From: Leptolyngbyaceae cyanobacterium C42_A2020_001
GTDB lineage: Bacteria; Cyanobacteriota; Cyanobacteriia; Leptolyngbyales; Leptolyngbyaceae
Reading direction: 5' to 3'
Assembly (NCBI GenBank): GCA_015272515.1
Contig: JACYLN010000007.1
Location: 62,001-126,000, forward strand
Length of the DNA stretch: 64,000 nt
Shown: piece after piece, positions 1-64,000 of the stretch
Position numbering within the stretch: the stretch's first letter is position 1
How the letters are laid out: each line of letters opens with the position of its first letter
Position numbers and translations under genes: made by a program
Notes under the pieces: generated by a model
The model's database searches: none
Seen by the model: the letters and a program-made list of their open reading frames with translations, nothing else
Told to the model about the DNA's origin: nothing

Positions 1-583
1 CGTCTCCCGCGACCAGTGTTGGAGCAGTCCGCCCGCCCAATACCAGTGGACAAATCGTCAGATACACCTGATCAATTGCGTCCACCGCTAGCAAAGATGC
101 AACCAATTCTCCTCCCCCCAAAACTGCCAGTTGTTTGATATTCGCGTCGAACAGCGTTTCTAAAACCTTAGTCCAGTTGAAGTTTGGGCTGGCTTCTGTT
201 GTCAAAATTCGCTCAAACGCCTGTCTATCTTCCCAAGTATTGGCTCCTGTAGGGGTGGTGATCAGCCAGCGCGGCACAGGCTGTTGAAAAAAGCGGAGCT
301 GCGGATCAAACTTACCCGACCGGGAGCAAACGATTTGAATGGGCTGTGGTGGTTTTTGTTGCTCTTGCCGTTGCTGCAACAGGTCGGCAGAGGTGACTCG
401 CAGGGTTGTACCGTATGCTCTCAGGGTACCTGCACCAAACAATACAGCATCCATTTGAGCAACTTGTTCCTCCAAGTGGCGTTTATCGGTTGGGGAGCCG
501 AAGCGAGCGGGCGATCGCGCAACATCGGCGATTTTGCCATCCACACTCATTGCCAGTATTACAGTCGTACACGGTCGAACCAT
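1..583 (-). CDS. RibD C-terminal-type reductase (partial, runs off left edge)
   Basis: The minus strand from the ATG at 583 reads without a stop to the window edge, giving at least 194 residues and lacking the C-terminus. The start reads MVRPCTTVILAMSVDGKIAD, the typical first strand and 'SxDGKIA' motif of the RibD_C/dihydrofolate-reductase-like fold. Later 'DAVLFGAGTLRAYGTTL' and 'QLAVLGGGELVASLL' match the NADPH-binding and GGG loops of this family. RibD_C proteins reduce a ribosylaminopyrimidine in riboflavin synthesis. This copy has no N-terminal deaminase domain, so it is either the stand-alone reductase or a paralogue of unknown substrate. Family assignment is firm; the exact reaction is inferred. 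Confidence 0.82.
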   Translation of the reverse strand, partial: MVRPCTTVILAMSVDGKIADVARSPARFGSPTDKRHLEEQVAQMDAVLFGAGTLRAYGTTLRVTSADLLQQRQEQQKPPQPIQIVCSRSGKFDPQLRFFQQPVPRWLITTPTGANTWEDRQAFERILTTEASPNFNWTKVLETLFDANIKQLAVLGGGELVASLLAVDAIDQVYLTICPLVLGGRTAPTLVAGD

Positions 584-925
584 ACGTTCCAAATCCGTGA
601 ATATGGTTTCACCACAGAGGCTTGTCACCAAAATTTTTGAGTGTACCCAATTTCCGCAGTCTCACTGTAATAATTGTTATAAAACCTGTTGTAAGACCGC
701 TGTATCTTTTGTGTTTCCTTTCAACCGTTCTCGTTCTACAGGGTTGTTCTAAGCCAGCTTCAACGTTAGCTTATCGGAAAATCTGGGCAACCACAAAATT
801 TAAATGGCTGTGCTAAAGTTTCAGTGAACTGGAAAGAATCTTGGCAAGGAAAATTCATCGTGCTCCATGAATTAGTCGAGATCTAAGGCTTGCAGGTCTT
901 CATACCGCCTCTCACACACATTCTT
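584..925. other. Intergenic gap, no gene seen
   Basis: Divergent promoter space between the RibD-like gene and the histidine kinase. It holds only short unsupported reading frames. No strong inverted repeat or tRNA-like T-loop was seen. Confidence 0.6.
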
Positions 926-2845
926 ATGGGTAAATCGGGTTCATCCTCTTTTCGCCGCATCCTCCTGTCTAGAATTTTGCTGCTGAGTATCCCGATTCTC
1001 TTGGTGGGAGAGTATGTGGTGTATCGCAAAGCCCGCTCTGGGGTAATTGCGACTGCTCGACAAAACCTGATGGAGAGTGCGATTCGCAAAGCGGAAGACA
1101 TTCAAACTGTGACTGGGATGCTCCAGGCAAATTTGTTGGCATCCAGTAAGCTGTTTGTGGAAGCCATGCCTTCACCGTCGCCCCAAACTTTCGTGGAACA
1201 GGTACAGCAGTGGTTACCCAAACCAGTCCATTGTGTGCAACTGGTAAAACCCCAAACTGGAGCAGTGGTTGGTAGCACGTGTGGCAGTTCAGCGATCGCC
1301 CGTTTTTCGCAGCAACAATGGGCACCACGACGCAACGAACAAGACGTTAAACCATCGGATGTTTTAGTTTCTCAAGGCAATTCCACGGCAATTCCTGCGC
1401 CATCATCCTTAGAGCAAACTCGCCTCAACCTCGTGCTTACCGCTCCGATTTATCAAGCCAATGGAGAATTGAACTATCTCCTGAGCACTCAAGTAACTTT
1501 ACAACGCCGAGAATTTGGACAACAAGCATCGCTCCAGGGGTATACCGTTGTGATTAATCAAGACGGGGTGATTCTGGCCCATCCCGCTCAAGATCGGATC
1601 GGACAAACAGTTGCTCAACAACCGAATGCCCAAATTTTGCAATCATTAGTTAGCAGCGCGATCGCAGGCAAGCAAGACACTTTGCAGCTTTTTAGGGAAA
1701 AGGAAGCAGAGTGGCTGGCAGGTTATACAGCAGTGCCAATTCCAGCGGTACATGGCAAAAACCAAACCTGGGTCATTTTGGCGATCGCGCCCATCGGCAA
1801 CGCACTCCATAACCTTCAGGGAATTCAGCAAGTGCTGCTGCTGCTGACCTTAGGATTGATTGGTGCAAGCACACTTGCGACTCTATTTGTCACCAAAGAT
1901 TTAGCTGCCCCCCTGGAAAAATTGGGTAACTATGCCCTGCAAATCTGCGATCGCTTACCCTCCGCCAGTGCCCCCAAAAACTTCAAAATTCGAGAACTCA
2001 ACCAACTATCAGAAGCCCTTGACATCATGGTGAAACAGCTTGATGAGCGGGCAGACGAATTAGAGATTGCCTGGCAAGAGGCTCAAGCTGCCAATCAAAT
2101 CCAGAGCGAGTTTTTAGCCACCACCTCCCACGAACTGAGAACTCCGCTCAATGCCATTATTGGCAGCGTTCGCCTGGTAAAAGACGGTTGCTGCGACAGT
2201 TGGGAAGAAACGCTGGAATTTTTGCAGCAAGCCGACGATGCCGCAATTCATCTGCTCAAAATCATCAACGACTTATTAGACATTTCTCGTATCGAAGCAG
2301 GCAAAGTCGAATTAAATCTGCAACTTGTTGCGATTCCAGAACTATGCCAGCAATGCTTGAGAATGATGCAATTTAGCGCCGAAAAAAAGCGCATCGCATT
2401 GTCGGTTGATATTGCGCCCAAGCTGCAAAAAGTTCCCCTGGACGAAAGACGCGTGCGCCAGATGGTGATCAATCTACTATCTAATGCAGTGAAATTTACC
2501 CCGGAGGGTGGGCAGGTAGAATTGCGCGCTTGGCAGGGCTTTGGCTCCCAACTTGAACAAGAGAATCGCCCAGACCGTAGCCCCATCAACGCTACAACAC
2601 CCTACCTGTGTTTAGAAGTGGTTGACTCCGGAATTGGCATTCCGCCCGAACGCTGGCATCTGCTTTTTCGCCCCTTTAAACAAATTGATGCCTCCTCAAC
2701 GCGCAATTACGAAGGTACGGGATTAGGTCTGGCACTCACCAAACGATTAGCAGAGTTACATGGTGGCACGCTCTCTTTTGACTCGGTGCCTGAGAAGGGT
2801 AGTGTGTTTCGGATCTGGCTACCAGCTCCGGACGCTGAATCTTGA
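926..2845 (+). CDS. Membrane sensor histidine kinase with extracytoplasmic Cache-like sensor
   Basis: A 639-residue kinase counted from the ATG at 926. An in-frame TTG at 890 is possible, but the residues it adds are unlike a signal anchor. There is an N-terminal membrane segment (about residues 16-33), a roughly 250-residue extracytoplasmic region with a Cache/PAS-like strand ('YTVVINQDGVILAHP'), a second membrane segment (about residues 300-325) and a linker helix. The HisKA box 'FLATTSHELRTPLNAII' has its phospho-acceptor at His402. The ATPase follows, with N box 'QMVINLLSNAVKFTP', G1 'VVDSGIGIP' and G2 'GTGLGLALTKRLAELHGG'. No receiver domain follows and no response regulator gene is adjacent, so the partner is unknown. 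The ligand cannot be read from the sequence. Confidence 0.9.
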   Translation: MGKSGSSSFRRILLSRILLLSIPILLVGEYVVYRKARSGVIATARQNLMESAIRKAEDIQTVTGMLQANLLASSKLFVEAMPSPSPQTFVEQVQQWLPKPVHCVQLVKPQTGAVVGSTCGSSAIARFSQQQWAPRRNEQDVKPSDVLVSQGNSTAIPAPSSLEQTRLNLVLTAPIYQANGELNYLLSTQVTLQRREFGQQASLQGYTVVINQDGVILAHPAQDRIGQTVAQQPNAQILQSLVSSAIAGKQDTLQLFREKEAEWLAGYTAVPIPAVHGKNQTWVILAIAPIGNALHNLQGIQQVLLLLTLGLIGASTLATLFVTKDLAAPLEKLGNYALQICDRLPSASAPKNFKIRELNQLSEALDIMVKQLDERADELEIAWQEAQAANQIQSEFLATTSHELRTPLNAIIGSVRLVKDGCCDSWEETLEFLQQADDAAIHLLKIINDLLDISRIEAGKVELNLQLVAIPELCQQCLRMMQFSAEKKRIALSVDIAPKLQKVPLDERRVRQMVINLLSNAVKFTPEGGQVELRAWQGFGSQLEQENRPDRSPINATTPYLCLEVVDSGIGIPPERWHLLFRPFKQIDASSTRNYEGTGLGLALTKRLAELHGGTLSFDSVPEKGSVFRIWLPAPDAES

Positions 2846-2913
2846 ACTAAAGGGAGTTCGCTCTGGGCTTTGGCTTTGAGGTTTGTTCAACTCGCTGGCA
2901 GCAAAGGTCGCTC

Positions 2914-3636
2914 CTATTCCGCTGCTTGCTTCTGCTGAACCACAACCCAAAAAGCTGCTTGAGCGGCGGCTTGCTCTGCTGCTTTAATTGAGCGTCCGCT
3001 GCCCCGTCCCAAACATTCTTCATGTAGCCACACTTCAGCAACAAAGCGATTCGCCAAATCGGCGGCTTCGATCTCGCTGACTCGGTATTCTGGAAGTATC
3101 TTATACGTCGCTTGAGTCCATTCTTGCAGTGCTGCTTTGTAGTTTTGCCGAGCTGGATCTGAGCGAATTTCTTCAACCAACTGCTGAAAATGCACATCCA
3201 GCCAGGGGCGAATCAGTGTGAGGTTGTGAGTACTGAGATAAAGCGCCCCCAAAACTGCTTCAAATGACTCTGCCAGACGACTTTCTTCGCCCAGTTTATC
3301 TCGAAAAATGCTGCTGGCTGCGGTCAGGTAATTTTCAAGGTTGTAGTAGGCTGCTAGCCGTGCCAGGGTGCGATCGCTGACTAAGATTGATCGAATGGCG
3401 GTAAATTCTCCCACTGCCAGGTTTGCATAACGTTCCCACAACAACTCAGCCGCCACCAGCCGAACCACAGCATCTCCCAAAAACTCAAGTTGTTCGTAGT
3501 TTCCCTGAGTTGAGGCAGTTGGGTGAGTCAGGGCGCGATCCAGCAATTCCCACCGAATGGGAGCATTACTCGCTAGCCCTAGCATTTGTATAAGCTTTTC
3601 TAGCTGCTTTTGGCGACGGGGGTATTGTATAGGCAT
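2914..3636 (-). CDS. rnc: Ribonuclease III
   Basis: Endoribonuclease that cuts double-stranded RNA during rRNA and mRNA processing. The 240-residue product has the RNase III signature 'LEFLGDAVVRLVAAEL' and the second catalytic block 'ESFEAVLGALYL', so the acidic metal-binding residues are present. From about residue 160 a dsRNA-binding domain follows ('NYKAALQEWTQ' to 'GSGRSIKAAEQAAAQAAF'). Length is normal for bacterial RNase III. It lies 21 bp downstream of the unknown gene ending at 3658 on the same strand, so the two may be co-transcribed. It converges with the histidine kinase. Cyanobacteria often carry more than one RNase III, so this may be one paralogue. Confidence 0.93.
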   Translation of the reverse strand: MPIQYPRRQKQLEKLIQMLGLASNAPIRWELLDRALTHPTASTQGNYEQLEFLGDAVVRLVAAELLWERYANLAVGEFTAIRSILVSDRTLARLAAYYNLENYLTAASSIFRDKLGEESRLAESFEAVLGALYLSTHNLTLIRPWLDVHFQQLVEEIRSDPARQNYKAALQEWTQATYKILPEYRVSEIEAADLANRFVAEVWLHEECLGRGSGRSIKAAEQAAAQAAFWVVVQQKQAAE

Positions 3637-3657
3637 AAATGTTAGCCTAGCAATTCC

Positions 3658-4293
3658 TCAAGCAGAACAGGGTAAAGCCACGCGAACTTCGCTGAAATTT
3701 GGGTAGATAGGGGATGAAATAGCAGGCTCTGCTAAAGGTGATGCAGTGCTACTAGACGAAATGAGATAGATTTCTACATCAGTTTCACCTAAATTAGCAG
3801 AGTCACCTTTGACACAGGCGGGATGTTGCGATCGCACGTTTGCGATCGTTTGTGGCAAAACACCCGCCAACAAAGCCAGCGCATCCGTTGGGATGCCGAC
3901 CAAAATATTGCCACCAAAAAACTCTTCAAACCCAGCAAAGAGATTTTCTGCCCGATGGTCGGCATCTTGTTCTGAGACAATTTTGTGAAGCCACCGAACC
4001 CATTGAATTCTGCGGCTGTATGCTTTTTGGCGGTCTTCGTGAGTTGCCACTTCTACAATTTCAGGCGACCCGATCGCAATGATCTTCCCATACTCATACT
4101 CAAACGGATTACAAATGGCAGCACCCGGACCAGCGAACTCTGCATAGTGCGTCTTACACAAAATTAGACCACTCCGCTTGTGCTCTCCCACGGCGAGTAG
4201 ATGCCTGGACGAGAAGTTTTTCTCAGTCGAATCCCAAATCAAACTTTTAGATAAAAAGTTCTTCACTCGCTTTTCTCGCCTCAGTGCAGACAC
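3658..4293 (-). CDS. Conserved cyanobacteria-type protein of unknown function, upstream of rnc
   Basis: Open for 211 residues. I do not recognise a named family. The central part looks well folded and conserved-like: 'LILCKTHYAEFAGPGAAIC', 'EYGKIIAIGSPEIVEVATHE' and 'RRIQWVRWLHKIVSEQD'. The last ~45 residues are Ser/Ala-rich and low in structure. The first ~40 residues look less conserved, so the true start may be internal, for example a GTG near residue 36. No signal peptide or membrane segment is visible. The short gap to rnc suggests a shared transcript, but no functional link can be shown. Confidence 0.65.
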   Translation of the reverse strand: MSALRREKRVKNFLSKSLIWDSTEKNFSSRHLLAVGEHKRSGLILCKTHYAEFAGPGAAICNPFEYEYGKIIAIGSPEIVEVATHEDRQKAYSRRIQWVRWLHKIVSEQDADHRAENLFAGFEEFFGGNILVGIPTDALALLAGVLPQTIANVRSQHPACVKGDSANLGETDVEIYLISSSSTASPLAEPAISSPIYPNFSEVRVALPCSA

Positions 4294-4549
4294 TCAAGAG
4301 CTGACAGACTTCTGAATGTGAATATTGGCTCAACGCCCAACCGTGGAAACCTTTGTAACAACGAAATCCTTACTCAAAAACTGCCATCGTCAAGTATGTG
4401 CCTACATAGTAAGCAGGTCTCAAACATTCATTATTTTTTTGGTTGAAGGCTTTGTCAAATCTATATATTGCGTTCACAAATGCCAAAAATTCCGTAAAGC
4501 TGATTCACCAACTTCCGGACTGATTATTTAACGCTGACCTGATTCTCTG

Positions 4550-5464
4550 TCAAGGGCTAGATTGTCGGCGACTGGGGAGCCTAAGCGACTTTTTTACGAG
4601 GGTCGGAATTTGAGACGGATAGTTAGCAACTGGAATTTTGGCGCGCTCAAATGCTGTAACTTTGCTGTTGGCTGTACCAATTTCGGTGCCTAGTTCCGAG
4701 ATTTGAGAGGCGATAATTGCGCCAGCGTGTCCCATGCGTCTACCTTTGGGAGCGGTGCGTCCAGCAACGTAGGCAATCACAGGTTTGTCGATCGCTTCGG
4801 CGATGTAATGAGCCGCAGATTCTTCGCTATCTCCCCCAATTTCTCCGACCAACACAATAACTTCTGTATTGTCGTCTTCATCCAAAATTTCTAACCACTG
4901 GGGAAACGAAGACCCCACAATTGCATCACCACCGATACATACTCCCATTGATTGTCCCAGTCCAGCCAGGGTCAGTTCCCGCGCAATCTCGTAGGTCAAT
5001 GTTCCGCTACGGCTAATTAACCCAACCGAACCCGGCGTATAAAATTCACTGGGATGAATCCCCAATAACACCTGACCCGGCACAATAATACCAGGGCTAT
5101 TGGGACCCACAATTAAGGTTTCGGTGGCTTCTGCCTTTCGCAACAAACGCACCACATCTTGGGGTGGCATCCCTTCAGTAATTAGAATGATTTGCCGAAT
5201 TCCAGCGGCGATCGCTTCCAATGCTGCATCTAACGCTGCAAAGGGTTGAACAAAAATGATGGTGGTATCAATTTCACCAACAACCATTTGCGCCATTTCC
5301 ACAAGGTCAAAAATCGGAATCCCATGAAAGACCTTGCCGCCGTAGCCAGGGCTAACTCCTGCCACGATGTTGGTGCCATAAGCCTGCATCAGCGGTGTAT
5401 AGGTGGAACCTAGTGGATCGACGATTCCCTGAATGAGAACTCGGTTGTTGGGTGTGAAGTTCAT
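4550..5464 (-). CDS. sucD: Succinate--CoA ligase, alpha subunit
   Basis: Alpha subunit of succinyl-CoA synthetase, which interconverts succinyl-CoA and succinate with nucleotide triphosphate formation in the TCA cycle. The chosen ATG at 5464 (MNFTPNNRVLIQG) gives 304 residues; the ORF stays open to an ATG at 5494, but the extra ten residues do not fit the family. Visible are the CoA-binding start 'VLIQGIVDPLGSTYTPLM', 'SRSGTLTYEIARELTLAGLG', the Gly-rich 'VGEIGGD' and the phospho-histidine segment 'GRRMGHAGAII' with the catalytic His. The usual GPNCPG loop reads GPNSPG, a Cys-to-Ser change. It lies 190 bp downstream of sucC on the same strand, so co-expression is likely. Confidence 0.93.
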   Translation of the reverse strand: MNFTPNNRVLIQGIVDPLGSTYTPLMQAYGTNIVAGVSPGYGGKVFHGIPIFDLVEMAQMVVGEIDTTIIFVQPFAALDAALEAIAAGIRQIILITEGMPPQDVVRLLRKAEATETLIVGPNSPGIIVPGQVLLGIHPSEFYTPGSVGLISRSGTLTYEIARELTLAGLGQSMGVCIGGDAIVGSSFPQWLEILDEDDNTEVIVLVGEIGGDSEESAAHYIAEAIDKPVIAYVAGRTAPKGRRMGHAGAIIASQISELGTEIGTANSKVTAFERAKIPVANYPSQIPTLVKKSLRLPSRRQSSP

Positions 5465-5654
5465 AAAAATCGCTAACAATAACGAACCAATCAATTAAAA
5501 AAAGAAGACAATCAACCACAAAGGTGAGTTAGATAACTAACGTGCTGATCAATAGAATGACGAAAACAGTATGTTGCTGCTGCAATCTGTGTCACAGTCG
5601 CGATCGCTTTTGTTAAAGCAGTTAAGTTGATAGCACCGAGCCATAAGCCAACAT

Positions 5655-6854
5655 TTAGCTTTCTAACCGTCCCGATTTAGCAAGAGACACCGCTTCAGTC
5701 ACCGCTTCATCTAAGTTTTCAACCAGGGAAAGTTGGGCAGTCTCCAGTTGGGTTCTGGCGCGATCGCTTTGGCTTCCCACTAAGCGAACAACCAGGGATG
5801 GTCTACGTTTGGGCTGCACAAACACAACGTCTGAGCGCAGATTTGTCAATCCAGCCGCTCTAGCGGTTTTACGTTCCAGATAGGACACAATCACCGCGGC
5901 AACTTCGTCACAGGGAACCAAGTTACTAATCAAATTAATCAAAATCACCCGCACTGATTTGTGCTGGCTCATCAAATCCAACCCATGCTCCAGACGCAGT
6001 TTTAGCAACTCTGGAGAAGAATCCCAACGGTTTTCGCCGCCGATGTTTAGAAAGCTGGCAGTTTTTCCACCTGCGTGCCCCACCAGATCCATCGTCGCCA
6101 TTGTTAAGCCAGCACCATTGCAAACAATGCCAATATGCCCATCTAAATCCATCACCACTGGCACAACATCATTTGGTTGGGCAGGATCGCCCCCAAGCTT
6201 AGAAATGAGGGAAATCAACTGGGGATGGCGTGCCAGTGCATCGTCATTGGCGCTTACTTTCCCATCGAGTGCCATCACTTCACCAGTCGCGCTGACTCCC
6301 AGAGGATTAATTTCTACCAGATCTAAATCGTGCTGAATAAATAACTGGTACATTTTCTCCACTACGGCACTGACCGACTCAATCAACGTGCCCTGCAACC
6401 CCATTTTGATGGCGAGGCGACGGGCATAGTAGGGAGAAAATTCTTGCTCAACAACAACGTGCTGCATCTGGTCGATCGCCGACTGTACATCTATTCCACC
6501 CTGGCAAGATCCCAACAACACTGGACGGCAAACCGAACGATTGAGCGCAACAGCTAGATAAAATTCTCGATCTGCGTCATATTTGGCTTCAGCCAGTAAC
6601 ATCTTGGGGTATTCTCCCATGATTGGCAAATTAAAGATCGTTTGCGCGGCTGCGATCGCGTCAATGGTGTTTTCAACAAACCTGACACCTCCAACCCGTC
6701 CGCGCCCTCCAATATAAACCTGAGATTTGAGTACGACTGGATATGGAATATTCAACCCTTTCAAATCTTTTGGATAATCAATTCGCTGCGAGGGCAATAC
6801 CGGAATCCCCATATCACGGAACAATTCTTTCGCTTGATACTCTAGCAAGTCCAT
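5655..6854 (-). CDS. sucC: Succinate--CoA ligase, beta subunit
   Basis: A 399-residue ATP-grasp subunit that binds nucleotide and succinate and pairs with SucD encoded just downstream. The N-terminus 'MDLLEYQAKELFRDMGIPV' is diagnostic. The nucleotide loop reads 'GGRGRVGGVRF' where many bacteria have GGRGKAGGVK; the Lys-to-Arg change is, to my knowledge, shared by cyanobacterial homologues. 'LDLVEINPLGVSATGEVMAL' carries the Mg-binding Asn/Glu segment and 'VCNGAGLTMATMDLV' the C-terminal CoA-ligase motif. The ATG at 6854 gives the standard start. The promoter should lie in the 235-bp gap shared with the divergent transglutaminase gene. Confidence 0.93.
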   Translation of the reverse strand: MDLLEYQAKELFRDMGIPVLPSQRIDYPKDLKGLNIPYPVVLKSQVYIGGRGRVGGVRFVENTIDAIAAAQTIFNLPIMGEYPKMLLAEAKYDADREFYLAVALNRSVCRPVLLGSCQGGIDVQSAIDQMQHVVVEQEFSPYYARRLAIKMGLQGTLIESVSAVVEKMYQLFIQHDLDLVEINPLGVSATGEVMALDGKVSANDDALARHPQLISLISKLGGDPAQPNDVVPVVMDLDGHIGIVCNGAGLTMATMDLVGHAGGKTASFLNIGGENRWDSSPELLKLRLEHGLDLMSQHKSVRVILINLISNLVPCDEVAAVIVSYLERKTARAAGLTNLRSDVVFVQPKRRPSLVVRLVGSQSDRARTQLETAQLSLVENLDEAVTEAVSLAKSGRLES

Positions 6855-7089
6855 TGTGTGTACACCCCCTGCATGATCCGATAATCTTAAAGCAGTGACT
6901 CAAAGGATGCAAACCTCCTACTGGAGGATTCCCCCAGACACGTCCCCCCGATACAGTTCTGAGTCTATGCTTGCATTTATGATTTGATTAACCGGATTGA
7001 AAGGTGAGAATTGGCTACCTAGCCCCTCGCTCACTTGGTAGATGTTTAATGACTGCAAATCAGCCAAACTGAATCTTTAAGAGCATTTC

Positions 7090-8796
7090 ATGCGATCTGA
7101 AACCGTGTTATCAACTGGTCAACCAACCCCTTCTGCTTCCAGCAAGCCAGCCACCCCAAACCGCACGATTCGCCCACTGGCGGCATGTGTAGTGCAGGGC
7201 ATCTCTTTTGTAAGAGATGAACTCATCGCGCTAGATTCGGTACGGGGATATCTGCTGCAAATTGACCCGAACACCGACAACACCACGATTCTCAATCCAC
7301 TCAATGTTGATGAGTTGATTGGGGCAGAGGGGTTAACTGTTTGGAACGATACGTTTTGGATTGCACGAGAAAATAGCGTTTATTTTTTCAGTTTAGAAAA
7401 GTTTAGTTTGCAGCACTTTTACACGCTGCCCTATCCCGTGAATGGATTGGCAGTTTGGGAGGATACAGTTTACGTTTCGTCTCAAAAAGCGGGATACATT
7501 CACATCTTTGAGCGAGATTCTCGACGGTTAATTACACGCTTGCCCCTGCCGGGTGTGGGTCCAGCCGCCCTCGCTGTTCGAGGGGAGGATTTGTGGGTGT
7601 GCGATCGCATTGAGCAAACAGTCTTCTGCATTGACCGAGCAACGGGTGAACCTCGATTTTCGGTATTAACGCCATTTGAATCACCTACGGGAATTGCGTT
7701 TCAGCCAAATACCCCGGCAGGTGCCGATGTGCTTTTCGTTTCTTACGCTAAAGAAGAACCCTATGTGCGAGATAACCCCAACAATCCCGATGGGGCTTAC
7801 GAGTTGTCATTTCGCGATCGCACCTTTATTCATCCGCTACACTTTCACTACGATCCCAGTGCCCACTACGCCCTCTCAAATGGCTATTTAGTAGAAATGT
7901 CTTATGCGGAGGAATTGCTGCCGCTGGAAGAAGTGCTATTTGAAGACTTAGAGTGGCGGATTGCCCTGCCTGCCGAAACCGATCGCCAAAAAGTCCGCTC
8001 CATTGAGCCGATTGGTCGCCCCTTTGTGGAAGAAGATCAAAACGGGCAACGGGTCGCCGTCTTTCACTTTAATACCCTCAAACCAAACGAACGACATCTG
8101 TTTGGCTGGAAGGCGCAGCTTGAAATTCGTGCCATTAAGTATCAATTTACCTTTGATGATGTAGCCAACGTTCCTGATCTACCAGCCGATTACAAAGCCA
8201 TCTACCTGGTAGACGATGACGAACTGGCAATGGATACGCCCGTGATTCAGGCAGCTGCACAAGAAGCAATTGGCACAGAGACGAACATTTTGCGGAAGAT
8301 GTTGAAAATCCGTAACTACGTCTACGATCGCCTCTCCTATGCCCTCACCTCCCGAATTGACACCCCCGATGTGGTGTTGGAACGGGGAATTGGCTCCTGT
8401 GGCGAATATGTTGGTTTGCTGTTAGCACTGGCTCGGCTCAATGGCATTGCCTGCCGCACCGTGGGGCGTTACAAATGTCCGCCTACTCCAGAACAACGCC
8501 TCGTACCACTAGAACCGGATTACAACCACGTCTGGCTGGAGTTTTTCATTCCTGGCTTTGGTTGGGTGCCGATGGAGTCGAACCCGGATGATATCATCGA
8601 GAACGGTCCTTACCCCACCCGCTTTTTCATGGGGTTACCCTGGTATCACGCCGAAATTGCCAAAGGCATCCCGTTTGAAACGTTGACCGCTAAAGGTGAA
8701 CCTGTGGAAACGGTTTCGATCGGTGAGTTGGCAATCAACCATGTTCGGTTTATGGTGCTGGATGAATTGCCGCCCGCTGATCTGGGGCAGGCGTAA
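7090..8796 (+). CDS. Beta-propeller/transglutaminase-like domain protein
   Basis: 568 residues in two parts. Residues about 30-235 contain repeated propeller-like blades ('LIGAEGLTVWNDTFWIA', 'VNGLAVWEDTVYVSSQKAG', 'GPAALAVRGEDLWVCD'). The C-terminal half is a transglutaminase-like domain: Cys437 in 'GSCGEYVGLLLALARLNGI', His480 in 'NHVWLEFFIPGFGWVPM' and Asp500 shortly after, so the Cys-His-Asp triad is present. Such domains act as proteases, transglutaminases or amidases; which applies here is unknown. No signal peptide is evident, so it is probably cytosolic. It is divergent from sucC and followed by hisA. Confidence 0.87.
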   Translation: MRSETVLSTGQPTPSASSKPATPNRTIRPLAACVVQGISFVRDELIALDSVRGYLLQIDPNTDNTTILNPLNVDELIGAEGLTVWNDTFWIARENSVYFFSLEKFSLQHFYTLPYPVNGLAVWEDTVYVSSQKAGYIHIFERDSRRLITRLPLPGVGPAALAVRGEDLWVCDRIEQTVFCIDRATGEPRFSVLTPFESPTGIAFQPNTPAGADVLFVSYAKEEPYVRDNPNNPDGAYELSFRDRTFIHPLHFHYDPSAHYALSNGYLVEMSYAEELLPLEEVLFEDLEWRIALPAETDRQKVRSIEPIGRPFVEEDQNGQRVAVFHFNTLKPNERHLFGWKAQLEIRAIKYQFTFDDVANVPDLPADYKAIYLVDDDELAMDTPVIQAAAQEAIGTETNILRKMLKIRNYVYDRLSYALTSRIDTPDVVLERGIGSCGEYVGLLLALARLNGIACRTVGRYKCPPTPEQRLVPLEPDYNHVWLEFFIPGFGWVPMESNPDDIIENGPYPTRFFMGLPWYHAEIAKGIPFETLTAKGEPVETVSIGELAINHVRFMVLDELPPADLGQA

Positions 8797-8850
8797 TCAT
8801 TCTTGGGCAGGCATGAAGCGATCTCCCTAGGTCGGTCTTGGGCAGGCATG
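8781..8850. repeat. Direct repeats with core TCTTGGGCAGGCATG
   Basis: Exact copies of the 15-mer lie at 8801-8815 and 8836-8850. A degenerate copy at 8781-8795 (tctggggcaggcgta) covers the last codons and stop of the transglutaminase gene. Function unknown; they lie in the 134-bp gap before hisA. Confidence 0.75.
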
Positions 8851-8930
8851 GAGTGCTGCCCCACGCTGGCTCAATCCGTGTGCGAGAATGGTTTTCTGGC
8901 AATTTTTCCAATGGGTTGAGGGATGGGTAG

Positions 8931-9704
8931 ATGGAGGTTATTCCAGCGATCGATATTTTGGGTGGGCAGTGTGTACGGCTCTACCAGGGAGATTATGGGC
9001 AGGTGCAAACGTTTGACGAAGACCCGGTTGCGGTTGCTCAACGCTGGGCAGAGGAAGGCGCAACCCGTCTGCATTTAGTTGATTTGGATGGCGCAAAAGC
9101 CGGAAAACCTGTGAACTTGCAAGCGATCGCGGCGATTGCCCAATCTATCGATGTGCCTGTGCAAGTGGGGGGTGGGCTGCGCGATCGCCAGAGTGTGGCT
9201 GATTTGCTGAAGGTGGGTGTTCAGCGAATCATTTTGGGCACCGTAGCGGTAGAACAGCCAGAGTTAGTCAGTCAACTTTGTCAAGAATTTCCGGGGAAAA
9301 TTGTGGTGGGCATCGATGCACGCAATGGCAAAGTCGCAACCCGTGGCTGGCTTGAGACTTCGGAAGTGCTAGCAACCAACTTGGCACAACAGATGGCATC
9401 TGCGGGCGTTGCGGCGATCATTTACACCGATATTCATCGAGACGGAACTTTGCAAGGACCAAACCTGGAAGCTCTGCGAGAACTTTGCAATGCGGTTGAG
9501 ATTCCGGTAATTGCATCGGGTGGGGTAAGTTCCATCACGGATTTATTTAGTTTGCTAGCGCTGGAGCCGTTGGGGGTGGCTGGTGCGATCGTAGGACGAG
9601 CGTTGTATACAGGTGAAGTTTCTCTGAAAGAAGCCTTAAGAGCGGTCGGTTCCGGGCGCTGGCAGGATGTTCCGCCCAATTTCGGCTCTTCTGCATTTGC
9701 TTAA
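8931..9704 (+). CDS. hisA: Phosphoribosylformimino-AICAR-P isomerase
   Basis: HisA catalyses the Amadori-type isomerisation of ProFAR in histidine biosynthesis. The 257-residue product is a complete (beta/alpha)8 barrel: start '[20 protein letters not shown]' with the first catalytic Asp, '[14 protein letters not shown]', '[13 protein letters not shown]' phosphate loop, '[16 protein letters not shown]' with the second catalytic Asp, and '[13 protein letters not shown]'. HisF shares the fold, but '[13 protein letters not shown]' and 'GWLETS' are HisA features. It is not in a his operon here, which is normal for cyanobacteria. Confidence 0.96.
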
Positions 9705-9726
9705 ACGTGCTTGCTGAGAACGGCTT

Positions 9727-9948
9727 CTACACTAGAGCACGCCGACTGCGGGCAAGATCTCGAATCAGCGGCAGGCGGGATTGAATGTAATGGCTGAACA
9801 GGTCGGCTTCGCAAGAGTCGAGCGATCGCTGCGTTTTAAGCTGCCGCAACAACCACTGCACCAGACTTTCATCGTCCAGATTTAGCAAGACGTTGGTTTG
9901 AGTCGTCTCAACGAGAGACCAGATTTGACGCAACATTATAGGAGACAT
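9727..9948 (-). CDS. Small conserved cyanobacterial protein (~73 aa)
   Basis: The frame is open back to 10107, but the conserved-looking protein begins at the ATG at 9948 (MSPIMLRQIWSLVETTQ). It is a soluble helical protein with 'LDDESLVQWLLRQLKTQRSL' and 'YIQSRLPLIRDLARSR'. It resembles small single-domain proteins common in cyanobacteria and shows a similar helix pattern to the small proteins encoded at 25517 and 29897. Function is unknown. It converges with hisA. Confidence 0.7.
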   Translation of the reverse strand: MSPIMLRQIWSLVETTQTNVLLNLDDESLVQWLLRQLKTQRSLDSCEADLFSHYIQSRLPLIRDLARSRRALV

Positions 9949-10244
9949 GCAACTGCTTCCGAACGGGCGTAAAGGAGGGGTGGAATTGGAGTAAACGGCT
10001 AACAACATCGTCGTTTTGTAGTTTTTCCAAGTAAGGCACAGCCTGAACCATGCTTCTCTAGTTTTCACCATACCCAATCCCATTCTGTGCGATCGGGGAT
10101 CACACAAGTTGAAACAAGAGTTACCAAACAGTTACTCAATGATTAAGATCTCAATCCCAGAAAAATCCTTCATCTAGCGCTGTCATGAATCGTCCTAGAT
10201 GGCTGCCTCACGAAATTTATCGAGGGTTTAATTCGTATTTTGAT

Positions 10245-11213
10245 TCACCGGGCGGCATAGGCTGCCATCGGTTCTTTAATGAAACGAATGTAAAGGTGCT
10301 TAAAGGTTGATTTCATAACGCGGGGCATCCCAAAGTCGATCGGCATGAGGCGATCTGGTAAGCGCCAGTGGTCAATTTGCAGGTCGGTTGGCTGCGCTAG
10401 CGGAAACACAATCGTTTCTAGAGCAGGACACAACCCCAACCGCTGGGAAGCAACCACGGTGGGAATGATAGTTGGATCGACTTGCAGAATTTCAACCAGC
10501 GATCGATCCAGGGCAAACACATTCGAGGAAGCTGCGAGTACGCCCAGTTCGCGCGGTTCGCCGCCACTGGGACCATTGCCTTCGTGCCCAATGATGCCAT
10601 CCAAAATTGTTAAGTCTGGGTTGATCGTGCGGGCAGTTTCTACCAGCATGGCAGCAAAGCGTTCCTGGTTTTTTCCGGCTTCCATGTGCCACCAGGCTTT
10701 CATTTTGCCGGGAACGCAGCCAAACAGATTTTTCACGCCCATTGTCAGGGTTAGCTGCACGTGAGATTTTACCTTTGGTAAGTTGATCACCACATCGGCA
10801 TCCATCGCTTCTTTCGACAACAGCAGATGGTTAAATTCCTCGCTCACGGTTTCGTAGCGTTGGCCATGAAATTCAACAATCGGTAGCTGAAGTTCTTCAA
10901 TCAGCGGCATATACCCGTTTGCCCGTGCCACGCCTGCGGCACTACCAAACGCGGGTCCATCGCCCAAAAATGGATGTCCACCTATCTCTTTGACGAGTTG
11001 AGCGACGCAGTAAACCAGTTCTGGACGGGTAACGCATTCTTTGGTGGGACGTGCCCCCGTTAGCAGGTTCGGCTTGAGCAACACGCGATCGCCCGGTTTC
11101 ACAAATGCCCTCATCCCGCCCAGTGGTTCCAACACTGCTGCTAGCGAAACGCGCAGTTGGGTAAGCTCATAGGACTGAGCACGAATCAAACTCACACAGG
11201 GTTGTTGCGTCAT
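10245..11213 (-). CDS. DUF362 domain protein
   Basis: 322 residues, the size of stand-alone DUF362 proteins. Typical segments are 'FVKPGDRVLLKPNLLTGARP', 'VYCVAQLVKEIGG', 'DADVVINLPKVKSHVQ', 'TMGVKNLFGCVPG' and 'LTILDGIIGHEGNGPSGGEP'. There is no attached 4Fe-4S ferredoxin domain, although some relatives have one. Biochemical role is unknown; the family is often described as iron-sulfur-related, which is inference here. The gene is divergent from ycf3 with about 144 bp between starts. Confidence 0.88.
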   Translation of the reverse strand: MTQQPCVSLIRAQSYELTQLRVSLAAVLEPLGGMRAFVKPGDRVLLKPNLLTGARPTKECVTRPELVYCVAQLVKEIGGHPFLGDGPAFGSAAGVARANGYMPLIEELQLPIVEFHGQRYETVSEEFNHLLLSKEAMDADVVINLPKVKSHVQLTLTMGVKNLFGCVPGKMKAWWHMEAGKNQERFAAMLVETARTINPDLTILDGIIGHEGNGPSGGEPRELGVLAASSNVFALDRSLVEILQVDPTIIPTVVASQRLGLCPALETIVFPLAQPTDLQIDHWRLPDRLMPIDFGMPRVMKSTFKHLYIRFIKEPMAAYAAR

Positions 11214-11357
11214 AGCCTTTACTAATCGTTGACCGTCGGTTATTTTTACTGCTTACTATAACGGTTCCCTCTGGAAGAAAGCACACTTAATGCAGAGCTA
11301 TCCTGCTGGGCAGATGGGCGCTACACTAGAATGCGTCTCGTAATAAGTGAGCTGTCT

Positions 11358-11879
11358 ATGCCTCGATCGCAACGCAACGACAACTTCATCGACAAGAGCT
11401 TCACTGTCATGGCAGACATTATTCTGAAAATTCTGCCAGCCAGTAAGAAAGAGAAGGAAGCTTTCGCGTATTACCGCGATGGAATGTCTGCTCAGGCAGA
11501 TGGGGAATACGCAGAGGCGCTGGAAAACTACAACGAAGCGCTGAAATTAGAGGAAGATGCCAACGATCGCAGCTACATTCTTTACAACATTGGCTTGATC
11601 AAAGCCAGTAATGGCGAACTGGATACGGCGTTAGAAAATTACTTCCAGGCGATCGAACTCAACCCACGTTTACCCCAGGCGCTCAACAACATTGCTGTGA
11701 TTCTTCACTATAAAGGCGAAAAAGCCCAGGAAGCAGGCAATGACGAAGAAGCCGAAACATTTTTTGACCAGGCGGCTGACTTTTGGAAGCGGGCGATTCG
11801 CCTTGCCCCCAACAACTACATCGAAGCCCAGAACTGGCTGAAAACCACGGGTAGATCGCAGATGGATGTTTATTTTTAA
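11358..11879 (+). CDS. ycf3: Photosystem I assembly protein Ycf3
   Basis: A 173-residue tetratricopeptide protein required to assemble photosystem I on the thylakoid membrane. The ATG at 11358 gives the canonical start '[20 protein letters not shown]'; an upstream ATG at 11331 would add nine residues not seen in the family. Three TPR units are visible: '[20 protein letters not shown]', '[20 protein letters not shown]' and '[19 protein letters not shown]'. The end '[14 protein letters not shown]' is also typical. gatC follows 22 bp downstream on the same strand, so they may share a transcript. Confidence 0.96.
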
Positions 11880-11901
11880 TTAGGGCAATTCAAGAAAGTT
11901 T

Positions 11902-12198
11902 ATGGCAATTGATCGGGAACAGGTTCATAAAGTGGCTCATTTGGCTCGGTTAGAACTAACTGCGGCTGAAGAGGAGCAGTTTACCAGCCAGTTGAGCAGC
12001 ATTCTGGATTATTTTGAGCAATTGAGTGAGTTGGATGTGCAGGATGTGCAGCCTACGACTCGCGCGATCGATGTCAGTAATGTCACTCGTGCCGATCAGC
12101 TCAAGCCTTATCCCAACCGAGAAGAGATTTTAGACAGCGCTCCAGACCGGGATGGAGAATTCTTTAAAGTGCCTAAGATCATTAATACGAGTGAGTAG
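11902..12198 (+). CDS. gatC: Glutamyl-tRNA(Gln)/Asp-tRNA(Asn) amidotransferase subunit C
   Basis: Small subunit of the GatCAB complex that converts Glu-tRNA(Gln) to Gln-tRNA(Gln). 98 residues. 'VHKVAHLARLELTAAEEEQF' and 'QLSSILDYFEQLSELD' are family hallmarks, as is the C-terminal 'DGEFFKVPKII' that wraps on GatA. gatA and gatB are not in this window, as is common in cyanobacteria. A weak hairpin with a T-rich tail follows the stop. Confidence 0.95.
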   Translation: MAIDREQVHKVAHLARLELTAAEEEQFTSQLSSILDYFEQLSELDVQDVQPTTRAIDVSNVTRADQLKPYPNREEILDSAPDRDGEFFKVPKIINTSE

Positions 12199-12233
12199 GG
12201 AATGGGTAATTTTCATTCCATATCTATTTTTTG
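12199..12233 (+). terminator. Weak candidate terminator after gatC
   Basis: Arms GGAATG (12199-12204) and CATTCC (12214-12219) enclose a 9-nt loop and are followed by a T-rich tract. The stem is only 6 bp, so this is tentative. Confidence 0.35.
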
Positions 12234-12348
12234 TTTTGTAAATCGGTAGCTTATTCGCCTTTCAGATCCGGTGTAGAGTCGTTAAGATCCATAGACGACT
12301 GTTAGCCTCCTCACTACGGGGACATTGTTCTGTTCTCGTTCAGGTTCG

Positions 12349-13362
12349 ATGAAACTTTCACTCTCTTGCCCATCTTGTGGAAAGGCGATCGCAGATCTGC
12401 ACCACCGTTCTTCCCAGGCGCAGGTGAACTGCATCTCCTGCGGAACGCGATACGGTGTTGTGTATGGCAAACTCTCGCGGCGATCGTCCATTCAAGAAGC
12501 ATTGCTTTACCTCAAAGCTACGCTGCCCAGTTTCTACAAACGGCACTACACGCTGCAAATCACTACGGCAGATCGCACCCTCAAACATCTCCAATTTTCG
12601 ATCCCAGGCAAAGCCGACGTTATTCCCATTAATCGGGGAGACATCGTAACCGTGTTATACACGATGCAGGGCTATGTGATGAAAAAACTGGTGGCGATCG
12701 CGAATCACACCACTGGGAAAAATTACGTTCTACCAACACCCATCCCCAGTTCTAGCCACCATGTCACGATTTTGCTGACGCTGATTACAGGCTTTGTGGC
12801 TGCCTCCTTTCTGGGCGGGTTCAATCTGGTGTTGACTTCTCTTCTCAGCGCCGTCAGCGTTTTAGCCTATCTCAAATTCACCCACAGCGCCCACCTCACA
12901 AGCCCATCGCTGGAAGGGCAACCCCACGAAGCGCAACGATTGCAGGCGGATCAACGGTTGATGGCTCAGCAGCGACGCATTGAACAGCGAATTAGCGAAC
13001 TGCACCACGAGCGCCAAGCAAACCTGGTGTTGATTGAGCAGTTGAAAGCGCTGCAACAAAAGATGTCGAACGTGGATCAAACGCTGTACTCTGCCCGCAT
13101 CTATCGAGCAACAGGTGCTATTAAAATTCTCAACCAGCAAATCACAAACAATCAGCGCCTGGTGCGGGAATACGAACGCACTTTGAGGATGATCGAGATT
13201 GAAATTGATACCTCCTGGATTGCCGATCAACTCCCCGATGCGGAAAACTTTACCCGCACAATTTTGGGTCGCCTGGCAGAACTGAAGGAGATTGAAGACC
13301 AGAACCAATCACTCAAATTTCAACTTGCGGCGTATGAGGAAGTGAAACTGTATGGCATTTGA
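12349..13362 (+). CDS. Zinc-ribbon, membrane and coiled-coil protein of unknown function
   Basis: The ATG at 12349 directly precedes the first zinc knuckle: 'CPSCGKAI' and 'CISCGTRYG' form a two-CxxC ribbon within the first 40 residues. A globular region follows to about residue 130, then a hydrophobic hairpin (about 140-180, 'VTILLTLITGFVAASFLGGF'). The rest is a long Gln/Glu/Arg-rich coiled coil (about 195-335). The architecture suggests a membrane-anchored scaffold. I do not recognise a named family. It ends 2 bp from the convergent kinase gene. Confidence 0.75.
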   Translation: MKLSLSCPSCGKAIADLHHRSSQAQVNCISCGTRYGVVYGKLSRRSSIQEALLYLKATLPSFYKRHYTLQITTADRTLKHLQFSIPGKADVIPINRGDIVTVLYTMQGYVMKKLVAIANHTTGKNYVLPTPIPSSSHHVTILLTLITGFVAASFLGGFNLVLTSLLSAVSVLAYLKFTHSAHLTSPSLEGQPHEAQRLQADQRLMAQQRRIEQRISELHHERQANLVLIEQLKALQQKMSNVDQTLYSARIYRATGAIKILNQQITNNQRLVREYERTLRMIEIEIDTSWIADQLPDAENFTRTILGRLAELKEIEDQNQSLKFQLAAYEEVKLYGI

Positions 13363-13364
13363 AT

Positions 13365-14750
13365 CTACCCTTTTGGGTCTTCGGTAGAGGTTTTTTGGGG
13401 CAGCAGCACTTTGACGGTGGTGCCAATGTTTTCAGTGCTTTCAAGCTGTAATTGTCCGTGATGGCTCTGGACGATCGCTTGAGCAATGGCTAACCCCAAT
13501 CCTGAACCTTTACTGGATGCCTGACTACGAGATGGATCGGCGCGGTAAAAGCGATCGAAGATGTGGGGCAAGGCTTCGGGAGGAATGCCGATGCCCGTGT
13601 CGGAGACAGTTACCTGGAGCGTTCCATTTGCGGATTTGCCGAGGCGTTGTAGTTCCAGGAGAACTTTGCCGCCTGCGGGCGTATATTGCACAGCATTACC
13701 CACCAGATTTGTGAACAACCGCACCAATTGATCGCGATCGCCCTGCACAATCATGCCAGCCTCGGCAGTTTCCGGGGAATGAAACGAGATATGAATCTTT
13801 TTTTCGTCGGCTAAAGTTTGCTGTTCTTCGATAACTTCTTGCAGTAGTGTTTCCAGGGCAATCGCGCCTTGTTGAGCCTGCGCTGTGCCGCTGTCTTGCC
13901 GCGCCAGAAACAGCAAATCATCCACCAACCGCCCTAAACGCCGAGTCAACCGCTCCACTACTTGTAGATGATGCCGTTGAACTTGAGGGTCGGGGTCGGG
14001 GTCAGCCAGGGCAACTTGCACATTGGTTTGAATCACAGCGATCGGGCTACGCAGTTCGTGGGAAGCATCGGCGGTAAATTGCTTGAGCCGTTGGTAAGAT
14101 TCGCGCACGGGTTCCATCGCCAAACCTGATAGAAACCAGCCGATCGCCCCCACAGCTCCCACCATCAACCCGGTTCCCAAAATCAGATCCACAAAAAACT
14201 CGCGGCTCGGCTTGGTTACCTCAAACCAGGGATGGCTCACCCGGAGATAGCCCAACACATTCCGCCCAATTTCTACTCGTTCCGTAATCTGCCTGAGCAC
14301 GAGTACTTCTAAAGACGGCAAACGGAAGGCGGCAGGTAAAGATGCGTTGGATAATGGGTGCTCTTGCTGCCAGCGTTCGATCCGCACGGTTTCTCCCTTG
14401 CTGTTAACATGAAGGGGAACGTTTAACGGTTCAGCAAAGGTTGACCAAAGCAATTCGCCTGTTGGGCTAAGCCATTCAATATCGATTCGGTCGTCTTCCC
14501 CTGTTGCAGCACTGTCTCGAAAGGTAGCTTCCACGTTGACTTGTAAAGCTCCGCCTTCAGTATGCGGATTAACGGGTTCGATCACGAGCGATCGCCGCAC
14601 CACTTCTACGACGTGGTTCAGTGTGTCATCCACCCGTTCAATTAGGGTACTGCGAACGTAGAAATAAACACCACTTGCAAATAGCAGTAGCAACACGGCT
14701 GTCACGGCAGTATACCAGAGTGCTAGGCGACGGCGGGTTGTTTGAAACAT
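13365..14750 (-). CDS. Sensor histidine kinase (orphan)
   Basis: 461 residues from the ATG at 14750 (MFQTTRRRLALWYTAVTAVL); an upstream ATG at 14783 is in frame but less likely. Two membrane segments (about 13-33 and 188-208) flank a ~150-residue periplasmic sensor. HisKA 'FTADASHELRSPIAVIQ' has its phospho-acceptor at His231. HATPase shows 'LFTNLVGNAVQYTPAGG', 'VSDTGIGIPPEALPHIFDRF' and 'GSGLGLAIAQAIVQSHHG'. The organisation resembles OmpR-partner kinases of the RppB/NrsS type in cyanobacteria, but no response regulator is adjacent, so the signal and partner are unknown. Confidence 0.9.
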   Translation of the reverse strand: MFQTTRRRLALWYTAVTAVLLLLFASGVYFYVRSTLIERVDDTLNHVVEVVRRSLVIEPVNPHTEGGALQVNVEATFRDSAATGEDDRIDIEWLSPTGELLWSTFAEPLNVPLHVNSKGETVRIERWQQEHPLSNASLPAAFRLPSLEVLVLRQITERVEIGRNVLGYLRVSHPWFEVTKPSREFFVDLILGTGLMVGAVGAIGWFLSGLAMEPVRESYQRLKQFTADASHELRSPIAVIQTNVQVALADPDPDPQVQRHHLQVVERLTRRLGRLVDDLLFLARQDSGTAQAQQGAIALETLLQEVIEEQQTLADEKKIHISFHSPETAEAGMIVQGDRDQLVRLFTNLVGNAVQYTPAGGKVLLELQRLGKSANGTLQVTVSDTGIGIPPEALPHIFDRFYRADPSRSQASSKGSGLGLAIAQAIVQSHHGQLQLESTENIGTTVKVLLPQKTSTEDPKG

Positions 14751-15035
14751 ATTAGGCAGGCTCACAAGTTTACACACTCCCAAAAAAAAGTGCTCACTTT
14801 TCTAAATTGTGTGTACTATCGCTGATAAGCAGACATAAAATCTGCTGGGAAATGCAGCCAACGCGGCAATTCCTTTGTCCGTTCTCTTCATTTAGATTCG
14901 CAAAATCTAACAATTCAGGGTTAGCGTCTCTTGTTGAACCTTATTTTTTGGTTGATTAATTTGATTCACCATCAAGTTAGTAAATCTTTCTCACTAATGT
15001 AGGTTCGATTAGGTAAAACGCATCTACAATTTATG

Positions 15036-15055
15036 GTTTTTTGTGCACAAAAAAC
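15036..15055. promoter_or_regulatory. Perfect 20-bp palindrome upstream of pilM
   Basis: GTTTTTTGTGCACAAAAAAC reads identically on both strands, with a GTGCAC core and six-base A/T arms. It lies in the 466-bp gap between the divergent histidine kinase and pilM starts, about 160 bp before pilM. This symmetry suits a dimeric regulator; the regulator is unknown. No T-run geometry for a terminator. Confidence 0.55.
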
Positions 15056-15216
15056 GATTAGACAGCACCTATTTTTCCGCAGTTTGTCGTTTTTTGAAAA
15101 GTGGTCATTCTAATGAAAATTGGATACCATGCATTAGCGTTAAAACGTTGTGAATGTTCCATCAAACCAACCGTAAACGTTTGTCTTCAAAAACCCCTAG
15201 TTGAGCAAGCAAAGCT

Positions 15217-16332
15217 GTGGTTAAAGGTTTAGGTAATCTACTATCTGGCAAGTCAAAGGGCATCGGTGTTGAGTTAACTCCCGATCGCATCAACGTGGCA
15301 CAGCTACGGAAGCAAGGGCAGACGGTAAAGCTTGTAACTCTCGCGTCTACGCCCGTGCCCGAAGGAATGTTTCAGGAAGGGCAAATTCTTGATCCTCCTG
15401 GCATGGCTGAGTTGCTTCAGTCCATCCTTGCAGAACACAAGATTAAGACCAAACAAGTCACCTCGGCCGTGATGGGTGGTCGGGATACGGTGACTCGTAT
15501 TATCCCAGTGCCAGCAGAGTTGGATGATGCGGAGCTGCGGGAAATGGTGTTGAACCAGGAAGCAGGGCTTTATTTGCCGTTCTCCCGTGAAGAAGCCGAT
15601 GTTGACTACCAGAAACTAGGGCTGTTTGTGGATGAAGACGGGATTGAGAAGTTTCGGGTTTTATTAGTTGCCACTAAGAAAGAAGTCACTGACGCGTATA
15701 TCCGCACGTTTGAAGCGGCTGGAATGCGTTTGAGTGTATTAGAAATTGCCAGTTTTGCGTTGATTCGCACAATTCGAGAGCAGCTCCGCCAATTCTCAGC
15801 CCAGGAAGCAGTGGCGATCGTTGATATTGAGTTTGAAAGTACAGAGATTTCGATCGCCGTGGATGGAGTCCCAGAGTTTACACGAGCCGTTCCCATTGGC
15901 ACGTATCAGATTCAGAGCCAGCTATCACGGGCGATGAACTTGCCCCCCTCCCGCAGTACGGATTTGCTGCAAGGTATGACCATTCCGATCATGCCCACCG
16001 ACACGATTGGTAGCCCCACCCGCATGGGCGGAACCAACCCCGGCTCAGCAGCAATGTTGCGGACTATTGGCGAACTCGCCGATGAACTGCGGCGATCCAT
16101 CGATTTTTATTTGAATCAGGGTGAGGATAAAGAGGTTGCACAGCTTTTGCTGGCAGGTCCAGGAGCCGCGATCGGACAGTTAGATGAATTCTTTACTCAA
16201 CGGCTGAGTCTGCCATGCAGTCAGGTCGATCCGATTACGTCGCTAGGGCTAGAGGTGGCTGAAGAGATTACTCCCACACAACGACCGGGGTTAAGCGTTG
16301 TGTTGGGTTTAGGATTGCGGGAGGCGCTGTGA
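15217..16332 (+). CDS. pilM: Type IV pilus assembly protein PilM (actin-like)
   Basis: Actin/FtsA-like cytoplasmic ATPase that joins PilN to form the inner-membrane alignment complex of type IV pili. 371 residues starting at GTG 15217 (MVKGLGNLLSGKSKGIGVEL). Motifs: 'GVELTPDRINVAQLRKQG' phosphate-1 region, 'AVMGGRDTVTRIIPVPAELD', 'EAVAIVDIEFESTEISIAVD' phosphate-2 and 'QLLLAGPGAAIGQLDEF' adenosine site. It is the first gene of pilM-N-O-Q; pilN begins 1 bp after its stop. Confidence 0.93.
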   Translation: MVKGLGNLLSGKSKGIGVELTPDRINVAQLRKQGQTVKLVTLASTPVPEGMFQEGQILDPPGMAELLQSILAEHKIKTKQVTSAVMGGRDTVTRIIPVPAELDDAELREMVLNQEAGLYLPFSREEADVDYQKLGLFVDEDGIEKFRVLLVATKKEVTDAYIRTFEAAGMRLSVLEIASFALIRTIREQLRQFSAQEAVAIVDIEFESTEISIAVDGVPEFTRAVPIGTYQIQSQLSRAMNLPPSRSTDLLQGMTIPIMPTDTIGSPTRMGGTNPGSAAMLRTIGELADELRRSIDFYLNQGEDKEVAQLLLAGPGAAIGQLDEFFTQRLSLPCSQVDPITSLGLEVAEEITPTQRPGLSVVLGLGLREAL

Positions 16333-16333
16333 T

Positions 16334-17200
16334 ATGTACGGACTAGACATTAATTTCTTAAACGATCGCCCGGAGTATCGCCCCGAACCACGCGGTGGCG
16401 ATCGTCGCCGTGGAGGTCCCGTCACTCCCGGAGACAAGCGTGCCACCATTTTGGGACTTGTCACAGGTTTGGCGCTACTGGGATTAACTGGAGGCGGTTG
16501 GCTCTTCCTTCAATCTCAGAACAACCAACTCCGGGAACGGCAAACCCAACTCGATGCTGAACTGGGTGCCCTCAAGGCTGAACAAGCTAAACTCGCTAGC
16601 ATCACCGCAGAAACCCGACAAGTTCGAGATGAAACGGCTGCACTGGCAGGTGTTTTTAACGCGATTAAGCCCTGGTCTGCAACATTTGGAGACATTAGCA
16701 GTCGCACTCCGCCCAGAGTTCGCATTGCTAAGATCACCCAAAAAGAAGTTCCTGCATCCCAACGTCCACCGTCTCCCCGTCCCAGCCCTAGTCCCTCACC
16801 GGGAGCCAGTCCCTCGCCGGGGGCCAGCCCTGCGGTTACGGCACCTGAACCGCCCCCCAGTATTATCGAAATTTCAGGACAGGCAGTGTCGTTCAATGAT
16901 GTCAATGACTTTTTGTTAGTGCTGCAACAATCGAAGTTTCTGAAACCCGACCAAACCAAAATTACAACTGCGACATTAGGGCAGCAGCGCACTGCTCAAC
17001 GAGTTCAGTTAGGAGGAGCGCGTGGAGGCGGTGGTGCCAATGACCAGATTAAACTCCCTGCCGAAGTAGATTTTACGATTCAAACCGCATTGACGGATGT
17101 TCCAGCGTCCGAACTGCTCCAGGAATTGGAAAGCAATAAAGCCACTGGACTTGTTACCCGCATTGAACGATTGCAACAGAAGGGGGTCGTTAAACCATGA
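16334..17200 (+). CDS. pilN: Type IV pilus assembly protein PilN
   Basis: Bitopic inner-membrane protein; its cytoplasmic N-terminus binds PilM. 288 residues. The start 'MYGLDINFLNDRPEY' holds the PilM-binding 'INFL' motif, one membrane helix lies at about 37-57 ('ATILGLVTGLALLGLTGGGW'), then a coiled coil and a periplasmic ferredoxin-like fold. Odd feature: a Pro/Ser-rich insert at about residues 139-180, encoded by near-repeated DNA (two copies of 'SPSPGA'). It overlaps pilO by 4 bp (ATGA), consistent with translational coupling. Confidence 0.92.
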   Translation: MYGLDINFLNDRPEYRPEPRGGDRRRGGPVTPGDKRATILGLVTGLALLGLTGGGWLFLQSQNNQLRERQTQLDAELGALKAEQAKLASITAETRQVRDETAALAGVFNAIKPWSATFGDISSRTPPRVRIAKITQKEVPASQRPPSPRPSPSPSPGASPSPGASPAVTAPEPPPSIIEISGQAVSFNDVNDFLLVLQQSKFLKPDQTKITTATLGQQRTAQRVQLGGARGGGGANDQIKLPAEVDFTIQTALTDVPASELLQELESNKATGLVTRIERLQQKGVVKP

Positions 17201-18051
17201 CCGCAGGTGGAGATTTTATTCCCAGCGATCCAGCATTTGACGAAAGTCCAGATTACCCAGTGGTGTTTGGTCTTCGTTTAACACCTGTTGTAACAGGTGT
17301 GTTGTTGGCGTTACTGGGCTTGGCGGGTGCTGGAGCGTTGTTGTATTACCTGGTGCTACCAGAGTGGGATACTTACCAGCAGCTAAAAACCAAAGTTGAG
17401 CAAACTGAGCTTGAGATTCAGCAGCAGCAAGCGATCGCGCAAAAAATTGACGCTGCCCGCAAAGATCTGGAGCAGGCCAAGCAGCAACGGGCAGATGTGT
17501 TGACCTTGTTTGCCAATGAATCAGCTTTAGATACCCTGCTATTGGATCTAAACCGACAGGTGGATGCCCGCAACGCCGATTTGGCACGTCGTCGGGAGCA
17601 AAAACTGGCAGCTTGCCCAGCGATCGTTCAGCAAAACGTTCAAGAGTTTGAAGATCAATTTGGACCACTTGCAACCAGAGCCGAGCTTAAAACCTTTAAG
17701 CCAGTTGAGCAAAAATCTCCAACCAGTTCTGCGGTGATCACAGACAGTTCTTATGGTCCACAGGTGAATGGCAAATTGAAACGGCAGACAGCCACCGTTG
17801 AGCTAGTGGGCAACTACGAGCAAACGTCCGCTATCTTGCAAAGCATTGAGCGGCTGCAACCGTTATTGGTGATCAGAAATCTTACTTCTACAACCGATAC
17901 CAAAGCGAAGAATTTCATTCCATTGCCTGGCACGCCCGGATGCGTGCCAGATACCCGCATCACAACTGAGTTTCAGCTCGATGCACTGCTGCCGCTAAGT
18001 CCAGCAGATAAGGCACAGGTAAGTCCAACCCAACCTGGTCAGCCGAAATAG
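17197..18051 (+). CDS. pilO: Type IV pilus assembly protein PilO
   Basis: 284 residues; partner of PilN in the periplasmic alignment complex. Membrane helix at about 29-51 ('LTPVVTGVLLALLGLAGAGA'), then 'YLVLPEWDTYQQLKTKVEQT' starting a coiled coil to about residue 110, then the periplasmic domain ('TATVELVGNYEQTSAILQSI'). Length is longer than proteobacterial PilO, as in other cyanobacteria. The start overlaps the pilN stop. No pilP gene lies between pilO and pilQ. Confidence 0.9.
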   Translation: MTAGGDFIPSDPAFDESPDYPVVFGLRLTPVVTGVLLALLGLAGAGALLYYLVLPEWDTYQQLKTKVEQTELEIQQQQAIAQKIDAARKDLEQAKQQRADVLTLFANESALDTLLLDLNRQVDARNADLARRREQKLAACPAIVQQNVQEFEDQFGPLATRAELKTFKPVEQKSPTSSAVITDSSYGPQVNGKLKRQTATVELVGNYEQTSAILQSIERLQPLLVIRNLTSTTDTKAKNFIPLPGTPGCVPDTRITTEFQLDALLPLSPADKAQVSPTQPGQPK

Positions 18052-18097
18052 TTTTTATAAGATTACACAGCCTAGTCATTGATGTGAGGAGGGAACC

Positions 18098-20440
18098 GTG
18101 AAACCGGCTCAAACACTGTTTGGAATTGGACTGAGTGGATTAATGAGCGGTGCCGCCGTGCTAACGGTGATGCAGCCTGCAATGGCAGCCGCAAAGGTGA
18201 CCGGGGTACAAGTGGCTCCAACGGCTGCGGGGGTGAAAATTGTTTTGCAAACCAAAGGCGGCGATCGCCCTCAAGTGTTCTCCGTCAATCGGGGTAATAC
18301 CTGGACGGCTGACCTCGTAAACACCCAGTTACAAGTTCCGGGTAATACCTTCCAAAAAGCCAATCCAACAGCGGGTATTTCGCTCGTAACAGTTGCGCCC
18401 ATCGACAATAACAGTGTTCGCATTACAGTTGTGGGACAAGGAAGTGCCCCGACTGGGCAAGTTACTCGCTCTAACGACGGCAATTTAACGTTTAGTCTGA
18501 CGCGTGCTCGGGTTAGTGCCAGTCGCAAAGCACCTGCAAAAGCCACACCAAACGCTGCCAAAGTCGGGAGAGTCACCCAGCAAGGAGCCATTCCCAGTCA
18601 ACCAGCAGCAACTCCTACCTTGCCTGCCCTGCCTAATACATTGGCTCAAGTGGCTCCGGCTCCAACCCGATCAGCGCAGGCGACTCCAGCTCCCGCTCCG
18701 GCTAGCCCACTTCCACCATTCCAGGGTTCAACTCCCCTCGTTCCCAACCCGCAGGTGCGAGTTGAAGGGAACACCTTCACCCCCCCTGCTCCAGTTCCTC
18801 CCAATGCCCCCTTGCCCTTGCCACGAGCTGTTGCGCCCCCCGTTGGCGACATTGCCGTAGGGCAAATTGATGCGTCTCCTGGCTTGATAGATCTGGGCAC
18901 TGCCGAACGAGTTCCCCGGCTGGTTTTAAGGGATGCCTCTTCGCGAGAAGTTCTATCGCTACTGGCGCGATCGGCTGGACTCAATATCGTTTTCACAGCG
19001 GATCAGCAGGGTCTACCCGGACAACCCCCGCAACAACCTGGACAGCAGGCGCAGGCAGCCGATGGTCCTAAAGTCACTCTTGATATTGTCAATGAACCCG
19101 TTCAAAACGTTTTCAACTACGTTTTACAAGTCACCGGGTTAGAAGCAAGCCGTCGAGGTAACACCGTCTTTGTGGGTCCTAGATTGCCCAATTCCGCTCG
19201 CAATGTCGTAATTCGAAGCTTACGATTGAATCAAATTCCCGTTTCTAACGCACTTAATTTCCTCGTTGGCTTGGGTGCTGAAAGTGCCATCAGCCGGGAG
19301 CGACTCGTGACGAGTGTCAACGCTGTACCTGTCACCCAGCTTCAAGGAGCCGCAACTCAGTCTGCTATTACCCAAACCCAGACCACCACTGAGCAACGAG
19401 TTGAAGTTCAACGTGTTAACTTTACCGATTCCACTCCTTTCTTGCGAGGGCTGCAAGTTTCAGGAGATGAGCGTAGTAACACTGTCACGTTGATTGGGGA
19501 AGCTCGCAAAGTTGATGTTGCGATCGGTCAACTCTCGCAACTGGATGTACGTCGTCGTCAGGTGGCGGTGAATGTGCGGGTGATTGATATTGACCTGCTG
19601 GCGCTGGAGCGGATTGGCACCAGCTTCTCGTTTGGCATTAACGATACGCAAGTCTCCAATGATGGTGGAATTGGGTTCATCAACTTTGGTAGACGCACCC
19701 CTGGCACAACTGGGATTTCAGCCGATTTAACTGGTTCCACCATTGGCACAGCATCCAGTGTCATAAATGGTTTCAATAACAGGGGATTTGTCAGAGATTT
19801 CTTCTTGCAATTGCAGGCGGCTGTGACCAACGGTTCTGCAAAAATCCTGACTGATCCCACGTTGGTGGTGCAAGAGGGGCAAACCTCAGAAGTGAGGCTA
19901 ACTCAAGAGGTTGTTACTAACTTCACTCAGAACATTACGGGTGGTACAGGCACGACTCCAGCGACTGTCAGTATTACGGTACAGAAAGCGTCAGCCGGTT
20001 TAATCTTACCGGTACAGGTTGATCGAATTGATGACAACGGCTTTATTTCACTCTCGATCGCACCCTCTATTGCCCGTCCAGATCAACAAGTGGCAATCCA
20101 GCTTCCAGGAACGGGAGTGATTGCTAACAACTTCATTACGCTGCTGTCAGAACGGCGCGTACAATCGGGGCAGTTCCGCTTGAGAGATGGTCAAACGCTG
20201 GTGCTGGCGGGGATTATTGAGGATGAAGACCGCACAACGGTAACGAAGGTGCCAATTCTAGGAGACATCCCAATTTTAGGGGCGTTATTCCGCCGCACCG
20301 ATAACCAGAATCGCCGCCGAGAAGTGGTTGTGCTGGTCACTCCTAGAGTGCTAGACGACAGCGATCGCAGCGCGTTTGGTTACAGTTACACACCGGGCGT
20401 AGAAACACAAAAAGTTCTTCAGCAGCAAAATCGCCGCTAG
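18098..20440 (+). CDS. pilQ: Type IV pilus secretin PilQ
   Basis: Outer-membrane ring through which the pilus passes. 780 residues from GTG 18098, preceded by a strong Shine-Dalgarno (gaggaggg at 18086-18093). A signal peptide ends near 'QPAMAAA' (about residue 31), followed by an AMIN domain (about 32-135), a Pro/Ala-rich linker (about 150-250) and an STN/N0-type domain ('VLSLLARSAGLNIVFTADQQ'). Secretin N-domains follow, then the C-terminal secretin ('VAVNVRVIDIDLLALERIGT', 'LVLAGIIEDEDRTTVTKVPI', 'LGDIPILGALFRR'). Last gene of the pil operon, with a terminator about 40 bp downstream. Confidence 0.95.
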   Translation: MKPAQTLFGIGLSGLMSGAAVLTVMQPAMAAAKVTGVQVAPTAAGVKIVLQTKGGDRPQVFSVNRGNTWTADLVNTQLQVPGNTFQKANPTAGISLVTVAPIDNNSVRITVVGQGSAPTGQVTRSNDGNLTFSLTRARVSASRKAPAKATPNAAKVGRVTQQGAIPSQPAATPTLPALPNTLAQVAPAPTRSAQATPAPAPASPLPPFQGSTPLVPNPQVRVEGNTFTPPAPVPPNAPLPLPRAVAPPVGDIAVGQIDASPGLIDLGTAERVPRLVLRDASSREVLSLLARSAGLNIVFTADQQGLPGQPPQQPGQQAQAADGPKVTLDIVNEPVQNVFNYVLQVTGLEASRRGNTVFVGPRLPNSARNVVIRSLRLNQIPVSNALNFLVGLGAESAISRERLVTSVNAVPVTQLQGAATQSAITQTQTTTEQRVEVQRVNFTDSTPFLRGLQVSGDERSNTVTLIGEARKVDVAIGQLSQLDVRRRQVAVNVRVIDIDLLALERIGTSFSFGINDTQVSNDGGIGFINFGRRTPGTTGISADLTGSTIGTASSVINGFNNRGFVRDFFLQLQAAVTNGSAKILTDPTLVVQEGQTSEVRLTQEVVTNFTQNITGGTGTTPATVSITVQKASAGLILPVQVDRIDDNGFISLSIAPSIARPDQQVAIQLPGTGVIANNFITLLSERRVQSGQFRLRDGQTLVLAGIIEDEDRTTVTKVPILGDIPILGALFRRTDNQNRRREVVVLVTPRVLDDSDRSAFGYSYTPGVETQKVLQQQNRR

Positions 20441-20482
20441 TCATCGTTCATCGTAACTAAACAGATAACTTCACGGTTCCTA

Positions 20483-20512
20483 AAGCTCAATGGTTGTTCA
20501 TTGGGCTTTTTT
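20483..20512 (+). terminator. Rho-independent terminator of pilMNOQ
   Basis: Stem agctcaatg/cattgggct (9 bp including one G-U) around a 7-nt loop, followed directly by six T. It lies 42 bp after the pilQ stop. Confidence 0.85.
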
Positions 20513-20519
20513 GTTGATT

Positions 20520-21128
20520 TTAGGATTCTAGCCAACGCCAGTTGGGGCGATTCCATTCATAGATCCCTTGAATTTCATATTCCACACCACTGTCGAAGCG
20601 AACAATACAACTGGCATGACAGCGCAATCCATCCGCTTCATCGTTTGATGCTTCATGCAGAGCGATGACTGTACAGGGGAACCATTCACGGCTACAGGGT
20701 CCACTCTCCTGTACCCACTCCCACAGCCCATTGGTAACCTCAATGCGATCGCCCACCTTCAACAGCAGCATCTCACCCTCGCTCAAGTAGTCATACTCAG
20801 CGAGGTGGCTAAGTCTAACTTGCTCCAGCCATTGGATCCCCAAGCGATCGCGAATAAACTGCACCGGCCCCGAACTTTGCCCTTGAAGCCAATCATTCAG
20901 CAACGTCATTTTCCAGGAAAGTTTTTGCTGTTCCTGGTTACGAATAAACTCCAACAGCGATCGCCGCTCATCGAGAGTCAAAGCGTTTAGTGGGTTCGGT
21001 TGAGGCTCTTTAGATAGTCCAAACGCCTTCAGCAGAATCTCTTTTTGCTGGCTGCTTAACGTTGCATCAGCTTGGTCACACTGGTTAAAGGCAGCTTGTA
21101 GAGCAGCTTCGATTTCGTCCGGTGTCAT
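20520..21128 (-). CDS. Conserved cyanobacteria-type protein of unknown function
   Basis: 202 residues, no signal peptide or membrane segment. The N-terminal half is helical and charged ('LSSQQKEILLKAFGL', 'LTLDERRSLLEFIRNQEQQK'). The C-terminal half has a small beta domain: 'LLKVGDRIEVTNGLWEWVQE' and 'YEIQGIYEWNRPNWRWLES'. The Trp-rich end and the 'GDRIEVTNGLWEW' strand suggest an SH3-like barrel. Family unknown to me. It is convergent with pilQ and divergent from the secreted protein at 21187. Confidence 0.7.
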   Translation of the reverse strand: MTPDEIEAALQAAFNQCDQADATLSSQQKEILLKAFGLSKEPQPNPLNALTLDERRSLLEFIRNQEQQKLSWKMTLLNDWLQGQSSGPVQFIRDRLGIQWLEQVRLSHLAEYDYLSEGEMLLLKVGDRIEVTNGLWEWVQESGPCSREWFPCTVIALHEASNDEADGLRCHASCIVRFDSGVEYEIQGIYEWNRPNWRWLES

Positions 21129-21186
21129 ATTTCAGGATAAGCTGAAAGGCATGGATTTCTTTCTATTGATACTAAGTGTGCCACTT

Positions 21187-21621
21187 ATGATGCTGAGATC
21201 AATTGCTGTTTTTCTCCTCGCAGGGCTGCTTTGGGTCTGCTTCAACGGCTATGCCCCAGATGCCCAAGCTCTCACTCAAATTAAACTGTTTGATCTTTCC
21301 TATCATGAATGCCCACCTGAACTGGCTCAAGGAGCCGTGACTAGCGGCGGCACCACAATGGCAGCCAATTGCTTTTTAGTAACGGGCAAAGCCAACAATC
21401 CCTCAGGAAAGCCCGTGATTAACGCTGACATTTTTGGACGCATTTATGATGCCAACAATGACTCCATTATGCAAAACCGGACTCGTTTAGGTTCGATTGA
21501 CGAAATTCCACCAGGTATCAGCGATTTTGAACTACGCATCAGCGTTCCGGCAAACCAACCCACCCCCTTGAAACTGGAGCAATTTAAGGCGGCAGGTTTT
21601 ACAGGCAAGGTTCGCCGCTAG
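21187..21621 (+). CDS. Small secreted protein, unknown function
   Basis: The frame is open from 21151; the ATG at 21187 (or 21190) starts a normal signal peptide ('LRSIAVFLLAGLLWVCF') with probable cleavage after 'APDAQA'. The mature ~115 residues contain a beta-sandwich-like pattern ('CFLVTGKANNPSGKPVINAD', 'RLGSIDEIPPGISDFELRIS') and two cysteines (ECPP and NCFL). The pattern suggests a FxLYD/Fn3-like domain, which is inference. The stop codon lies inside the first copy of a 25-bp tandem duplication. Confidence 0.7.
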   Translation: MMLRSIAVFLLAGLLWVCFNGYAPDAQALTQIKLFDLSYHECPPELAQGAVTSGGTTMAANCFLVTGKANNPSGKPVINADIFGRIYDANNDSIMQNRTRLGSIDEIPPGISDFELRISVPANQPTPLKLEQFKAAGFTGKVRR

Positions 21622-21663
21622 CTGTAAAAGACGCTGTAGCCGCTAGCTGTAAAAGACGCTGTA
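21614..21663. repeat. Perfect 25-bp tandem duplication across a stop codon
   Basis: Copy 1 is 21614-21638 and copy 2 is 21639-21663, identical over 25 bp (gccgctagctgtaaaagacg plus ctgta). A partial third copy follows (aaagacacagta). The TAG stop of the secreted protein is in copy 1. Confidence 0.95.
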
Positions 21664-21801
21664 AAAGACACAGTAGGTTCTTGAAACGGCGAATAGCCGT
21701 GCGCCCAGCCAAGTCAATTAAATCAACAAAAGCCAAACAGCCCCGCGATTTGTTAACTATCGCAAGGCTGTAGATCGCTATCATTGCCAAACGACTGGCA
21801 G

Positions 21802-22092
21802 CTACATCATTGCAACGGATACTGTTCTTGCAGCAGCAGTGGCAGCTTGCTGAACCAGTTGCAACAAGAGAATGGCTAAGATTGGCGAGAAGTCGAGACC
21901 ACCCAGGGGGGGGATAATATTGCGGAAAATGTTGAGATAGGGATCGGTCAACTGGCTCAAGATTGAGAAAGGTGGATCGAACCAGTTCACGTTCGGGAAC
22001 CAGCTCAACAGAATTCGGATGAAAATCAGCACGGTGTAGATGCTGATGAACGTGGCAAGCGTTGTGACCAGTAAGGGAATCAAAGAGTTCAT
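21802..22092 (-). CDS. YggT/YlmG family membrane protein
   Basis: 96 residues with two membrane helices (about 5-27 and 67-88). The inter-helix segment 'PNVNWFDPPFSILSQLTDPY' and 'NIFRNIIPPLGGLDFSPILA' are the YggT signature. YlmG proteins of cyanobacteria and plastids affect nucleoid, thylakoid and cell-division organisation (known for the family). ATG at 22092 is well supported. Confidence 0.92.
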   Translation of the reverse strand: MNSLIPLLVTTLATFISIYTVLIFIRILLSWFPNVNWFDPPFSILSQLTDPYLNIFRNIIPPLGGLDFSPILAILLLQLVQQAATAAARTVSVAMM

Positions 22093-22204
22093 GACGGCTC
22101 AATCCTATGGAGGCTGAAGCAACTAAAACTTAAATTCAGTCTAGCGAATGGTTGAAGATTTGAAACGTTTTGGTTTAGTTTACCATTTTTTTCCGGCGGG
22201 GAAA

Positions 22205-22564
22205 TTAGCTCTGGCGACGAGGATCGGGGGCGATCGCTGGTTCATTCACATCATCGTGTATTTCACCATTTACACCACCAAGTTGTTGCCGCACATCGTC
22301 GATCGCGTCATTTAGTTGAGCAATCTTATCTTCTAAACTACGACGAGCAGCTTCCATATCCACACCTTCTCGCCCAGCTTGGAACAGTCGCCGTCTTTTT
22401 GTCGGTTTAGCATCTAAAGGATTGGGAACAGTTTTTGCTTCATCTGCCTCCGTTGTAGGAGTAAGCTGTCTGGCAGTAATCAACGCACCCACAACCCCGC
22501 CGACAACACCACCTACCAGGGTGCCCAATAAGAATCCACTCGAAAATCCATCTCGTTGACTCAT
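22205..22564 (-). CDS. YtxH-like small membrane protein
   Basis: 119 residues. A Gly/Val-rich membrane segment near the N-terminus ('GFLLGTLVGGVVGGVVGALI', about 10-29) is followed by a basic patch 'KPTKRRRLF' and a helical amphipathic stretch ('ARRSLEDKIAQLNDAIDDVR'). This resembles YtxH/general stress-type proteins. Function unknown. Same strand as the YggT gene and upp but with separate gaps. Confidence 0.75.
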   Translation of the reverse strand: MSQRDGFSSGFLLGTLVGGVVGGVVGALITARQLTPTTEADEAKTVPNPLDAKPTKRRRLFQAGREGVDMEAARRSLEDKIAQLNDAIDDVRQQLGGVNGEIHDDVNEPAIAPDPRRQS

Positions 22565-22668
22565 TACTCACCAAACTTCCAATTGCATGAGTGAAGTAAG
22601 TAGCTGTTCTCAGCTTAGCCGCTGCAAACGAAGATTGACTACCCAATACTCCGTGCTTCAGCGTACCA

Positions 22669-23322
22669 TCATCCCGTGCCAAAGGTGCGATCGCCTGCGT
22701 CTCCAAGCCCGGGCACAATAAAACCCCGTTCATTCACATGTTCATCAATCGCGGCAGCATAAATACTCAAACTGGGGTAAGCCACGCTCAGCTTCTGCAA
22801 CGCGGGAGGTGCCGCCACTACAGCAATAATCCGCACGTTCGCAGGTTCCACGCCACGACTGGTTAATTCACTCATCACGGCTGTAATCGTCCCCCCTGTT
22901 GCCAGCATCGGTTCAGGAATCAGCACTCGGACTTGCGGATCAAACTTTTCGGGTAGCTTATTGAGATAGCAACTGGCTTCTAAGGTTTCCTCATCGCGAA
23001 CAAAACCGAGATGATAAATCGACGCAAGCGGCAGCAGTGACTGGGCACCGTCTAATAACGCTAACCCTGCCCGTAGCACAGGTATCAGCGCCAGTGGAAC
23101 TTCCGGATCGACAAACGTGGCGGGGCAGGAAGCCAAAGGGCTACTGACCGTGGCATCTTTGGTGGGTAGCCAATCTCGGATGGCTTCATAGGTGAGCCAG
23201 CGCCCCAATTCGGTCATGGCGGTGCGGAAGATAGCGGAAGGGGTGGAGGCATCACGCGAGATCGCCAACCAATGCTTGATCAAAGGATGAGGCGGCACAT
23301 AAACCCGCATTTGAAAAGTCAT
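22669..23322 (-). CDS. upp: Uracil phosphoribosyltransferase
   Basis: Salvages uracil to UMP using PRPP. 217 residues. The PRPP loop reads 'PMLATGGTITAVMSELTSRG', the uracil-binding C-terminus reads 'FIVPGLGDAGDRTFGT', and 'PVLRAGLALLDGAQSLLP' is the flexible-loop region. Slightly longer than the E. coli enzyme but intact. The promoter should lie in the upp-crtH gap. Confidence 0.93.
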   Translation of the reverse strand: MTFQMRVYVPPHPLIKHWLAISRDASTPSAIFRTAMTELGRWLTYEAIRDWLPTKDATVSSPLASCPATFVDPEVPLALIPVLRAGLALLDGAQSLLPLASIYHLGFVRDEETLEASCYLNKLPEKFDPQVRVLIPEPMLATGGTITAVMSELTSRGVEPANVRIIAVVAAPPALQKLSVAYPSLSIYAAAIDEHVNERGFIVPGLGDAGDRTFGTG

Positions 23323-23448
23323 AGCCGTTCGTCAGTCTCGGTTTGAATTGGCATCATCATACTCCCTTCACCACCGGATTCAGCAGTCAGTCCGAGTTGC
23401 AGCCAATAGGGTCTCCGAGTGACTTATTGAAAAATACTCGCAACAGAG

Positions 23449-23477
23449 TTGACATTTATTTTCAATAAACCTATAGT
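23449..23477 (+). promoter_or_regulatory. Near-consensus sigma-70 promoter in the upp-crtH gap
   Basis: TTGACA (23449-23454), a 17-nt spacer and TATAGT (23472-23477). The spacer contains the inverted repeat TTTATT-TTC-AATAAA, a possible operator. Predicted transcription start is an A near 23484. Confidence 0.7.
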
Positions 23478-23483
23478 GGTCTC

Positions 23484-23548
23484 AAGTGTTCTCCTCTCTG
23501 AAGGATCGGCAGGTGGGATTGGTCTAACTGACTGATCCCCTTTTTCTT
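23484..23548 (+). ncRNA. Candidate ~65-nt small RNA or crtH attenuator
   Basis: Begins about 7 nt after the -10 box at 23472-23477 and ends with an intrinsic terminator. The terminator has arms at 23515-23524 and 23530-23539 (10 pairs with two G-U), loop TAACT, then CTTTTTCTT. No start codon with a useful reading frame lies inside. Not recognisable as Yfr1 (no ACTCCTCACAC motif). Either an independent sRNA or premature termination of a long crtH leader. Confidence 0.5.
23515..23548 (+). terminator. Intrinsic terminator of the candidate sRNA
   Basis: 10-bp stem with two G-U pairs, 5-nt loop and a following T tract. Confidence 0.65.
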
Positions 23549-23777
23549 ATCTCTCTCTAAGCCCTACAGAGTGAGGACATTATCAAGGGCACAATCTGCC
23601 AATTGCCAGAATTAGTCCTCTTAAATTTGTTTATAGAAGTAATGGAATCTGTCTGGTTTTTGCTGTTTTTAAACTTGGTTGGGTCGCAGCTAAAGCCAAT
23701 CTATTGAGAATAAAATGCATTTACTGCCAAACTAGGCTTGTTTTTTGCTGATAATCCAGCCTTCTGTTTCTCCCAAA

Positions 23778-23819
23778 CGCCTCATTAGCGTGGCTGGAAA
23801 AAGATACGCTAATGAGGTG
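23778..23819 (+). promoter_or_regulatory. Long hairpin in the crtH 5' leader
   Basis: Arms cctcattagcgt (23780-23791) and acgctaatgagg (23806-23817) pair perfectly over 12 bp, extended to 14 with one G-U, around a 14-nt loop. It ends about 25 nt before the crtH ATG. No T-run follows, so it looks like a leader RNA element or operator rather than a terminator. Confidence 0.6.
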
Positions 23820-23843
23820 AGTTTGTTTGGTTGAGTTGAGCTT

Positions 23844-25418
23844 ATGTCGTCTGCTGCCCAAGAGTCTCCTGTTCCCATACACCCCGCTTTACAATCCAGC
23901 AATGGTGTGATCTCAGTGCCCACGTCCAACCAGTTTGATGTGATTGTGATCGGTTCTGGTGTAGGCGGGTTAGTAACGGCCACGCAACTGGCAGCGAAAG
24001 GGGCAAAGGTGTTGGTGTTAGAGCGCTACCTGATTCCGGGCGGCAGCGCTGGATACTTTGAGCGCAACGGTTACCGCTTTGATGTGGGCGCTTCTATGAT
24101 GTTTGGCTTTGGCGAGAAGGGCACCACCAATCTACTAACCCGTGCGCTTCAGGGAGTAGGCATGGAACTGGAAACTATTCCTGATCCGGTGCAAATTCAT
24201 TACCATTTGCCGGATGGTCTGGATCTCAAAGTTCATCGCGATTACGAAGCATTTTTACAGGAATTGGGCGATCGCTTTCCCCATGAGCGTGAGGGAATTC
24301 GCCGCTTTTACGATGAATGCTGGAAAGTCTTCAATTGCCTTAATACGATCGAGCTATTGTCGCTAGAAGAGCCACGCTACTTGATGCGCGTGTTTTTCCA
24401 GCATCCCCTCGCCTGCTTAGGGTTGGTGAAATACTTACCACAAAATGCAGGTGACTTGGCGCGTAAGTTTATTCAAGACCCCAACCTGCTGCGATTTATT
24501 GACATTGAATGCTATTGCTGGTCAGTAGTGCCGGCCGATCTCACGCCGATGATCAATGCTGGGATGGTATTTAGCGATCGCCACTACGGCGGTATTAATT
24601 ATCCCAAAGGTGGGGTGGGCGCGATCGCTCAGAAACTGGTGGAAGGCTTAGAAAAGTTTCAGGGACAGATTCGCTACAAAGCGCGAGTCACTCAGATCTT
24701 GACCGAAAATGGGCGGGCGGTTGGAGTCAAACTGGCGACAGGCGAAACCTTCCAGGCAAAACGGGTAGTGTCCAATGCCACTCGTTGGGATACGTTTGAG
24801 AAACTTTTACCTGTTGAGGAACTGCCCTCATCGGAAAAACGCTGGCAAACTCGCTATCGCAAATCTCCTAGTTTTCTGAGTTTGCATCTGGGCGTAAAGG
24901 CGGAAGCCCTACCACCTGGTACGGAATGCCATCACATCCTGGTAGAAAACTGGCAGCGCATGGAAGCGGAAGAAGGCACCATTTTTGTCTCTATTCCCAC
25001 CCTGCTTGACCCCAGCCTGGCTCCTTCCGGTCATCACATTATTCACGCCTTTACCCCAAGCTGGATCGAAACCTGGCAAACCCTTCCTGCATTAGAGTAT
25101 CAACAACAAAAAGAAGAAGCCGCCGCTCGCATCATTACCCGCTTGGAAAAAATCTTTCCTAACCTGTCAACCTGGCTGGACTATCAGGAAGTTGGCACAC
25201 CCCGAACCCATCGTCGCTTCTTGGGCAGGAAAGACGGCACCTACGGTCCGATTCCTGCTCGTAAACTGCTGGGACTGTTGGGAATGCCGTTCAATCGCAC
25301 AGCAATTCCAGGCTTGTATTGCGTTGGAGATAGTACCTTTCCTGGACAGGGACTCAATGCCGTGGCGTTTTCGGGCTTTGCGTGCGCTCATCGCATTGCC
25401 GTGGATCTGGGGTTGTGA
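23844..25418 (+). CDS. crtH: Carotenoid (prolycopene) cis-trans isomerase
   Basis: FAD-dependent isomerase that converts poly-cis-lycopene to all-trans-lycopene, needed especially in the dark. 524 residues. An N-terminal extension of about 30 residues is followed by the dinucleotide fold '[20 protein letters not shown]' and '[20 protein letters not shown]'. CrtISO-type segments are '[20 protein letters not shown]'-like (read here as [15 protein letters not shown]) and '[20 protein letters not shown]'. The C-terminal FAD motif is '[20 protein letters not shown]'. The other possibility is a phytoene-desaturase-like CrtO paralogue, but length and motifs favour CrtH. Confidence 0.92.
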
Positions 25419-25447
25419 ATCTAGGGCTATGAACAATGGCGACGGAC

Positions 25448-25469
25448 AGAGGCAGCGATCGCTGCCTCT
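25448..25469. repeat. Perfect 22-bp palindrome centred on HIP1
   Basis: A perfect inverted repeat with the sequence AGAGGCAGCGA and its complement, centred on GCGATCGC, 29 bp after the crtH stop. It can form an 11-bp stem and may stabilise or end the crtH mRNA, but no T-run follows. Confidence 0.7.
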
Positions 25470-25487
25470 CAACGCAGCAACCTAGAG

Positions 25488-25523
25488 ACTAATAATTAGT
25501 GACCAATAATTAACCACTAATCA
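25488..25523. repeat. Degenerate A/T-rich heptad-like repeat
   Basis: Imperfect 7-nt periodic sequence (units like taataat, tagtgac, caataat, taaccac, taatcaa) that overlaps the stop codon of the small gene ending at 25517. Similar in style to the heptads inside rsgA. Confidence 0.4.
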
Positions 25524-25720
25524 ACCACGCGCAATCGTCCTGCCCGCAACAGCTCAAACACCCGATCAATCAACGCTTGTTCCGTGGCGCTAATCGATTT
25601 TTGGGAGAGGAGCGTTGCCATAAATTGTTTTTGATCCGCCCGACTGATTCTGCCAGACGCGGTGATCTTGTTTACCATCTGCTCGATATTGTAGTGAGGA
25701 GAGTTTGCGTGCTGCACCAT
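25517..25720 (-). CDS. Small conserved cyanobacterial protein (~67 aa)
   Basis: The frame opens at 25777, but the residues before the ATG at 25720 (MVQHANSPHYNIEQMVNKIT) look non-homologous; the start is uncertain. The body reads 'ITASGRISRADQKQFMATLL', 'SISATEQALIDRVFELLRAG' and ends 'RLRVVD'. Predicted all-helical, soluble. Such short proteins are widespread in cyanobacteria without known function. Its G-R-[IL]-S / L-x-x-G-R pattern is echoed by the small protein at 29897. Confidence 0.7.
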   Translation of the reverse strand: MVQHANSPHYNIEQMVNKITASGRISRADQKQFMATLLSQKSISATEQALIDRVFELLRAGRLRVVD

Positions 25721-25777
25721 CTTGAATAGCCAACCTTTAATACTTGCTGACTGCCATACGGCTTTGTAAAGAATCAT

Positions 25778-26246
25778 TTGAATGAGTTGACCTTAGCTTA
25801 GGCGTTCTTCGCGAAGCTGTCATCTAGAAATATACGAAGACTCCTGACCCGGTAATTATACGGTTTCGCTTCAAACGTGGTAAGGAAAACGGCTTTGGAA
25901 GCGAATTTATATGGAAGTTTTCTTAGAGCGATCGCCCAGAAGCCCCAAATTTTTATGAATCCGGTGGCTTTCGATACAAAAGCTTTCAAATACTTTGAAC
26001 GTAGTACCTCCGCATTTTCAACTGATCTTTCCTCCATCGCTTAATCAAACCTTTACTAAAGCCCTGAAATTCACCTCTAGAGTTTGGGTAGGTGCAAGTT
26101 TCCCCACTGCATTAATCAATAGCCTAAAGTTCGCTCTTCATACAGTGAATCCTGAAGACAGGATGATGGCACTCATCACCAAGCCCTCAGGATTCAAACA
26201 ATTCGCGAATTCAGTTTTGCTCAGAAAGTATAAGACACCAGTGTGC
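25778..26246. other. Intergenic gap, no convincing gene
   Basis: Two open frames of 79 and 100 codons on opposite strands lie here, but neither has domain-like composition and one runs into the haem oxygenase gene. Nothing else recognised. Confidence 0.55.
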
Positions 26247-26963
26247 TTAATCGGCAGTGGCGAGTTCCGTATTGCCACGGTTACGGCGGCGGGTTAAAGA
26301 GTTAAACAGCATCACGCCGACCGCCTTGATCAAACTGCCTTCTAGCTCTTTGAACATTTTCATGTTTAAGCCAAATGCATCATTGGCTTCATCCACAATT
26401 CGGTCTGCCGTCGCGTCATCCACAGGCAGGTCATTCATCGCCTGACGATATTTGTTTTTGAAGGCCTTCTCATCCGTAATGGTCTTGAATTCGTAGAAAT
26501 TCGTCCCTTCCCCCTCTACCAGGTTCATGCCACGTTGAGCAATGCCCTTGAGGATTTGCCCACCGGAGAGATCGCCCAAATAACGGGTGTAAGAATGAGC
26601 CACCAGCAATTCAGGTGCCGTGTTAGACACTTCCCGAATCCGAGCCACATACTCTTCAGCAGCAACAGAAGTAGCAATTTGCTCACGCCAGTTAGAACCG
26701 TAGTAGAAATACAAATCTTGCTCTAGAGCCGCTTTTCGATTCAACTCTGGAAAGTAGATTTGAGACACGATGGGATGGTTTTTCTGCCGCTCCATCTCCT
26801 CTTCCATTGCCGTATAGACAAAGTAGAGATTGGTAACGAGTTTTCGATAAGAGGTTTTCTCGACGGTTCCTTTTAAGAAACAGGCAATAAATCCGGTGTT
26901 TTCTGCCATTGTGTGGGACTTTTTAGTTCCCTCACGCAGCTTCGTTGCTAAATTACTGCTCAT
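26247..26963 (-). CDS. ho1: Haem oxygenase (biliverdin-producing)
   Basis: Ferredoxin-dependent enzyme that opens haem to biliverdin IX-alpha, the first step to phycobilin chromophores. 238 residues. The proximal histidine is in 'LREGTKKSHTMAENTGFIAC'; the distal helix is 'LLVAHSYTRYLGDLSGGQIL' with the Gly-rich kink. 'FYYGSNWREQI' and 'EAN(D)AFGLNMKMFKELE'-like segments complete the fold. Length equals the cyanobacterial HO-1 type. No bilin reductase gene is in the window. Confidence 0.95.
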   Translation of the reverse strand: MSSNLATKLREGTKKSHTMAENTGFIACFLKGTVEKTSYRKLVTNLYFVYTAMEEEMERQKNHPIVSQIYFPELNRKAALEQDLYFYYGSNWREQIATSVAAEEYVARIREVSNTAPELLVAHSYTRYLGDLSGGQILKGIAQRGMNLVEGEGTNFYEFKTITDEKAFKNKYRQAMNDLPVDDATADRIVDEANDAFGLNMKMFKELEGSLIKAVGVMLFNSLTRRRNRGNTELATAD

Positions 26964-27225
26964 GCTAAATCGTCCAGCGTAACGTTTATGTTCAGGCGTA
27001 TCGGTGTTCTGAAACGCTTAAAAAGCACCTAAATTGTTACGTTAGACTGATTCGATGAGCATTTTCGTTAAAAATTCTGAAGAATGGAGGGGTTTACTGC
27101 GATCGCTTTTCACGATTTGCAACCAGGCGTAATCCTACTTATGCAATAAAAGCCCCACTAAATGGAACTTTTCAGTAAATCAAGCTAAAGCACTTTCTGA
27201 ATGAAGATTAACAATTCGTAAGGGT

Positions 27226-27567
27226 TTAACCTTCATTTGAAACCACTTGAGGCAGCCCCATACTGTAGTTGAGGGCACGGCTATCGAGGTTGTAGGAGAT
27301 GATGCCTTTTTGCAGGAGCGATCGCAGGTAGTGTTCCAAATCAGACCCAATCCGGCGAATGTTGTACTCGGTTAAATCGGCTCCATTGTAAGCTTCAACA
27401 AGTTCATCAAACTTCCGGTAAATCTGTTGTAGGGCTTCCTCCGTCCAGTTGAATTCATTGTCTGGGTCAACATCGAGGGTCAACACATTTTCACTGGGAA
27501 CAAGTTCATTGTTCTCCACAGTTGCAGTGAAGATGTGGATGTGGCGGGTGGTTGATTTCAGCAGCAT
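27226..27567 (-). CDS. ndhM: NAD(P)H-quinone oxidoreductase subunit M
   Basis: Oxygenic-photosynthesis-specific hydrophilic subunit of the NDH-1 complex that drives cyclic electron flow and CO2 uptake. 113 residues, matching the family. Key segments: 'MLLKSTTRHIHIFTATVENN', 'VLTLDVDPDNEFNWTEEALQ', 'LTEYNIRRIGSDLEHYLRSL' and 'LNYSMGLPQV'. It is divergent from coaE. Confidence 0.92.
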   Translation of the reverse strand: MLLKSTTRHIHIFTATVENNELVPSENVLTLDVDPDNEFNWTEEALQQIYRKFDELVEAYNGADLTEYNIRRIGSDLEHYLRSLLQKGIISYNLDSRALNYSMGLPQVVSNEG

Positions 27568-27750
27568 GGATAGTCTGGACTGGGTGCATCGCGTGTACGT
27601 CTATATTGTAGAGAGTAAGTTCCCCAGATACTAGGTCTTTTGCGGACAGATGTTGACTAGCAACCGTTCGTTTTCGTTATGGATACCATTGCTGTAATTT
27701 AGGGATGAACCTGGAGGCATTCGCCACCTGCTCGCTGGCTCAGGGTAACG

Positions 27751-28407
27751 ATGAATAGCAACAATCCAACTGGCGCATCTCAACGCATTATCGGCATCAC
27801 TGGAGGAATCGCAATGGGAAAAACAGCGGTTTCTGATTACCTGGGATCAACCCATCATTTACCTGTTTTGGATGCCGACATTTATGCCAGAGAAGCCGTT
27901 GCCCCCAGTAGCCCAATTTTAGAGGCGATCGCTGAGCGATATGGGTCTGGCGTGTTGTTACCAGATGGACAATTGAATCGATCGCGGTTAGGCGAAATCA
28001 TTTTCAACAGCACCCCAGAGCGCCTGTGGTTAGAGCAATGCATCCATCCCTACGTGCGCGATCGCCTTGCCAGAACCATCACCACACCGCCCCTCAATGA
28101 TGCTCGGTTGCACCCCACCTTAGTTCTGGTGATTCCGCTGCTGTTTGAGGCACGCATGACGGATCTAGTCAGCGAAACTTGGGTCGTCATGTGTTCACCA
28201 GAGTGCCAGCTTCAGCGCTTGATGCAGCGTGAACAATTGACCGAAGAACAGGCATTGATGCGGATCAACAGTCAAATGGCGATCGCCAAAAAAGCCGCAC
28301 GGGCAGATGTCGTTATCGATAACTCCACCAACCTGGACAATTTATTCTCACAAGTCGATGCTGCCCTGGCAAAGCAGCCTAAACCAATCTCCTCGCGACG
28401 CAGCTAG
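27751..28407 (+). CDS. coaE: Dephospho-CoA kinase
   Basis: Last step of coenzyme A synthesis: phosphorylates dephospho-CoA. 218 residues. The P-loop is 'IGITGGIAMGKTAVSDYLGS' (GGIAMGKT instead of the commoner GGIGSGKS, still a valid Walker A). 'LPVLDADIYAREAVAP' carries the catalytic Asp, 'VIPLLFEARMTDLV' and 'MQREQLTEEQALMRINSQM' the lid. Convergent with the tldD gene, 2 bp apart. Confidence 0.93.
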   Translation: MNSNNPTGASQRIIGITGGIAMGKTAVSDYLGSTHHLPVLDADIYAREAVAPSSPILEAIAERYGSGVLLPDGQLNRSRLGEIIFNSTPERLWLEQCIHPYVRDRLARTITTPPLNDARLHPTLVLVIPLLFEARMTDLVSETWVVMCSPECQLQRLMQREQLTEEQALMRINSQMAIAKKAARADVVIDNSTNLDNLFSQVDAALAKQPKPISSRRS

Positions 28408-28409
28408 CC

Positions 28410-29810
28410 CTAATCCACGGCTTCACCGCCCACCACCACGTTATGAATTCGCAAACTAGGACCGCCACAACCCACGGGCAAGCCACCCTGTCCACCTTTG
28501 CCGCAACCGCCCGACTCATCCCAGAAAAAGTCATCGCCGATCGCTTCAATATCTGCCAGCGTTTTAAAGGCATTGCCCGACAGGGTTACATCCCGTACAG
28601 GTTCAGCAATTTCTCCATTCCGAATCATCCAGGCTTCCCCGGCGGTAAAAGTAAACATCTCACCATTGGTCATACCACCCAGCCAGTTGCGAGCATAAAC
28701 CCCTTCCTGAATGTCACTAAACAGGTCTTGCACGGGTGTTGTGCCCCGCTCGATCCAGGTGTTGGTCATGCGAACAATCGGTGGGAAATGGTAACTCAAG
28801 CAGCGAGCATTCCCCGTTGGAGACTCAGCCAACTTGCCTGCTGTTTCGCGAGAATGCAACCGCCCGACTAAAACGCCATCCTGAATGAGTTGGGTAGTGG
28901 TAGCAGGGGTGCCTTCGTCGTCATAAAAATAACTGCCCCGGTGTCCTGGAGGAGCTGCTCCATCAAAAATCTGTAAGTCTTCCGGTCCAAATCTGCGTCC
29001 CAAACTCATTGTCTCTAACAGGTCTGGGTTCTCGTAGGTCATGTCGGCTTCGGACAAATGCCCAAACGCTTCATGCACAAACAACCCTGTGAGAATGGGG
29101 TCAATTACAACGGTATAGAGGTTGCCCTTGACCGGGGGCAAGGCCAGCGAATCGACTGCCCGCTGAGCCGCACTGCGAACTTGAGCATCCAGTCCCAACA
29201 AATCTTCGTAGGCTTTGCGAGATCCGGTGGTTTCACGCCCGGTTTGGACCGTTTCGCCGTTGCGGGCAGTGGCAGCAAACCGCATTTCCATATCTACCCA
29301 AGACTGTTCTAGAAGCGTCCCTTCCGAGGTTGCCAAAATCACCCGTTGCGAACTGTCTCCGTAGCGGATTGAAACAGTGGCGATTTTGGGACTAACGCTG
29401 CGAAGAATTTCCCCATAGTGCTGACAAAGCGATTTTTTTTGAGCCAGGGAGATCTGGCGGGGATCCGTGCCAGTCAGCGGGAGAAAACAGGTGTCTTGTA
29501 CAGCGTCGATGGGAGACAGGGTGGTTTCTTCATCTCCCACTAACCGGGCTGCGGCGATCGCTTCTTGAATTCGTTCCTCTAAGGTTTCTATCTGGTTGAA
29601 GCTAGCGAAGCCCCACCCGCCTTTGTGGCAAGCGCGCACATGCCCACCAATGGAGATGCCTTCACTTAGGGTTTCAGTTTTGTTGCCGCGTAATAAAATG
29701 TCTGTCCCTTCAGCAGCTTCTAGACGCACAGCGAGATAATCTACACGGGAGCGGTACCGCGTCATCAAATCTGTTAACAGATCTTTGGCGTTAATGGGCA
29801 GTGTAGCCAT
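28410..29810 (-). CDS. tldD: TldD-type metallopeptidase
   Basis: 466 residues. TldD provides the metal site of the TldD/TldE heterodimeric protease that trims small peptides and modified precursors. The zinc site 'FVHEAFGHLSEAD' has the HExxxH motif; a downstream Cys and the Gly-rich 'ESGGCGKGGQGGLPVGCGGP' are characteristic. The partner tldE (pmbA-like) is not in the window. The start at 29810 (MATLPINAKDLLTDLM) is typical. Confidence 0.92.
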   Translation of the reverse strand: MATLPINAKDLLTDLMTRYRSRVDYLAVRLEAAEGTDILLRGNKTETLSEGISIGGHVRACHKGGWGFASFNQIETLEERIQEAIAAARLVGDEETTLSPIDAVQDTCFLPLTGTDPRQISLAQKKSLCQHYGEILRSVSPKIATVSIRYGDSSQRVILATSEGTLLEQSWVDMEMRFAATARNGETVQTGRETTGSRKAYEDLLGLDAQVRSAAQRAVDSLALPPVKGNLYTVVIDPILTGLFVHEAFGHLSEADMTYENPDLLETMSLGRRFGPEDLQIFDGAAPPGHRGSYFYDDEGTPATTTQLIQDGVLVGRLHSRETAGKLAESPTGNARCLSYHFPPIVRMTNTWIERGTTPVQDLFSDIQEGVYARNWLGGMTNGEMFTFTAGEAWMIRNGEIAEPVRDVTLSGNAFKTLADIEAIGDDFFWDESGGCGKGGQGGLPVGCGGPSLRIHNVVVGGEAVD

Positions 29811-29896
29811 GTGAAGATACCAGCTTACGAACTGCCTTTATTTTGCAATTAAGATGGCATGATTGCCAAACTTGGGAGGATGACCGATTGGAGAAT

Positions 29897-30097
29897 TTAC
29901 CGCAATGCAGGCAGTTGAGTGCTGTCTTGAGCTTCGCGCTGGATGCGTCCGGTTTCTAGAGCTTCATAGAGCGCTTCTAGGGAATCGAGGTCGTTTTTGC
30001 GGTAGCTTTTGAGGGCAAGGACTTGGCGAATCAATCCTTCAGATTCAACGCTTAAATAGCCTGTTTGAAAGGCAGATTTTACGAGAGCAGAAATCAT
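29897..30097 (-). CDS. Small conserved cyanobacterial protein (66 aa)
   Basis: Soluble, helical protein: 'MISALVKSAFQTGYLSVESE', 'GLIRQVLALKSYRKNDLDSL' and 'EALYEALETGRIQREAQ'. Conserved-looking and typical of single-domain cyanobacterial proteins of unknown function. It shares spacing of small and hydrophobic positions with the proteins at 25517 and 9727. Start supported by the 'MISALVKSA' N-terminus. Confidence 0.72.
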   Translation of the reverse strand: MISALVKSAFQTGYLSVESEGLIRQVLALKSYRKNDLDSLEALYEALETGRIQREAQDSTQLPALR

Positions 30098-30206
30098 GGA
30101 AGCGGTGCCCGTAAAAAGGAGGTACAGATGACTCTAATATCCGCGATCGCGCTAATTATTCAGTTGATAGGGATCAACATGCCCTGTGATGCTGTTCAAA
30201 GGTACG

Positions 30207-30222
30207 TGTGACGCGTATCACA
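30207..30222. promoter_or_regulatory. Candidate CRP-family binding site
   Basis: TGTGACGCGTATCACA has both perfect half-sites of the CRP consensus TGTGA-N6-TCACA. It lies between the divergent small gene (start 30097) and rarD (start 30359), about 110 and 137 bp from the two starts. Cyanobacterial cAMP receptor proteins (SYCRP1) use this consensus. Confidence 0.55.
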
Positions 30223-30358
30223 TCAGCGATGTACTAAGGATTAGGCAGGAATTGAAAATGAAAAGTTCAAAATGGTTACCAGTAAAGCTTTGCCGCTCTT
30301 AATGTTACGTTTTGAATGATTCCTTGCCTAAGGGCGATCGCTAGAATAAAAACCTTGC

Positions 30359-31282
30359 GTGAGACAGGACAGGATTTTGAGTAAGCAACTGCTTTTGAAG
30401 GGTGACTCGGCAACAGTGAGTCGGCGTGGTGCACTCTATGCTCTTCTGGCGTATTCTGCCTGGGGTTTGTTCCCAATTTACTGGAAATTATTTGGGCAAA
30501 TTCCGGCGATTGAAGTGTTAAGCCATCGGGTTCTCTGGTCGCTGGTGTTTTTGCTGGGGGTGCTTGGCTGGCAGCATCGGGGAGGAGAGTTGGTTCAACT
30601 GGGGCGATCGCCGCGTAAGCTGTTGCTCCTGTGCCTCACCGCGTCATTACTAACGTTTAATTGGGGTCTATACATTTATGGAGTTAACACAGAACGGGTG
30701 GTAGAAACCAGCCTCGGCTATTTCATCAATCCGCTAGTGAATGTATTGCTGGGCTTTGTGGTACTCAAAGAACGACTAAACCGGGGGCAACAGGTAGCCG
30801 TTTTGCTGGCAGGGGTTGGCGTAGCGAGTTTTGTTTGGCGATTGGGAACAGTTCCCTGGATTGCATTAGGATTGGCGTTTTCTTTTGCGTTGTATGGGCT
30901 ATTCCGTAAACTAATTGCTGTTTCACCGATGGTTGGATTAGCGATCGAAACCTTGTTGATGCTGCCAATGGCTCTCCTGTTAATTGGTTACAAAATCACC
31001 ACAGGCACTGGACACTTTACCTTCAACTCCTGGCTACCACTGCTATTTATTAGCGCTGGCGTTGTCACCTCTTTCCCACTTCTATGGTTTAACAACGCTG
31101 CAAAGCGGTTGCGCCTATCGACGTTGGGATTTTTTCAATATCTCGCACCTAGCTTGCAACTTCTGATTGGAGTGTTTCTGTACCACGAAGTCTTTTCATC
31201 AACCCATGCCATCACATTTGGCTGCATCTGGCTAGCATTGCTGACTTACTCTGTCACATCACTTACCAAAGCGAATTCGTAG
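30359..31282 (+). CDS. rarD: RarD/EamA family transporter
   Basis: 307 residues with about ten membrane helices and two EamA repeats. The RarD hallmark 'LLAYSAWGLFPIYWKLFGQI' follows a short cytoplasmic lead. 'EVLSHRVLWSLVFLL', 'NTERVVETSLGYFINPLVNV' and 'LLWFNNAAKRLRLSTLGFFQ' are also typical. Family members move small metabolites or drugs; RarD was named for chloramphenicol resistance, but the substrate here is unknown. The GTG at 30359 is the open-frame start; a TTG at 30377 is possible. Confidence 0.88.
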   Translation: MRQDRILSKQLLLKGDSATVSRRGALYALLAYSAWGLFPIYWKLFGQIPAIEVLSHRVLWSLVFLLGVLGWQHRGGELVQLGRSPRKLLLLCLTASLLTFNWGLYIYGVNTERVVETSLGYFINPLVNVLLGFVVLKERLNRGQQVAVLLAGVGVASFVWRLGTVPWIALGLAFSFALYGLFRKLIAVSPMVGLAIETLLMLPMALLLIGYKITTGTGHFTFNSWLPLLFISAGVVTSFPLLWFNNAAKRLRLSTLGFFQYLAPSLQLLIGVFLYHEVFSSTHAITFGCIWLALLTYSVTSLTKANS

Positions 31283-31469
31283 ATTGTTGGTTCAAATTGA
31301 GAATTTAGAGTATTAATGGATGTTGATTTTACTCCTAATTCGAGTTTGCCCTCATGGGCAGCTATGGTAAGAGTAGAACAAGTGTTCAGATTCAGAATGC
31401 TTCCCTAAAATAAGTGGATAGGTGAGCAGGTCTGATGTTGCGAAGGTGAGCGGTGAGGATAGATTCAGT

Positions 31470-33677
31470 ATGGTTCAGTCGAGTGGTCTGTACTATACGT
31501 CTGTGTTTGAGTCGGCGCGGCGCGGCAATATGCGGGCGATCGCAGCCTGGTTAAACCAAGCTCTGTTGCCCCACGGCATCCGTGCCCGGTTGGGGTCAAA
31601 GCACCCCGGAACCCTGAAATTATTAGTAGAGTTTGACTTTCCATTTGATCGAAACAACCCACCCAGTGTGTGGCGAGAGCAATTGATCCGGCTGATCTGT
31701 CATCGCCTCTGGAAACTCAACTCTCCCATCATTCATGGAGTCAGCATTACAGCTCGATTTGTTGATCAGCCCAAACGTCCGCTGTGGCGGCAATCAGTGC
31801 GAATTGTCACCCCTGCCAGCAAACTCAAACGCCAGCAAACCAGCCAACTTCGGTCTCGCATTCAGCAAACCTCCCGTCGCAAAAACCGTCTCAGAGCCAC
31901 TCGTACTTTATTGGTGGGCGGCCCAGCCGTGGCAGCCGTGGTCGTTGGTGGAATTTTGGGATACTCCCGTGCTCCAGTTGAACAAACCGATGCCACAGCA
32001 TCATCTCAACCAGAAGGAACACCTAAAAACCTGCCGACTCGCCCAGACACGGTTCGTACCGCGTTGGAAACAGTGCCAGTTGTGAAACATAACGAGGTGG
32101 CAAATCCTCAAGATCCCACGGTGACGCTGATGTTTTCGGGCGATGTGACGCTGGCAGAAACGTTCAAAGAAGTCATGGGCAGCAACTACGCCCAAACCTT
32201 TGCTCAGATGCCGGAATACCAACAAGCCGATGTAGCCATGGTGAATTTAGAGAATCCTCTGACCCGCTCAACCTTGCAAATGCCTGGCAAACAGTTCAAC
32301 TTTAAAGCGGAGCCGGAGTCGGTTGAAGTCCTTAAATCGGGTGGAGTGGATATCGTGACACTAGCCAATAATCACTCAATGGATTACGACGCTGAAGGCT
32401 TGAAGGAAACGCTGAGCACCCTGGAAGCTGCCGGAATTGAGTCTATGGGCGCTGGACACGACTTAACCCACGCTCGCCGTCCTCAGATTGTGGATGTGAA
32501 AGGACAACGAATTGCTTACCTGGCATATTGGGGCGAAGAATACGGAGCAGAAGCGAATAAACCAGGGGTGAACAATATCCGGGAAGAGCGCATTGCCGAA
32601 GATATTCGTGCCATTCGGGATCAGGTGGATTGGGTAGTGGTGAATTACCACTGGGGACAGGAACTGGCGGACTTTCCCGCAGACTGGCAGGTGAAACTGG
32701 CTCACTTTACGGTGGATCAGGGAGCCGATTTGATTGTGGGGCATCATCCCCATGTGCTCCAGGGCGCAGAAATTTATAAGGGAAGAGCGATCGCGTATTC
32801 ACTTGGTAATTTCATCTTTGGCGGCAACTCCCGCACTGACTATGACACAGCAGTATTGCGCGTGGCATTGAAAGACAAGCAGATGAAGGTAGAATTTCTG
32901 CCTGTAGAAGTGACAGGGTATAAACCAAAAGTGGCCCAGGGCGATCGCGCTAAAGAGATTCTGAATCATCTAACCCAAATCTCCACCGAGTTCAAGCAAC
33001 CAATGCCCACAACAACGGTGCTGGATGCCCGCACACCGACCTCAGCCATGCCAGAACCTTCCACGCTCACCCCCGCTGATCCACTCGCACCGAACTCGCC
33101 ACCATCCTCCAGTCCCAGTCTGGAAACTATTCCCACCCCTGCCCCCCTGCCATCTCCCGACGCGTTGCAAACCGACCCCACTAGATCGGGCACCAAAGAA
33201 CACAACTCACCCGTTGCGCCTGATAGCATGGCTCCATCTGAGCAGCCAGGCGGTACAACTGAACCAACTTCTCCCCCTGTTGATCCTGAGAGCCTGAATG
33301 TGCTTCCAGGGTATGGCGGGACACCCATGCCAACTGCACCTCCTGCGCCCACGATTGATCCAACCAATCCCGATGCCTATCTGGAAACTCCTCCCAGCCC
33401 GACCAATCCCCCAACGGATTCGACTTCCCCAACAACCACCGAGGCTACTCCGTCTCCCAGTCCGCAGTTACCCAACTTCTCTCAGCCCAGTAATTCGTTT
33501 ACTACTTCGCCTAACACAACGCCTCTCCATTTTGAACAGTCCAACCCTCAAGATACGCAAGGAAGTAAAGCTGAAACTGGAGCCAGTATCAGCTTCCGAA
33601 TTCAATCTGATGTGCAACCAGACGCGAGCGAAGAGGAACCGCTCCAGGTTGCTTTAGCTGCGCCCATGATGTGGTAG
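31470..33677 (+). CDS. CapA-family metallophosphatase-like membrane protein with disordered tail
   Basis: 735 residues from the ATG at 31470 (MVQSSGLYYTS); an in-frame GTG at 31422 adds 16. Residues 1-110 form a conserved cytosolic domain, a basic region leads to one membrane helix at about 160-178 ('LVGGPAVAAVVVGGILGYS'), and a CapA domain follows (about 215-505). CapA motifs: 'LMFSGDVTLAETFKE', 'VNLENPLT', 'VDIVTLANNHSMDYDAEGLK', 'VVNYHWGQE', 'VGHHPHVLQGAEIYKG' and 'IAYSLGNFIFGG'. The last ~220 residues are Pro/Ser/Thr-rich and probably disordered. CapA proteins function in poly-gamma-glutamate or cell-surface biosynthesis; here the role is unproven. An aldose epimerase gene lies 9 bp downstream. 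Confidence 0.85.
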   Translation: MVQSSGLYYTSVFESARRGNMRAIAAWLNQALLPHGIRARLGSKHPGTLKLLVEFDFPFDRNNPPSVWREQLIRLICHRLWKLNSPIIHGVSITARFVDQPKRPLWRQSVRIVTPASKLKRQQTSQLRSRIQQTSRRKNRLRATRTLLVGGPAVAAVVVGGILGYSRAPVEQTDATASSQPEGTPKNLPTRPDTVRTALETVPVVKHNEVANPQDPTVTLMFSGDVTLAETFKEVMGSNYAQTFAQMPEYQQADVAMVNLENPLTRSTLQMPGKQFNFKAEPESVEVLKSGGVDIVTLANNHSMDYDAEGLKETLSTLEAAGIESMGAGHDLTHARRPQIVDVKGQRIAYLAYWGEEYGAEANKPGVNNIREERIAEDIRAIRDQVDWVVVNYHWGQELADFPADWQVKLAHFTVDQGADLIVGHHPHVLQGAEIYKGRAIAYSLGNFIFGGNSRTDYDTAVLRVALKDKQMKVEFLPVEVTGYKPKVAQGDRAKEILNHLTQISTEFKQPMPTTTVLDARTPTSAMPEPSTLTPADPLAPNSPPSSSPSLETIPTPAPLPSPDALQTDPTRSGTKEHNSPVAPDSMAPSEQPGGTTEPTSPPVDPESLNVLPGYGGTPMPTAPPAPTIDPTNPDAYLETPPSPTNPPTDSTSPTTTEATPSPSPQLPNFSQPSNSFTTSPNTTPLHFEQSNPQDTQGSKAETGASISFRIQSDVQPDASEEEPLQVALAAPMMW

Positions 33678-33686
33678 GAATTTTCT

Positions 33687-34562
33687 ATGTTTGCGATCGC
33701 AACTGAAACCCGGCAGTATCAAACCATCATTCTTTCCGATTCAGCCAATCAAACTCGGCTGGAAGTGGTACCGGAGCGCGGTGGCATTGTGACCCGTTGG
33801 CAATTGAACGGGCACGAAATTCTGTATCTGGATGAAGCCCGGTTTCAAGATCCAACCCTCTCAGTACGGGGAGGAATTCCCATCCTGTTTCCGATTTGCG
33901 GCAATCTACCCGACAACACCTACACGCATAACGATCAAACCTACCCATTGAAGCAGCATGGCTTTGCCCGTGAACTTCCCTGGATTGTCTTAGATCAACA
34001 CGCTGACGATGCTAGCGCCCGCGTAAGTCTGGGTTTGAGCAGCAATGAGCAAACCCTTGCGGTGTATCCATTTGAGTTTCACCTGGTCTTTACCTACATT
34101 TTGCAGAGCAACACCCTGACGTTGCATCAACGATACACCAACCAATCCAGCACGCCCATGCCCTTTTCTGCCGGGTTCCATCCCTACTTTGCAGTGCAAG
34201 ATAAAGCCCAACTAAGGGTGCAGATTCCCTCCAGCCAGTACGACGACAACGTGACGAAATCGGTGCAGGCGTTTTCTGGACAGTTTGATTTTGAGCTAGA
34301 TGAAATTGATGCGGCGTTTACGGAGCTTTCGAGTCGAGTATCAAATGTAGTGGATGAGGGGCGATCGCAACGCCTCACCCTCACCTTCAGTCCTGAATTT
34401 TCCACCCTTGTATTTTGGACCGTGAAAGGCAAACCCTTCTACTGTCTGGAACCCTGGACAGCCCCCCGCAATGCACTCAACACGGGCAATCACTTACTTC
34501 ATCTCGACCCCAACCAAAGTCTACAACTTGAAACGCAATTGACCATTACTCAAATTGCCTGA
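33687..34562 (+). CDS. Aldose 1-epimerase family protein
   Basis: 291 residues of the galactose mutarotase-like fold. 'VVPERGGIVTRWQLNGHEIL' is the N-terminal strand, 'RGGIPILFPICGNLPD' and 'LKQHGFARELPW' hold the sugar-phosphate-binding and His region, and 'FSAGFHPYFAV' has the second catalytic His. 'WTAPRNALNTG' completes the site. Closest in pattern to glucose-6-phosphate 1-epimerase (YeaD/HPL-type). Likely co-transcribed with the CapA gene. Confidence 0.9.
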   Translation: MFAIATETRQYQTIILSDSANQTRLEVVPERGGIVTRWQLNGHEILYLDEARFQDPTLSVRGGIPILFPICGNLPDNTYTHNDQTYPLKQHGFARELPWIVLDQHADDASARVSLGLSSNEQTLAVYPFEFHLVFTYILQSNTLTLHQRYTNQSSTPMPFSAGFHPYFAVQDKAQLRVQIPSSQYDDNVTKSVQAFSGQFDFELDEIDAAFTELSSRVSNVVDEGRSQRLTLTFSPEFSTLVFWTVKGKPFYCLEPWTAPRNALNTGNHLLHLDPNQSLQLETQLTITQIA

Positions 34563-34739
34563 GTCACTCCTGAATCTCGTCCGTAGTTTTGGTCAAACTT
34601 CTGAAATTTAATGTTTGGGGCGAATGTAGGGAGGAAGGTTTCAGCAGTTTGGCGGCGATCGCCCTCAACTCCACCCGATCGCGATCGCGTCCTTCGCTAT
34701 CCTGGATAAGCAAGGTGAATTTGGGGAGTGTTCGTATTT

Positions 34740-36368
34740 ATGAACACGTTGATTGGCAAATCGTTACAGGATGGCAAATACACCCTTGATCAGGTGTTGG
34801 GCGAGGGCGGATTCGGAGTAACCTTTCGAGCTACTCATCACTACCTGCAACAAACGGTGGTGATTAAAACACTGAACCCTTCCAGTCAGCCGCAAGCAGA
34901 ATTTAGCGCTGTGCAGCGGCAGTTTCAGGATGAAGGGCGGAGATTAGCGCTGTGTCTCCATCCCAATATTGTGCGGGTGAGCGATTTTTTCATCGAGAAT
35001 GGGATGCCGTTCCTGGTGATGGATTATATTCCTGGCTACACGTTGGAAGAGATGGTTTTTCCCGATCAGCCTTTGCCAGAAGCGACGGCAATTCACTACA
35101 TTCACCAGCTTGGGGCTGCCTTGCAGGTCGTTCATGCGAATGGGTTGCTGCATCGGGATGTGAAACCGCAAAACGTGATTGTGCGCCAGGGGACAAACAA
35201 CGTTATTCTGATCGATTTTGGCATTGCTCGTGAATTCACGTTGGGAACAACCCAAACTCATACCAGCATTATTTCTACAGGCTACGCGCCGCCAGAACAG
35301 TACTTATCTCAAGCTCCAAGAACGCCCGCAACGGATGTGTATGGACTGGCGGCAACTCTTTATGCGCTGGTGACGGCTCATGTACCAGTGCCATCCATTT
35401 TGCGCGATCGCCAACCCATGCCCGCTCCCAAAGATGTACGCCCTGAAATTACAGCCGCAACCAACCAGGCAATTATGCGTGGGATGGCGCTGGACATCCA
35501 GTATCGTCCTGCAACCGTTGAGGAGTGGTTGCGCCTGTTGCCGGATGGGATTACGGCGAATGCCCCTGTCTCAGTAAACCAGCCTATCTATTCCAAAACG
35601 GCTGCAACCATTCCTGTTAGCCCTCAACTGCTTCCAGAATCCCTTCCTTCCAGTTCCCCAAAAGCCTATACGGCTCCTCCCCAGCGATCGCGTTCAGGGT
35701 TATGGGTGCTTCTAGGAATCGCGGCGATCGCCAGCGCGGGTGCCTCTGCGCTGGGAGCTTACTGGTATCATTCCCAGTTCAACTCAACCAGCCTGATTAC
35801 ACCTTCCCCATCTCCTACTGTTGCGGTTTCACCCTCTCCTTCTCCGGTCGCGCCTCCTTCCCCTGTTGCCCCATCCCCCATCCCTGTCTCTCCGTCTCCG
35901 TCTCCCACCCCTTCGCCTGAGCCAACTCCGCCTGCAACAGATGAGGGTGAGTCTTCAACGGATGTGCCAATCCCTGGTTTTCCGACAGGAACGGGGATCG
36001 ATAGCGTCAAAAGTCAACTCGGAGAACCGACATCATCAGGGGAGGGGTTCTGGGCAAATACGCGATCGGCATTATATGACCTGGTTCCTGACCAAGTAAC
36101 CGTCGCCTACTTGTATGACAAGAACACAAATAGAGTGCGTCAAACAGAAGCTTCATTTGCCCAATCAGTTGATCGCGCTGTGATGGCAAACACCCTCAGC
36201 AGTATGCTTGACGGTGCTCTCACAGCTCCGATTGAAGAAGGGCTAAATAACGTACGCAACCGTAACTCCAACCAGTACAACTTCAGCACTGGAGCCTTGA
36301 AGGGTGTAATTGAGCGGAACGACAAGGATCGCATCTACATTGCTGTTTGGGAAGCCGATTTGCATTAA
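34740..36368 (+). CDS. Membrane Ser/Thr protein kinase with conserved C-terminal domain
   Basis: 542 residues from the ATG at 34740. Hanks-type kinase (about 14-268): Gly loop 'GEGGFGVTF', catalytic Lys43 in 'VVIKTLNP', '[13 protein letters not shown]' (HRD at 138-140), '[10 protein letters not shown]' (DFG at 159-161) and 'GYAPPEQYL'. One membrane helix (about 321-344), then a Pro/Ser-rich spacer (about 353-400). A ~130-residue extracytoplasmic domain ('[20 protein letters not shown]' to '[11 protein letters not shown]') ends the protein. The last domain may sense or bind an envelope ligand; I do not recognise it. Ends 3 bp from a convergent gene. Confidence 0.9.
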
Positions 36369-36371
36369 CCG

Positions 36372-36827
36372 TTACCGCTTGCCGTTCACGTTAGATTCCT
36401 GACATTTACGTTGGGCAGCTTCAAAAGCCTGTTGGTAATCTCGACCGCCCAACATGACATCACCATAGTACTCATAGGGCGCTGCCCCATAAATTGGCAG
36501 AGGCGGATCATCGGGATAGTCTTCTTTGGCTTCTTCGATCGCGGCTTTAAGCTGCTTCACCGTCAGCCGTTGAACAGGAAAATAATGGAAGGTTGCGGAT
36601 GGCTGATTCAGGAACGGTAGGGAAGGGTCGAGGATGCACTCTTCCAACTCAATCCAGGCGTGCTCCAGCGGTTTGCTGCGATTTCCTAGCACCAAAAAAC
36701 CCTGGACGTATTGTGCCCCTGAAACGGCAAGTGCGGCTCGATGGGCATTCTCAAACGGCGCTTTTGACTTGCTTTTGACTTGCTGGGACAATTCTCGCGA
36801 TCGCGCTTCATCCAGTGGCTTACTCAT
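36372..36827 (-). CDS. Conserved cyanobacteria-type protein of unknown function
   Basis: 151 residues, soluble. It contains 'GAQYVQGFLVLGNRSKPLEH', 'HAWIELEECILDPSLPFL' and 'TVKQLKAAIEEAKEDYPDDP', and ends 'AFEAAQRKCQESN'. The 'xYVxGxxVxxxxxxxEHAWIE' pattern resembles small proteins that process or bind peptides, but this is weak. It lies 11 bp downstream of the secreted protein gene on the same strand, so the two may be co-transcribed. Confidence 0.65.
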   Translation of the reverse strand: MSKPLDEARSRELSQQVKSKSKAPFENAHRAALAVSGAQYVQGFLVLGNRSKPLEHAWIELEECILDPSLPFLNQPSATFHYFPVQRLTVKQLKAAIEEAKEDYPDDPPLPIYGAAPYEYYGDVMLGGRDYQQAFEAAQRKCQESNVNGKR

Positions 36828-36837
36828 CAGTTGGGTG

Positions 36838-37185
36838 TTATTGGTCCAGATCTAGTAATAGTTGTAGTCTATTATCCCGGTCGGGTGCTGTACTAGGAAA
36901 ATCACCTGGCTGGGCAGTGCTGCGACCAGGACCAACAACCACCCGTGTGTTTCGATCAATTCGGTATAGCAGAAGTTGATCATTTCCAGCGGTATCGGGT
37001 GTTTGCCCTGGCTCCGGTGCCACAACGCGGCGGGTTGGCTTGGCGGGCTGCTGAATCGAGCGTTCTTGAACACCCAGCATTTGGGCGGGAGAGGGAGACT
37101 GCTGACCAGTTTGAGCAAACCCAGCCTGAATAAAGCCAATCAAAGCAAAAGCCGCACCAATGACTATAAACATCGTCCGTTGCAT
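36838..37185 (-). CDS. Small secreted protein
   Basis: 115 residues. A clear signal peptide 'MFIVIGAAFALIGFIQAGFA' with likely cleavage at the FAQ junction is followed by a Pro/Gln-rich disordered region and a short conserved-looking stretch ('LLLYRIDRNTRVVVGPGRS'). The start at 37185 is preceded by a good ribosome binding site (aggagca). Unknown function. Confidence 0.7.
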   Translation of the reverse strand: MQRTMFIVIGAAFALIGFIQAGFAQTGQQSPSPAQMLGVQERSIQQPAKPTRRVVAPEPGQTPDTAGNDQLLLYRIDRNTRVVVGPGRSTAQPGDFPSTAPDRDNRLQLLLDLDQ

Positions 37186-37366
37186 AAAATGCTCCTGACT
37201 TAATTTTTTCTTCTTTTTAGCGCGTTATTGATGAGTAGAGCCTCTTTCTTAATCAGGAATTCAAGATATAGCTTTAGTGAGAAAGCATACGATAGCAAGA
37301 CCCGCTAAGGTATTTGATTGGGTAGGTTTGCCCACGTTTGTGGAGCGTTAACCAGGCTGATTTTGA

Positions 37367-40300
37367 TTATTGGGGATGCTGCTGGCAAAATTCTTGAGTT
37401 TCGGTGAAGGTTTTGGTGTGAGTTTGCAAGTAATCATTTGTCCATTCGCAGCCGCGCGCTAGAAGTTTATCTAATTCGCCCTGAATCGCAAACTTCCATA
37501 ACAAAATAGTTTGATCTTCGCTAGCCGTAGCTAGCAGCGTTCCATCACGGCTAAAACTCACATCACTAACGCGATCGCGATGTCCCCGCAGGGTTGTAAT
37601 CAGCTTGCCATCGTGTTTCCACAATTTCACGGTGCCGTCATAACTGGCAGTCGCAATAAAGCGATCGTCATCGCTAAACGTTGCCGCAACAACTCCGTCT
37701 TCGTGCCCTCTGAGCGTGAGCAAGAGTTGCCCGTTACGGCTCCACACCCTTGCCGTTCCGTCATAGCTAGCAGTCAAAACTTGGTCACCTGCATGACTGA
37801 AAGTAGCGTTATACACCCATCCCTGGTGTCCCTTTAGTTGAGTGATGACGGTTCCCTGCAAGGTCATCATTTGCACCGTATTATCCCACCCGGAAACAAC
37901 CAGGGTTCGTCCATCGGGGCTGAAGCTGGCTGAGAGCAGCCCTCGGTTGAAATTTTGCAAGCTGCGAATCTGTGTGCCATCCCGCCGCCACAGCCGCACC
38001 GTTTGATCTGCGCCAGCCGAGACGAGCATTTTTCCGTCTGGGCTGAACCTCACCGAGTGCACAGGCCCCGCGTGCCCAATCAGCGTTTTGAGTAATTGCC
38101 CGCTGCGGTTCCAGAGTTTGATTGTATGGTCGGAACTGGCGGAGGCAAGCAGTTTGCTATCTGGACTAAAGCTGACTGACCAAATGATGCCTTGATGGCC
38201 TTTAAGCTGATGCAAGGGCGTACCTTTGCGATCCCAGAGGCGAACAGTAGCATCGGCTCCGGCTGAAGCCAGAATTGTGTCATCTGGGGAAAAAGATACG
38301 CTGTAAACTCTTGCCCAATGGGCTTGCAAGGTTGCCAGGAGGGGACGGTTGAGCGCCCAACGGCGAATGACGCGATCGCCTCCCACGGAGAGCAGCAATC
38401 CATCTCGATGGCTGAAACTGAGGTTACGAATTTGGGCGCTGTGACCAGGTAAGTTTGCAATTAAGGTGCCATTGAGAGTCCACAGTTTAATGGTTTTGTC
38501 CCATCCTGCGGAAGCGATCGTTTTGCCATCCCGGCTGAATTTGGCATCGTTCACCAAAGAACTGTGCCCCGCGATTACTCGAATCGGGGTACCATCTCGA
38601 TTCCACAGGCGCACGGTTTCATCCCAACTGGCAGAAACCAACCGTTTGCCATCGCGGCTAAAGCTCACACTGCGGACCTGAGCCGTATGACCCACCAGCG
38701 TTCTAATCGGTGTCCCGTTCCGGTTCCACAAGCGGATGGTGCGATCATCACTGGCAGAAGCAATCAATTGTCCATCTGGACTAAAAGTCACCGATCTAAC
38801 AGGGGCATTATGTCCTTCCAGAGTTTTTAACAGTTTGCCATTCAGATTCCACAACCGCACCATGCTGTCTTCGCTAGCCGTGGCGATCATGCGCCCGTCG
38901 GGAGAAAAGGCGATCCCCACCACGGGAGCCGTTTGCCGACCTAATGAAACTCGTTGCTGTTTCTCCCCAAGCCGCACTAGAAATGCTTGCCCCTGACTGC
39001 CGTTTCGGCTAGAGCCTCCCACCGCCAAAAACTGCTGATTAGGAGAAAAGGCGACTGCCATGAAAGCATCATTTTGCTGACTGCGGATTTGATTGACTAA
39101 GGCTCCATCTTGATTCCAGATTTTAACGGAGCCATCGTCGCTCGCTGATGCAATGAATTTTGCATCAGGACTGGTATCAACATCCCAAATAATTCCGGCG
39201 TGGGCACCAATGCGTTGGTTTTCTTGCACCCAAAACACCGCTTGCTGTAAAGCTGTGACAACGGTTGATTTGAGTTTCTCGTCGGTTAAGCCAAATTGCT
39301 TGTATTCGATCCCGGCGTGCATGGCTTCTAGCAGCGCTTCAAACGGACGCTCTGACCGAAAGAGTGCTTCAGACGTTCTGGTTTGTGCCCAAACGCGCTC
39401 TTTTTGCGCCTCCATGCGAGAGCGATTGGCGTTTTGATACTGCCGATATGCCGTTAATCCCAACGCGATCGCGGCTAGAGAAATCAAGCTGATCAGCCCT
39501 AGCCCAAAGCGTTGTAGGCGTAAGGTGGCACGCTGCCGGCGAATTTCGGTGGCATTTGAGGCAGTGACGTAATCCCGTTGCAAGCGGGTGGGTTGGGGAT
39601 TTTTAGTGGGATTGTTCAACAGCCATTGCTGAATCTCCTTAAGGGTGCTGCCTCGGAGTAGCAAACTCTCGTCGCGATCGCTGTTCTGCCACTCCAAAGC
39701 TCTTACCAGCAAACGGGTGTGAGTTCGCAAATGCACCGGATCGGTATCCAGTGTCCTCAGCAGAACATTGAAATTGGCATCAAACGCGCCCTTGTGCTGG
39801 TTAAAATCAATCCACTGCACACTCGCTAAACCGGGTGGCAACTTTGCCGGATTCACGGGTTGAATCAGCACCGTAATAATGCGTTTGTTGAGCTTAGTGG
39901 CATACTCCACTTCGCTGGAACAATAGGGCGAATCAATCGAACTGGGTGAGATCACAAACAAAAAATGATCGGAGTTTTCGATCCCGCGGTAAATTTCTTG
40001 TTGAAAGTCGGAACTGCCCGCTGCAATGTTCTCCTGATCAAACCAAGTTGTTTTACCGTGAATTTGCAAGGCATCGTTAAGTCGTCGGGCAAATTCAGAA
40101 TCTTTGCGGGAATAGGAAACGAATACATCCAGCGGCACTCCTTCTGGTTGCCGCAAGCTCTCATGAATAAATTCTTCAATTAGGGGAATTGGATGATGCT
40201 GTTCTCGGTGCTGGGCAATTTTGAGCCACGACTCGGCATGACGCAGGTTATAGCCGCGTAGCAGAACACTGGGATTGCGGTGCTGCCGATCCCACTTCAG

Positions 40301-41443
40301 TGCTTTTGTCAGCAGAATCTTGTGTTCTTCATAGTAGTCGGCATCCTGGTTCAGGATTTTGATCAACTTGGCAACGTCTCGTTCATATTGAGCTTGAGTG
40401 GTGTTGTCGGCAAAGTTGATGAAGTGCAAACTCCGGAGTTCGGGGGGGATGAGGTTGAGATCGGTAGGGCAAATTAGCAGGGGAATGATCCGTTTATTAA
40501 GGCTGAGAGCGTACTGAATTTCTTGCTGACAGTAGGGTGATTTGAGCGAAGCGGGGGAAATTAGGTAAACCACATTATCGGCTTCTTCAATGCCGTGGTT
40601 AATCTCTTGCTGAAAGTCAGCGCCTGTTTGAATGTCTGTTTTGCTGACCCAAACGGTGAGGTTTTCTCGAATCAAGCAATAGCGGAATTGCTCCATTAAT
40701 GCACGATCGCCGCTTGCCCAGGAGATGAATACCTGGGTCATCAGATTGTTGGCGTTTTTGGTGCTTTCGGTGATAAATTCGCAGTGCAGATCGGTCGGGA
40801 TGCAGGGCGGTTGAGTGTCATGAAAGCGGGTTTTGAGCCAGGTTTCGGCTTGTTGCCGTTCTTCCCCAATCAAGAGGTGGTGTGGTTCGCGATGGTGGTG
40901 TTCCCATTCCAAAGCTCTTGCCAAAAATGCGGTATGTTGGCGAACATAAACCCGATCGCGCTCAAAAATTGCCAGTAGATCTTGCAGCGATCGCTCAAAA
41001 TCATCCACCCCTTCGCGGCAATATACCCAGTTAATCTTGCAGATCTCTGGATGCATATTAGGGAAGCTAGAGTGTCGCCCTTGCGCTTGATAGGTTTCCC
41101 ATTGTTCGTCTGTTCCAGTGGGAAAGCGCTGTTGCCAGATTTCACGGTTAATTTGCTCTACGTGTAGCACGGGGATAATCCGTTTGTTGCGCTTCAGCGC
41201 TCGCTCAACTTCTAATGCACAGTAGGGCGAATTGACCGAGTGAGGAGAAATAATAAACAGAAAATTGTCTGCTTTTTCAATGCCGTCGTCGATTTGCTTT
41301 TGATAGTCTACGCCCAGGGGAATATCTTCAAAATCGAACCAGACTTCTAGACCCTGAGCAATCAGGCGATCATTCAATTTCTTGGCAAAAAATTTGCTAT
41401 CCGCCCTGCCATAGGAGATAAAAACATCCTGAAAGCGGTTCAT
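37367..41443 (-). CDS. Triple-TIR, membrane-anchored, 14-blade WD40 protein
   Basis: 1358 residues from the ATG at 41443 (MNRFQDVFISYGRADS); the ORF extends to 41512 but the extra residues are unlike the family. Three TIR domains lie at about 3-160, 237-365 and 438-565, each followed by the same ~65-residue helical spacer ('H..LL..ALEW....' then 'LLRGxxLxxAxxWL'). A membrane helix sits at 646-664. Fourteen WD40 repeats (about 745-1325, 'VxSVSFSPDGKxLASASxD' type) could form two seven-bladed propellers. The tail 'LLARGCEWTNDYLQT' is common in cyanobacterial WD40 signalling proteins. The TIR NADase glutamate equivalent is present in all three (Glu78, Glu308, Glu511). No nucleotide-binding STAND module is present. 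Role unknown: signalling or defence is inference. Confidence 0.9.
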   Translation of the reverse strand: MNRFQDVFISYGRADSKFFAKKLNDRLIAQGLEVWFDFEDIPLGVDYQKQIDDGIEKADNFLFIISPHSVNSPYCALEVERALKRNKRIIPVLHVEQINREIWQQRFPTGTDEQWETYQAQGRHSSFPNMHPEICKINWVYCREGVDDFERSLQDLLAIFERDRVYVRQHTAFLARALEWEHHHREPHHLLIGEERQQAETWLKTRFHDTQPPCIPTDLHCEFITESTKNANNLMTQVFISWASGDRALMEQFRYCLIRENLTVWVSKTDIQTGADFQQEINHGIEEADNVVYLISPASLKSPYCQQEIQYALSLNKRIIPLLICPTDLNLIPPELRSLHFINFADNTTQAQYERDVAKLIKILNQDADYYEEHKILLTKALKWDRQHRNPSVLLRGYNLRHAESWLKIAQHREQHHPIPLIEEFIHESLRQPEGVPLDVFVSYSRKDSEFARRLNDALQIHGKTTWFDQENIAAGSSDFQQEIYRGIENSDHFLFVISPSSIDSPYCSSEVEYATKLNKRIITVLIQPVNPAKLPPGLASVQWIDFNQHKGAFDANFNVLLRTLDTDPVHLRTHTRLLVRALEWQNSDRDESLLLRGSTLKEIQQWLLNNPTKNPQPTRLQRDYVTASNATEIRRQRATLRLQRFGLGLISLISLAAIALGLTAYRQYQNANRSRMEAQKERVWAQTRTSEALFRSERPFEALLEAMHAGIEYKQFGLTDEKLKSTVVTALQQAVFWVQENQRIGAHAGIIWDVDTSPDAKFIASASDDGSVKIWNQDGALVNQIRSQQNDAFMAVAFSPNQQFLAVGGSSRNGSQGQAFLVRLGEKQQRVSLGRQTAPVVGIAFSPDGRMIATASEDSMVRLWNLNGKLLKTLEGHNAPVRSVTFSPDGQLIASASDDRTIRLWNRNGTPIRTLVGHTAQVRSVSFSRDGKRLVSASWDETVRLWNRDGTPIRVIAGHSSLVNDAKFSRDGKTIASAGWDKTIKLWTLNGTLIANLPGHSAQIRNLSFSHRDGLLLSVGGDRVIRRWALNRPLLATLQAHWARVYSVSFSPDDTILASAGADATVRLWDRKGTPLHQLKGHQGIIWSVSFSPDSKLLASASSDHTIKLWNRSGQLLKTLIGHAGPVHSVRFSPDGKMLVSAGADQTVRLWRRDGTQIRSLQNFNRGLLSASFSPDGRTLVVSGWDNTVQMMTLQGTVITQLKGHQGWVYNATFSHAGDQVLTASYDGTARVWSRNGQLLLTLRGHEDGVVAATFSDDDRFIATASYDGTVKLWKHDGKLITTLRGHRDRVSDVSFSRDGTLLATASEDQTILLWKFAIQGELDKLLARGCEWTNDYLQTHTKTFTETQEFCQQHPQ

Positions 41444-41653
41444 AGTGGTAGATGCAATGAGGGTATGACGATCAAACGCGGGTAAAGTATGCACAACTTT
41501 GAGCAGAAACAAGAAGGAGTTTTAGCACCTCAGACCGAATCAGGAGTTGGTACTCTTCTCGGATCATACGGAATTTTTATTGGGGAACTAAAGGATATTT
41601 GCTGAAGTTTTACAATGAAGGGCTGACTCTTTTTTATCTGAGTGTCTCCATTC

Positions 41654-42157
41654 ATGCCCAACCGTAGACCCGATATTGGCTTTTTACCAACACCACCGGA
41701 GGTAGTGGATGTCATCCTAGACCTGGCTGGACTCAATCAGCAAGATCTGGTGTATGACTTGGGCTGTGGTGATGGGCGCATTTTGATTGCGGCAGCTCAA
41801 CGATTTGGGGTTCGTGGTGTGGGGATTGATATTGACCACGATCGCGTGCAGGAAGCAACCCATTACGCGCAACAAGCTGGAGTGTCTCATCTCCTGACCT
41901 TTCAGCAGCAAGACTTGTATGAGAGTCAGTTTGCTTCGGCAACGGTGGTAATTCTCTACCTCTTGCCCCATCTCAACCTGAAACTGCGTCCGCGCATTTT
42001 TGACCAACTCAAACCTGGCACTCGCATCATTTCTCACGACTTCGACATGGGGGATTGGCCGCCAGAGCAGATAGTGCAAATTCCAACGCAAGAAGGAGAA
42101 GTTGCGACGCTGTATTACTGGACGCTCGCCGATGCGATCGCCGAAATCAAAGCATGA
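41654..42157 (+). CDS. Class I SAM-dependent methyltransferase
   Basis: 167 residues from the ATG at 41654; a GTG at 41642 would add four. Motif I 'LVYDLGCGDGRILIAAAQRF', motif II 'GVGIDIDHDRVQEATHYAQQ' and post-motif 'LTFQQQDLYES' bind S-adenosylmethionine. The compact size and 'DIGFLPTPPEVVDVILDLAG' start match small cyanobacterial/plant methyltransferases related to protein-lysine or rRNA enzymes; substrate unknown. Divergent from the triple-TIR gene and convergent with rsgA. Confidence 0.88.
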   Translation: MPNRRPDIGFLPTPPEVVDVILDLAGLNQQDLVYDLGCGDGRILIAAAQRFGVRGVGIDIDHDRVQEATHYAQQAGVSHLLTFQQQDLYESQFASATVVILYLLPHLNLKLRPRIFDQLKPGTRIISHDFDMGDWPPEQIVQIPTQEGEVATLYYWTLADAIAEIKA

Positions 42158-42159
42158 CA

Positions 42160-43413
42160 CTACTCCTCAATTGAGGCTTCTTCTTCATGGCGCAGATCTA
42201 ACAGTTCTTGCTGTTGGGTGCGGCGAGACGGACGGCGGTACTTTTTAAGTTCCAACTTTGGCTCGTAGGTTTTGCGTCCCTGACGACGAGTTTTCACTTT
42301 CAGCGTAGTTTCTTCATTCCGCGTCTGCTCTGAGGCTTCCCGATGGGCGATCGCTTCCTCCAGCAACAGCAAGTAATACTCGTACCGTTCCCATTCTCCC
42401 CGCACAACGCAGCCCGGTTCATCGCGATGTAAACAATCGCTGAATTGACAGGGTGCTGTTACTAACCGCTGGTGAGCTTCGGGAAAGTAGTTTGCAAGGT
42501 CTTCTGGGCTACAGTCGAGTTCTGGCTGGTTAAACCCTGGTGTATCTGCTAGTAACCCCCCTCTGGGCAATTCAAACAGTTCCACGTGGCGCGTCGTATG
42601 GCGACCCCTAGCCAACTTGCCCGACACTTCTCCTACCCGCAAGTTTGCCTGAGGTACCAAATAATTAATCAAGCTAGATTTGCCAACCCCAGACGGTCCC
42701 GAAACCACTGTAATGCGATCGCTCAACTGCTGAAACAGCGTGTCAAGCCCTTGCTGCCTGTGAACGCTGATGAACATTGGCTCATAACCCCACTGTTGTA
42801 AGCGATGTTGCCAGTGAGCCTGCTCCTCTTCTGATGCCAAATCGCTCTTGCTCAGACACAAGCACACATTCAATTCGGTCGATTCCGCCTTCACTAAAAA
42901 CCGTGTAAGCTGATTCGGGTCAAGGGCAGGTTCTACCAGCGCGAAGACCAACAAAATCTGGTTTGCGTTCGCAACGGGTGGACGATCAAGTTCCGACTCT
43001 CGCGGTAAGATTCCTGCGATCGCCCCACGTCCTCCCTGCCAGTCGGGTTCCTCAATCTCCACGCGATCGCCCACCATAACGCGTTGTCCCAGTTTCTTTA
43101 GGCGCGATCGGCGAGTGCAGAGGAGAGTGAAGATTGGTGATTGGTGATTAGTGATTAGTGATTGGGAAGGAGGGATAGGGACTTCTTCTAACTCCTGGCT
43201 TTCGATTCCTGACTGCTGACTCCTGACTCCTGACTTCTCCTCCAATCTAGAATCTGCGATCGACACCCTAAAATCTTCTTGGCTTCTGGCTTCCATCTCC
43301 TTCTCATCTAGCCGCACCAAATAAAAATTTGCCTGAACCGCCAGTACCGTCCCAATCAACCCACCGTCCAATACCTGATTTCGGGCTGATGATTCCTGCA
43401 ACTCAGCACTCAT
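42160..43413 (-). CDS. rsgA: Ribosome small-subunit GTPase RsgA with inserted heptad-repeat segment
   Basis: Circularly permuted GTPase that checks late 30S maturation. 417 residues. OB fold (about 15-135), G4 'CLSKSDLA' (about 187-194), G1 'SGPSGVGKSSLIN' (238-250), G3 'DTPGF' (290-294), and the zinc site Cys322, Cys327, His329, Cys335. The OB fold carries an extra segment at about residues 41-94 that other RsgA proteins lack; residues 60-69 and 83-94 are encoded by heptanucleotide repeats. Low sequence complexity there ('GVRSQQSGIESQELEE') fits an insertion that stayed in frame. The start codon lies in another heptad array. Confidence 0.93.
   Translation of the reverse strand: MSAELQESSARNQVLDGGLIGTVLAVQANFYLVRLDEKEMEARSQEDFRVSIADSRLEEKSGVRSQQSGIESQELEEVPIPPSQSLITNHQSPIFTLLCTRRSRLKKLGQRVMVGDRVEIEEPDWQGGRGAIAGILPRESELDRPPVANANQILLVFALVEPALDPNQLTRFLVKAESTELNVCLCLSKSDLASEEEQAHWQHRLQQWGYEPMFISVHRQQGLDTLFQQLSDRITVVSGPSGVGKSSLINYLVPQANLRVGEVSGKLARGRHTTRHVELFELPRGGLLADTPGFNQPELDCSPEDLANYFPEAHQRLVTAPCQFSDCLHRDEPGCVVRGEWERYEYYLLLLEEAIAHREASEQTRNEETTLKVKTRRQGRKTYEPKLELKKYRRPSRRTQQQELLDLRHEEEASIEE
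43132..43166. repeat. Heptanucleotide repeat array inside rsgA (gattrgt type, five units)
   Basis: Units gattggt, gattggt, gattagt, gattagt, gattggg on the plus strand. They encode about residues 83-94 of RsgA. Confidence 0.9.
43207..43234. repeat. Heptanucleotide repeat array inside rsgA (tcctgac type, four units)
   Basis: Units tcctgac, tgctgac, tcctgac, tcctgac on the plus strand. They encode about residues 60-69 of RsgA. Confidence 0.9.
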
Positions 43414-43428
43414 AACTCAGCACTCAGC
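43401..43428. repeat. Heptanucleotide array at the tusA-rsgA junction
   Basis: Units actcagc, actcata, actcagc, actcagc. On the minus strand the array supplies the tusA stop (43417-43419) and the rsgA ATG (43411-43413), giving the shared residues SAE at the TusA C-terminus and the RsgA N-terminus. Confidence 0.9.
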
Positions 43429-43686
43429 ACTGCTGTAAGCTGGACGGCGAACCTGCAAAGCAAAAAAGTCAGTACAGTTCTCCAGGTGCTCGATCGCGTA
43501 GCCTTCCATTGCCAAACTATCAGGTACCTGCTCCACAGGTTCTCCAGGATCAAGCCAAACTTCCAGCAATTCACCGGGCTGCATCTGCTCTAACCGCAAC
43601 TTCGTCCGCACAAAATTAATTGGGCAAGGAGTTCCCCGTAAATCTAACTTGGCATTGGGTGTTTCCACGATTGCTCCAGCACTCAT
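43417..43686 (-). CDS. TusA-family sulfur-carrier-like protein
   Basis: 89 residues. '[20 protein letters not shown]' holds the conserved CPxxx motif with the active cysteine, followed by '[20 protein letters not shown]'. TusA proteins relay sulfur for tRNA thiolation, molybdopterin or sulfur oxidation; which applies here is unknown. The start overlaps the dnaJ stop (ATGA), so translation is probably coupled. The C-terminus 'SSAEC' is encoded by a heptad repeat and is probably not functional. Confidence 0.88.
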
Positions 43687-44822
43687 CCACCAAACATCTT
43701 ACCAATGAAGCCCTCGATGCCGCCTTTCTCGGTGCGATCGCCCCGAATCTTCGCAATTTTTTCTAATAGCTCCCGTTCCTCTGGCACCAACTTGGTTGGA
43801 ATATCGACATACACCGTAATTAGATGATCTCCCCTAGCGACTGGATTCCCCAGTTTTGGAACGCCTTTATTTTCGAGCGTTAACACCGTACCAGGCTGTG
43901 TTCCTGCCGGGATCAAGACTTCCTGAGGGTTATCATCTACGGTATTAACATCTACGCGTGATCCCAAAAGGGCCTGGATGTAGCTCACCTTCAAATCTGA
44001 GAGGATGTTAATCCCTTCGCGACGAAACTCTGGATCTTGGGCGACATACAGGTACACATACAAATCCCCTGCGGGACCATTGCGCTGTCCTGCGTCTCCT
44101 TCTCCGGTCACCCGTAACCGGGTTCCATTATCCACACCCGCTGGAATCGTGATCTTCAACTTCTTGGTTTCTTGTCGCTGCCCACGACCACCGCAGGTTT
44201 CGCACTTATCGTCAATCACTTGCCCTGCCCCATTGCAGGTTGGGCAAACAGATACTTGAGTAAAACTGCCGAAGGGGGTGCGGGCTGCCCGACGAACTTG
44301 CCCAGAGCCATTACAAGTAGAGCAAGTATGGGGGCGGGTTCCCGGTTTTGCACCTGAGCCTTCGCACGTGTTGCAGGTTTCTAAATGGCTGATGCGAATT
44401 TCTTTCTCTCCACCAAAAACCGCTTCCCGAAATTCCAATTTGAGATCTAAGCGGAGGTCGTCGCCGCGAGTTGGACCACGCTTACGAGACGCAGTCTGAG
44501 TACCCATGCCGCCGCCAAAGCCACTAAAAAAGCTTTCAAAAATATCTGCCGCAAAGCCACCAAAGTCGCCGAAATCTTGAAAACCACCTGCCCCCGCGGC
44601 CGCGCCTCCAATGCCAGCTTCACCGAAGCGATCGTAGCGAGCGCGCATCTCTGGTTCTGACAGCACCTCATAGGCTCGGTTAATCTCCTTAAAGCGTTCT
44701 TCGGCACCTGGCTCTTTATTTACGTCAGGATGATATTTGCGGGCTAACCGTCGATAAGCCTGCTTGATCTCCTCCTTGTCAGCGTCGCGAGAAACACCGA
44801 GGGTTTCGTAGAAGTCAGCCAT
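43683..44822 (-). CDS. dnaJ: Chaperone protein DnaJ (Hsp40)
   Basis: 379 residues. Type I DnaJ: J domain with '[20 protein letters not shown]' (HPD present), a Gly/Phe-rich region (about 75-110), four zinc CxxCxGxG repeats ('CNTCEGSG', 'CSTCNGSG', 'CPTCNGAG', 'CETCGGRG') and a substrate-binding C-terminus. It stimulates DnaK ATPase. Third gene of the chaperone cluster, separated from dnaK by 311 bp. A 20-bp tandem duplication ends just before its start codon. Confidence 0.96.
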
Positions 44823-45133
44823 AGCGTGTTGCTTTAAGGGATAAAGTGTTGCTTTAAGGGATAAAAAAGTTGGGAGATAGAATTGAGGTTTGGGATGAGA
44901 TGGAGTGCACTAGGCAAAGGATGGCTTGCGACAGGCGCTGAAGTCAACCTTTTGGGTAAGTGCAAAGAGTTTCGCAGTGGAAGCAAGGTCTGCCATGCCG
45001 CAGGAGCAATTCTCCTGGAAAGGCAATTGTTTGGTAGCCAACTCACCCTTTACTACCTTAGCGAATTAACTACCGACACCGTACTGTTATAAGTAGGTTC
45101 TACTGAATTTTTTTGAGGTTTGTGGAAGGAGAA
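44823..45133. other. 311-bp dnaK-dnaJ gap
   Basis: Holds the 20-bp tandem duplication at 44826-44865 and no convincing gene; an opposite-strand 69-codon frame (44883-45092) lacks support. It is large enough for a separate dnaJ promoter. Confidence 0.55.
44826..44865. repeat. Perfect 20-bp tandem duplication before dnaJ
   Basis: gtgttgctttaagggataaa occurs twice back to back (44826-44845 and 44846-44865), starting 4 bp upstream of the dnaJ ATG in its direction. It would form the proximal 5' leader of dnaJ. Confidence 0.95.
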
Positions 45134-47125
45134 TTAATCGACTGCTTCGTAGTCTGCTGTGATGGTGGCATCTTCATCAAAATTGAACTCTTCGTCTGAA
45201 GCTGCTTCAGATTCTAGATTGAACTGCACCGTTGCATCTGCGGCTGCATCCACGAAGGCAGCGGGATAGGCTTCGTCATTGGAGTACATATCTGAGTCGT
45301 AGGAGGGAGCCTGATCAGTTCGTTGATAGACTGCAGTTCCAATATCCAGCAGGGTTTGCTGAAGCGCATCTAACTTTTGCTGCATGGCTTCCACGGTAAT
45401 GTTGGGGTTAGCGATCGCGGCTTTCAAGTCTGCGACACGTTCAGCACTCAACGCCTTTAGTTCCTCACTAATAAATTCGCCGTTATCGCGAATGGTGGTT
45501 TCGTAACTGTAGAACAAACTTTCCGCCTGATTTTTTAGTTCTACCAGCAGCTTGCGGTTCTGGTCTTCCTCAGCAAACACCTCCGCTTCCTGACGCATCC
45601 GTTCAATTTCCGTGGAACTTAAGCCGCCTGTATTGGTGATGGAAATGCTTTGCTCACGTCCAGTGCCCTTATCGCGGGCTGAGACTTTCAAAATTCCGTT
45701 GGCATCAATGTCAAATGACACTTCGATTTGAGGAACACCACGAGGCGCGGGAGGAATGCCATTGAGCTGAAACTTACCCAGGCTCTTATTGTCTTTTGCC
45801 ATTGCCCGTTCCCCTTGCATCGCATGAATCTCAACCGAAGTTTGACCATCGGTTGCAGTGGAGAACACTTGAGTTTTGCTAGTAGGAATGGTGGTGTTGC
45901 GCTCGATGATTTTAGTGAACACTTCACCCAACGTCTCGATTCCAAGAGAGAGGGGGGTTACGTCAAGCAGCAGCAAATCTTTGACTTCTCCACCCAACAC
46001 GCCTGCCTGAATTGCAGCACCGAGGGCAACGGCTTCATCGGGGTTAACGGAGCGATCCGGCGTTTTGCCATTAAAGTACTTGCGAATTGCATCTTGGACT
46101 GCCGGAATCCGGGTAGAGCCACCCACTAACAAAATGCGATCGATGTCTTCTACCGTTAAATCCGCATCTTTGAGTGCCTGAGCGGTAGGTTCGATCGTGC
46201 CTTCGATGAGATGGCTGGCCAATTCCTCAAACTTGGCACGGGTGAGTTCCGTTTCCAGGTGCTTGGGGCCGGTTTCGTCGGCAGTGATGAAAGGCAGGTT
46301 GATGGAGGTTGAAAGTGTACCAGATAGCTCAATCTTGGCTTTTTCTGCGGCTTCTCGCAGGCGTTGCAGTGCCATTTTGTCAATCGAGAGGTCGATGCCT
46401 TCCTGTGCTTTGAAGGCTTCAATCATCCAGCGCACAATCACATCGTCAAAATCGTCGCCGCCGAGATGATTGTTGCCAGACGTAGCTTTGACTTCAAATA
46501 CACCATCGCCGAGTTGCAAGATAGATACGTCAAAGGTGCCGCCGCCCAAGTCAAATACCAGAATGCATTGATCCTGGTCTTGCTTGTCCATGCCGTAGGC
46601 GAGTGCAGCAGCAGTCGGTTCATTGATGATGCGAAGCACTTCTAACCCTGCAATGGTGCCTGCGTCTTTCGTGGCTTGTCGCTGGGCATCGCTGAAGTAA
46701 GCTGGAACGGTGATCACTACCTGGGTTACCGTTTCGCCCAAATAGCTTTCTGCATCTTGCTTAAGCTTTTGCAGAATCATGGCAGAGATTTCTTGAGGGG
46801 TGTAGCTTTTGCCACGAATTTGCACGTCTACCGTGTCGTCTTTGCCACGGATACAGTTGTAGGGGACGCGCGATCGCTCCTGTTCAGTTTCTTCCCAGCG
46901 TCGCCCAATAAAGCGTTTGATACTGAAGATGGTATTTTCTGCATTGGTGACCGCTTGTCGTTTTGCCAGTTGCCCGGCTAAACGTTCGCCTGCTTTGCCA
47001 AAACCCACCATACTGGGAGTGGTTCGCCCCCCTTCTGAACTGGAGATGACAACAGGTTGCCCTCCTTCCAAAACTGCAACACAACTATTGGTTGTTCCCA
47101 GGTCGATTCCGATGACTTTTCCCAT
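45134..47125 (-). CDS. dnaK: Chaperone protein DnaK (Hsp70)
   Basis: 663 residues from the ATG at 47125 ('[20 protein letters not shown]'); the frame is open to 47239 but the family starts here. ATPase: '[11 protein letters not shown]', '[20 protein letters not shown]' and '[15 protein letters not shown]'. Substrate domain: '[13 protein letters not shown]' and '[14 protein letters not shown]'. The lid ends in an acidic tail ('[20 protein letters not shown]') instead of EEVD-like bacterial forms. Cyanobacteria usually have several DnaK paralogues; this is the one linked to grpE and dnaJ. Confidence 0.97.
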
Positions 47126-47247
47126 GGCTAGTGGCAGTAAATTGTAGGCGTGTAGAGAAGTGAATAACGTGCGTTGACTGTGAGAGTGTGATGGTTTGCG
47201 GTGAGCGTTGGCAGCAATTTTGCCTCCGCCAACGCCCAACTCAATTT

Positions 47248-47994
47248 TTAGCTGTCCGCTGTTCCCTGGTCGGTTTCCTCAGACGCTATCACGGGTTCTG
47301 GTGGGGCGGCAACTTTTACAAGCGCATGACGCAAAACCCGTTCGCCTAACATGTAGCCCCGTTGCAGTTCTTCAATAACGGTGCCTTCTGGATATTCGTT
47401 GGTTGGTTGACGCATAACCGCTTCATGTAAAGCAGGGTCAAATTCTTTGCCTTCAGAGCGCATAGGAGAAACTCCAATCCGCTTCAAACAATCCACCAGT
47501 TGCTTATATACGCTCTGGTAGCTCTTGTGCATTGCAGTTTCTTGGTCGGTCTGAGGCTTGAGCTGCGATCGCGCTCGCTCAAAGTTATCTACAACTGGCA
47601 ATAATTCATTAATTGTTGAGCACTTAATCTGTTGCTCAAACTCCTCTTTCTCACGTTGAGTACGTTTGCGGTAATTATCAAAGTCTGCCGCAATCCGCAT
47701 ATACTGCCCAGTTCGCTCTTCCAGTTGTGCCTTCAGCGATTGGATTTCTCCTTCCAACGCAGACAACTTGGCATAATCCACGCCGCCAGAAGACTGACCA
47801 GCGGGCAATTCTTCTTCCAAATCAGGGAATTCTACTGCCCCAAGCGATAAATCAGGCGCATCTTCAATTCCCTCATGTGATGCACCCGAAACGGCATCAC
47901 TTGCCCCCTCTTGTTCAGGAGGTGTCCCTGTTGTTTCAGATTCTACGGATGATGAACCTTGCATTCCCTCTACCTGATGTTCTTCGTCAATCAT
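47248..47994 (-). CDS. grpE: Nucleotide exchange factor GrpE
   Basis: 248 residues. An acidic, probably disordered N-terminus (1-75), then a long helical dimerisation stalk ('[20 protein letters not shown]') and the beta domain ending '[20 protein letters not shown]'. It exchanges ADP on DnaK. First gene of grpE-dnaK-dnaJ-tusA-rsgA. No CIRCE element (TTAGCACTC-N9-GAGTGCTAA) was found upstream. Confidence 0.95.
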
Positions 47995-48827
47995 TGTGGG
48001 TTTCCCAAATATGAAGACTGTGTCACCTATCTACTAACTAAACTTAATCCTAGTCATTGAAGGGATTGAACAGCCACTAAATAGACCCTTTATCAGTCTG
48101 CCCCACTTAAGATGCCTTGAATTCATTTAAACAAAATTTTCTTTGGAATCAATTGCCTCAGTATCTGTTTTGGGTTTCCACAAAAGGATTTCGGGAAACT
48201 GGATGGACCAAAGATTTGTAACAGATTTTTGAACACCGAATGAACGTCGCAGGAAATGCAACACACGATCGCCACATCAATGTAGCAAAAGACACTTTAA
48301 TTTCACTGGAATTCTGTTGGAGATACAGACCTTCTAAGCACCGCATTACGAAGTGATTCATCGGTTGAAACTCACTTCAAATGACTTGGTTAATTAAAAC
48401 CACAAATGATACATTCATTGTGTTTTGAGCACTGAGATTTCGATAAAAATCATTTTTAGAGCGAGATTCAGCCGAATCAAAAACGGACTTGACCAAATAG
48501 AAGCTAAATTTAGAGTGCCAGATTACCTTCCATACACAAGAAAGCGATCGAGCACCGCACAAATACGGAGAAACAAAGCTGTTATTGTTACTTAGAAAAC
48601 CGGGGTTGTTCGCGATTTAATTGGAGAACCTGACGAAAACAGCGGTAGAAGCTATTATCTGTGTTATCCAGAAAGTAGTTGAGCAAAACACATCAGCTTG
48701 TGACTGCACGTTTTATTTTCTGAGGAATTGTGTCGCCCTGATAGCATTTTCTGTTTCTCGCCATCATTGACGGTTCTAAACGAAAAGTTTTGGGAATACT
48801 CTATAAGGAGCTTATCTTCCACTCGTT
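47995..48827. other. 833-bp divergent gap between grpE and pilB
   Basis: No gene with a good start and composition was found on either strand. It contains an extended hairpin at 48350-48378 and an AAGGAG ribosome binding site at 48804-48809 for pilB. Confidence 0.5.
48350..48378. promoter_or_regulatory. Extended hairpin in the grpE-pilB gap
   Basis: gaagtga-ttca and tgaa-(ac)-tcacttc form 7+4 pairs with a 2-nt bulge around loop tcggt. It is 449 bp before pilB. No T-run follows, so it may be an operator or an RNA element. Confidence 0.4.
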
Positions 48828-50825
48828 ATGACTAACTCCTCGTCGCCGCGTAAAGCCCTCGTCGTACAGAATAACTTTTCTCCTTTTGGGAATAAACTTG
48901 TTCAGTCTGGGTATGTCAATACCGATCAGATGCAGCAAGCCCTTGTGGAGAGCCGTAAAACCGGCAGGCCGCTCATTGATGTCCTAGAAAGTCTCACAGG
49001 GCAACAGCTTCCTCCCGATTTGATTCGGCAGTACAAGAAGCAGCAGTTGTTTGAACTCAAAATCCTTTATGGAGTGGAATCCCTCGATCCAGAAGTTAGC
49101 CAAATTCCAACGACTGAAGTTGGCGAACTGATCGATCTGCTCATTCCCATTGATATGTGCCGCAATCACAAACTCGTGCCCCTATCTAAGTCAGATGGTG
49201 ACCCACCGTCGATTTTAGTGGCAATGGTCAACCCTGACGACTTGAGAGCACAGGACGACCTGAATCGTATTCTGCGGGCAAAGAACTTTTCACTTCAGCG
49301 CATGGTGATCACGAACGAAGATTACCAACGCCTTATCTCTAAGTATTTAGATGATCAAGTTGAGCGCCAAAGGCAGATTGAACAGCAGGCTAAAGTCGAT
49401 ATCCAAGCGGATTTAGAAGGCTTGGGTTACATGGATCTGCAAGATGCGCCCGAAGAATCCGATGCGGATTTAGATGTGGCGGATGCTGAAGCGGCTCCTG
49501 TGATTGCTTTGGCGAACAAAATCATGATTAAAGCGCTGCAAGAAGGAGTCTCTGATATTCACATCGAGCCACAAGAAGAATTTTTGCGAGTTCGTTTTCG
49601 GAAGGATGGGGTTTTGCGAGAGGCCTTTGAACCCTTTCCCAAGAAAATTATTCCAGCCGTCACCGCTCGATTCAAAATCATGGCACAGTTGGATATTGCC
49701 GAGCGCCGGATGCCGCAAGACGGACGAATTCGTCGGCGCTACGACAACCGCAATATCGACTTTCGGGTGAGCACGCTACCAAGTAAGCACGGTGAGAAGG
49801 TTGTGCTACGGATTCTAGACAACTCCGCCACTCAGCTTGGGCTAGACAAACTCATCGGCGATCCAGAAACCCTTAAGATTGTTCATGACATGATCGCTCG
49901 TCCGTTTGGGCTGATTCTTGTCACAGGTCCAACAGGCTCTGGTAAAACCACTACTCTTTACTCGGCATTGTCGGAACGAAACGACCCTGGAGTCAATATT
50001 TGTACCGCGGAAGACCCGATTGAGTACACTCTGGGGGGGTTAACTCAGGTACAGGTAATTCGGGAAAAGGGCATGGATTTTGCCATGATCTTGCGGGCGT
50101 TTTTGCGGCAAGACCCAGATGTGATTCTGGTGGGTGAGACACGAGATAGGGAAACAGCCAAGACAGCCATTGAAGCAGCCCTCACCGGGCACCTAGTACT
50201 GACGACGCTCCACACCAATGATGCAGCCGGAGCGATCACTCGTTTGGATGAAATGGGGGTTGAACCATTTATGGTGTCAGGCTCGTTGCTTGGCGTAGTG
50301 GCACAACGATTGGTGCGCCGTGTGTGCGACGAATGCCGTATCCCCTACACTCCTAGTCGAGAAGAATTGGCTCGATTCGGTTTAACTGCCTCGCGGGATG
50401 GAGAAATTACGCTTTATAAAGCCAATACGCTTCAACCCCATGAGATTCAAGAAGCCAGTTCTCGTAATCAACTCTGTCCCAAATGCAAAGGCGTTGGCTA
50501 CAAAGGACGATGCGGGGTTTATGAGGTCATGCGAATTACAGAGCGCCTGCAAACTCTGATTAACCAGGGCGCTCCCACCGATCGCATCAAAGAAGCAGCC
50601 GTTGAGGAAGGGATGAAAACCCTTTTGTCGTATAGCCTAAATTTGGTTCGCGAAGGACAAACAACCCTGGAAGAAGTAGAGCGGGTAACGTTTACAGATT
50701 CTGGCTTGGAAGCAGAACTGAAAGCAAAACGTAAAACCTCACTTACCTGTCGTGCTTGCAGCGCTGAATTAAAGCAGGAGTGGCTCGATTGCCCCTATTG
50801 TTTAACTCCACGCTTCCAGGATTAG
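48828..50825 (+). CDS. pilB: Type IV pilus extension ATPase PilB
   Basis: 665-residue GspE/PulE-type hexameric motor that powers pilin polymerisation at the inner membrane. N-terminal MshEN-type domains (about 20-170), then the AAA-like core: Walker A 'VTGPTGSGKTTTLYSALS', Asp box 'EDPIEYTLGGLTQVQV', Walker B 'LRQDPDVILVGETRD' and His box 'TGHLVLTTLHTNDA'. The usual zinc site uses 'CDECRIP' and 'CPKCKGVG'. The last ~25 residues add a second pair of CxxC motifs ('CRACSAEL', 'CPYCLTP'). Start supported by an AAGGAG box at 48804-48809. First gene of pilB-pilT-pilC. Confidence 0.96.
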   Translation: MTNSSSPRKALVVQNNFSPFGNKLVQSGYVNTDQMQQALVESRKTGRPLIDVLESLTGQQLPPDLIRQYKKQQLFELKILYGVESLDPEVSQIPTTEVGELIDLLIPIDMCRNHKLVPLSKSDGDPPSILVAMVNPDDLRAQDDLNRILRAKNFSLQRMVITNEDYQRLISKYLDDQVERQRQIEQQAKVDIQADLEGLGYMDLQDAPEESDADLDVADAEAAPVIALANKIMIKALQEGVSDIHIEPQEEFLRVRFRKDGVLREAFEPFPKKIIPAVTARFKIMAQLDIAERRMPQDGRIRRRYDNRNIDFRVSTLPSKHGEKVVLRILDNSATQLGLDKLIGDPETLKIVHDMIARPFGLILVTGPTGSGKTTTLYSALSERNDPGVNICTAEDPIEYTLGGLTQVQVIREKGMDFAMILRAFLRQDPDVILVGETRDRETAKTAIEAALTGHLVLTTLHTNDAAGAITRLDEMGVEPFMVSGSLLGVVAQRLVRRVCDECRIPYTPSREELARFGLTASRDGEITLYKANTLQPHEIQEASSRNQLCPKCKGVGYKGRCGVYEVMRITERLQTLINQGAPTDRIKEAAVEEGMKTLLSYSLNLVREGQTTLEEVERVTFTDSGLEAELKAKRKTSLTCRACSAELKQEWLDCPYCLTPRFQD

Positions 50826-50966
50826 CCGATTGGCGATCGCGCCCTGCCACTGCCTGAAATCATTTGAATTGATGTGGGTAGACTGTCACTAAAATCTCAC
50901 CTGCTTTAGCGATCGTCACCCCAATAAATCCCCAATTACATACCTCACCCGTAAGGAGCAACCCTC

Positions 50967-52076
50967 ATGGAGTTAATGATTGAAGACCTGATGGAGCAAC
51001 TAATCGAGATGGGCGGCTCAGACCTCCACCTCACCGCCGGACTTCCTCCCTACTTCCGTATTAGCGGCAAGCTGCAACCCATCGGTGATCAAGCCCTCAC
51101 AGCCGAAGAATGCCAACGCCTGATCTTCAGTATGCTCAACAACACCCAGCGCAAAAACCTGGAGCAAAACTGGGAGCTTGACTGTTCCTATGGCGTGAGA
51201 GGGCTTGCTCGTTTTCGGGTAAACGTTTACAAAGATCGCGGAACTTATGCCTCCTGCCTTCGAGCACTTAGCTCTAAAATCCCAAACTTTGAAAAACTCG
51301 GATTGCCCGACGTTGTGCGCGAAATGGCAGAAAAGCCTAGAGGCTTGATCCTGGTCACAGGTCCCACAGGCTCCGGGAAAACAACAACTTTGGCAGCCAT
51401 GATCGACCTGATCAACCGCACCCGTGCTGAACACATCCTCACCATTGAAGATCCCATTGAATTTGTTTACGAACCAATCAAGAGCTTAATTCACCAGCGC
51501 CAACTTGGAGAAGATACCAAGAGCTTTGCCAATGCGCTAAAAGCAGCTTTGCGAGAAGATCCCGACATTATCTTGGTGGGTGAGATGCGTGACCTGGAGA
51601 CAATTTCCCTCGCGATCTCCGCCGCTGAAACAGGTCACTTAGTATTTGGTACTCTGCACACCAGTTCCGCCGCTCAAACGGTTGACCGGATTATCGACGT
51701 ATTTCCAGCAGATAAGCAAACCCAAGTTCGGGTGCAGCTTTCCAACTCTCTTGTTGCTGTCTTTAGCCAAACCCTCGTTCCCAAGAAGAATCCCAAACCA
51801 GGAGAATACGGACGCACAATGGCTCAAGAGATTATGATCGTAACGCCTGCCATCTCTAACTTAATTCGCGAAGGAAAAACTGCACAAATTTACTCCGCCA
51901 TTCAAACCGGGGGTAAATTGGGGATGCAAACCCTCGAAAAAGTGTTGGCGGATCAGTACAAGAGTGGCTTAATCACCTTTGAAGCTGCCATGTCTAAGAC
52001 TTCTAGACCCGATGAACTACAACGGTTAATTGGTGGTGCTCCCACTGGAGCCGCTGCTGGAGCCGCAAGACATTAG
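50967..52076 (+). CDS. pilT: Type IV pilus retraction ATPase PilT
   Basis: 369 residues; hexameric ATPase that depolymerises the pilus for twitching and DNA uptake. 'GGSDLHLTAGLPPYFRISGK' is the N-terminal PAS-like domain, 'VTGPTGSGKTTTLAAMIDLI' Walker A, 'LREDPDIILVGEMRDLETI' Walker B and 'TGHLVFGTLHTSSAAQTVDR' the His box. The PilT-specific 'AIRNLIREGK'-like segment reads 'AISNLIREGK'. Clear ribosome binding site (aaggagcaac) before ATG 50967. Confidence 0.96.
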   Translation: MELMIEDLMEQLIEMGGSDLHLTAGLPPYFRISGKLQPIGDQALTAEECQRLIFSMLNNTQRKNLEQNWELDCSYGVRGLARFRVNVYKDRGTYASCLRALSSKIPNFEKLGLPDVVREMAEKPRGLILVTGPTGSGKTTTLAAMIDLINRTRAEHILTIEDPIEFVYEPIKSLIHQRQLGEDTKSFANALKAALREDPDIILVGEMRDLETISLAISAAETGHLVFGTLHTSSAAQTVDRIIDVFPADKQTQVRVQLSNSLVAVFSQTLVPKKNPKPGEYGRTMAQEIMIVTPAISNLIREGKTAQIYSAIQTGGKLGMQTLEKVLADQYKSGLITFEAAMSKTSRPDELQRLIGGAPTGAAAGAARH

Positions 52077-52086
52077 CATGAATATG

Positions 52087-52131
52087 CCTGCTTCTGCATT
52101 TGGCGAGTATCTTTAACAATGAAGAAGCAGG
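52087..52131 (+). other. Hairpin between pilT and pilC
   Basis: Arms cctgcttct (52087-52095) and agaagcagg (52123-52131), 9 bp, loop 27 nt, lie in the 101-bp gap between pilT and pilC. It may tune the pilT/pilC ratio by mRNA processing; no T-run. Confidence 0.4.
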
Positions 52132-52177
52132 TGAATTTTAACCCTCCACGTCCCCATCGTTCCACAGGTAACGACCT

Positions 52178-53401
52178 ATGCCTACCTTTATCGCTCGTGT
52201 TCAGGATGCGAGAGGCGTTCGTAAAGAAAAAATCGTCGCAGATAACCTCAGAGACGCTCGCGCCACCCTTCGAGAACGAGGTTTGTTTGTTCAAGAACTT
52301 AAGCAAGACAGCGGATTTTCGCTGAATTTAAGCCCCAAAAGCATCAGCGATTCTTTAGCAAAAGTATCTGTTAAAGATAAAGCGGTTTTTTCGCGACAGT
52401 TTGCGGCGCTGGTGAATGCAGGAGTTGCGTTGGTGCGGGGGCTAGGCGTGTTATCCGAGCAATGCCAGAATCCCAAGTTAAAAAAAGCACTGCTAAACAT
52501 TAGCTCGGATGTACAACAGGGGGTCAGCCTGTCTGATTCGATGCGGAAGCACCCAGAGTGCTTTGATGGGCTATATGTAAGCATGATCCAAGCAGGTGAA
52601 GTGGGTGGGGTGCTGGATGAGGTGCTCAACCGTCTTGCAAAACTGCTGGAAGACGTTGCTCGCTTACAGAACCAGATTAAATCCGCCATGTCCTATCCGG
52701 TGACAGTTGGGGCATTAGCGTTGATTATTTTCTTTGCAATGGTGCGGTTTTTACTGCCTATTTTTGCCAATATCTTCAAAGACTTGGGGGTAGAGTTACC
52801 GGCTTTCACCAAGTTCATGATGGGGATTAGTGAATTTGTGCAGGACTTTCGCAACGTTTTTCTGGTGTTGGTGATTGCAGGGCTGGCGATCTTTGCGTTT
52901 CGTCAGTACTACAAGACCCGGGTGGGACGCGAAACCGTTGACCGCTTTATGCTCAAAATGCCAATTTTCGGCGATTTGATTCAAAAAACTGCAACGGCTC
53001 GTTTTTGCCGGACATTTGGTGCATTGACCCGTTCTGGTGTTCCAATTCTGACGTGTCTGGAAATTGTGCGCGATACGGCAGGAAACCAGGTCATTGCGAA
53101 TGCTGTCGATGAGGCGCGGCGAGAGATTCAGACGGGCGGTATGATCAGCATTGCTTTGCAGAAGGAGCAGGTATTTCCCCTGATGGCAATTCAGATGATC
53201 AGCATTGGTGAGGAAACAGGGGAACTCGATAAGATGCTGACAAAAGTTGCTGATTTTTATGAGGATGAGGTGGAGCAAGCAGTTAAGGCGCTCACGAGTA
53301 TCTTAGAGCCGATTATGATTGTGATTTTGGGTGGGATGGTGGGTGCCATTCTACTGTCTATGTATCTGCCGATGTTCGCTGTGTTCGAGCAATTGGGCTA
53401 G
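52178..53401 (+). CDS. pilC: Type IV pilus platform protein PilC
   Basis: 407-residue polytopic inner-membrane platform that couples PilB/PilT to pilin. N-terminal 'MPTFIARVQDARGVRKEKIV' strand and 'FSRQFAALVNAGVALVRGLG' cytoplasmic GspF domain, then membrane helix pairs ('VTVGALALIIFFAMVRFLLP' and 'IMIVILGGMVGAILLSMYLP'). 'EEVEQAVKALTSILEPIMIV'-type C-terminus is standard (read here DEVEQAVKALTSILEP). Two GspF repeats are visible. Confidence 0.95.
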   Translation: MPTFIARVQDARGVRKEKIVADNLRDARATLRERGLFVQELKQDSGFSLNLSPKSISDSLAKVSVKDKAVFSRQFAALVNAGVALVRGLGVLSEQCQNPKLKKALLNISSDVQQGVSLSDSMRKHPECFDGLYVSMIQAGEVGGVLDEVLNRLAKLLEDVARLQNQIKSAMSYPVTVGALALIIFFAMVRFLLPIFANIFKDLGVELPAFTKFMMGISEFVQDFRNVFLVLVIAGLAIFAFRQYYKTRVGRETVDRFMLKMPIFGDLIQKTATARFCRTFGALTRSGVPILTCLEIVRDTAGNQVIANAVDEARREIQTGGMISIALQKEQVFPLMAIQMISIGEETGELDKMLTKVADFYEDEVEQAVKALTSILEPIMIVILGGMVGAILLSMYLPMFAVFEQLG

Positions 53402-53413
53402 TTCAACTGTGTT

Positions 53414-54022
53414 ATGTCTATTCAAAAAGTTCAGTATGAGGAGGCGCTGGCGGAGTACAGCAATTCTCTGGATGCGATCGCCCTACTTAGGCAATATCGT
53501 CCATATCTAGAGATGATTCCCAGTATGCGTCGCCCTGACGAGAGCGTAATTGCAATTCCGCTGCCAATTGTTAGATTGCGTGGAACGTCTTCTGCGGGAT
53601 CAACGAGTATGATTGCGGCTGCGAGTGAATCCCTTTGCTTACCCTGTGATGTTTCCATCCTGATGTGTGACCCGGAGTGGAAGATTAAAACAGGGGTCGA
53701 GATTTTTATCTTTATCCATCGTCCCCAGGAGGACTTCTCAGATTTGTTGAGCCGATGGCGGCAAACGCAGGTTTACTTGAGTCGGGGCTACGAGTGGGAT
53801 ATGCCGTTGCGGCATCGTCACATTATGAGTGAGGGATCGGATAGCACTTATCCATTGTTTGTCATTTTTGAGGGGACTCCAGAGCGAGTGAAACGTGGGC
53901 TAAAAGGAGCCTATTTACCCTTTGTGACGCGGCGATCGCCTGAAAGTTCTGTAGAAGAAAGTTCTGCCCTATCCGAAGCAGAACTTTTGTGGACGGATGA
54001 TCGAGAGGATACTTTGTCCTAA
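53414..54022 (+). CDS. Unknown protein following pilC
   Basis: 202 residues, no signal peptide or obvious membrane segment. It begins 12 bp after the pilC stop, so it is probably co-transcribed with pilB-pilT-pilC. Visible pieces: 'YSNSLDAIALLRQYRPYLEM', 'IAIPLPIVRLRGTSSAGST' and 'IFIFIHRPQEDFSDLLSRWR'; acidic C-terminus (about 180-202). I do not recognise a family. A role in pilus function is only suggested by position. Converges with the CHASE2 kinase gene, 7 bp apart. Confidence 0.68.
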   Translation: MSIQKVQYEEALAEYSNSLDAIALLRQYRPYLEMIPSMRRPDESVIAIPLPIVRLRGTSSAGSTSMIAAASESLCLPCDVSILMCDPEWKIKTGVEIFIFIHRPQEDFSDLLSRWRQTQVYLSRGYEWDMPLRHRHIMSEGSDSTYPLFVIFEGTPERVKRGLKGAYLPFVTRRSPESSVEESSALSEAELLWTDDREDTLS

Positions 54023-54029
54023 GGGAGGC

Positions 54030-56588
54030 TTAATTGTCATCCAACCAGGGTTTGGTTTCATCCGATTGAAACAGTCTTTCATTCTCAGATGAGGCTGGAG
54101 CAGCCAGATCGGTTGGCGGGAGTTCAATATCATCTGCATCGGTGGGTGGTAACTCAACAACATCGGCTCCCTCTAGCCAGGGTTTTGTTTCATCCACAGT
54201 AGCGTCTTCTTCTTCAGAAGACAGGAATATATGATTGCCCCAGGAGTCCGTTGTCAGCGATTCTGAATTTTGAGCATAGTCTGCAAGGGGTGACAGATCG
54301 GTGAGCACTTCTTTGGCGGACTGGTAGCGATTGACAAGATTAAAGCTGACCATGCGGTTCAAAATTTCTGCAAACGTATGGCTAACCTGCACATTCTCTT
54401 GCCAGTGCAGTTCGTGAGTGGTTTGATTGCGGCGCTTGTCTAATTCAGTCGGTTCTAAACCTGTAAGCGCCCGTAACCCGGTCATACCAAGAGAATAAAT
54501 ATCACTAGCTGGACAAGGTCTGCCGACTGCTTGTTCGGGAGCCATGTAGCCTGAAGTGCCGATCGCAACTGTTAAAGCTGTCCCTTCGGGAGTTTCTTCC
54601 AACTTCTCAACTTGTTTAACTGCACCAAAATCAATTAAGACTAACTTGCCATCCGCTCTACGTCGAATCACGTTTGCGGGTTTAATGTCTCGATGAATCA
54701 CCCCATGATGGTGCACAAAATCTAGAATTTGCAGCAGTTCCTGCAAAATCAGAACCACTTTCTGCTCATTAATTGGTCTTAGTAAGTTGTGCAACTTGAG
54801 TTCATCGGCAAGCGATTTGCCTTCAACGTATTCTTGCACCAAATAAAAGTCGTTATTTTCCTCAAAATAGGCAAGCAACTGCGGAATTTGATCGTGTTTG
54901 CCGAGCTTTTCAAGTGCGACGGCTTCTCGCTGAAACAAGCCCTCCGCAATTCGCAGGAACTTTTGCCCTTTGTAAGCAGGACGAAGACGCTTCACAACAC
55001 AGGCGGGGGAACCAGGGCGGTCAATGTCTTGAGCGAGGTATGTTTGTCCCTGCCCACCAGCACCCAGATCATCCACAATTTTATAGCGCCCTCTCAGTTT
55101 GCGACCTAGAAGTTCTTGCTTATAGTCATCGACAACTTGTACCAGGTCTTCTTGCTCAGTGGAGCTAAGAAATTCACGCACCTGCTCAGAGCCTCTGTGT
55201 TGGCGGGCGGCTTGCAGCATTTTGAGCCGTTCGCTAACGACCCCAGTAAACAAATAGGAAGCACTGCTGAGTACAATCGCAATCATGGGTACAGCAGTGG
55301 GCAGAATCAAACGTCCTTTCACGAATACGCTGTAGCTAATTACACCCCACAGCAGTGCAATCACCAACCCATAGCCAAAGCGGCGCAAGTGGCGAGAGGT
55401 GCGGGTTTGCAAATAGCCTGCTGTCAGCACAATTACCAGCACAATGCCGCCTCTTACCACCAGATCTGGAAATGCAATAGCGATCGATTTTCCTTCCATC
55501 AAGGTGGCGATCGCGTTTGCCTGAACTTCGACCCCAGCCATTTTTTCGGGATAGCGCAAGGTGCTGGAGAACGGCGCTTCGTGGAAATCTTGAAACAGTT
55601 CGCCGCCAGTCGTTGGTCCAATTAAAACGATTTTGTCTTTGAAGGTTTGATTTTTCTGGTGATAGTTGTTCCAGTTAGCCGGATCTAACACATGCCAGAA
55701 AGGAACTTGTTCTACTGTTCTGCTAGGACCATAAAAGAAAATGTTTTCTCCTTTTGGGGGAGGATAAGCAACTTGAGCTGACTTCAACGTCGCCTCTGCT
55801 AGAGAAGGTGACCGCGGGATGAACGCCCCTAATTCTCCATGAGCTTTTACCAGACGTTTGAGATATTCACTGCCCAACTCATGAATTCGACCATCTGGAC
55901 TGAGGTAGAAATTGATAAATCCCGTCAAGGATGCTTCTTGAAAAATTGGATTGGGTGTCAGCAGGCGAATTTCTGAACCAGTCCGTTTCACTTCATCCAG
56001 ATACTGAGCTGCCAATGTGACGCGTCCCGGATATTTTTTGAGGATTTTGCGGAGTTGCTCATCATCCGCTTGTCCATAGCTGCTAGGCGCATCCAGCACA
56101 ATGTCCAGCACAACTGCCCGTGCTCCAGCTTGCATCAGTCGATCAATGGCGATCGCGTAAGCTGCTCGTTGCCAAGGCCAGCGTTCGATCGGCGCTAAAT
56201 ACGCATATTGAGTGGGGTCACTGGGATAAATTTGGGTTCCCTGTGTCATTGAATCGCCATCAATCGCCAGGATGATGATTCCGACAGTTCCAGAAGCGGC
56301 AGAATTGCTCGGAAAATCGACTCCTCCTCGAATATCAAAAAAGGAGGTTTGGATATGGCGCTCTTGCAACTGTACAAAGTTGGAGTTTTTGGTGGTGGCA
56401 AATGCCGCTGCGATCGCGATCGTTCCGACCAGAAGGTGCCCCGTGTAGGAAAACCTGAACTGCTGCGGAAAATGCGACAGGATTTTGGGAAGCCTGATTT
56501 TGAACATCCGTTTCCACAATTGACTACGAGATGGCTGAGAGGTCGCCGTCAGAGTCTCTGTTCGAGGCAAAGAATTTTCTTCAGACAT
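54030..56588 (-). CDS. CHASE2-domain transmembrane Ser/Thr protein kinase
   Basis: 852 residues. A membrane anchor (about 50-67), an extracytoplasmic CHASE2 sensor (about 75-360, 'HIQTSFFDIRGGVDFPSNSA', 'LDIVLDAPSSYGQADDEQLR', 'IVLIGPTTGGELFQDFHEAP'), and three further membrane helices (about 376-392, 404-422, 428-447). The kinase is at about 502-765: Gly loop 'LGAGGQGQTYLA', Lys533, HRD 632-634 in 'VIHRDIKPANVI', DFG 653-655, 'YMAPEQAVGR'. The C-terminal tail holds duplicated motifs: 'DETKPWL' at 799-805 and 843-849, and 'ELPPTD' at 812-817 and 822-827. CHASE2 kinases sense unknown external cues; the tail repeat may be a target or docking site (inference). Confidence 0.92.
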   Translation of the reverse strand: MSEENSLPRTETLTATSQPSRSQLWKRMFKIRLPKILSHFPQQFRFSYTGHLLVGTIAIAAAFATTKNSNFVQLQERHIQTSFFDIRGGVDFPSNSAASGTVGIIILAIDGDSMTQGTQIYPSDPTQYAYLAPIERWPWQRAAYAIAIDRLMQAGARAVVLDIVLDAPSSYGQADDEQLRKILKKYPGRVTLAAQYLDEVKRTGSEIRLLTPNPIFQEASLTGFINFYLSPDGRIHELGSEYLKRLVKAHGELGAFIPRSPSLAEATLKSAQVAYPPPKGENIFFYGPSRTVEQVPFWHVLDPANWNNYHQKNQTFKDKIVLIGPTTGGELFQDFHEAPFSSTLRYPEKMAGVEVQANAIATLMEGKSIAIAFPDLVVRGGIVLVIVLTAGYLQTRTSRHLRRFGYGLVIALLWGVISYSVFVKGRLILPTAVPMIAIVLSSASYLFTGVVSERLKMLQAARQHRGSEQVREFLSSTEQEDLVQVVDDYKQELLGRKLRGRYKIVDDLGAGGQGQTYLAQDIDRPGSPACVVKRLRPAYKGQKFLRIAEGLFQREAVALEKLGKHDQIPQLLAYFEENNDFYLVQEYVEGKSLADELKLHNLLRPINEQKVVLILQELLQILDFVHHHGVIHRDIKPANVIRRRADGKLVLIDFGAVKQVEKLEETPEGTALTVAIGTSGYMAPEQAVGRPCPASDIYSLGMTGLRALTGLEPTELDKRRNQTTHELHWQENVQVSHTFAEILNRMVSFNLVNRYQSAKEVLTDLSPLADYAQNSESLTTDSWGNHIFLSSEEEDATVDETKPWLEGADVVELPPTDADDIELPPTDLAAPASSENERLFQSDETKPWLDDN

Positions 56589-56898
56589 GGTTGCAGGTCG
56601 TGCGAAGGTCCACTACTTGAAACCCAAGATTGGCACTGGTGAATGGGCATGGAGCGATCGCAGACAACCGTAAAAGCTCTGCATCGTTTAGTTCGCTCAA
56701 CCCAACTACCCACTATTGGCAAAACTCCTGAGTCTAGACACCCTGCTCAACTGCTCAGGAAATGACACTGAGCAACAAACTTTTACTATTACAGCACTTT
56801 TCCCTTCTGCCTGCTGGACTTAACCTGTTCGTTCTATGTCTAAGTTAGTTCCATGTCTAAGAATGACGGTTGACCAAGAATTACAAAGGGAGGAACCC

Positions 56899-56925
56899 AT
56901 GACAAGATTTTATTTTTTGCAATAA
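56899..56925 (+). other. Eight-codon mini-ORF with strong ribosome binding site
   Basis: GGGAGG at 56888-56893 precedes ATG at 56899; the frame reads MTRFYFLQ then TAA. It could be a leader peptide or a decayed gene start. Confidence 0.25.
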
Positions 56926-57195
56926 TAGGGGTACTGGTTCGTCATCATTTCACCGAAACATGGTTCGTATTTGTCAAGATTTTCTCTAAATGGCTGGGTG
57001 ATCCAATCGCAATTACTCTGTAAACTAAAAACTTCCCTATTGTTTGCACCTATCTTTATCTATGCTTATTCGCTCGAAAACTGTACCTTGATATAGGCAT
57101 TTGTTAAGTTCCCCTCAAGTCGATAATTATTGAATTCCATAATGTTGGGTTTGCCAAATATTGGTTGCCTCTAGCGCAATTTACTAAGCAAAGAC

Positions 57196-57224
57196 TCTGT
57201 AGAAGAAAGATCGCCTTCTACAGA
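57196..57224 (+). promoter_or_regulatory. Hairpin upstream of the LabA-like gene
   Basis: Arms tctgtagaag (57196-57205) and cttctacaga (57215-57224) pair over 10 bp with a 9-nt loop, 66 bp before the start of the NYN gene. No T-run. Confidence 0.45.
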
Positions 57225-57290
57225 AACTCTTCTAAGTATGCTTGTTACAATTAGTCATCCAATTTATTTCTTTTATAGGCATTAATTTCT

Positions 57291-57809
57291 ATGCAAAAAA
57301 CATCAAACCGTCTTTCTATATTTGTAGACGGGAACAATATGTTCTATGCTCAACAGAAGAATGGGTGGTTTTTTGATCCAAAACGTGTTTTAGAGTACTT
57401 TACCCGTGATGAAGAAACTGCATTAGTCAATGCGTTTTGGTACACCGGACTGAAAGATTTGCAAGACCAGCGAGGCTTTCGGGATGCGTTGATCAGTTTA
57501 GGTTACACCGTTCGGACGAAGATTTTGAAGGAATACTACGACGATAACTCTGGACGCTATTCGCAGAAAGCAAACCTGGATATTGAGATCGTGGTTGATA
57601 TGTTCAATACGGTTGATCAGTACGATCGCGTTGTGCTTTTTAGTGGCGACGGGGATTTTGAACGAGCGATCGAGCTACTCAGAGGCAAAAATACTCATAT
57701 CACCGTGGTTTCAACCGAAGGCATGATCGCCCGCGAACTGCGGAATGCCACTGATCGCTATATTGACTTAAACGATATTCGTAAAGAGATTGAAAAATCA
57801 GATTACTAA
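57291..57809 (+). CDS. LabA-like NYN-domain protein
   Basis: 172 residues of the DUF88/NYN (PIN-like RNase) superfamily. 'LSIFVDGNNMFYAQQKNGWF' holds the first catalytic Asp and Asn, 'NLDIEIVVDMFNTVDQYDRV' and 'VLFSGDGDFERAIELLRGKN' the remaining acidic residues, so the metal site looks intact. In cyanobacteria, LabA (low amplitude and bright) influences circadian output; LabA-like paralogues are common, and this may be one. Not linked to kai genes here. Confidence 0.88.
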   Translation: MQKTSNRLSIFVDGNNMFYAQQKNGWFFDPKRVLEYFTRDEETALVNAFWYTGLKDLQDQRGFRDALISLGYTVRTKILKEYYDDNSGRYSQKANLDIEIVVDMFNTVDQYDRVVLFSGDGDFERAIELLRGKNTHITVVSTEGMIARELRNATDRYIDLNDIRKEIEKSDY

Positions 57810-57896
57810 TCAACAAAACCTGACCAGGGGATGCAACGACGCTTAAGAGAAACGGTAGGCTAGTAATGAATTGCATTCGCTGTTTTTCTAAATCCT

Positions 57897-59540
57897 ATGA
57901 GTACTCAGTCGCAGATCGATCGAATTATCATCTTTGACACCACCCTTCGAGATGGGGAGCAATCTCCTGGTGCAACCTTGAATGTGGATGAAAAGCTGAC
58001 GATTGCTCGGCAACTGGCACGACTGGGCGTAGATGTGATTGAAGCAGGCTTTCCTTACTCCAGTCCAGGTGATTTTGAAGCGGTGCAAAAAATTGCTCAA
58101 ACCGTAGGCACCGAGCAGGGACCAATTATTTGCGGCTTGGCACGGGCAACCCGGCAAGATATTCAAACGGCGGCAGAAGCGCTTAAACCTGCTGTGCGAT
58201 CGCGGATTCATACCTTCATCGCCACATCCGATATTCACCTGGAGTACAAACTGCGGAAAACGCGTAAAGAAGTGCTGTCCATCGCCGAAGAAATGGTTGC
58301 CTATGCCAAAACCTTCATGGATGACATTGAGTTTTCACCCGAAGATGCCGGACGCAGTGACCCAGAGTTTTTGTATGAAATGCTGGAGCGAGCGATCGCC
58401 GCAGGAGCCACCACCATCAACATTCCCGATACGGTCGGTTATCTCACGCCAGCAGAATTTGGAGACTTGATTCGTGGCATCAAAGAAAATGTGCCCAACA
58501 TTGATCAGGCTGTGATTTCGGTGCATGGTCATAACGACCTGGGTTTAGCGGTTGCCAACTTTCTGGAAGCGGTGAAGAACGGAGCACGCCAGCTAGAATG
58601 CACCGTCAACGGGATTGGCGAACGGGCAGGCAATGCGGCGATGGAAGAATTGGTGATGGCGTTGCACGTGCGGCGGCAGTACTACAATCCATTTTTGGGT
58701 CGCCCAGTGGATTCAGAAGCACCTTTGACCAACATTGACACCCGCCAAATCTACAAAACCTCCCGCCTCGTCTCCAATTTGACGGGAATGCTGGTACAGC
58801 CTAATAAAGCGATCGTCGGAACCAATGCCTTTGCCCACGAATCGGGCATTCATCAGGATGGCGTGCTGAAAAACAAGCTCACCTATGAGATTATGGATGC
58901 CCAACTAATTGGGTTGACCGACAATCAGATCGTGTTGGGCAAACTGTCTGGACGGAATGCCTTCCGATCGCGCCTCAAAGAATTAGGGTTTGACCTGTCT
59001 GAACAGGATTTGAACAAAGCCTTCCTGCGCTTCAAAGAACTGGCAGACAAGAAAAAAGAGATCACCGATTGGGATCTGGAGGCGATCGTCAATGACGAAA
59101 TTCAGCAATCAACTGACCTGTTCAAACTGGAGTTAGTGCAAGTTTCCTGCGGGGATCATGCCTGCCCCACGGCCACCGTCACGCTGCGAACACCTGATGG
59201 TCAAGAACTCACGGATGCGGCAACGGGAACGGGACCAGTCGATGCGGTCTATAAAGCGATCAACCGGGTGATGAATGTTCCGAATCAGCTCATTGAATTT
59301 TCGGTGCAGTCGGTGACGGCAGGGATTGACGCAATTGGGGAGGTGACGATTCGGTTGCGCCACGACGATCGCATTTTCTCAGGACACTCCGCCAACACCG
59401 ACATTATCGTGGCATCCGCCCAGGCGTATATCAATGCCCTTAATCGCCTCTACGCAGCGCTTCAGCTTAAGGACGATCGCATTAACGCCCAGCACTCTAA
59501 CCTGGAGACGGCTCGCCCAGCTCCTGCTACTGCCAGTTAA
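57897..59540 (+). CDS. leuA: 2-isopropylmalate synthase
   Basis: First committed enzyme of leucine biosynthesis. 547 residues. HMGL-like barrel with '[20 protein letters not shown]' and '[20 protein letters not shown]' (metal HxH), and '[20 protein letters not shown]'. The C-terminal allosteric domain ('[20 protein letters not shown]') binds leucine. Typical length; citramalate synthase is less likely. Start supported by '[17 protein letters not shown]'. Confidence 0.95.
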
Positions 59541-59567
59541 GACCAAGACCATCGATAGGAGCCAAGT

Positions 59568-59987
59568 GTGTTAGAACGCTTAAAACGTTTGCCGTGGCTG
59601 GTGCTGTTTCAAGTGGCGATTGTGACTGCGATCATCTCTATTGCGCTGGCATGGACGATTGGGTTAAGCGCTGCTGCTCTGCCTGCGCTCCAACCCCTGT
59701 TCCGCCTACTGCTGTCTCCGGTGTTGGGGATGATTACCGAGTTTGCGATCGCGGTAGGGGTGGGTGCTCTAGCCGTCTTCATTTTTGAGCGGCTGAATCG
59801 ACCCCTAATTACCACAGGTAGCCTCTGGGCGCTGGTGTTGTGTCTGGCGATCGTGCTTCTGATCGCGGGGTTTACAGGAATTCTACCAGTTGGACTGATA
59901 GGCGTTAGTTACCCTCAAGTGGTTGGAATGGTTGTTGGGGTTTTCTGGAAAGGGCAACCTTACTGGAAATCCTACCGCCGCTGGTGA
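59568..59987 (+). CDS. Small membrane protein, unknown function
   Basis: 139 residues with four hydrophobic helices (about 9-31, 40-60, 60-77, 85-105, partly overlapping) and a basic tail 'WKGQPYWKSYRRW'. GTG start at 59568, 27 bp after leuA on the same strand. No recognised family. Confidence 0.6.
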   Translation: MLERLKRLPWLVLFQVAIVTAIISIALAWTIGLSAAALPALQPLFRLLLSPVLGMITEFAIAVGVGALAVFIFERLNRPLITTGSLWALVLCLAIVLLIAGFTGILPVGLIGVSYPQVVGMVVGVFWKGQPYWKSYRRW

Positions 59988-59991
59988 AGAA

Positions 59992-60267
59992 TTACTCAGG
60001 TGATTCTTCACCGGGTTCTTCAATCACATTGACCAGTCGTTCCAGTGCGTCAGTCAGCCGATCTAGGCGCTTTAAAGACTGCTCCTGAACCTCAGCCAGC
60101 GTTTGAACAGCATCACTCAGCGCAAAGATCTGGTATCCCTGTTGCTGCACCTGATTTGCCAGCGAATCCATCCGCTCAGACAACACATCCACCGTTTCAG
60201 TGGAAGCAAGAACGGCTTCCGCGATTTGTTGAACGATCGCCGCTAATTGATGAGTTTGTACATCCAC
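59992..60267 (-). CDS. Small coiled-coil protein
   Basis: 91 residues, almost all helix with heptad Leu/Val ('TVDVLSERMDSLANQVQQQG', 'TLAEVQEQSLKRLDRLTDAL'). Likely a dimeric or trimeric coiled coil; function unknown. Convergent with the small membrane protein gene, 4 bp apart, and 20 bp after the SpoIID gene on the same strand. Confidence 0.6.
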   Translation of the reverse strand: MDVQTHQLAAIVQQIAEAVLASTETVDVLSERMDSLANQVQQQGYQIFALSDAVQTLAEVQEQSLKRLDRLTDALERLVNVIEEPGEESPE

Positions 60268-60287
60268 CTCGAACGAATCCTTATGCG

Positions 60288-61481
60288 TTACTTGACCTGG
60301 ATTTTAGCGAGGATAGTGTTTTTGTAGTAGTGCAAGACGATGCGGCGGTAGTCCAATCCTTGCCGCGCCATATTGTACGCTCCCCACTGGCTCAAGCCTA
60401 ATCCATGTCCAAAGCCATTCCCCTGAATTTGAAACCCAACGGGGACTGCCTGAGTTTTCTCTTTACCAGCCGTTGGCGCGTATTCCGGAATCACTTTAAA
60501 CTTTGTACTTTTCAAATCCAACACGTCACGCAGCATGTCACCGCTGATACTCCGGGTTCCGGCATCGCCAACCACTCGCATGGAAATGACGCGTCCGTGT
60601 GGGGTGATGCGTTCTGGCTCCATTGAGATGATGTTACCAACCCCAGTAATTGCTGCGCTTAAATCTGCCCGCGTATATTTTTTGCTCCATTCATACACAG
60701 GGGTGCCCTGGTCATAATCTGGAACACCTTGCAAGTAAGGAAGAGGGCGCGTCCAGACGTTTTCCACGTTTTCGGTGTGTCCGCCGGATGAAGAGTGAAA
60801 GACCGCTTCAATAATCCGCCCTTTGTGGATTAAAACCTGGCTGGAAGTGGCATTCACAGCAGCCTGGGTAGACGCTGTCTCGTCGCTAATGCCACGATAG
60901 ACTTGCCACGCGGCGGTATCACCTAAGTCATATACGCTGTTTGCGGCATTTTCGCGCTGGTAGAGCGCGTACGAACGAGCGGCAACAGCTTGAGCTTTCA
61001 ATGCTTCCAGAGGCCAAGAAGGCACCATTTCGCCGCCTAAGACGCTGTAGAGATAGTGTTCAATGTTGACATAGTTGACGGCGGTTAGCCCTTTGGTGGT
61101 GGGAACAACTAGCGTCCGCCCACGATACCAGCGATCGCCAATAAACACATACCCGCCATTTGTCGGCTCAATCCAAAACTGCTGCCCCTGCCAGCGATCC
61201 AGCTTTACCTTGCCAATATCGGGTTGGGCAATGAAGGCATTCATAGCGGCAATTTCGCCCACCTCTTTGCCTGCCGCATCTCGCACCAGGGCACGAGTAG
61301 AGCTTCCCACGGTCACCTGGTTTACGCCGTCTTCAATCGCCACTCGCATCTCAACGGCTGCCTCTGCCGGAACTGCGATCGCCAGCCAGACAAATGCCGA
61401 GAATAACCAACCCCGACCACTGGCTTGAACGAGCACCACCATTTCAGATAGCACGTGTCCAGGGAACCGCTTCAGCTTCAT
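60288..61481 (-). CDS. SpoIID/LytB domain protein (cell-wall-associated)
   Basis: 397 residues. An N-terminal signal/anchor (about 22-41, 'GRGWLFSAFVWLAIAVPAEA'), a beta-rich region, then a SpoIID domain: 'YLYSVLGGEMVPSWPLEALK', 'AQAVAARSYAL' and 'NGFGHGLGLSQWGAYNMARQ'. Relatives are lytic transglycosylases that act on denuded peptidoglycan; the catalytic Glu is in 'GGEMVPSWPLEALKAQ'. Substrate not proven here. Confidence 0.9.
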   Translation of the reverse strand: MKLKRFPGHVLSEMVVLVQASGRGWLFSAFVWLAIAVPAEAAVEMRVAIEDGVNQVTVGSSTRALVRDAAGKEVGEIAAMNAFIAQPDIGKVKLDRWQGQQFWIEPTNGGYVFIGDRWYRGRTLVVPTTKGLTAVNYVNIEHYLYSVLGGEMVPSWPLEALKAQAVAARSYALYQRENAANSVYDLGDTAAWQVYRGISDETASTQAAVNATSSQVLIHKGRIIEAVFHSSSGGHTENVENVWTRPLPYLQGVPDYDQGTPVYEWSKKYTRADLSAAITGVGNIISMEPERITPHGRVISMRVVGDAGTRSISGDMLRDVLDLKSTKFKVIPEYAPTAGKEKTQAVPVGFQIQGNGFGHGLGLSQWGAYNMARQGLDYRRIVLHYYKNTILAKIQVK

Positions 61482-61908
61482 TTTTTCACTCCTCTAACAG
61501 TTCAGCCCGTTACCAGAGCTGCAATGTGACAACCTTCAGTGATTTTCCGACGCGATCGCGCTAACAAAAATCTGCCCTAGCATTGGCAACATTGCGAAAC
61601 GTTGGGAACGCCTCGCAACGTTGCTTAATGTAACTCAATTTGCCAAAAGTCGAGCACCTTCTCATGCCAAACCAATCAACACCCTAACCGCCGGGAGTTT
61701 GGGTATTTTCACTAAATGTATGGTCGTGCTCAAGAGGAATCAGGTTCCAGCCCTTTGATATAGCGTTGAAGGAAATATGTAAATTTTCTTAAATATTTCT
61801 GCTGTTTTCATGGATTCCTCCTGCTCCGTTTCTTCCGCAATGCCGCCTCATCTTCTTCCCCTGTGTCACTATAGTTTCAGGACAGATTACATTTGGGTTG
61901 CGAAAAGC
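61482..61908. other. Gap before RNase Z, no gene seen
   Basis: Contains a near-perfect inverted repeat: gcaacattgcga (61586-61597) and tcgcaacgttgc (61613-61624), 12 bp with one mismatch. RNase Z start is uncertain within 61810-61909. Confidence 0.45.
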
Positions 61909-62868
61909 TTGCAGATTACATTTTTAGGAACCAGTTCTGGAGTACCAACGAGATCGCGGAACGTCTCTGGGGTTGCCTTGCGGTTACCGCAGAGAGCCGA
62001 AGTTTGGCTATTTGACTGTGGTGAAGGCACCCAGCACCAATTTCTTCGCAGTGATTTGCGAGTGAGCCAATTGTCGCGTATCTTCATCACCCACATGCAC
62101 GGTGACCACATTTTTGGGCTGATGGGGTTGCTGGCAAGCTGCGGTTTGGCGGGACATCCAGAGCGCATCGATATCTACGGTCCACCCGAATTAGAAGATT
62201 ACCTGAAAGCCTGTCGGCGCTATTCTCAAACCTACTTCTCCTACCCAGTCAAGGTACATGCGGTGCATCCAGGAGTGGTGTTTGAAGACGATGAGTTTAT
62301 CGTCAGTTGCCAACTATTGAAGCACCGAGTTCCAGCGTTTGGCTACCGCGTGACCGAGAAAAACCGGCCCGGACACTTCAATGTGGAAAAAGCTCAGGCA
62401 TTGGGAATTCCGTCAGGTCCGCTCTATGGCAAGTTGAAGCGGGGAGAAGTGATTACCCTACCGGATGGACAGCAGATTAACGGGGCGGATTTCTGCGGTC
62501 CAACGCAACTGGGTCGCAAGTTCGTTTACTGCACCGATACAGTCTACTGCGATGCCGCTGTGGAACTGGCAACGGGGGCGGATGTATTGATTCATGAGGC
62601 GACGTTTGCCCATCAGGATGCAGAACTTGCCTATCAGCGGTTACATTCCACCTCCACAATGGCGGCGCAGGTGGCGCTAGGAGCACAGGTTCAGCAGCTG
62701 ATCATTACGCACATTAGCCCCCGCTACGCTCCTGGAAATGCGATCGAGGCAAAAGATTTGCTGATGGAAGCGCGATCAATCTTTCCCAATACTGAGTTAG
62801 CAAGTGACTTCTGGACAGTAGAAATTCCGCGACGAGAAGTGGAGTTAGTTACTGCTCGTGGCAAGTAG
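61909..62868 (+). CDS. rnz: Ribonuclease Z
   Basis: Metallo-beta-lactamase-fold endonuclease that matures tRNA 3' ends. The TTG at 61909 gives [15 protein letters not shown] and 319 residues, the family length; an ATG at 61810 would add 33 unlike residues and is disfavoured, although another ATG at 61840 cannot be excluded. '[17 protein letters not shown]' is the HxHxDH metal motif, and '[11 protein letters not shown]' and '[13 protein letters not shown]' complete the site. Flexible arm present ('[20 protein letters not shown]'). Confidence 0.93.
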
Positions 62869-62921
62869 GTTGCTGCGCTCTTGAGGAATCACAACTGTTG
62901 AGATACGGGAATAGGGTGTGG

Positions 62922-63356
62922 CTACTGTTCAACCGATGGTTTGCGGAGACGATCGCGAATCAGTGAGAGTTGGCTTTGGGTATCAACTGGCGATCGCGGT
63001 TGGGGGATTTCGGTGTTGGGCCAATCAGAAATGTCTGAACAGGGACATTCTGGCTCAGCAGGTAACCCTGGACTTCTAAACGGCACAGGCATGGAACAGC
63101 GAGCACAAGGATTAATTTCCCAAAAAGGAGTTAATAATTCAGCGATGGTTTGGTGAGTGCCATCGAGATAGCAATTGCCTGCACCGTCAGCCAAAATCCG
63201 CTGCCAAGAGGCTTCAAATTCAGGACTATAGCGATTGCCTTGAATCACTGGACGAGGCAAAAGCGCTTCGCGATCGCCACGCACCACCACTCCTTTGCCT
63301 AACTGAAACCAGTAGGCAAGATATTGTCTAACTTGCTGTTCGGAAGCCATAAACAT
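62922..63356 (-). CDS. Conserved cyanobacteria-type protein with Cys cluster
   Basis: 144 residues. N-terminal helix ('ASEQQVRQYLAYWFQLGKGV'), 'RPVIQGNRYSPEFEASWQRI' and a Cys-rich segment ('CARCSMPV' and 'CPCSDI') that may bind zinc. ATGs at 63356 and 63350 are both possible. Unknown function. Confidence 0.65.
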   Translation of the reverse strand: MFMASEQQVRQYLAYWFQLGKGVVVRGDREALLPRPVIQGNRYSPEFEASWQRILADGAGNCYLDGTHQTIAELLTPFWEINPCARCSMPVPFRSPGLPAEPECPCSDISDWPNTEIPQPRSPVDTQSQLSLIRDRLRKPSVEQ

Positions 63357-63558
63357 TCACAGAAACTTGGACAAAAAACTCTTGAATAAGAAAGAGCAAA
63401 TATCACTTCAGTGACTTGCAGTTTAGCGAGATTGGTTGATTGGTACAACCACTCCGGAGTTGCAAACTTCTGTGAACCGTGGGATAGATTTCTCAGTTGC
63501 TTCACTTCATGCTACTGCGTTCGTCTCACTGCTTGGAGTCCGAAAGCTGTAGCTAAGA

Positions 63559-64000
63559 TTAAGTTCTTGGTGACAGGGGTGTGCCCAGTTGGGTTAAGTT
63601 GAGGGCATATCCGGCAGTAACCAGGTATACCGGGTTGGCAACAATTCCGATCTGGCATGTAAGGGCACCGAGGCGATCGCGAAAGGTACGTCCAATCGGG
63701 TAAGCAGGCACCACCCCCCAACCCGTTTCTTCGGCTACCACAATTAGCGTGCTGGATGAGTGAATCAACGCCTGGAGTAAACGTTGAGCCGTTTCTTCCC
63801 ACTGGGCTTCGTCTTGCTCTAAGCAATTTGCCAGCCAGGTGCCTAAAGAATCAATCAACAAGCAGGCTGACTCTGGAGCGTGCTGGATGGCGGTTGCCAG
63901 TTCCAGGGGAACGTGTTGAGTTATCCATTCTGGCGATCGCCGCTGTTGATGCCGCTGGATTCGAGCCTGCCATTCGGCATCGGTTGGATCGACCTGAGCT
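63559..64000 (-). CDS. cobU: Adenosylcobinamide kinase/guanylyltransferase (partial, runs off right edge)
   Basis: At least 147 residues; the N-terminus with the P-loop lies beyond the window. 'QRHQQRRSPEWITQHVPLEL' and 'ACLLIDSLGTWLANCLEQ' are CobU/CobP motifs, and 'IVVAEETGWGVVPAYPIGRT' plus 'VYLVTAGYALNL' match its end. It phosphorylates and guanylylates cobinamide in cobalamin synthesis. Confidence 0.92.
   Translation of the reverse strand, partial: AQVDPTDAEWQARIQRHQQRRSPEWITQHVPLELATAIQHAPESACLLIDSLGTWLANCLEQDEAQWEETAQRLLQALIHSSSTLIVVAEETGWGVVPAYPIGRTFRDRLGALTCQIGIVANPVYLVTAGYALNLTQLGTPLSPRT

Follow-up and report, generated by a model that had tools for sequence, protein, structure and literature searches.

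A compact transcription unit lies between upp and crtH

In the window, by which we mean the whole 64-kb stretch of cyanobacterial DNA that was analysed, the intergenic region between genes for a uracil phosphoribosyltransferase and a carotenoid isomerase carries a promoter-like site, a palindrome that overlaps it, a short conserved block, and a terminator-like hairpin (Table 1). A reading made from the letters of this DNA (the sequence-only reading) had picked out the promoter TTGACA-17-TATAGT, a 10-bp hairpin with a T tract about 65 nt behind it, and no gene in between, and all three are borne out. The promoter-like site has 11 of 12 consensus matches and is one of two sites with at least 11/12 in the window (0.68 ± 0.70 in 60 Markov simulations); the hairpin has 10 pairs and a loop of 5 and is followed by CTTTTTCTTA; and the interval between promoter and hairpin holds no ORF of at least 40 aa. 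Motif counts alone do not rise above chance (in 5 kb, 4 of each kind of element were found where 4.7 promoter-like sites and 6.2 terminators are expected), and the single-sequence fold of the locus is only mildly stable (z = -1.64). The promoter and hairpin pair is clearly above chance because it is conserved.

Table 1. Features of the sRNA locus and its neighbours (positions in the window)
Feature	Coordinates	Strand	Details	Basis
upp	22669-23322	-	Upstream neighbour, uracil phosphoribosyltransferase	Named by sequence resemblance
sRNA promoter	23449-23477	+	-35 TTGACA 23449-23454, 17-nt spacer, -10 TATAGT 23472-23477	Motif scan
Fur-type operator	23449-23465		TTGACATTTATTTTCAA, overlaps the -35 box; 7-1-7 core TGACATTTATTTTCA at 23450-23464; strand unassigned	
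isaR1 (very probable assignment)	23485-23545	+	Predicted sRNA of ~61-65 nt, +1 at A23485 or A23484, end in T-run 23541-23545	Ends are sequence estimates; start inferred from -10 spacing and onset of conservation
Conserved 5' block	23485-23498	+	AGTGTTCTCCTCTC, 14 nt, proposed base-pairing seed	
Rho-independent terminator	23515-23545	+	Stem 23515-23524 / 23530-23539, loop 23525-23529, T-run 23541-23545	Motif scan, covariation
crtH	23844-25418	+	Downstream neighbour, carotenoid isomerase	Name given by the sequence-only reading

The unit is conserved across cyanobacteria and its hairpin covaries

Blastn with 23440-23560 as query found matches in 38 of 58 relatives, belonging to 25 of 42 genera, and in these 38 the promoter and hairpin are kept as a pair, which is the conservation check that the sequence-only reading had proposed. 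Among the 30 loci fetched (L001-L030, from the 40 blastn matches listed), TTGACA is present in every one, and AGTGTTCTCCTCTC deviates only in L029, at one position; the terminator stem varies freely. A scan with a pattern that included TTGACA, some of the palindrome, and the greater part of the seed returned at least 116 loci. In an alignment of 44 sequences, 13 of the 14 positions of AGTGTTCTCCTCTC are invariant, an invariance that is partly built in for the pattern-found loci (L031 on), because the search pattern contains 13 of these bases. The alignment (A1) comprises 44 of 47 dereplicated sequences (L052, L086, and L120 were omitted), and the ends of L011, L032, L055, and L060 were extended by hand.

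The block could in principle be read as protein, since a short frame with a GTG start at 23486 and 13 codons is readable by eye in the window, and the RNA would then encode a small peptide instead of acting as RNA. In the relatives that carry CTCTTTAAGG (many of the aligned rows), the frame would end after five codons, while the block is invariant as nucleotides. We rejected the peptide, which is vanishingly improbable, as its frame is not kept among relatives.

The terminator hairpin undergoes compensatory change. In the 44 dereplicated sequences, 82.9% of its cells are paired, against 72.7% in shuffled alignments; 54 cells are changed on both sides, against 15.6 in shuffles; and the covariation score is 0.452, against 0.263 (none of 500 shuffles was as high for either of the last two measures). 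The true hairpin also exceeds all slid versions of itself in paired cells and covariation score.

A covariance model built for the family (R1) found matches in 93 of 386 genomes of the phylum at E <= 0.001 and, under these strict filters, none in the other 293; the match in genome G060 (E 8e-4) is probably due to chance. One genus, with genomes of 3.7-4.0 Mb, has a match in all five genomes, and in four of them crtH lies beside the sRNA (L177, L179, L180, and L181; six loci were examined, including the weak L182). The sRNA family thus spans many cyanobacterial genera, and the gene is real and well conserved. No copies were found in viral contigs with the pattern AGTGTTCTCCTCTCTN{0,4}AGGATCGGC (0 matches).

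Three genomes (G057, G208, and G153) have two R1 matches each, the second of which is weak and may represent a second sRNA copy. In Microseira wollei NIES-4236 (L052:465-550) and in L119, the 5' block is tandemly duplicated (AGTGTTCTCCTCTCTCGTGTTCTYCTCT...), so that two seeds are possible.

The promoter overlaps a Fur-type palindrome

The -35 box forms the left arm of the palindrome TTGACATTTATTTTCAA. Compared with the FurA box of Anabaena, given as AAATAAATTCTCAATAAAT in an excerpt of PMC4005646, the promoter matches at 14 of 19 positions (23452-23470), which makes it one of three sites with at least 14 matches on both strands of the 64 kb. A match of at least 13/19 is reached by 24 of the 30 promoters from the blastn-found loci; among 956 control upstream windows, 49 do so. 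The exact 7-1-7 pattern TGANANTNATTNTCA occurs at 10 places in the organism's own 5.55-Mb genome, the sRNA promoter among them, and these amount to 13 strand matches, against 3 for the reversed control, and with up to one mismatch the counts are 81+67 against 36+28.

Zur sites resemble Fur boxes. Several of the exact places in the genome look Zur-type or lie within genes, so this motif enrichment is not by itself proof of Fur. Given the similarity of Zur sites and these Zur-like or in-gene places, the assignment leans also on the literature, where an excerpt of PMC12090762 gives the cyanobacterial sRNA IsaR1 as one case in which an sRNA is released from a promoter controlled by FurA; by analogy, the promoter described here would be under Fur control.

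Two other sets of sites were seen. A second FurA-box-like site (14/19) lies in the crtH leader at 23699-23717 on the minus strand; the same leader in L002 has a 16/19 site, and the best site in L005 reaches 11/19. On contig C50 of the same genome, several TGATAATCATTCTCA-type palindromes occur between 9120 and 33337 (L305-L307), among genes whose translations read as CobW-, ThrRS-, amidase-, AraC-, and N-hydroxylase-like, and this group has the look of a clustered metal regulon (Zur or Fur).

The conserved block is complementary to the translation starts of sufB and petF

From relatives we collected the start regions of sufB, petF, sodB, and acnB, all four of them published IsaR1 targets, and measured for each start the longest uninterrupted stretch complementary to the seed between -40 and +5, in comparison with 658 background starts. 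Scored were 25 of 27 sufB (L210-L212 unused), 27 of 27 petF (L240-L242 unused), 20 of 24 acnB (L267-L272 unused), and 17 of 30 sodB sequences; the remainder had no start under the search patterns. Genomes counted as without the sRNA are those without a blastn match, and they include G037.

For sufB, a complement of at least 8 nt is present in 11 of 17 sRNA-bearing genomes, 1 of 8 without the sRNA, and 2 of 658 background starts (Fisher p 3e-18, a value that overstates independence because the genomes and species are related). In most cases the site reads GAGAACAC(T). It lies between -9 and -30 in different species, and such movement speaks for selection on pairing over plain inheritance. For petF, the 7-nt GAGAGGA, which can also serve as a ribosome-binding site, occurs in all 17 genomes with the sRNA; a 7-nt match occurs in 5 of 10 without it, and any 7 nt in 12 of 658 background starts. 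The sodB complement of at least 6 nt (9/13 with the sRNA, 4/4 without, 49/658 background) is not specific to sRNA-bearing genomes, and acnB, at the same length, shows no excess (2/13 with, 4/7 without, 49/658 background).

Predicted duplex energies follow the same division. In sRNA-bearing genomes the means are -22.9 kcal/mol for sufB and -26.3 kcal/mol for petF, against -14.7 kcal/mol for 656 background starts. In the organism's own genome, where the contiguous sufB match is only 7 nt, the duplex with sufB has -24.0 (1.4% of background starts are as strong) and that with petF -26.7 (0.5%); acnB has -14.9 (45.7%) and the single scored sodB -17.3 (20.9%). The excess at sufB and petF starts is far above background, and predicted seed pairing is strong for these two mRNAs.

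Nearer to the locus, the starts of crtH and upp have a seed complement of at most 4 nt. None of the ORF starts in the window (all ATGs in the first 60 codons of stop-to-stop frames of at least 120 codons) has more than 7 nt, and a heme oxygenase-like gene at 26247-26963 has only 5 nt.

Covariance-model matches at E <= 0.1 occur in 7 of 13 genomes classed as without the sRNA, of which only that in G037 (L327) was taken as real; we inspected the sequences of L327, L328, and L331, and the other four matches are confined to the 3' part of the model. The G037 locus (L327:584-642) is a diverged homologue beside crtH, with a changed seed and with TTGACA and the terminator kept. The sufB and petF sites of this genome are also weak, so seed and targets may have diverged together.

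The unit persists where crtH does not follow

The order upp, sRNA, crtH is the same as in the window in 102 of 146 loci listed; crtH lies downstream in 118 of 134 informative loci, those with sufficient downstream sequence (it is present in L033, L035, and L129), and upp lies upstream in 123 of 141. This arrangement bears on the second proposal of the sequence-only reading, in which the hairpin would act as a conditional terminator within the crtH leader and carotenoid isomerase would be made only when termination is overridden. The prevalence of a same-strand crtH downstream is in keeping with such an attenuator, as is the motif scan, which found no further promoter-like site on the plus strand from 23478 to crtH. 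However, crtH is absent downstream in 16 of the 134 informative loci, including 9 of the 29 found by blastn, and the promoter, seed, and terminator are intact there, so the unit is independent of crtH; an element exclusive to the crtH leader is ruled out by these loci. Translations of the genes found downstream instead read as, among others, lexA-, serpin-, PIN-domain-, and DnaJ-like. Further points against an attenuator are the distance from the terminator to crtH, which varies from ~1 to 629 nt (median 82.5), a single fold without an alternative antiterminator structure, and the 5' block, which is the most conserved part and whose complement is enriched at the starts of other mRNAs, those of sufB and petF. 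We therefore set the attenuator aside as very unlikely. There is an outside chance that in this genus the sRNA and crtH form one iron-responsive unit, because the terminator leaks or because the crtH leader holds a second Fur site, in which case carotenoid isomerase would respond to iron together with IsaR1.

The sRNA is very probably IsaR1

Rfam 15 was searched along the lines that the sequence-only reading had suggested, and no family matched: there were 0 matches in the whole window at the gathering cut-off and nothing meaningful in 23400-23580 at E <= 10. The locus would look new because of this, and automatic annotation would miss the sRNA. The proposal of a new sRNA of ~65 nt stands in its first part, since a stand-alone sRNA of ~61-65 nt is strongly supported, and falls in its second, as the sRNA is very probably of an already described type. 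The locus is very probably isaR1, an orthologue of the Fur-controlled iron-stress sRNA IsaR1, which was described in Synechocystis by Georg et al. 2017 (known here through citing papers).

In excerpts of these papers, IsaR1 of Synechocystis PCC 6803 is 68 nt long, has its transcription start at 3164320, and is conserved in cyanobacteria (PMC6202907); its targets include the major ferredoxin, SufBCDS, SodB, AcnB, and PetABDC1 (PMC8136909), and also ggpS (PMC6753628). Its strong induction by iron starvation is reported for Synechocystis PCC 6714 and 6803 (PMC5386190). An excerpt of a review (PMC13414033) names upp and crtH as IsaR1 targets, and these are the two genes that flank the sRNA here. 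We suspect that the review misread a statement of gene location and that the two are really neighbours, because they flank the sRNA and their starts lack a seed complement.

The likeness to IsaR1 is judged from published descriptions of its length, operator, neighbours, and targets. A comparison at this level, together with the missing Rfam match, would also suit an unrelated Fur-controlled sRNA, so far undescribed, whose neighbours and targets coincide by accident with those of IsaR1. Such a coincidence is highly improbable: the length class, the operator type, the names of the neighbours, and the overlapping targets all agree with published IsaR1, and the sequences form one family across many cyanobacterial genera.

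Carried over from the Synechocystis literature, the regulation by isaR1 would run as follows. When iron is sufficient, Fur-Fe2+ would sit on TTGACATTTATTTTCAA, which includes the -35 box, and block RNA polymerase. Under iron scarcity, Fur would leave and an RNA of ~61-65 nt would be made, stopped by its own terminator, and this RNA would shut down the synthesis of iron-hungry proteins. For the present organism, transcription of isaR1, binding and repression of its promoter by Fur, its induction by iron starvation, and its repression of targets are expected by analogy.

With this assignment the genome would gain a major iron-sparing regulator that automatic annotation would overlook, and the 44-sequence alignment and covariance model are supplied for the IsaR1 family. 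The natural variants (a duplicated seed, a diverged seed, and species in which none was found) offer a test of co-evolution between the sRNA and its targets.

Comparison with known sRNAs

RyhB of Escherichia coli is a Fur-repressed sRNA that depends on Hfq and spares iron by repressing the mRNAs of iron proteins. The predicted mode of action of isaR1 is alike; the likeness is functional, and no relation in sequence is claimed. Among cyanobacteria, PsrR1 (SyR1) and Yfr1 are conserved trans-acting sRNAs that also have conserved unpaired blocks. The sRNA described here differs from both, as PsrR1 has 131 nt and other targets, and Yfr1 is flanked by guaB and trxA in Synechococcus elongatus PCC 6301. 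Set against IsaR1 of Synechocystis PCC 6803, as far as the excerpted descriptions go, pairing with acnB was not detected in this clade and the sodB signal is not specific, whereas the two share a stand-alone sRNA of ~65 nt, a Fur-type operator in the promoter, a link to upp and crtH, complementarity to the translation starts of sufB and petF, and wide conservation in cyanobacteria.

What the first reader, a model, noticed from the sequence alone, without database searches (positions are those of the whole stretch)
37367..41443. Three TIR modules, one membrane helix and 14 WD40 repeats in one polypeptide
Three TIR domains (about residues 3-160, 237-365, 438-565) are each followed by the same helical spacer ending in an 'LLRG..L..A..WL' motif, then a TM at 646-664, then 14 WD40 repeats. 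Most TIR/WD40 proteins I know carry one TIR. All three keep the Glu (78, 308, 511) at the position used by NAD-cleaving TIR domains. The layout suggests pre-clustered TIRs held at the membrane and triggered by ligand binding to two propellers. It could be a self-contained sensor/effector. No partner or immunity gene is adjacent.
Basis: partly seen in the sequence, partly recalled or inferred. Interest (0 to 1): 0.75.

Follow-up and report, generated by a model that had tools for sequence, protein, structure and literature searches.

The report
Three-TIR membrane receptor with exchangeable sensor
This cyanobacterial gene encodes a membrane receptor with three immune-type TIR enzyme domains inside the cell and a swappable sensor predicted to lie outside; it belongs to a widespread family that appears undescribed, in which only the first TIR keeps a complete active site in every member.

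Summary
A minus-strand ORF (41443..37367, 1358 aa) carries three TIR_2 domains (Glu78/308/511), one TM (646-664) and 14 WD40 repeats. It is not a one-off: 58 of 390 sampled cyanobacterial genomes hold the three-TIR block, and one Bacteroidota plasmid does too. Complete copies carry three TIRs, or five arranged [1-2][1-2]-3. In a tree the three positions separate into distinct groups. TIR1 keeps its Arg/Asp/Glu set in 88 of 88 proteins, TIR2 in 1 of 89, and TIR3 loses the Glu in 9 of 20 CHASE2-type proteins. AlphaFold packs the block tightly (pLDDT 92, pTM 0.88), and no solved chain has this arrangement. The sensor is WD40 or CHASE2 after the same TM; with the positive-inside bias this puts TIRs inside and the sensor outside. 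The window has no partner gene, but relatives do: LSDAT SLOG and DUF4231/SLATT genes, some SLATT proteins fused to C39-peptidase/GH19 domains, lie within 8 kb of 10 of 74 three-TIR genes (0.56 expected). Best reading: a transmembrane NADase receptor feeding an ADPR-type signal to SLOG/SLATT effectors. The activity is inferred, not shown.

The parts
37367..41443 (-). Whole CDS, 1358 aa, TIR x3 - TM - WD40 x14
40964..41437 (-). TIR1 (aa 3-160): canonical, the only TIR whose Arg/Asp/Glu set is invariant in the family; holds a conserved extra segment at about aa 96-138
   Evidence: nearest solved relatives are NADases AaTIR/AbTir
41210..41212 (-). Glu78, predicted catalytic Glu of TIR1
   Evidence: invariant in 81-row alignment A1
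40736..40963 (-). Helical spacer 1 (aa 161-236), LLIG variant of the LLRG motif
40349..40735 (-). TIR2 (aa 237-365): divergent; lacks the Arg and the WxD Asp (here WVS), keeps Glu308
40520..40522 (-). Glu308 of TIR2
40133..40348 (-). Helical spacer 2 (aa 366-437), LLRG motif
39749..40132 (-). TIR3 (aa 438-565): canonical here; nearest solved TIRs SARM1 and Cat1
39911..39913 (-). Glu511 of TIR3 (lost in 9 of 20 CHASE2-type relatives)
39509..39748 (-). Helical spacer 3 (aa 566-645), LLRG motif, positively charged end before the TM
39452..39508 (-). Single TM helix (aa 646-664), predicted N-in/C-out
39206..39451 (-). Linker after the TM (about aa 665-746)
   Evidence: sequence
37493..39202 (-). 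14 WD40 repeats (aa 748-1317), presumably two 7-bladed propellers

Best explanation
A single-pass membrane receptor. A C-terminal sensor outside the cytoplasmic membrane (two WD40 propellers here; CHASE2 or coiled coil in relatives) is joined by one TM helix to a rigid cytosolic block of three TIRs. TIR1 is the NAD+-consuming enzyme. TIR2 is a divergent partner TIR and TIR3 a membrane-side TIR; they are built into the chain so that ligand-driven rearrangement or clustering can quickly complete TIR1's composite active site, which other TIR NADases form only by assembling separate subunits. The product is most likely an ADP-ribose-type signal read by a SLOG (LSDAT) protein and/or a SLATT (DUF4231) membrane effector. 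These are encoded next to the receptor in several relatives and elsewhere in this genome. Shown: domain anatomy, position-specific conservation, family extent, linkage of the genes. Predicted: rigid block, topology. Inferred: NADase activity, the TIR1/TIR2 division of labour, signal identity, effector action, trigger.
For: TIR1 keeps its Arg/Asp/Glu in 88/88 proteins, TIR2 in 1/89, TIR3 in 64/89. Solved relatives of TIR1 are NADases AaTIR/AbTir/SPARTA/Cat1, of TIR3 SARM1 and Cat1, of TIR2 mainly a Hydra Toll-related TIR. TIR2 and TIR3 each form one group in the tree, and TIR1s form another; 5-TIR proteins read 1-2-1-2-3, so TIR1-TIR2 is duplicated as a pair. AlphaFold pLDDT 92.3, pTM 0.88. Active TIR NADases use composite sites between two TIRs (PMC12847820; PMC11364022). 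CHASE2, described as an extracellular small-molecule receptor domain (PMC8195603), replaces WD40 after the same TM; Lys/Arg before versus after the TM are 5.3 vs 3.0 in WD40 types and 5.1 vs 2.3 in the rest. LSDAT or DUF4231 lies within 8 kb of 10/74 triple-TIR genes, expected 0.56; LSDAT is in 46/48 triple-TIR genomes but 28/125 sampled class genomes. SLOG domains bind cADPR made by TIRs in Thoeris (PMC10022894); SLATT is predicted to be an ADPr-regulated membrane effector (PMC9503650).
Against: No activity was measured. In the window LSDAT and DUF4231 are not adjacent; they sit on other contigs. AbTir lacks the Arg counted here, so that residue is not strictly needed (alignment). TIR2 keeps the Glu in 80/89, so it may still be active. 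Predicted packing came without coordinates, so whether TIR1 and TIR2 meet in the BE geometry is not known. In this protein the charge is equal on both sides of the TM (+3/+3), and no other periplasmic WD40 was checked. Strong purifying selection between species is unlike a fast-evolving phage sensor. LSDAT co-occurrence may partly reflect genome size.
Confidence: 0.45

Rival explanations
1. Self-contained NAD-depleting suicide enzyme: ligand binding clusters several receptors, all three TIRs act as NADases and NAD+ is drained; no separate effector is needed.
For: All three Glu are present in this protein. SpbK and Cat1 defend by cleaving NAD+ (PMC12847820, PMC12162218). No partner gene lies in the window.
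Against: TIR2 has lost the WxD Asp in nearly all family members and TIR3 the Glu in about one in eight; equal enzymes should not diverge by position. Linked SLOG/SLATT genes point to a signal rather than depletion.
Confidence: 0.25
2. Cytosolic-facing sensor: the WD40 propellers stay in the cytoplasm (the helix is only a membrane anchor or the topology is reversed) and recognise an intracellular phage or stress product.
For: WD40 domains are mostly cytoplasmic (general knowledge). Bacterial TIR defence proteins such as Thoeris ThsB and SpbK sense phage proteins inside the cell (PMC12578639, PMC12847820). The charge around this protein's TM is balanced.
Against: The TIR block and the C-terminal domain are on either side of one TM, so both cannot be cytosolic if it spans; family-wide positive-inside bias; exchange with CHASE2.
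Confidence: 0.2
3. Non-enzymatic scaffold: TIRs serve as adaptors that recruit another TIR or signalling protein, and enzymatic residues are leftovers.
For: TIR2 resembles a metazoan Toll-related TIR; animal TLR TIRs act as adaptors (general knowledge).
Against: The invariance of TIR1's Arg/Asp/Cys/Glu set in every complete protein is what selection on catalysis produces.
Confidence: 0.1

Closest known systems
Single TIR - LLRG spacer - TM - WD40 proteins of cyanobacteria
   Same: Same order of TIR, helical spacer, TM and WD40; they align to TIR3-TM of this protein; also found next to LSDAT genes
   Different: One TIR instead of three; no TIR1-TIR2 unit
Thoeris (ThsB TIR + ThsA SIR2-SLOG; Thoeris type III ThcB4)
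   Same: TIR domain; a SLOG protein as likely reader of the TIR product; ThcB4 and ThsB models hit the TIRs
   Different: ThcB4 score 110.8, far under its cut-off of 220; no SIR2-SLOG gene adjacent; SLOG here is the LSDAT (TRPM-type) clade and the effector SLATT; the TIR is a membrane receptor
Animal Toll-like and IL-1 receptors
   Same: One TM joining an outside sensor to cytosolic TIR
   Different: Order reversed, three TIRs, predicted enzymatic; WD40/CHASE2 instead of LRR/Ig; a resemblance of layout, not homology of the whole protein
SARM1, SpbK, Cat1, AbTir/AaTIR TIR NADases
   Same: TIR fold and active-site motif; composite active site between two TIRs as a model
   Different: They assemble one TIR per chain; no solved chain matches the three-TIR block (best TM-score 0.19 of query)
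CHASE2 sensor proteins
   Same: TM-CHASE2-TM architecture in the second branch of this family
   Different: Output is three or five TIRs
SLOG/SLATT nucleotide-signal systems (Burroughs/Aravind)
   Same: LSDAT SLOG and SLATT genes linked; TIR-SLATT neighbourhoods already noted in phages (PMC9503650)
   Different: Input is a transmembrane multi-TIR receptor; some SLATT proteins carry C39-peptidase/GH19 domains

Membership tests
TIR domain (Pfam TIR_2) | Match over curated cut-off | tested here: met
   Three stretches, 284.6 bits vs cut-off 28; 91.9-112 bits each
TIR NADase | Catalytic Glu on helix alphaC with surrounding motif | tested here: met
   Glu78/308/511; in this protein the full R/D/E set is in TIR1 and TIR3, not TIR2
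TIR NADase | NAD+ cleavage | not testable with these tools
   Needs an assay
WD40 propeller protein | WD40 repeats in multiples of about seven | tested here: met
   14 repeats; best solved match 2ymu
Thoeris | ThsB/ThcB model over cut-off | tested here: not met
   NF058526 110.8 vs cut-off 220
Thoeris | Adjacent ThsA (SIR2-SLOG or other SLOG/Macro effector) | tested here: not met
   The scanned neighbours on both sides have no SIR2, SLOG or Macro match; the STALD search of the genome was uninformative, its control was silent
Known defence system in PADLOC-DB | System-level match including partners | tested here: not met
   Only generic TIR and repeat models hit the receptor; LSDAT and DUF4231 proteins hit nothing
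Toll-like receptor-like layout | Sensor outside, TIR inside, one TM | tested here: inconclusive
   Charge bias and CHASE2 exchange favour it; no direct topology data
STAND NTPase immune proteins | NTPase domain between effector and repeats | tested here: not met
   No NTPase among the Pfam or NCBIfam hits listed for the protein; TM and helical linker occupy that place

The most novel reading that the evidence does not exclude
A new class of bacterial transmembrane TIR receptor in which a catalytic TIR (TIR1) is wired in cis to a pseudo-enzyme TIR (TIR2) and a membrane-proximal TIR (TIR3), extendable by whole TIR1-TIR2 units, and whose product switches on a SLOG/SLATT branch in which the membrane effector can carry its own cell-wall-hydrolase-like domains: an outside-in lysis or arrest pathway with a Toll-like layout.
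Probability: 0.3. Interest if true: 0.87.

Novelty: new variant of a known kind. Interest (0 to 1): 0.64.

Why it matters
TIR NADases normally need several proteins to come together before the active site forms. A family that builds a TIR strand into one chain, with one conserved active site and fixed numbers of TIRs (3 or 5), would allow direct tests of which face each TIR contributes and how a membrane sensor triggers it. If the topology and SLOG/SLATT link hold, it would be a bacterial counterpart of a Toll-type membrane receptor with a traceable signal and effector, common in large-genome cyanobacteria.

Tried and rejected
Reading the feature on the plus strand: full of stops. Chance or pseudogene: rejected by family conservation and low dN/dS. 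Recent triplication inside this gene: rejected, since TIR1, TIR2 and TIR3 each cluster with the same position in other species. Thoeris membership: score under cut-off and no ThsA next door. STALD search for ThsA: uninformative, the control was silent. Mobile-element spread of this copy: neighbours are the same in a same-genus species, and there is no phage hit; a few homologues do sit on plasmids. Literature for triple-TIR, TIR-WD40 or TIR-CHASE2 proteins: no description found. The five-TIR fold is less certain (pTM 0.60, 25 rows), so nothing is claimed from it. Promoter/terminator scan: counts at shuffle level. Low Cys content of the WD40 part has no control and is not used as topology evidence.
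Full report
WHAT IS THERE. The feature is a minus-strand ORF, 41443..37367, 1358 aa. Pfam finds three TIR_2 domains and WD40 repeats. Glu78, Glu308 and Glu511 sit in the SPxSxxSPYCxxE motif. One TM lies at 646-664. There are 14 WD40 repeats between 748 and 1317, one of them degenerate, and the best solved relative is 2ymu. The three helical spacers are homologous, with LLIG rather than LLRG after TIR1.

NOT A ONE-OFF. The whole 698-residue N-terminus is 89% identical in a same-genus species and 51-74% in many other genera. In 390 genomes of the class, 58 hold a match at E<=1e-80. A count with an HMM built here gives 89 distinct proteins with exactly three TIRs and six with five; the four with two are cut by contig ends or split, and none has four. 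A relative of 44% identity over 97% of the query sits on a plasmid of Bernardetia (Bacteroidota) from a red alga, with what reads as a coiled coil after the TM. Between the window gene and its same-genus orthologue dN/dS is about 0.03-0.1 (dS saturated), and the gene neighbours are the same.

THE THREE TIRS ARE DIFFERENT THINGS. In a tree of 94 TIR domains, TIR2s form one group (87/92) and TIR3s one group (100/92), while TIR1s fall together in a third with a single stray (a TIR1 split into its own ORF in L147). Alignment columns are few, so inner forks are uncertain. In five-TIR proteins copies 1 and 3 are TIR1-type, 2 and 4 TIR2-type, 5 TIR3-type: [1-2][1-2]-3. The Arg two residues after the betaA Tyr, the Asp of the WxD motif and the Glu are all present in TIR1 of 88 of 88 proteins whose domain is complete, in TIR2 of 1 of 89, and in TIR3 of 64 of 89. 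TIR2 still keeps the Glu in 80 of 89. TIR3 has Glu in 58 of 60 WD40-type but only 11 of 20 CHASE2-type proteins. AbTir lacks that Arg and is active (alignment), so the Asp and Glu carry more weight than the Arg. By sequence TIR1 is closest to solved NADases AaTIR, AbTir, SPARTA and Cat1, TIR3 to SARM1 and Cat1, TIR2 to a Hydra Toll-related TIR. TIR1 alone has an extra conserved segment (about residues 96-138).

ARCHITECTURE. AlphaFold2 on the block with 81 relatives gives mean pLDDT 92.3 and pTM 0.88: three TIRs and their helical spacers are predicted as one packed unit, not beads on a string. Foldseek finds only single TIRs in the PDB (best TM-score over the query 0.19). The tool returned no coordinates, so which faces touch is not known. 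Active TIR NADases form their site between two TIRs through the BE interface (PMC12847820; PMC11364022; for SfSTING a residue from the other TIR completes the site, PMC9402430). A chain with a conserved TIR1 and a divergent TIR2 duplicated as a unit fits a built-in pair, but this is inference.

SENSOR SWAP AND TOPOLOGY. After the same TM the family has WD40 (60 of 89 three-TIR proteins), a CHASE2-like layout (20; Pfam CHASE2 confirmed in the three-TIR L078 and L066 and the five-TIR L033 and L087), or a coiled coil (L131, Bernardetia). CHASE2 is described as an extracellular small-molecule receptor domain (PMC8195603). Lys+Arg in the 20 residues before versus after the TM average 5.3 vs 3.0 for WD40 types (48 proteins higher before, 5 lower) and 5.1 vs 2.3 for the others (30 and 0). 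Both point to TIRs inside, sensor outside. For this protein alone the charge is balanced, so topology rests on the family.

PARTNERS. The window has none next door: methyltransferase and RsgA on one side, two small ORFs and a Ser/Thr kinase on the other. In relatives LSDAT_prok (SLOG of TRPM type) and DUF4231/SLATT genes recur beside the receptor. Within 8 kb, 10 of 74 triple-TIR genes have one, against 0.56 expected for random placement, in six family codes; closely related genomes are not independent, so the exact probability should not be taken literally. In a walk from 40 LSDAT genes, 9 have a one- or two-TIR gene nearby, in six of them a WD40-type gene on the same strand with gaps of about 30-250 bases. 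LSDAT is in 46 of 48 triple-TIR genomes but 28 of 125 sampled class genomes; inside that sample I infer 16 of 16 triple-TIR genomes against 12 of 109 others. Membership of the 125 was partly inferred from listed handles, and genome size is an uncontrolled confounder. The window's genome has one LSDAT and one DUF4231 gene, both on other contigs. Several linked DUF4231 proteins carry Peptidase_C39-like and/or GH19 chitinase-like domains, and one locus has a phage-lysozyme gene next to it. SLOG binds cADPR isomers in Thoeris (PMC10022894), and SLATT is predicted to be an ADPr-regulated membrane effector (PMC9503650).

CONCLUSION. The most likely reading is a transmembrane TIR receptor with one conserved enzyme, TIR1, two specialised TIRs, and an exchangeable sensor, signalling to SLOG/SLATT partners. 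The layout is like a Toll receptor and the chemistry like Thoeris, but membership is not met for Thoeris and not settled for the Toll-like layout. It is a new variant of bacterial TIR receptor; I found no description in the papers I could search, which leave out most subscription journals, and the key SLOG/SLATT paper of 2015 was not held.

Noticed in passing
L091:10120-12435, L094:10632-12827, L116:10549-12171, L173:6321-7862, L021:10261-12039: DUF4231/SLATT membrane proteins fused to Peptidase_C39-like and/or GH19 chitinase-like domains: a holin-plus-lysin-like single polypeptide, beside TIR or LSDAT genes.
   Followed up: partly
L033:283-4863, L133:4428-8960, L134:5284-9774, L132:3-4355, L087:1884-6749: Five-TIR proteins, [TIR1-TIR2]x2-TIR3, all with TM helices beyond the first and no WD40; Pfam CHASE2 confirmed in L033 and L087.
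   Followed up: partly
L014:2090-4558: GUN4 - AAA_35 - Macro domain protein upstream of triple-TIR genes; related proteins near L129, L130 and L131. Macro domains bind ADP-ribose, so another possible reader of a TIR product.
   Followed up: no
L078, L082, L099, L139, L143 neighbourhoods: Many loci, mostly of the CHASE2 type, sit with TPS-CHAT exoprotein, ShlB/POTRA secretion and DUF928 genes.
   Followed up: no
L165, L170, L171, L177, L191, L192: LSDAT SLOG gene directly upstream of single-TIR-WD40 genes, on the same strand with short gaps.
   Followed up: partly
window 42160-43413 (-): RsgA-like GTPase carries an odd low-complexity stretch (SGVRSQQSGIESQELEE...LITNHQSPI) that reads like translated intergenic repeat DNA; the same-genus copy seems to differ there.
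   Followed up: no
window 34728-36368 (+): Ser/Thr kinase with a TM-like segment and Pro/Ser-rich linker, convergent with the two small ORFs downstream of the TIR gene; also conserved in G002.
   Followed up: no
L155:1851-4016 (-) and 4264-5061 (+): The genome's only LSDAT gene is divergently placed beside a gene that reads like a NACHT-type NTPase.
   Followed up: no
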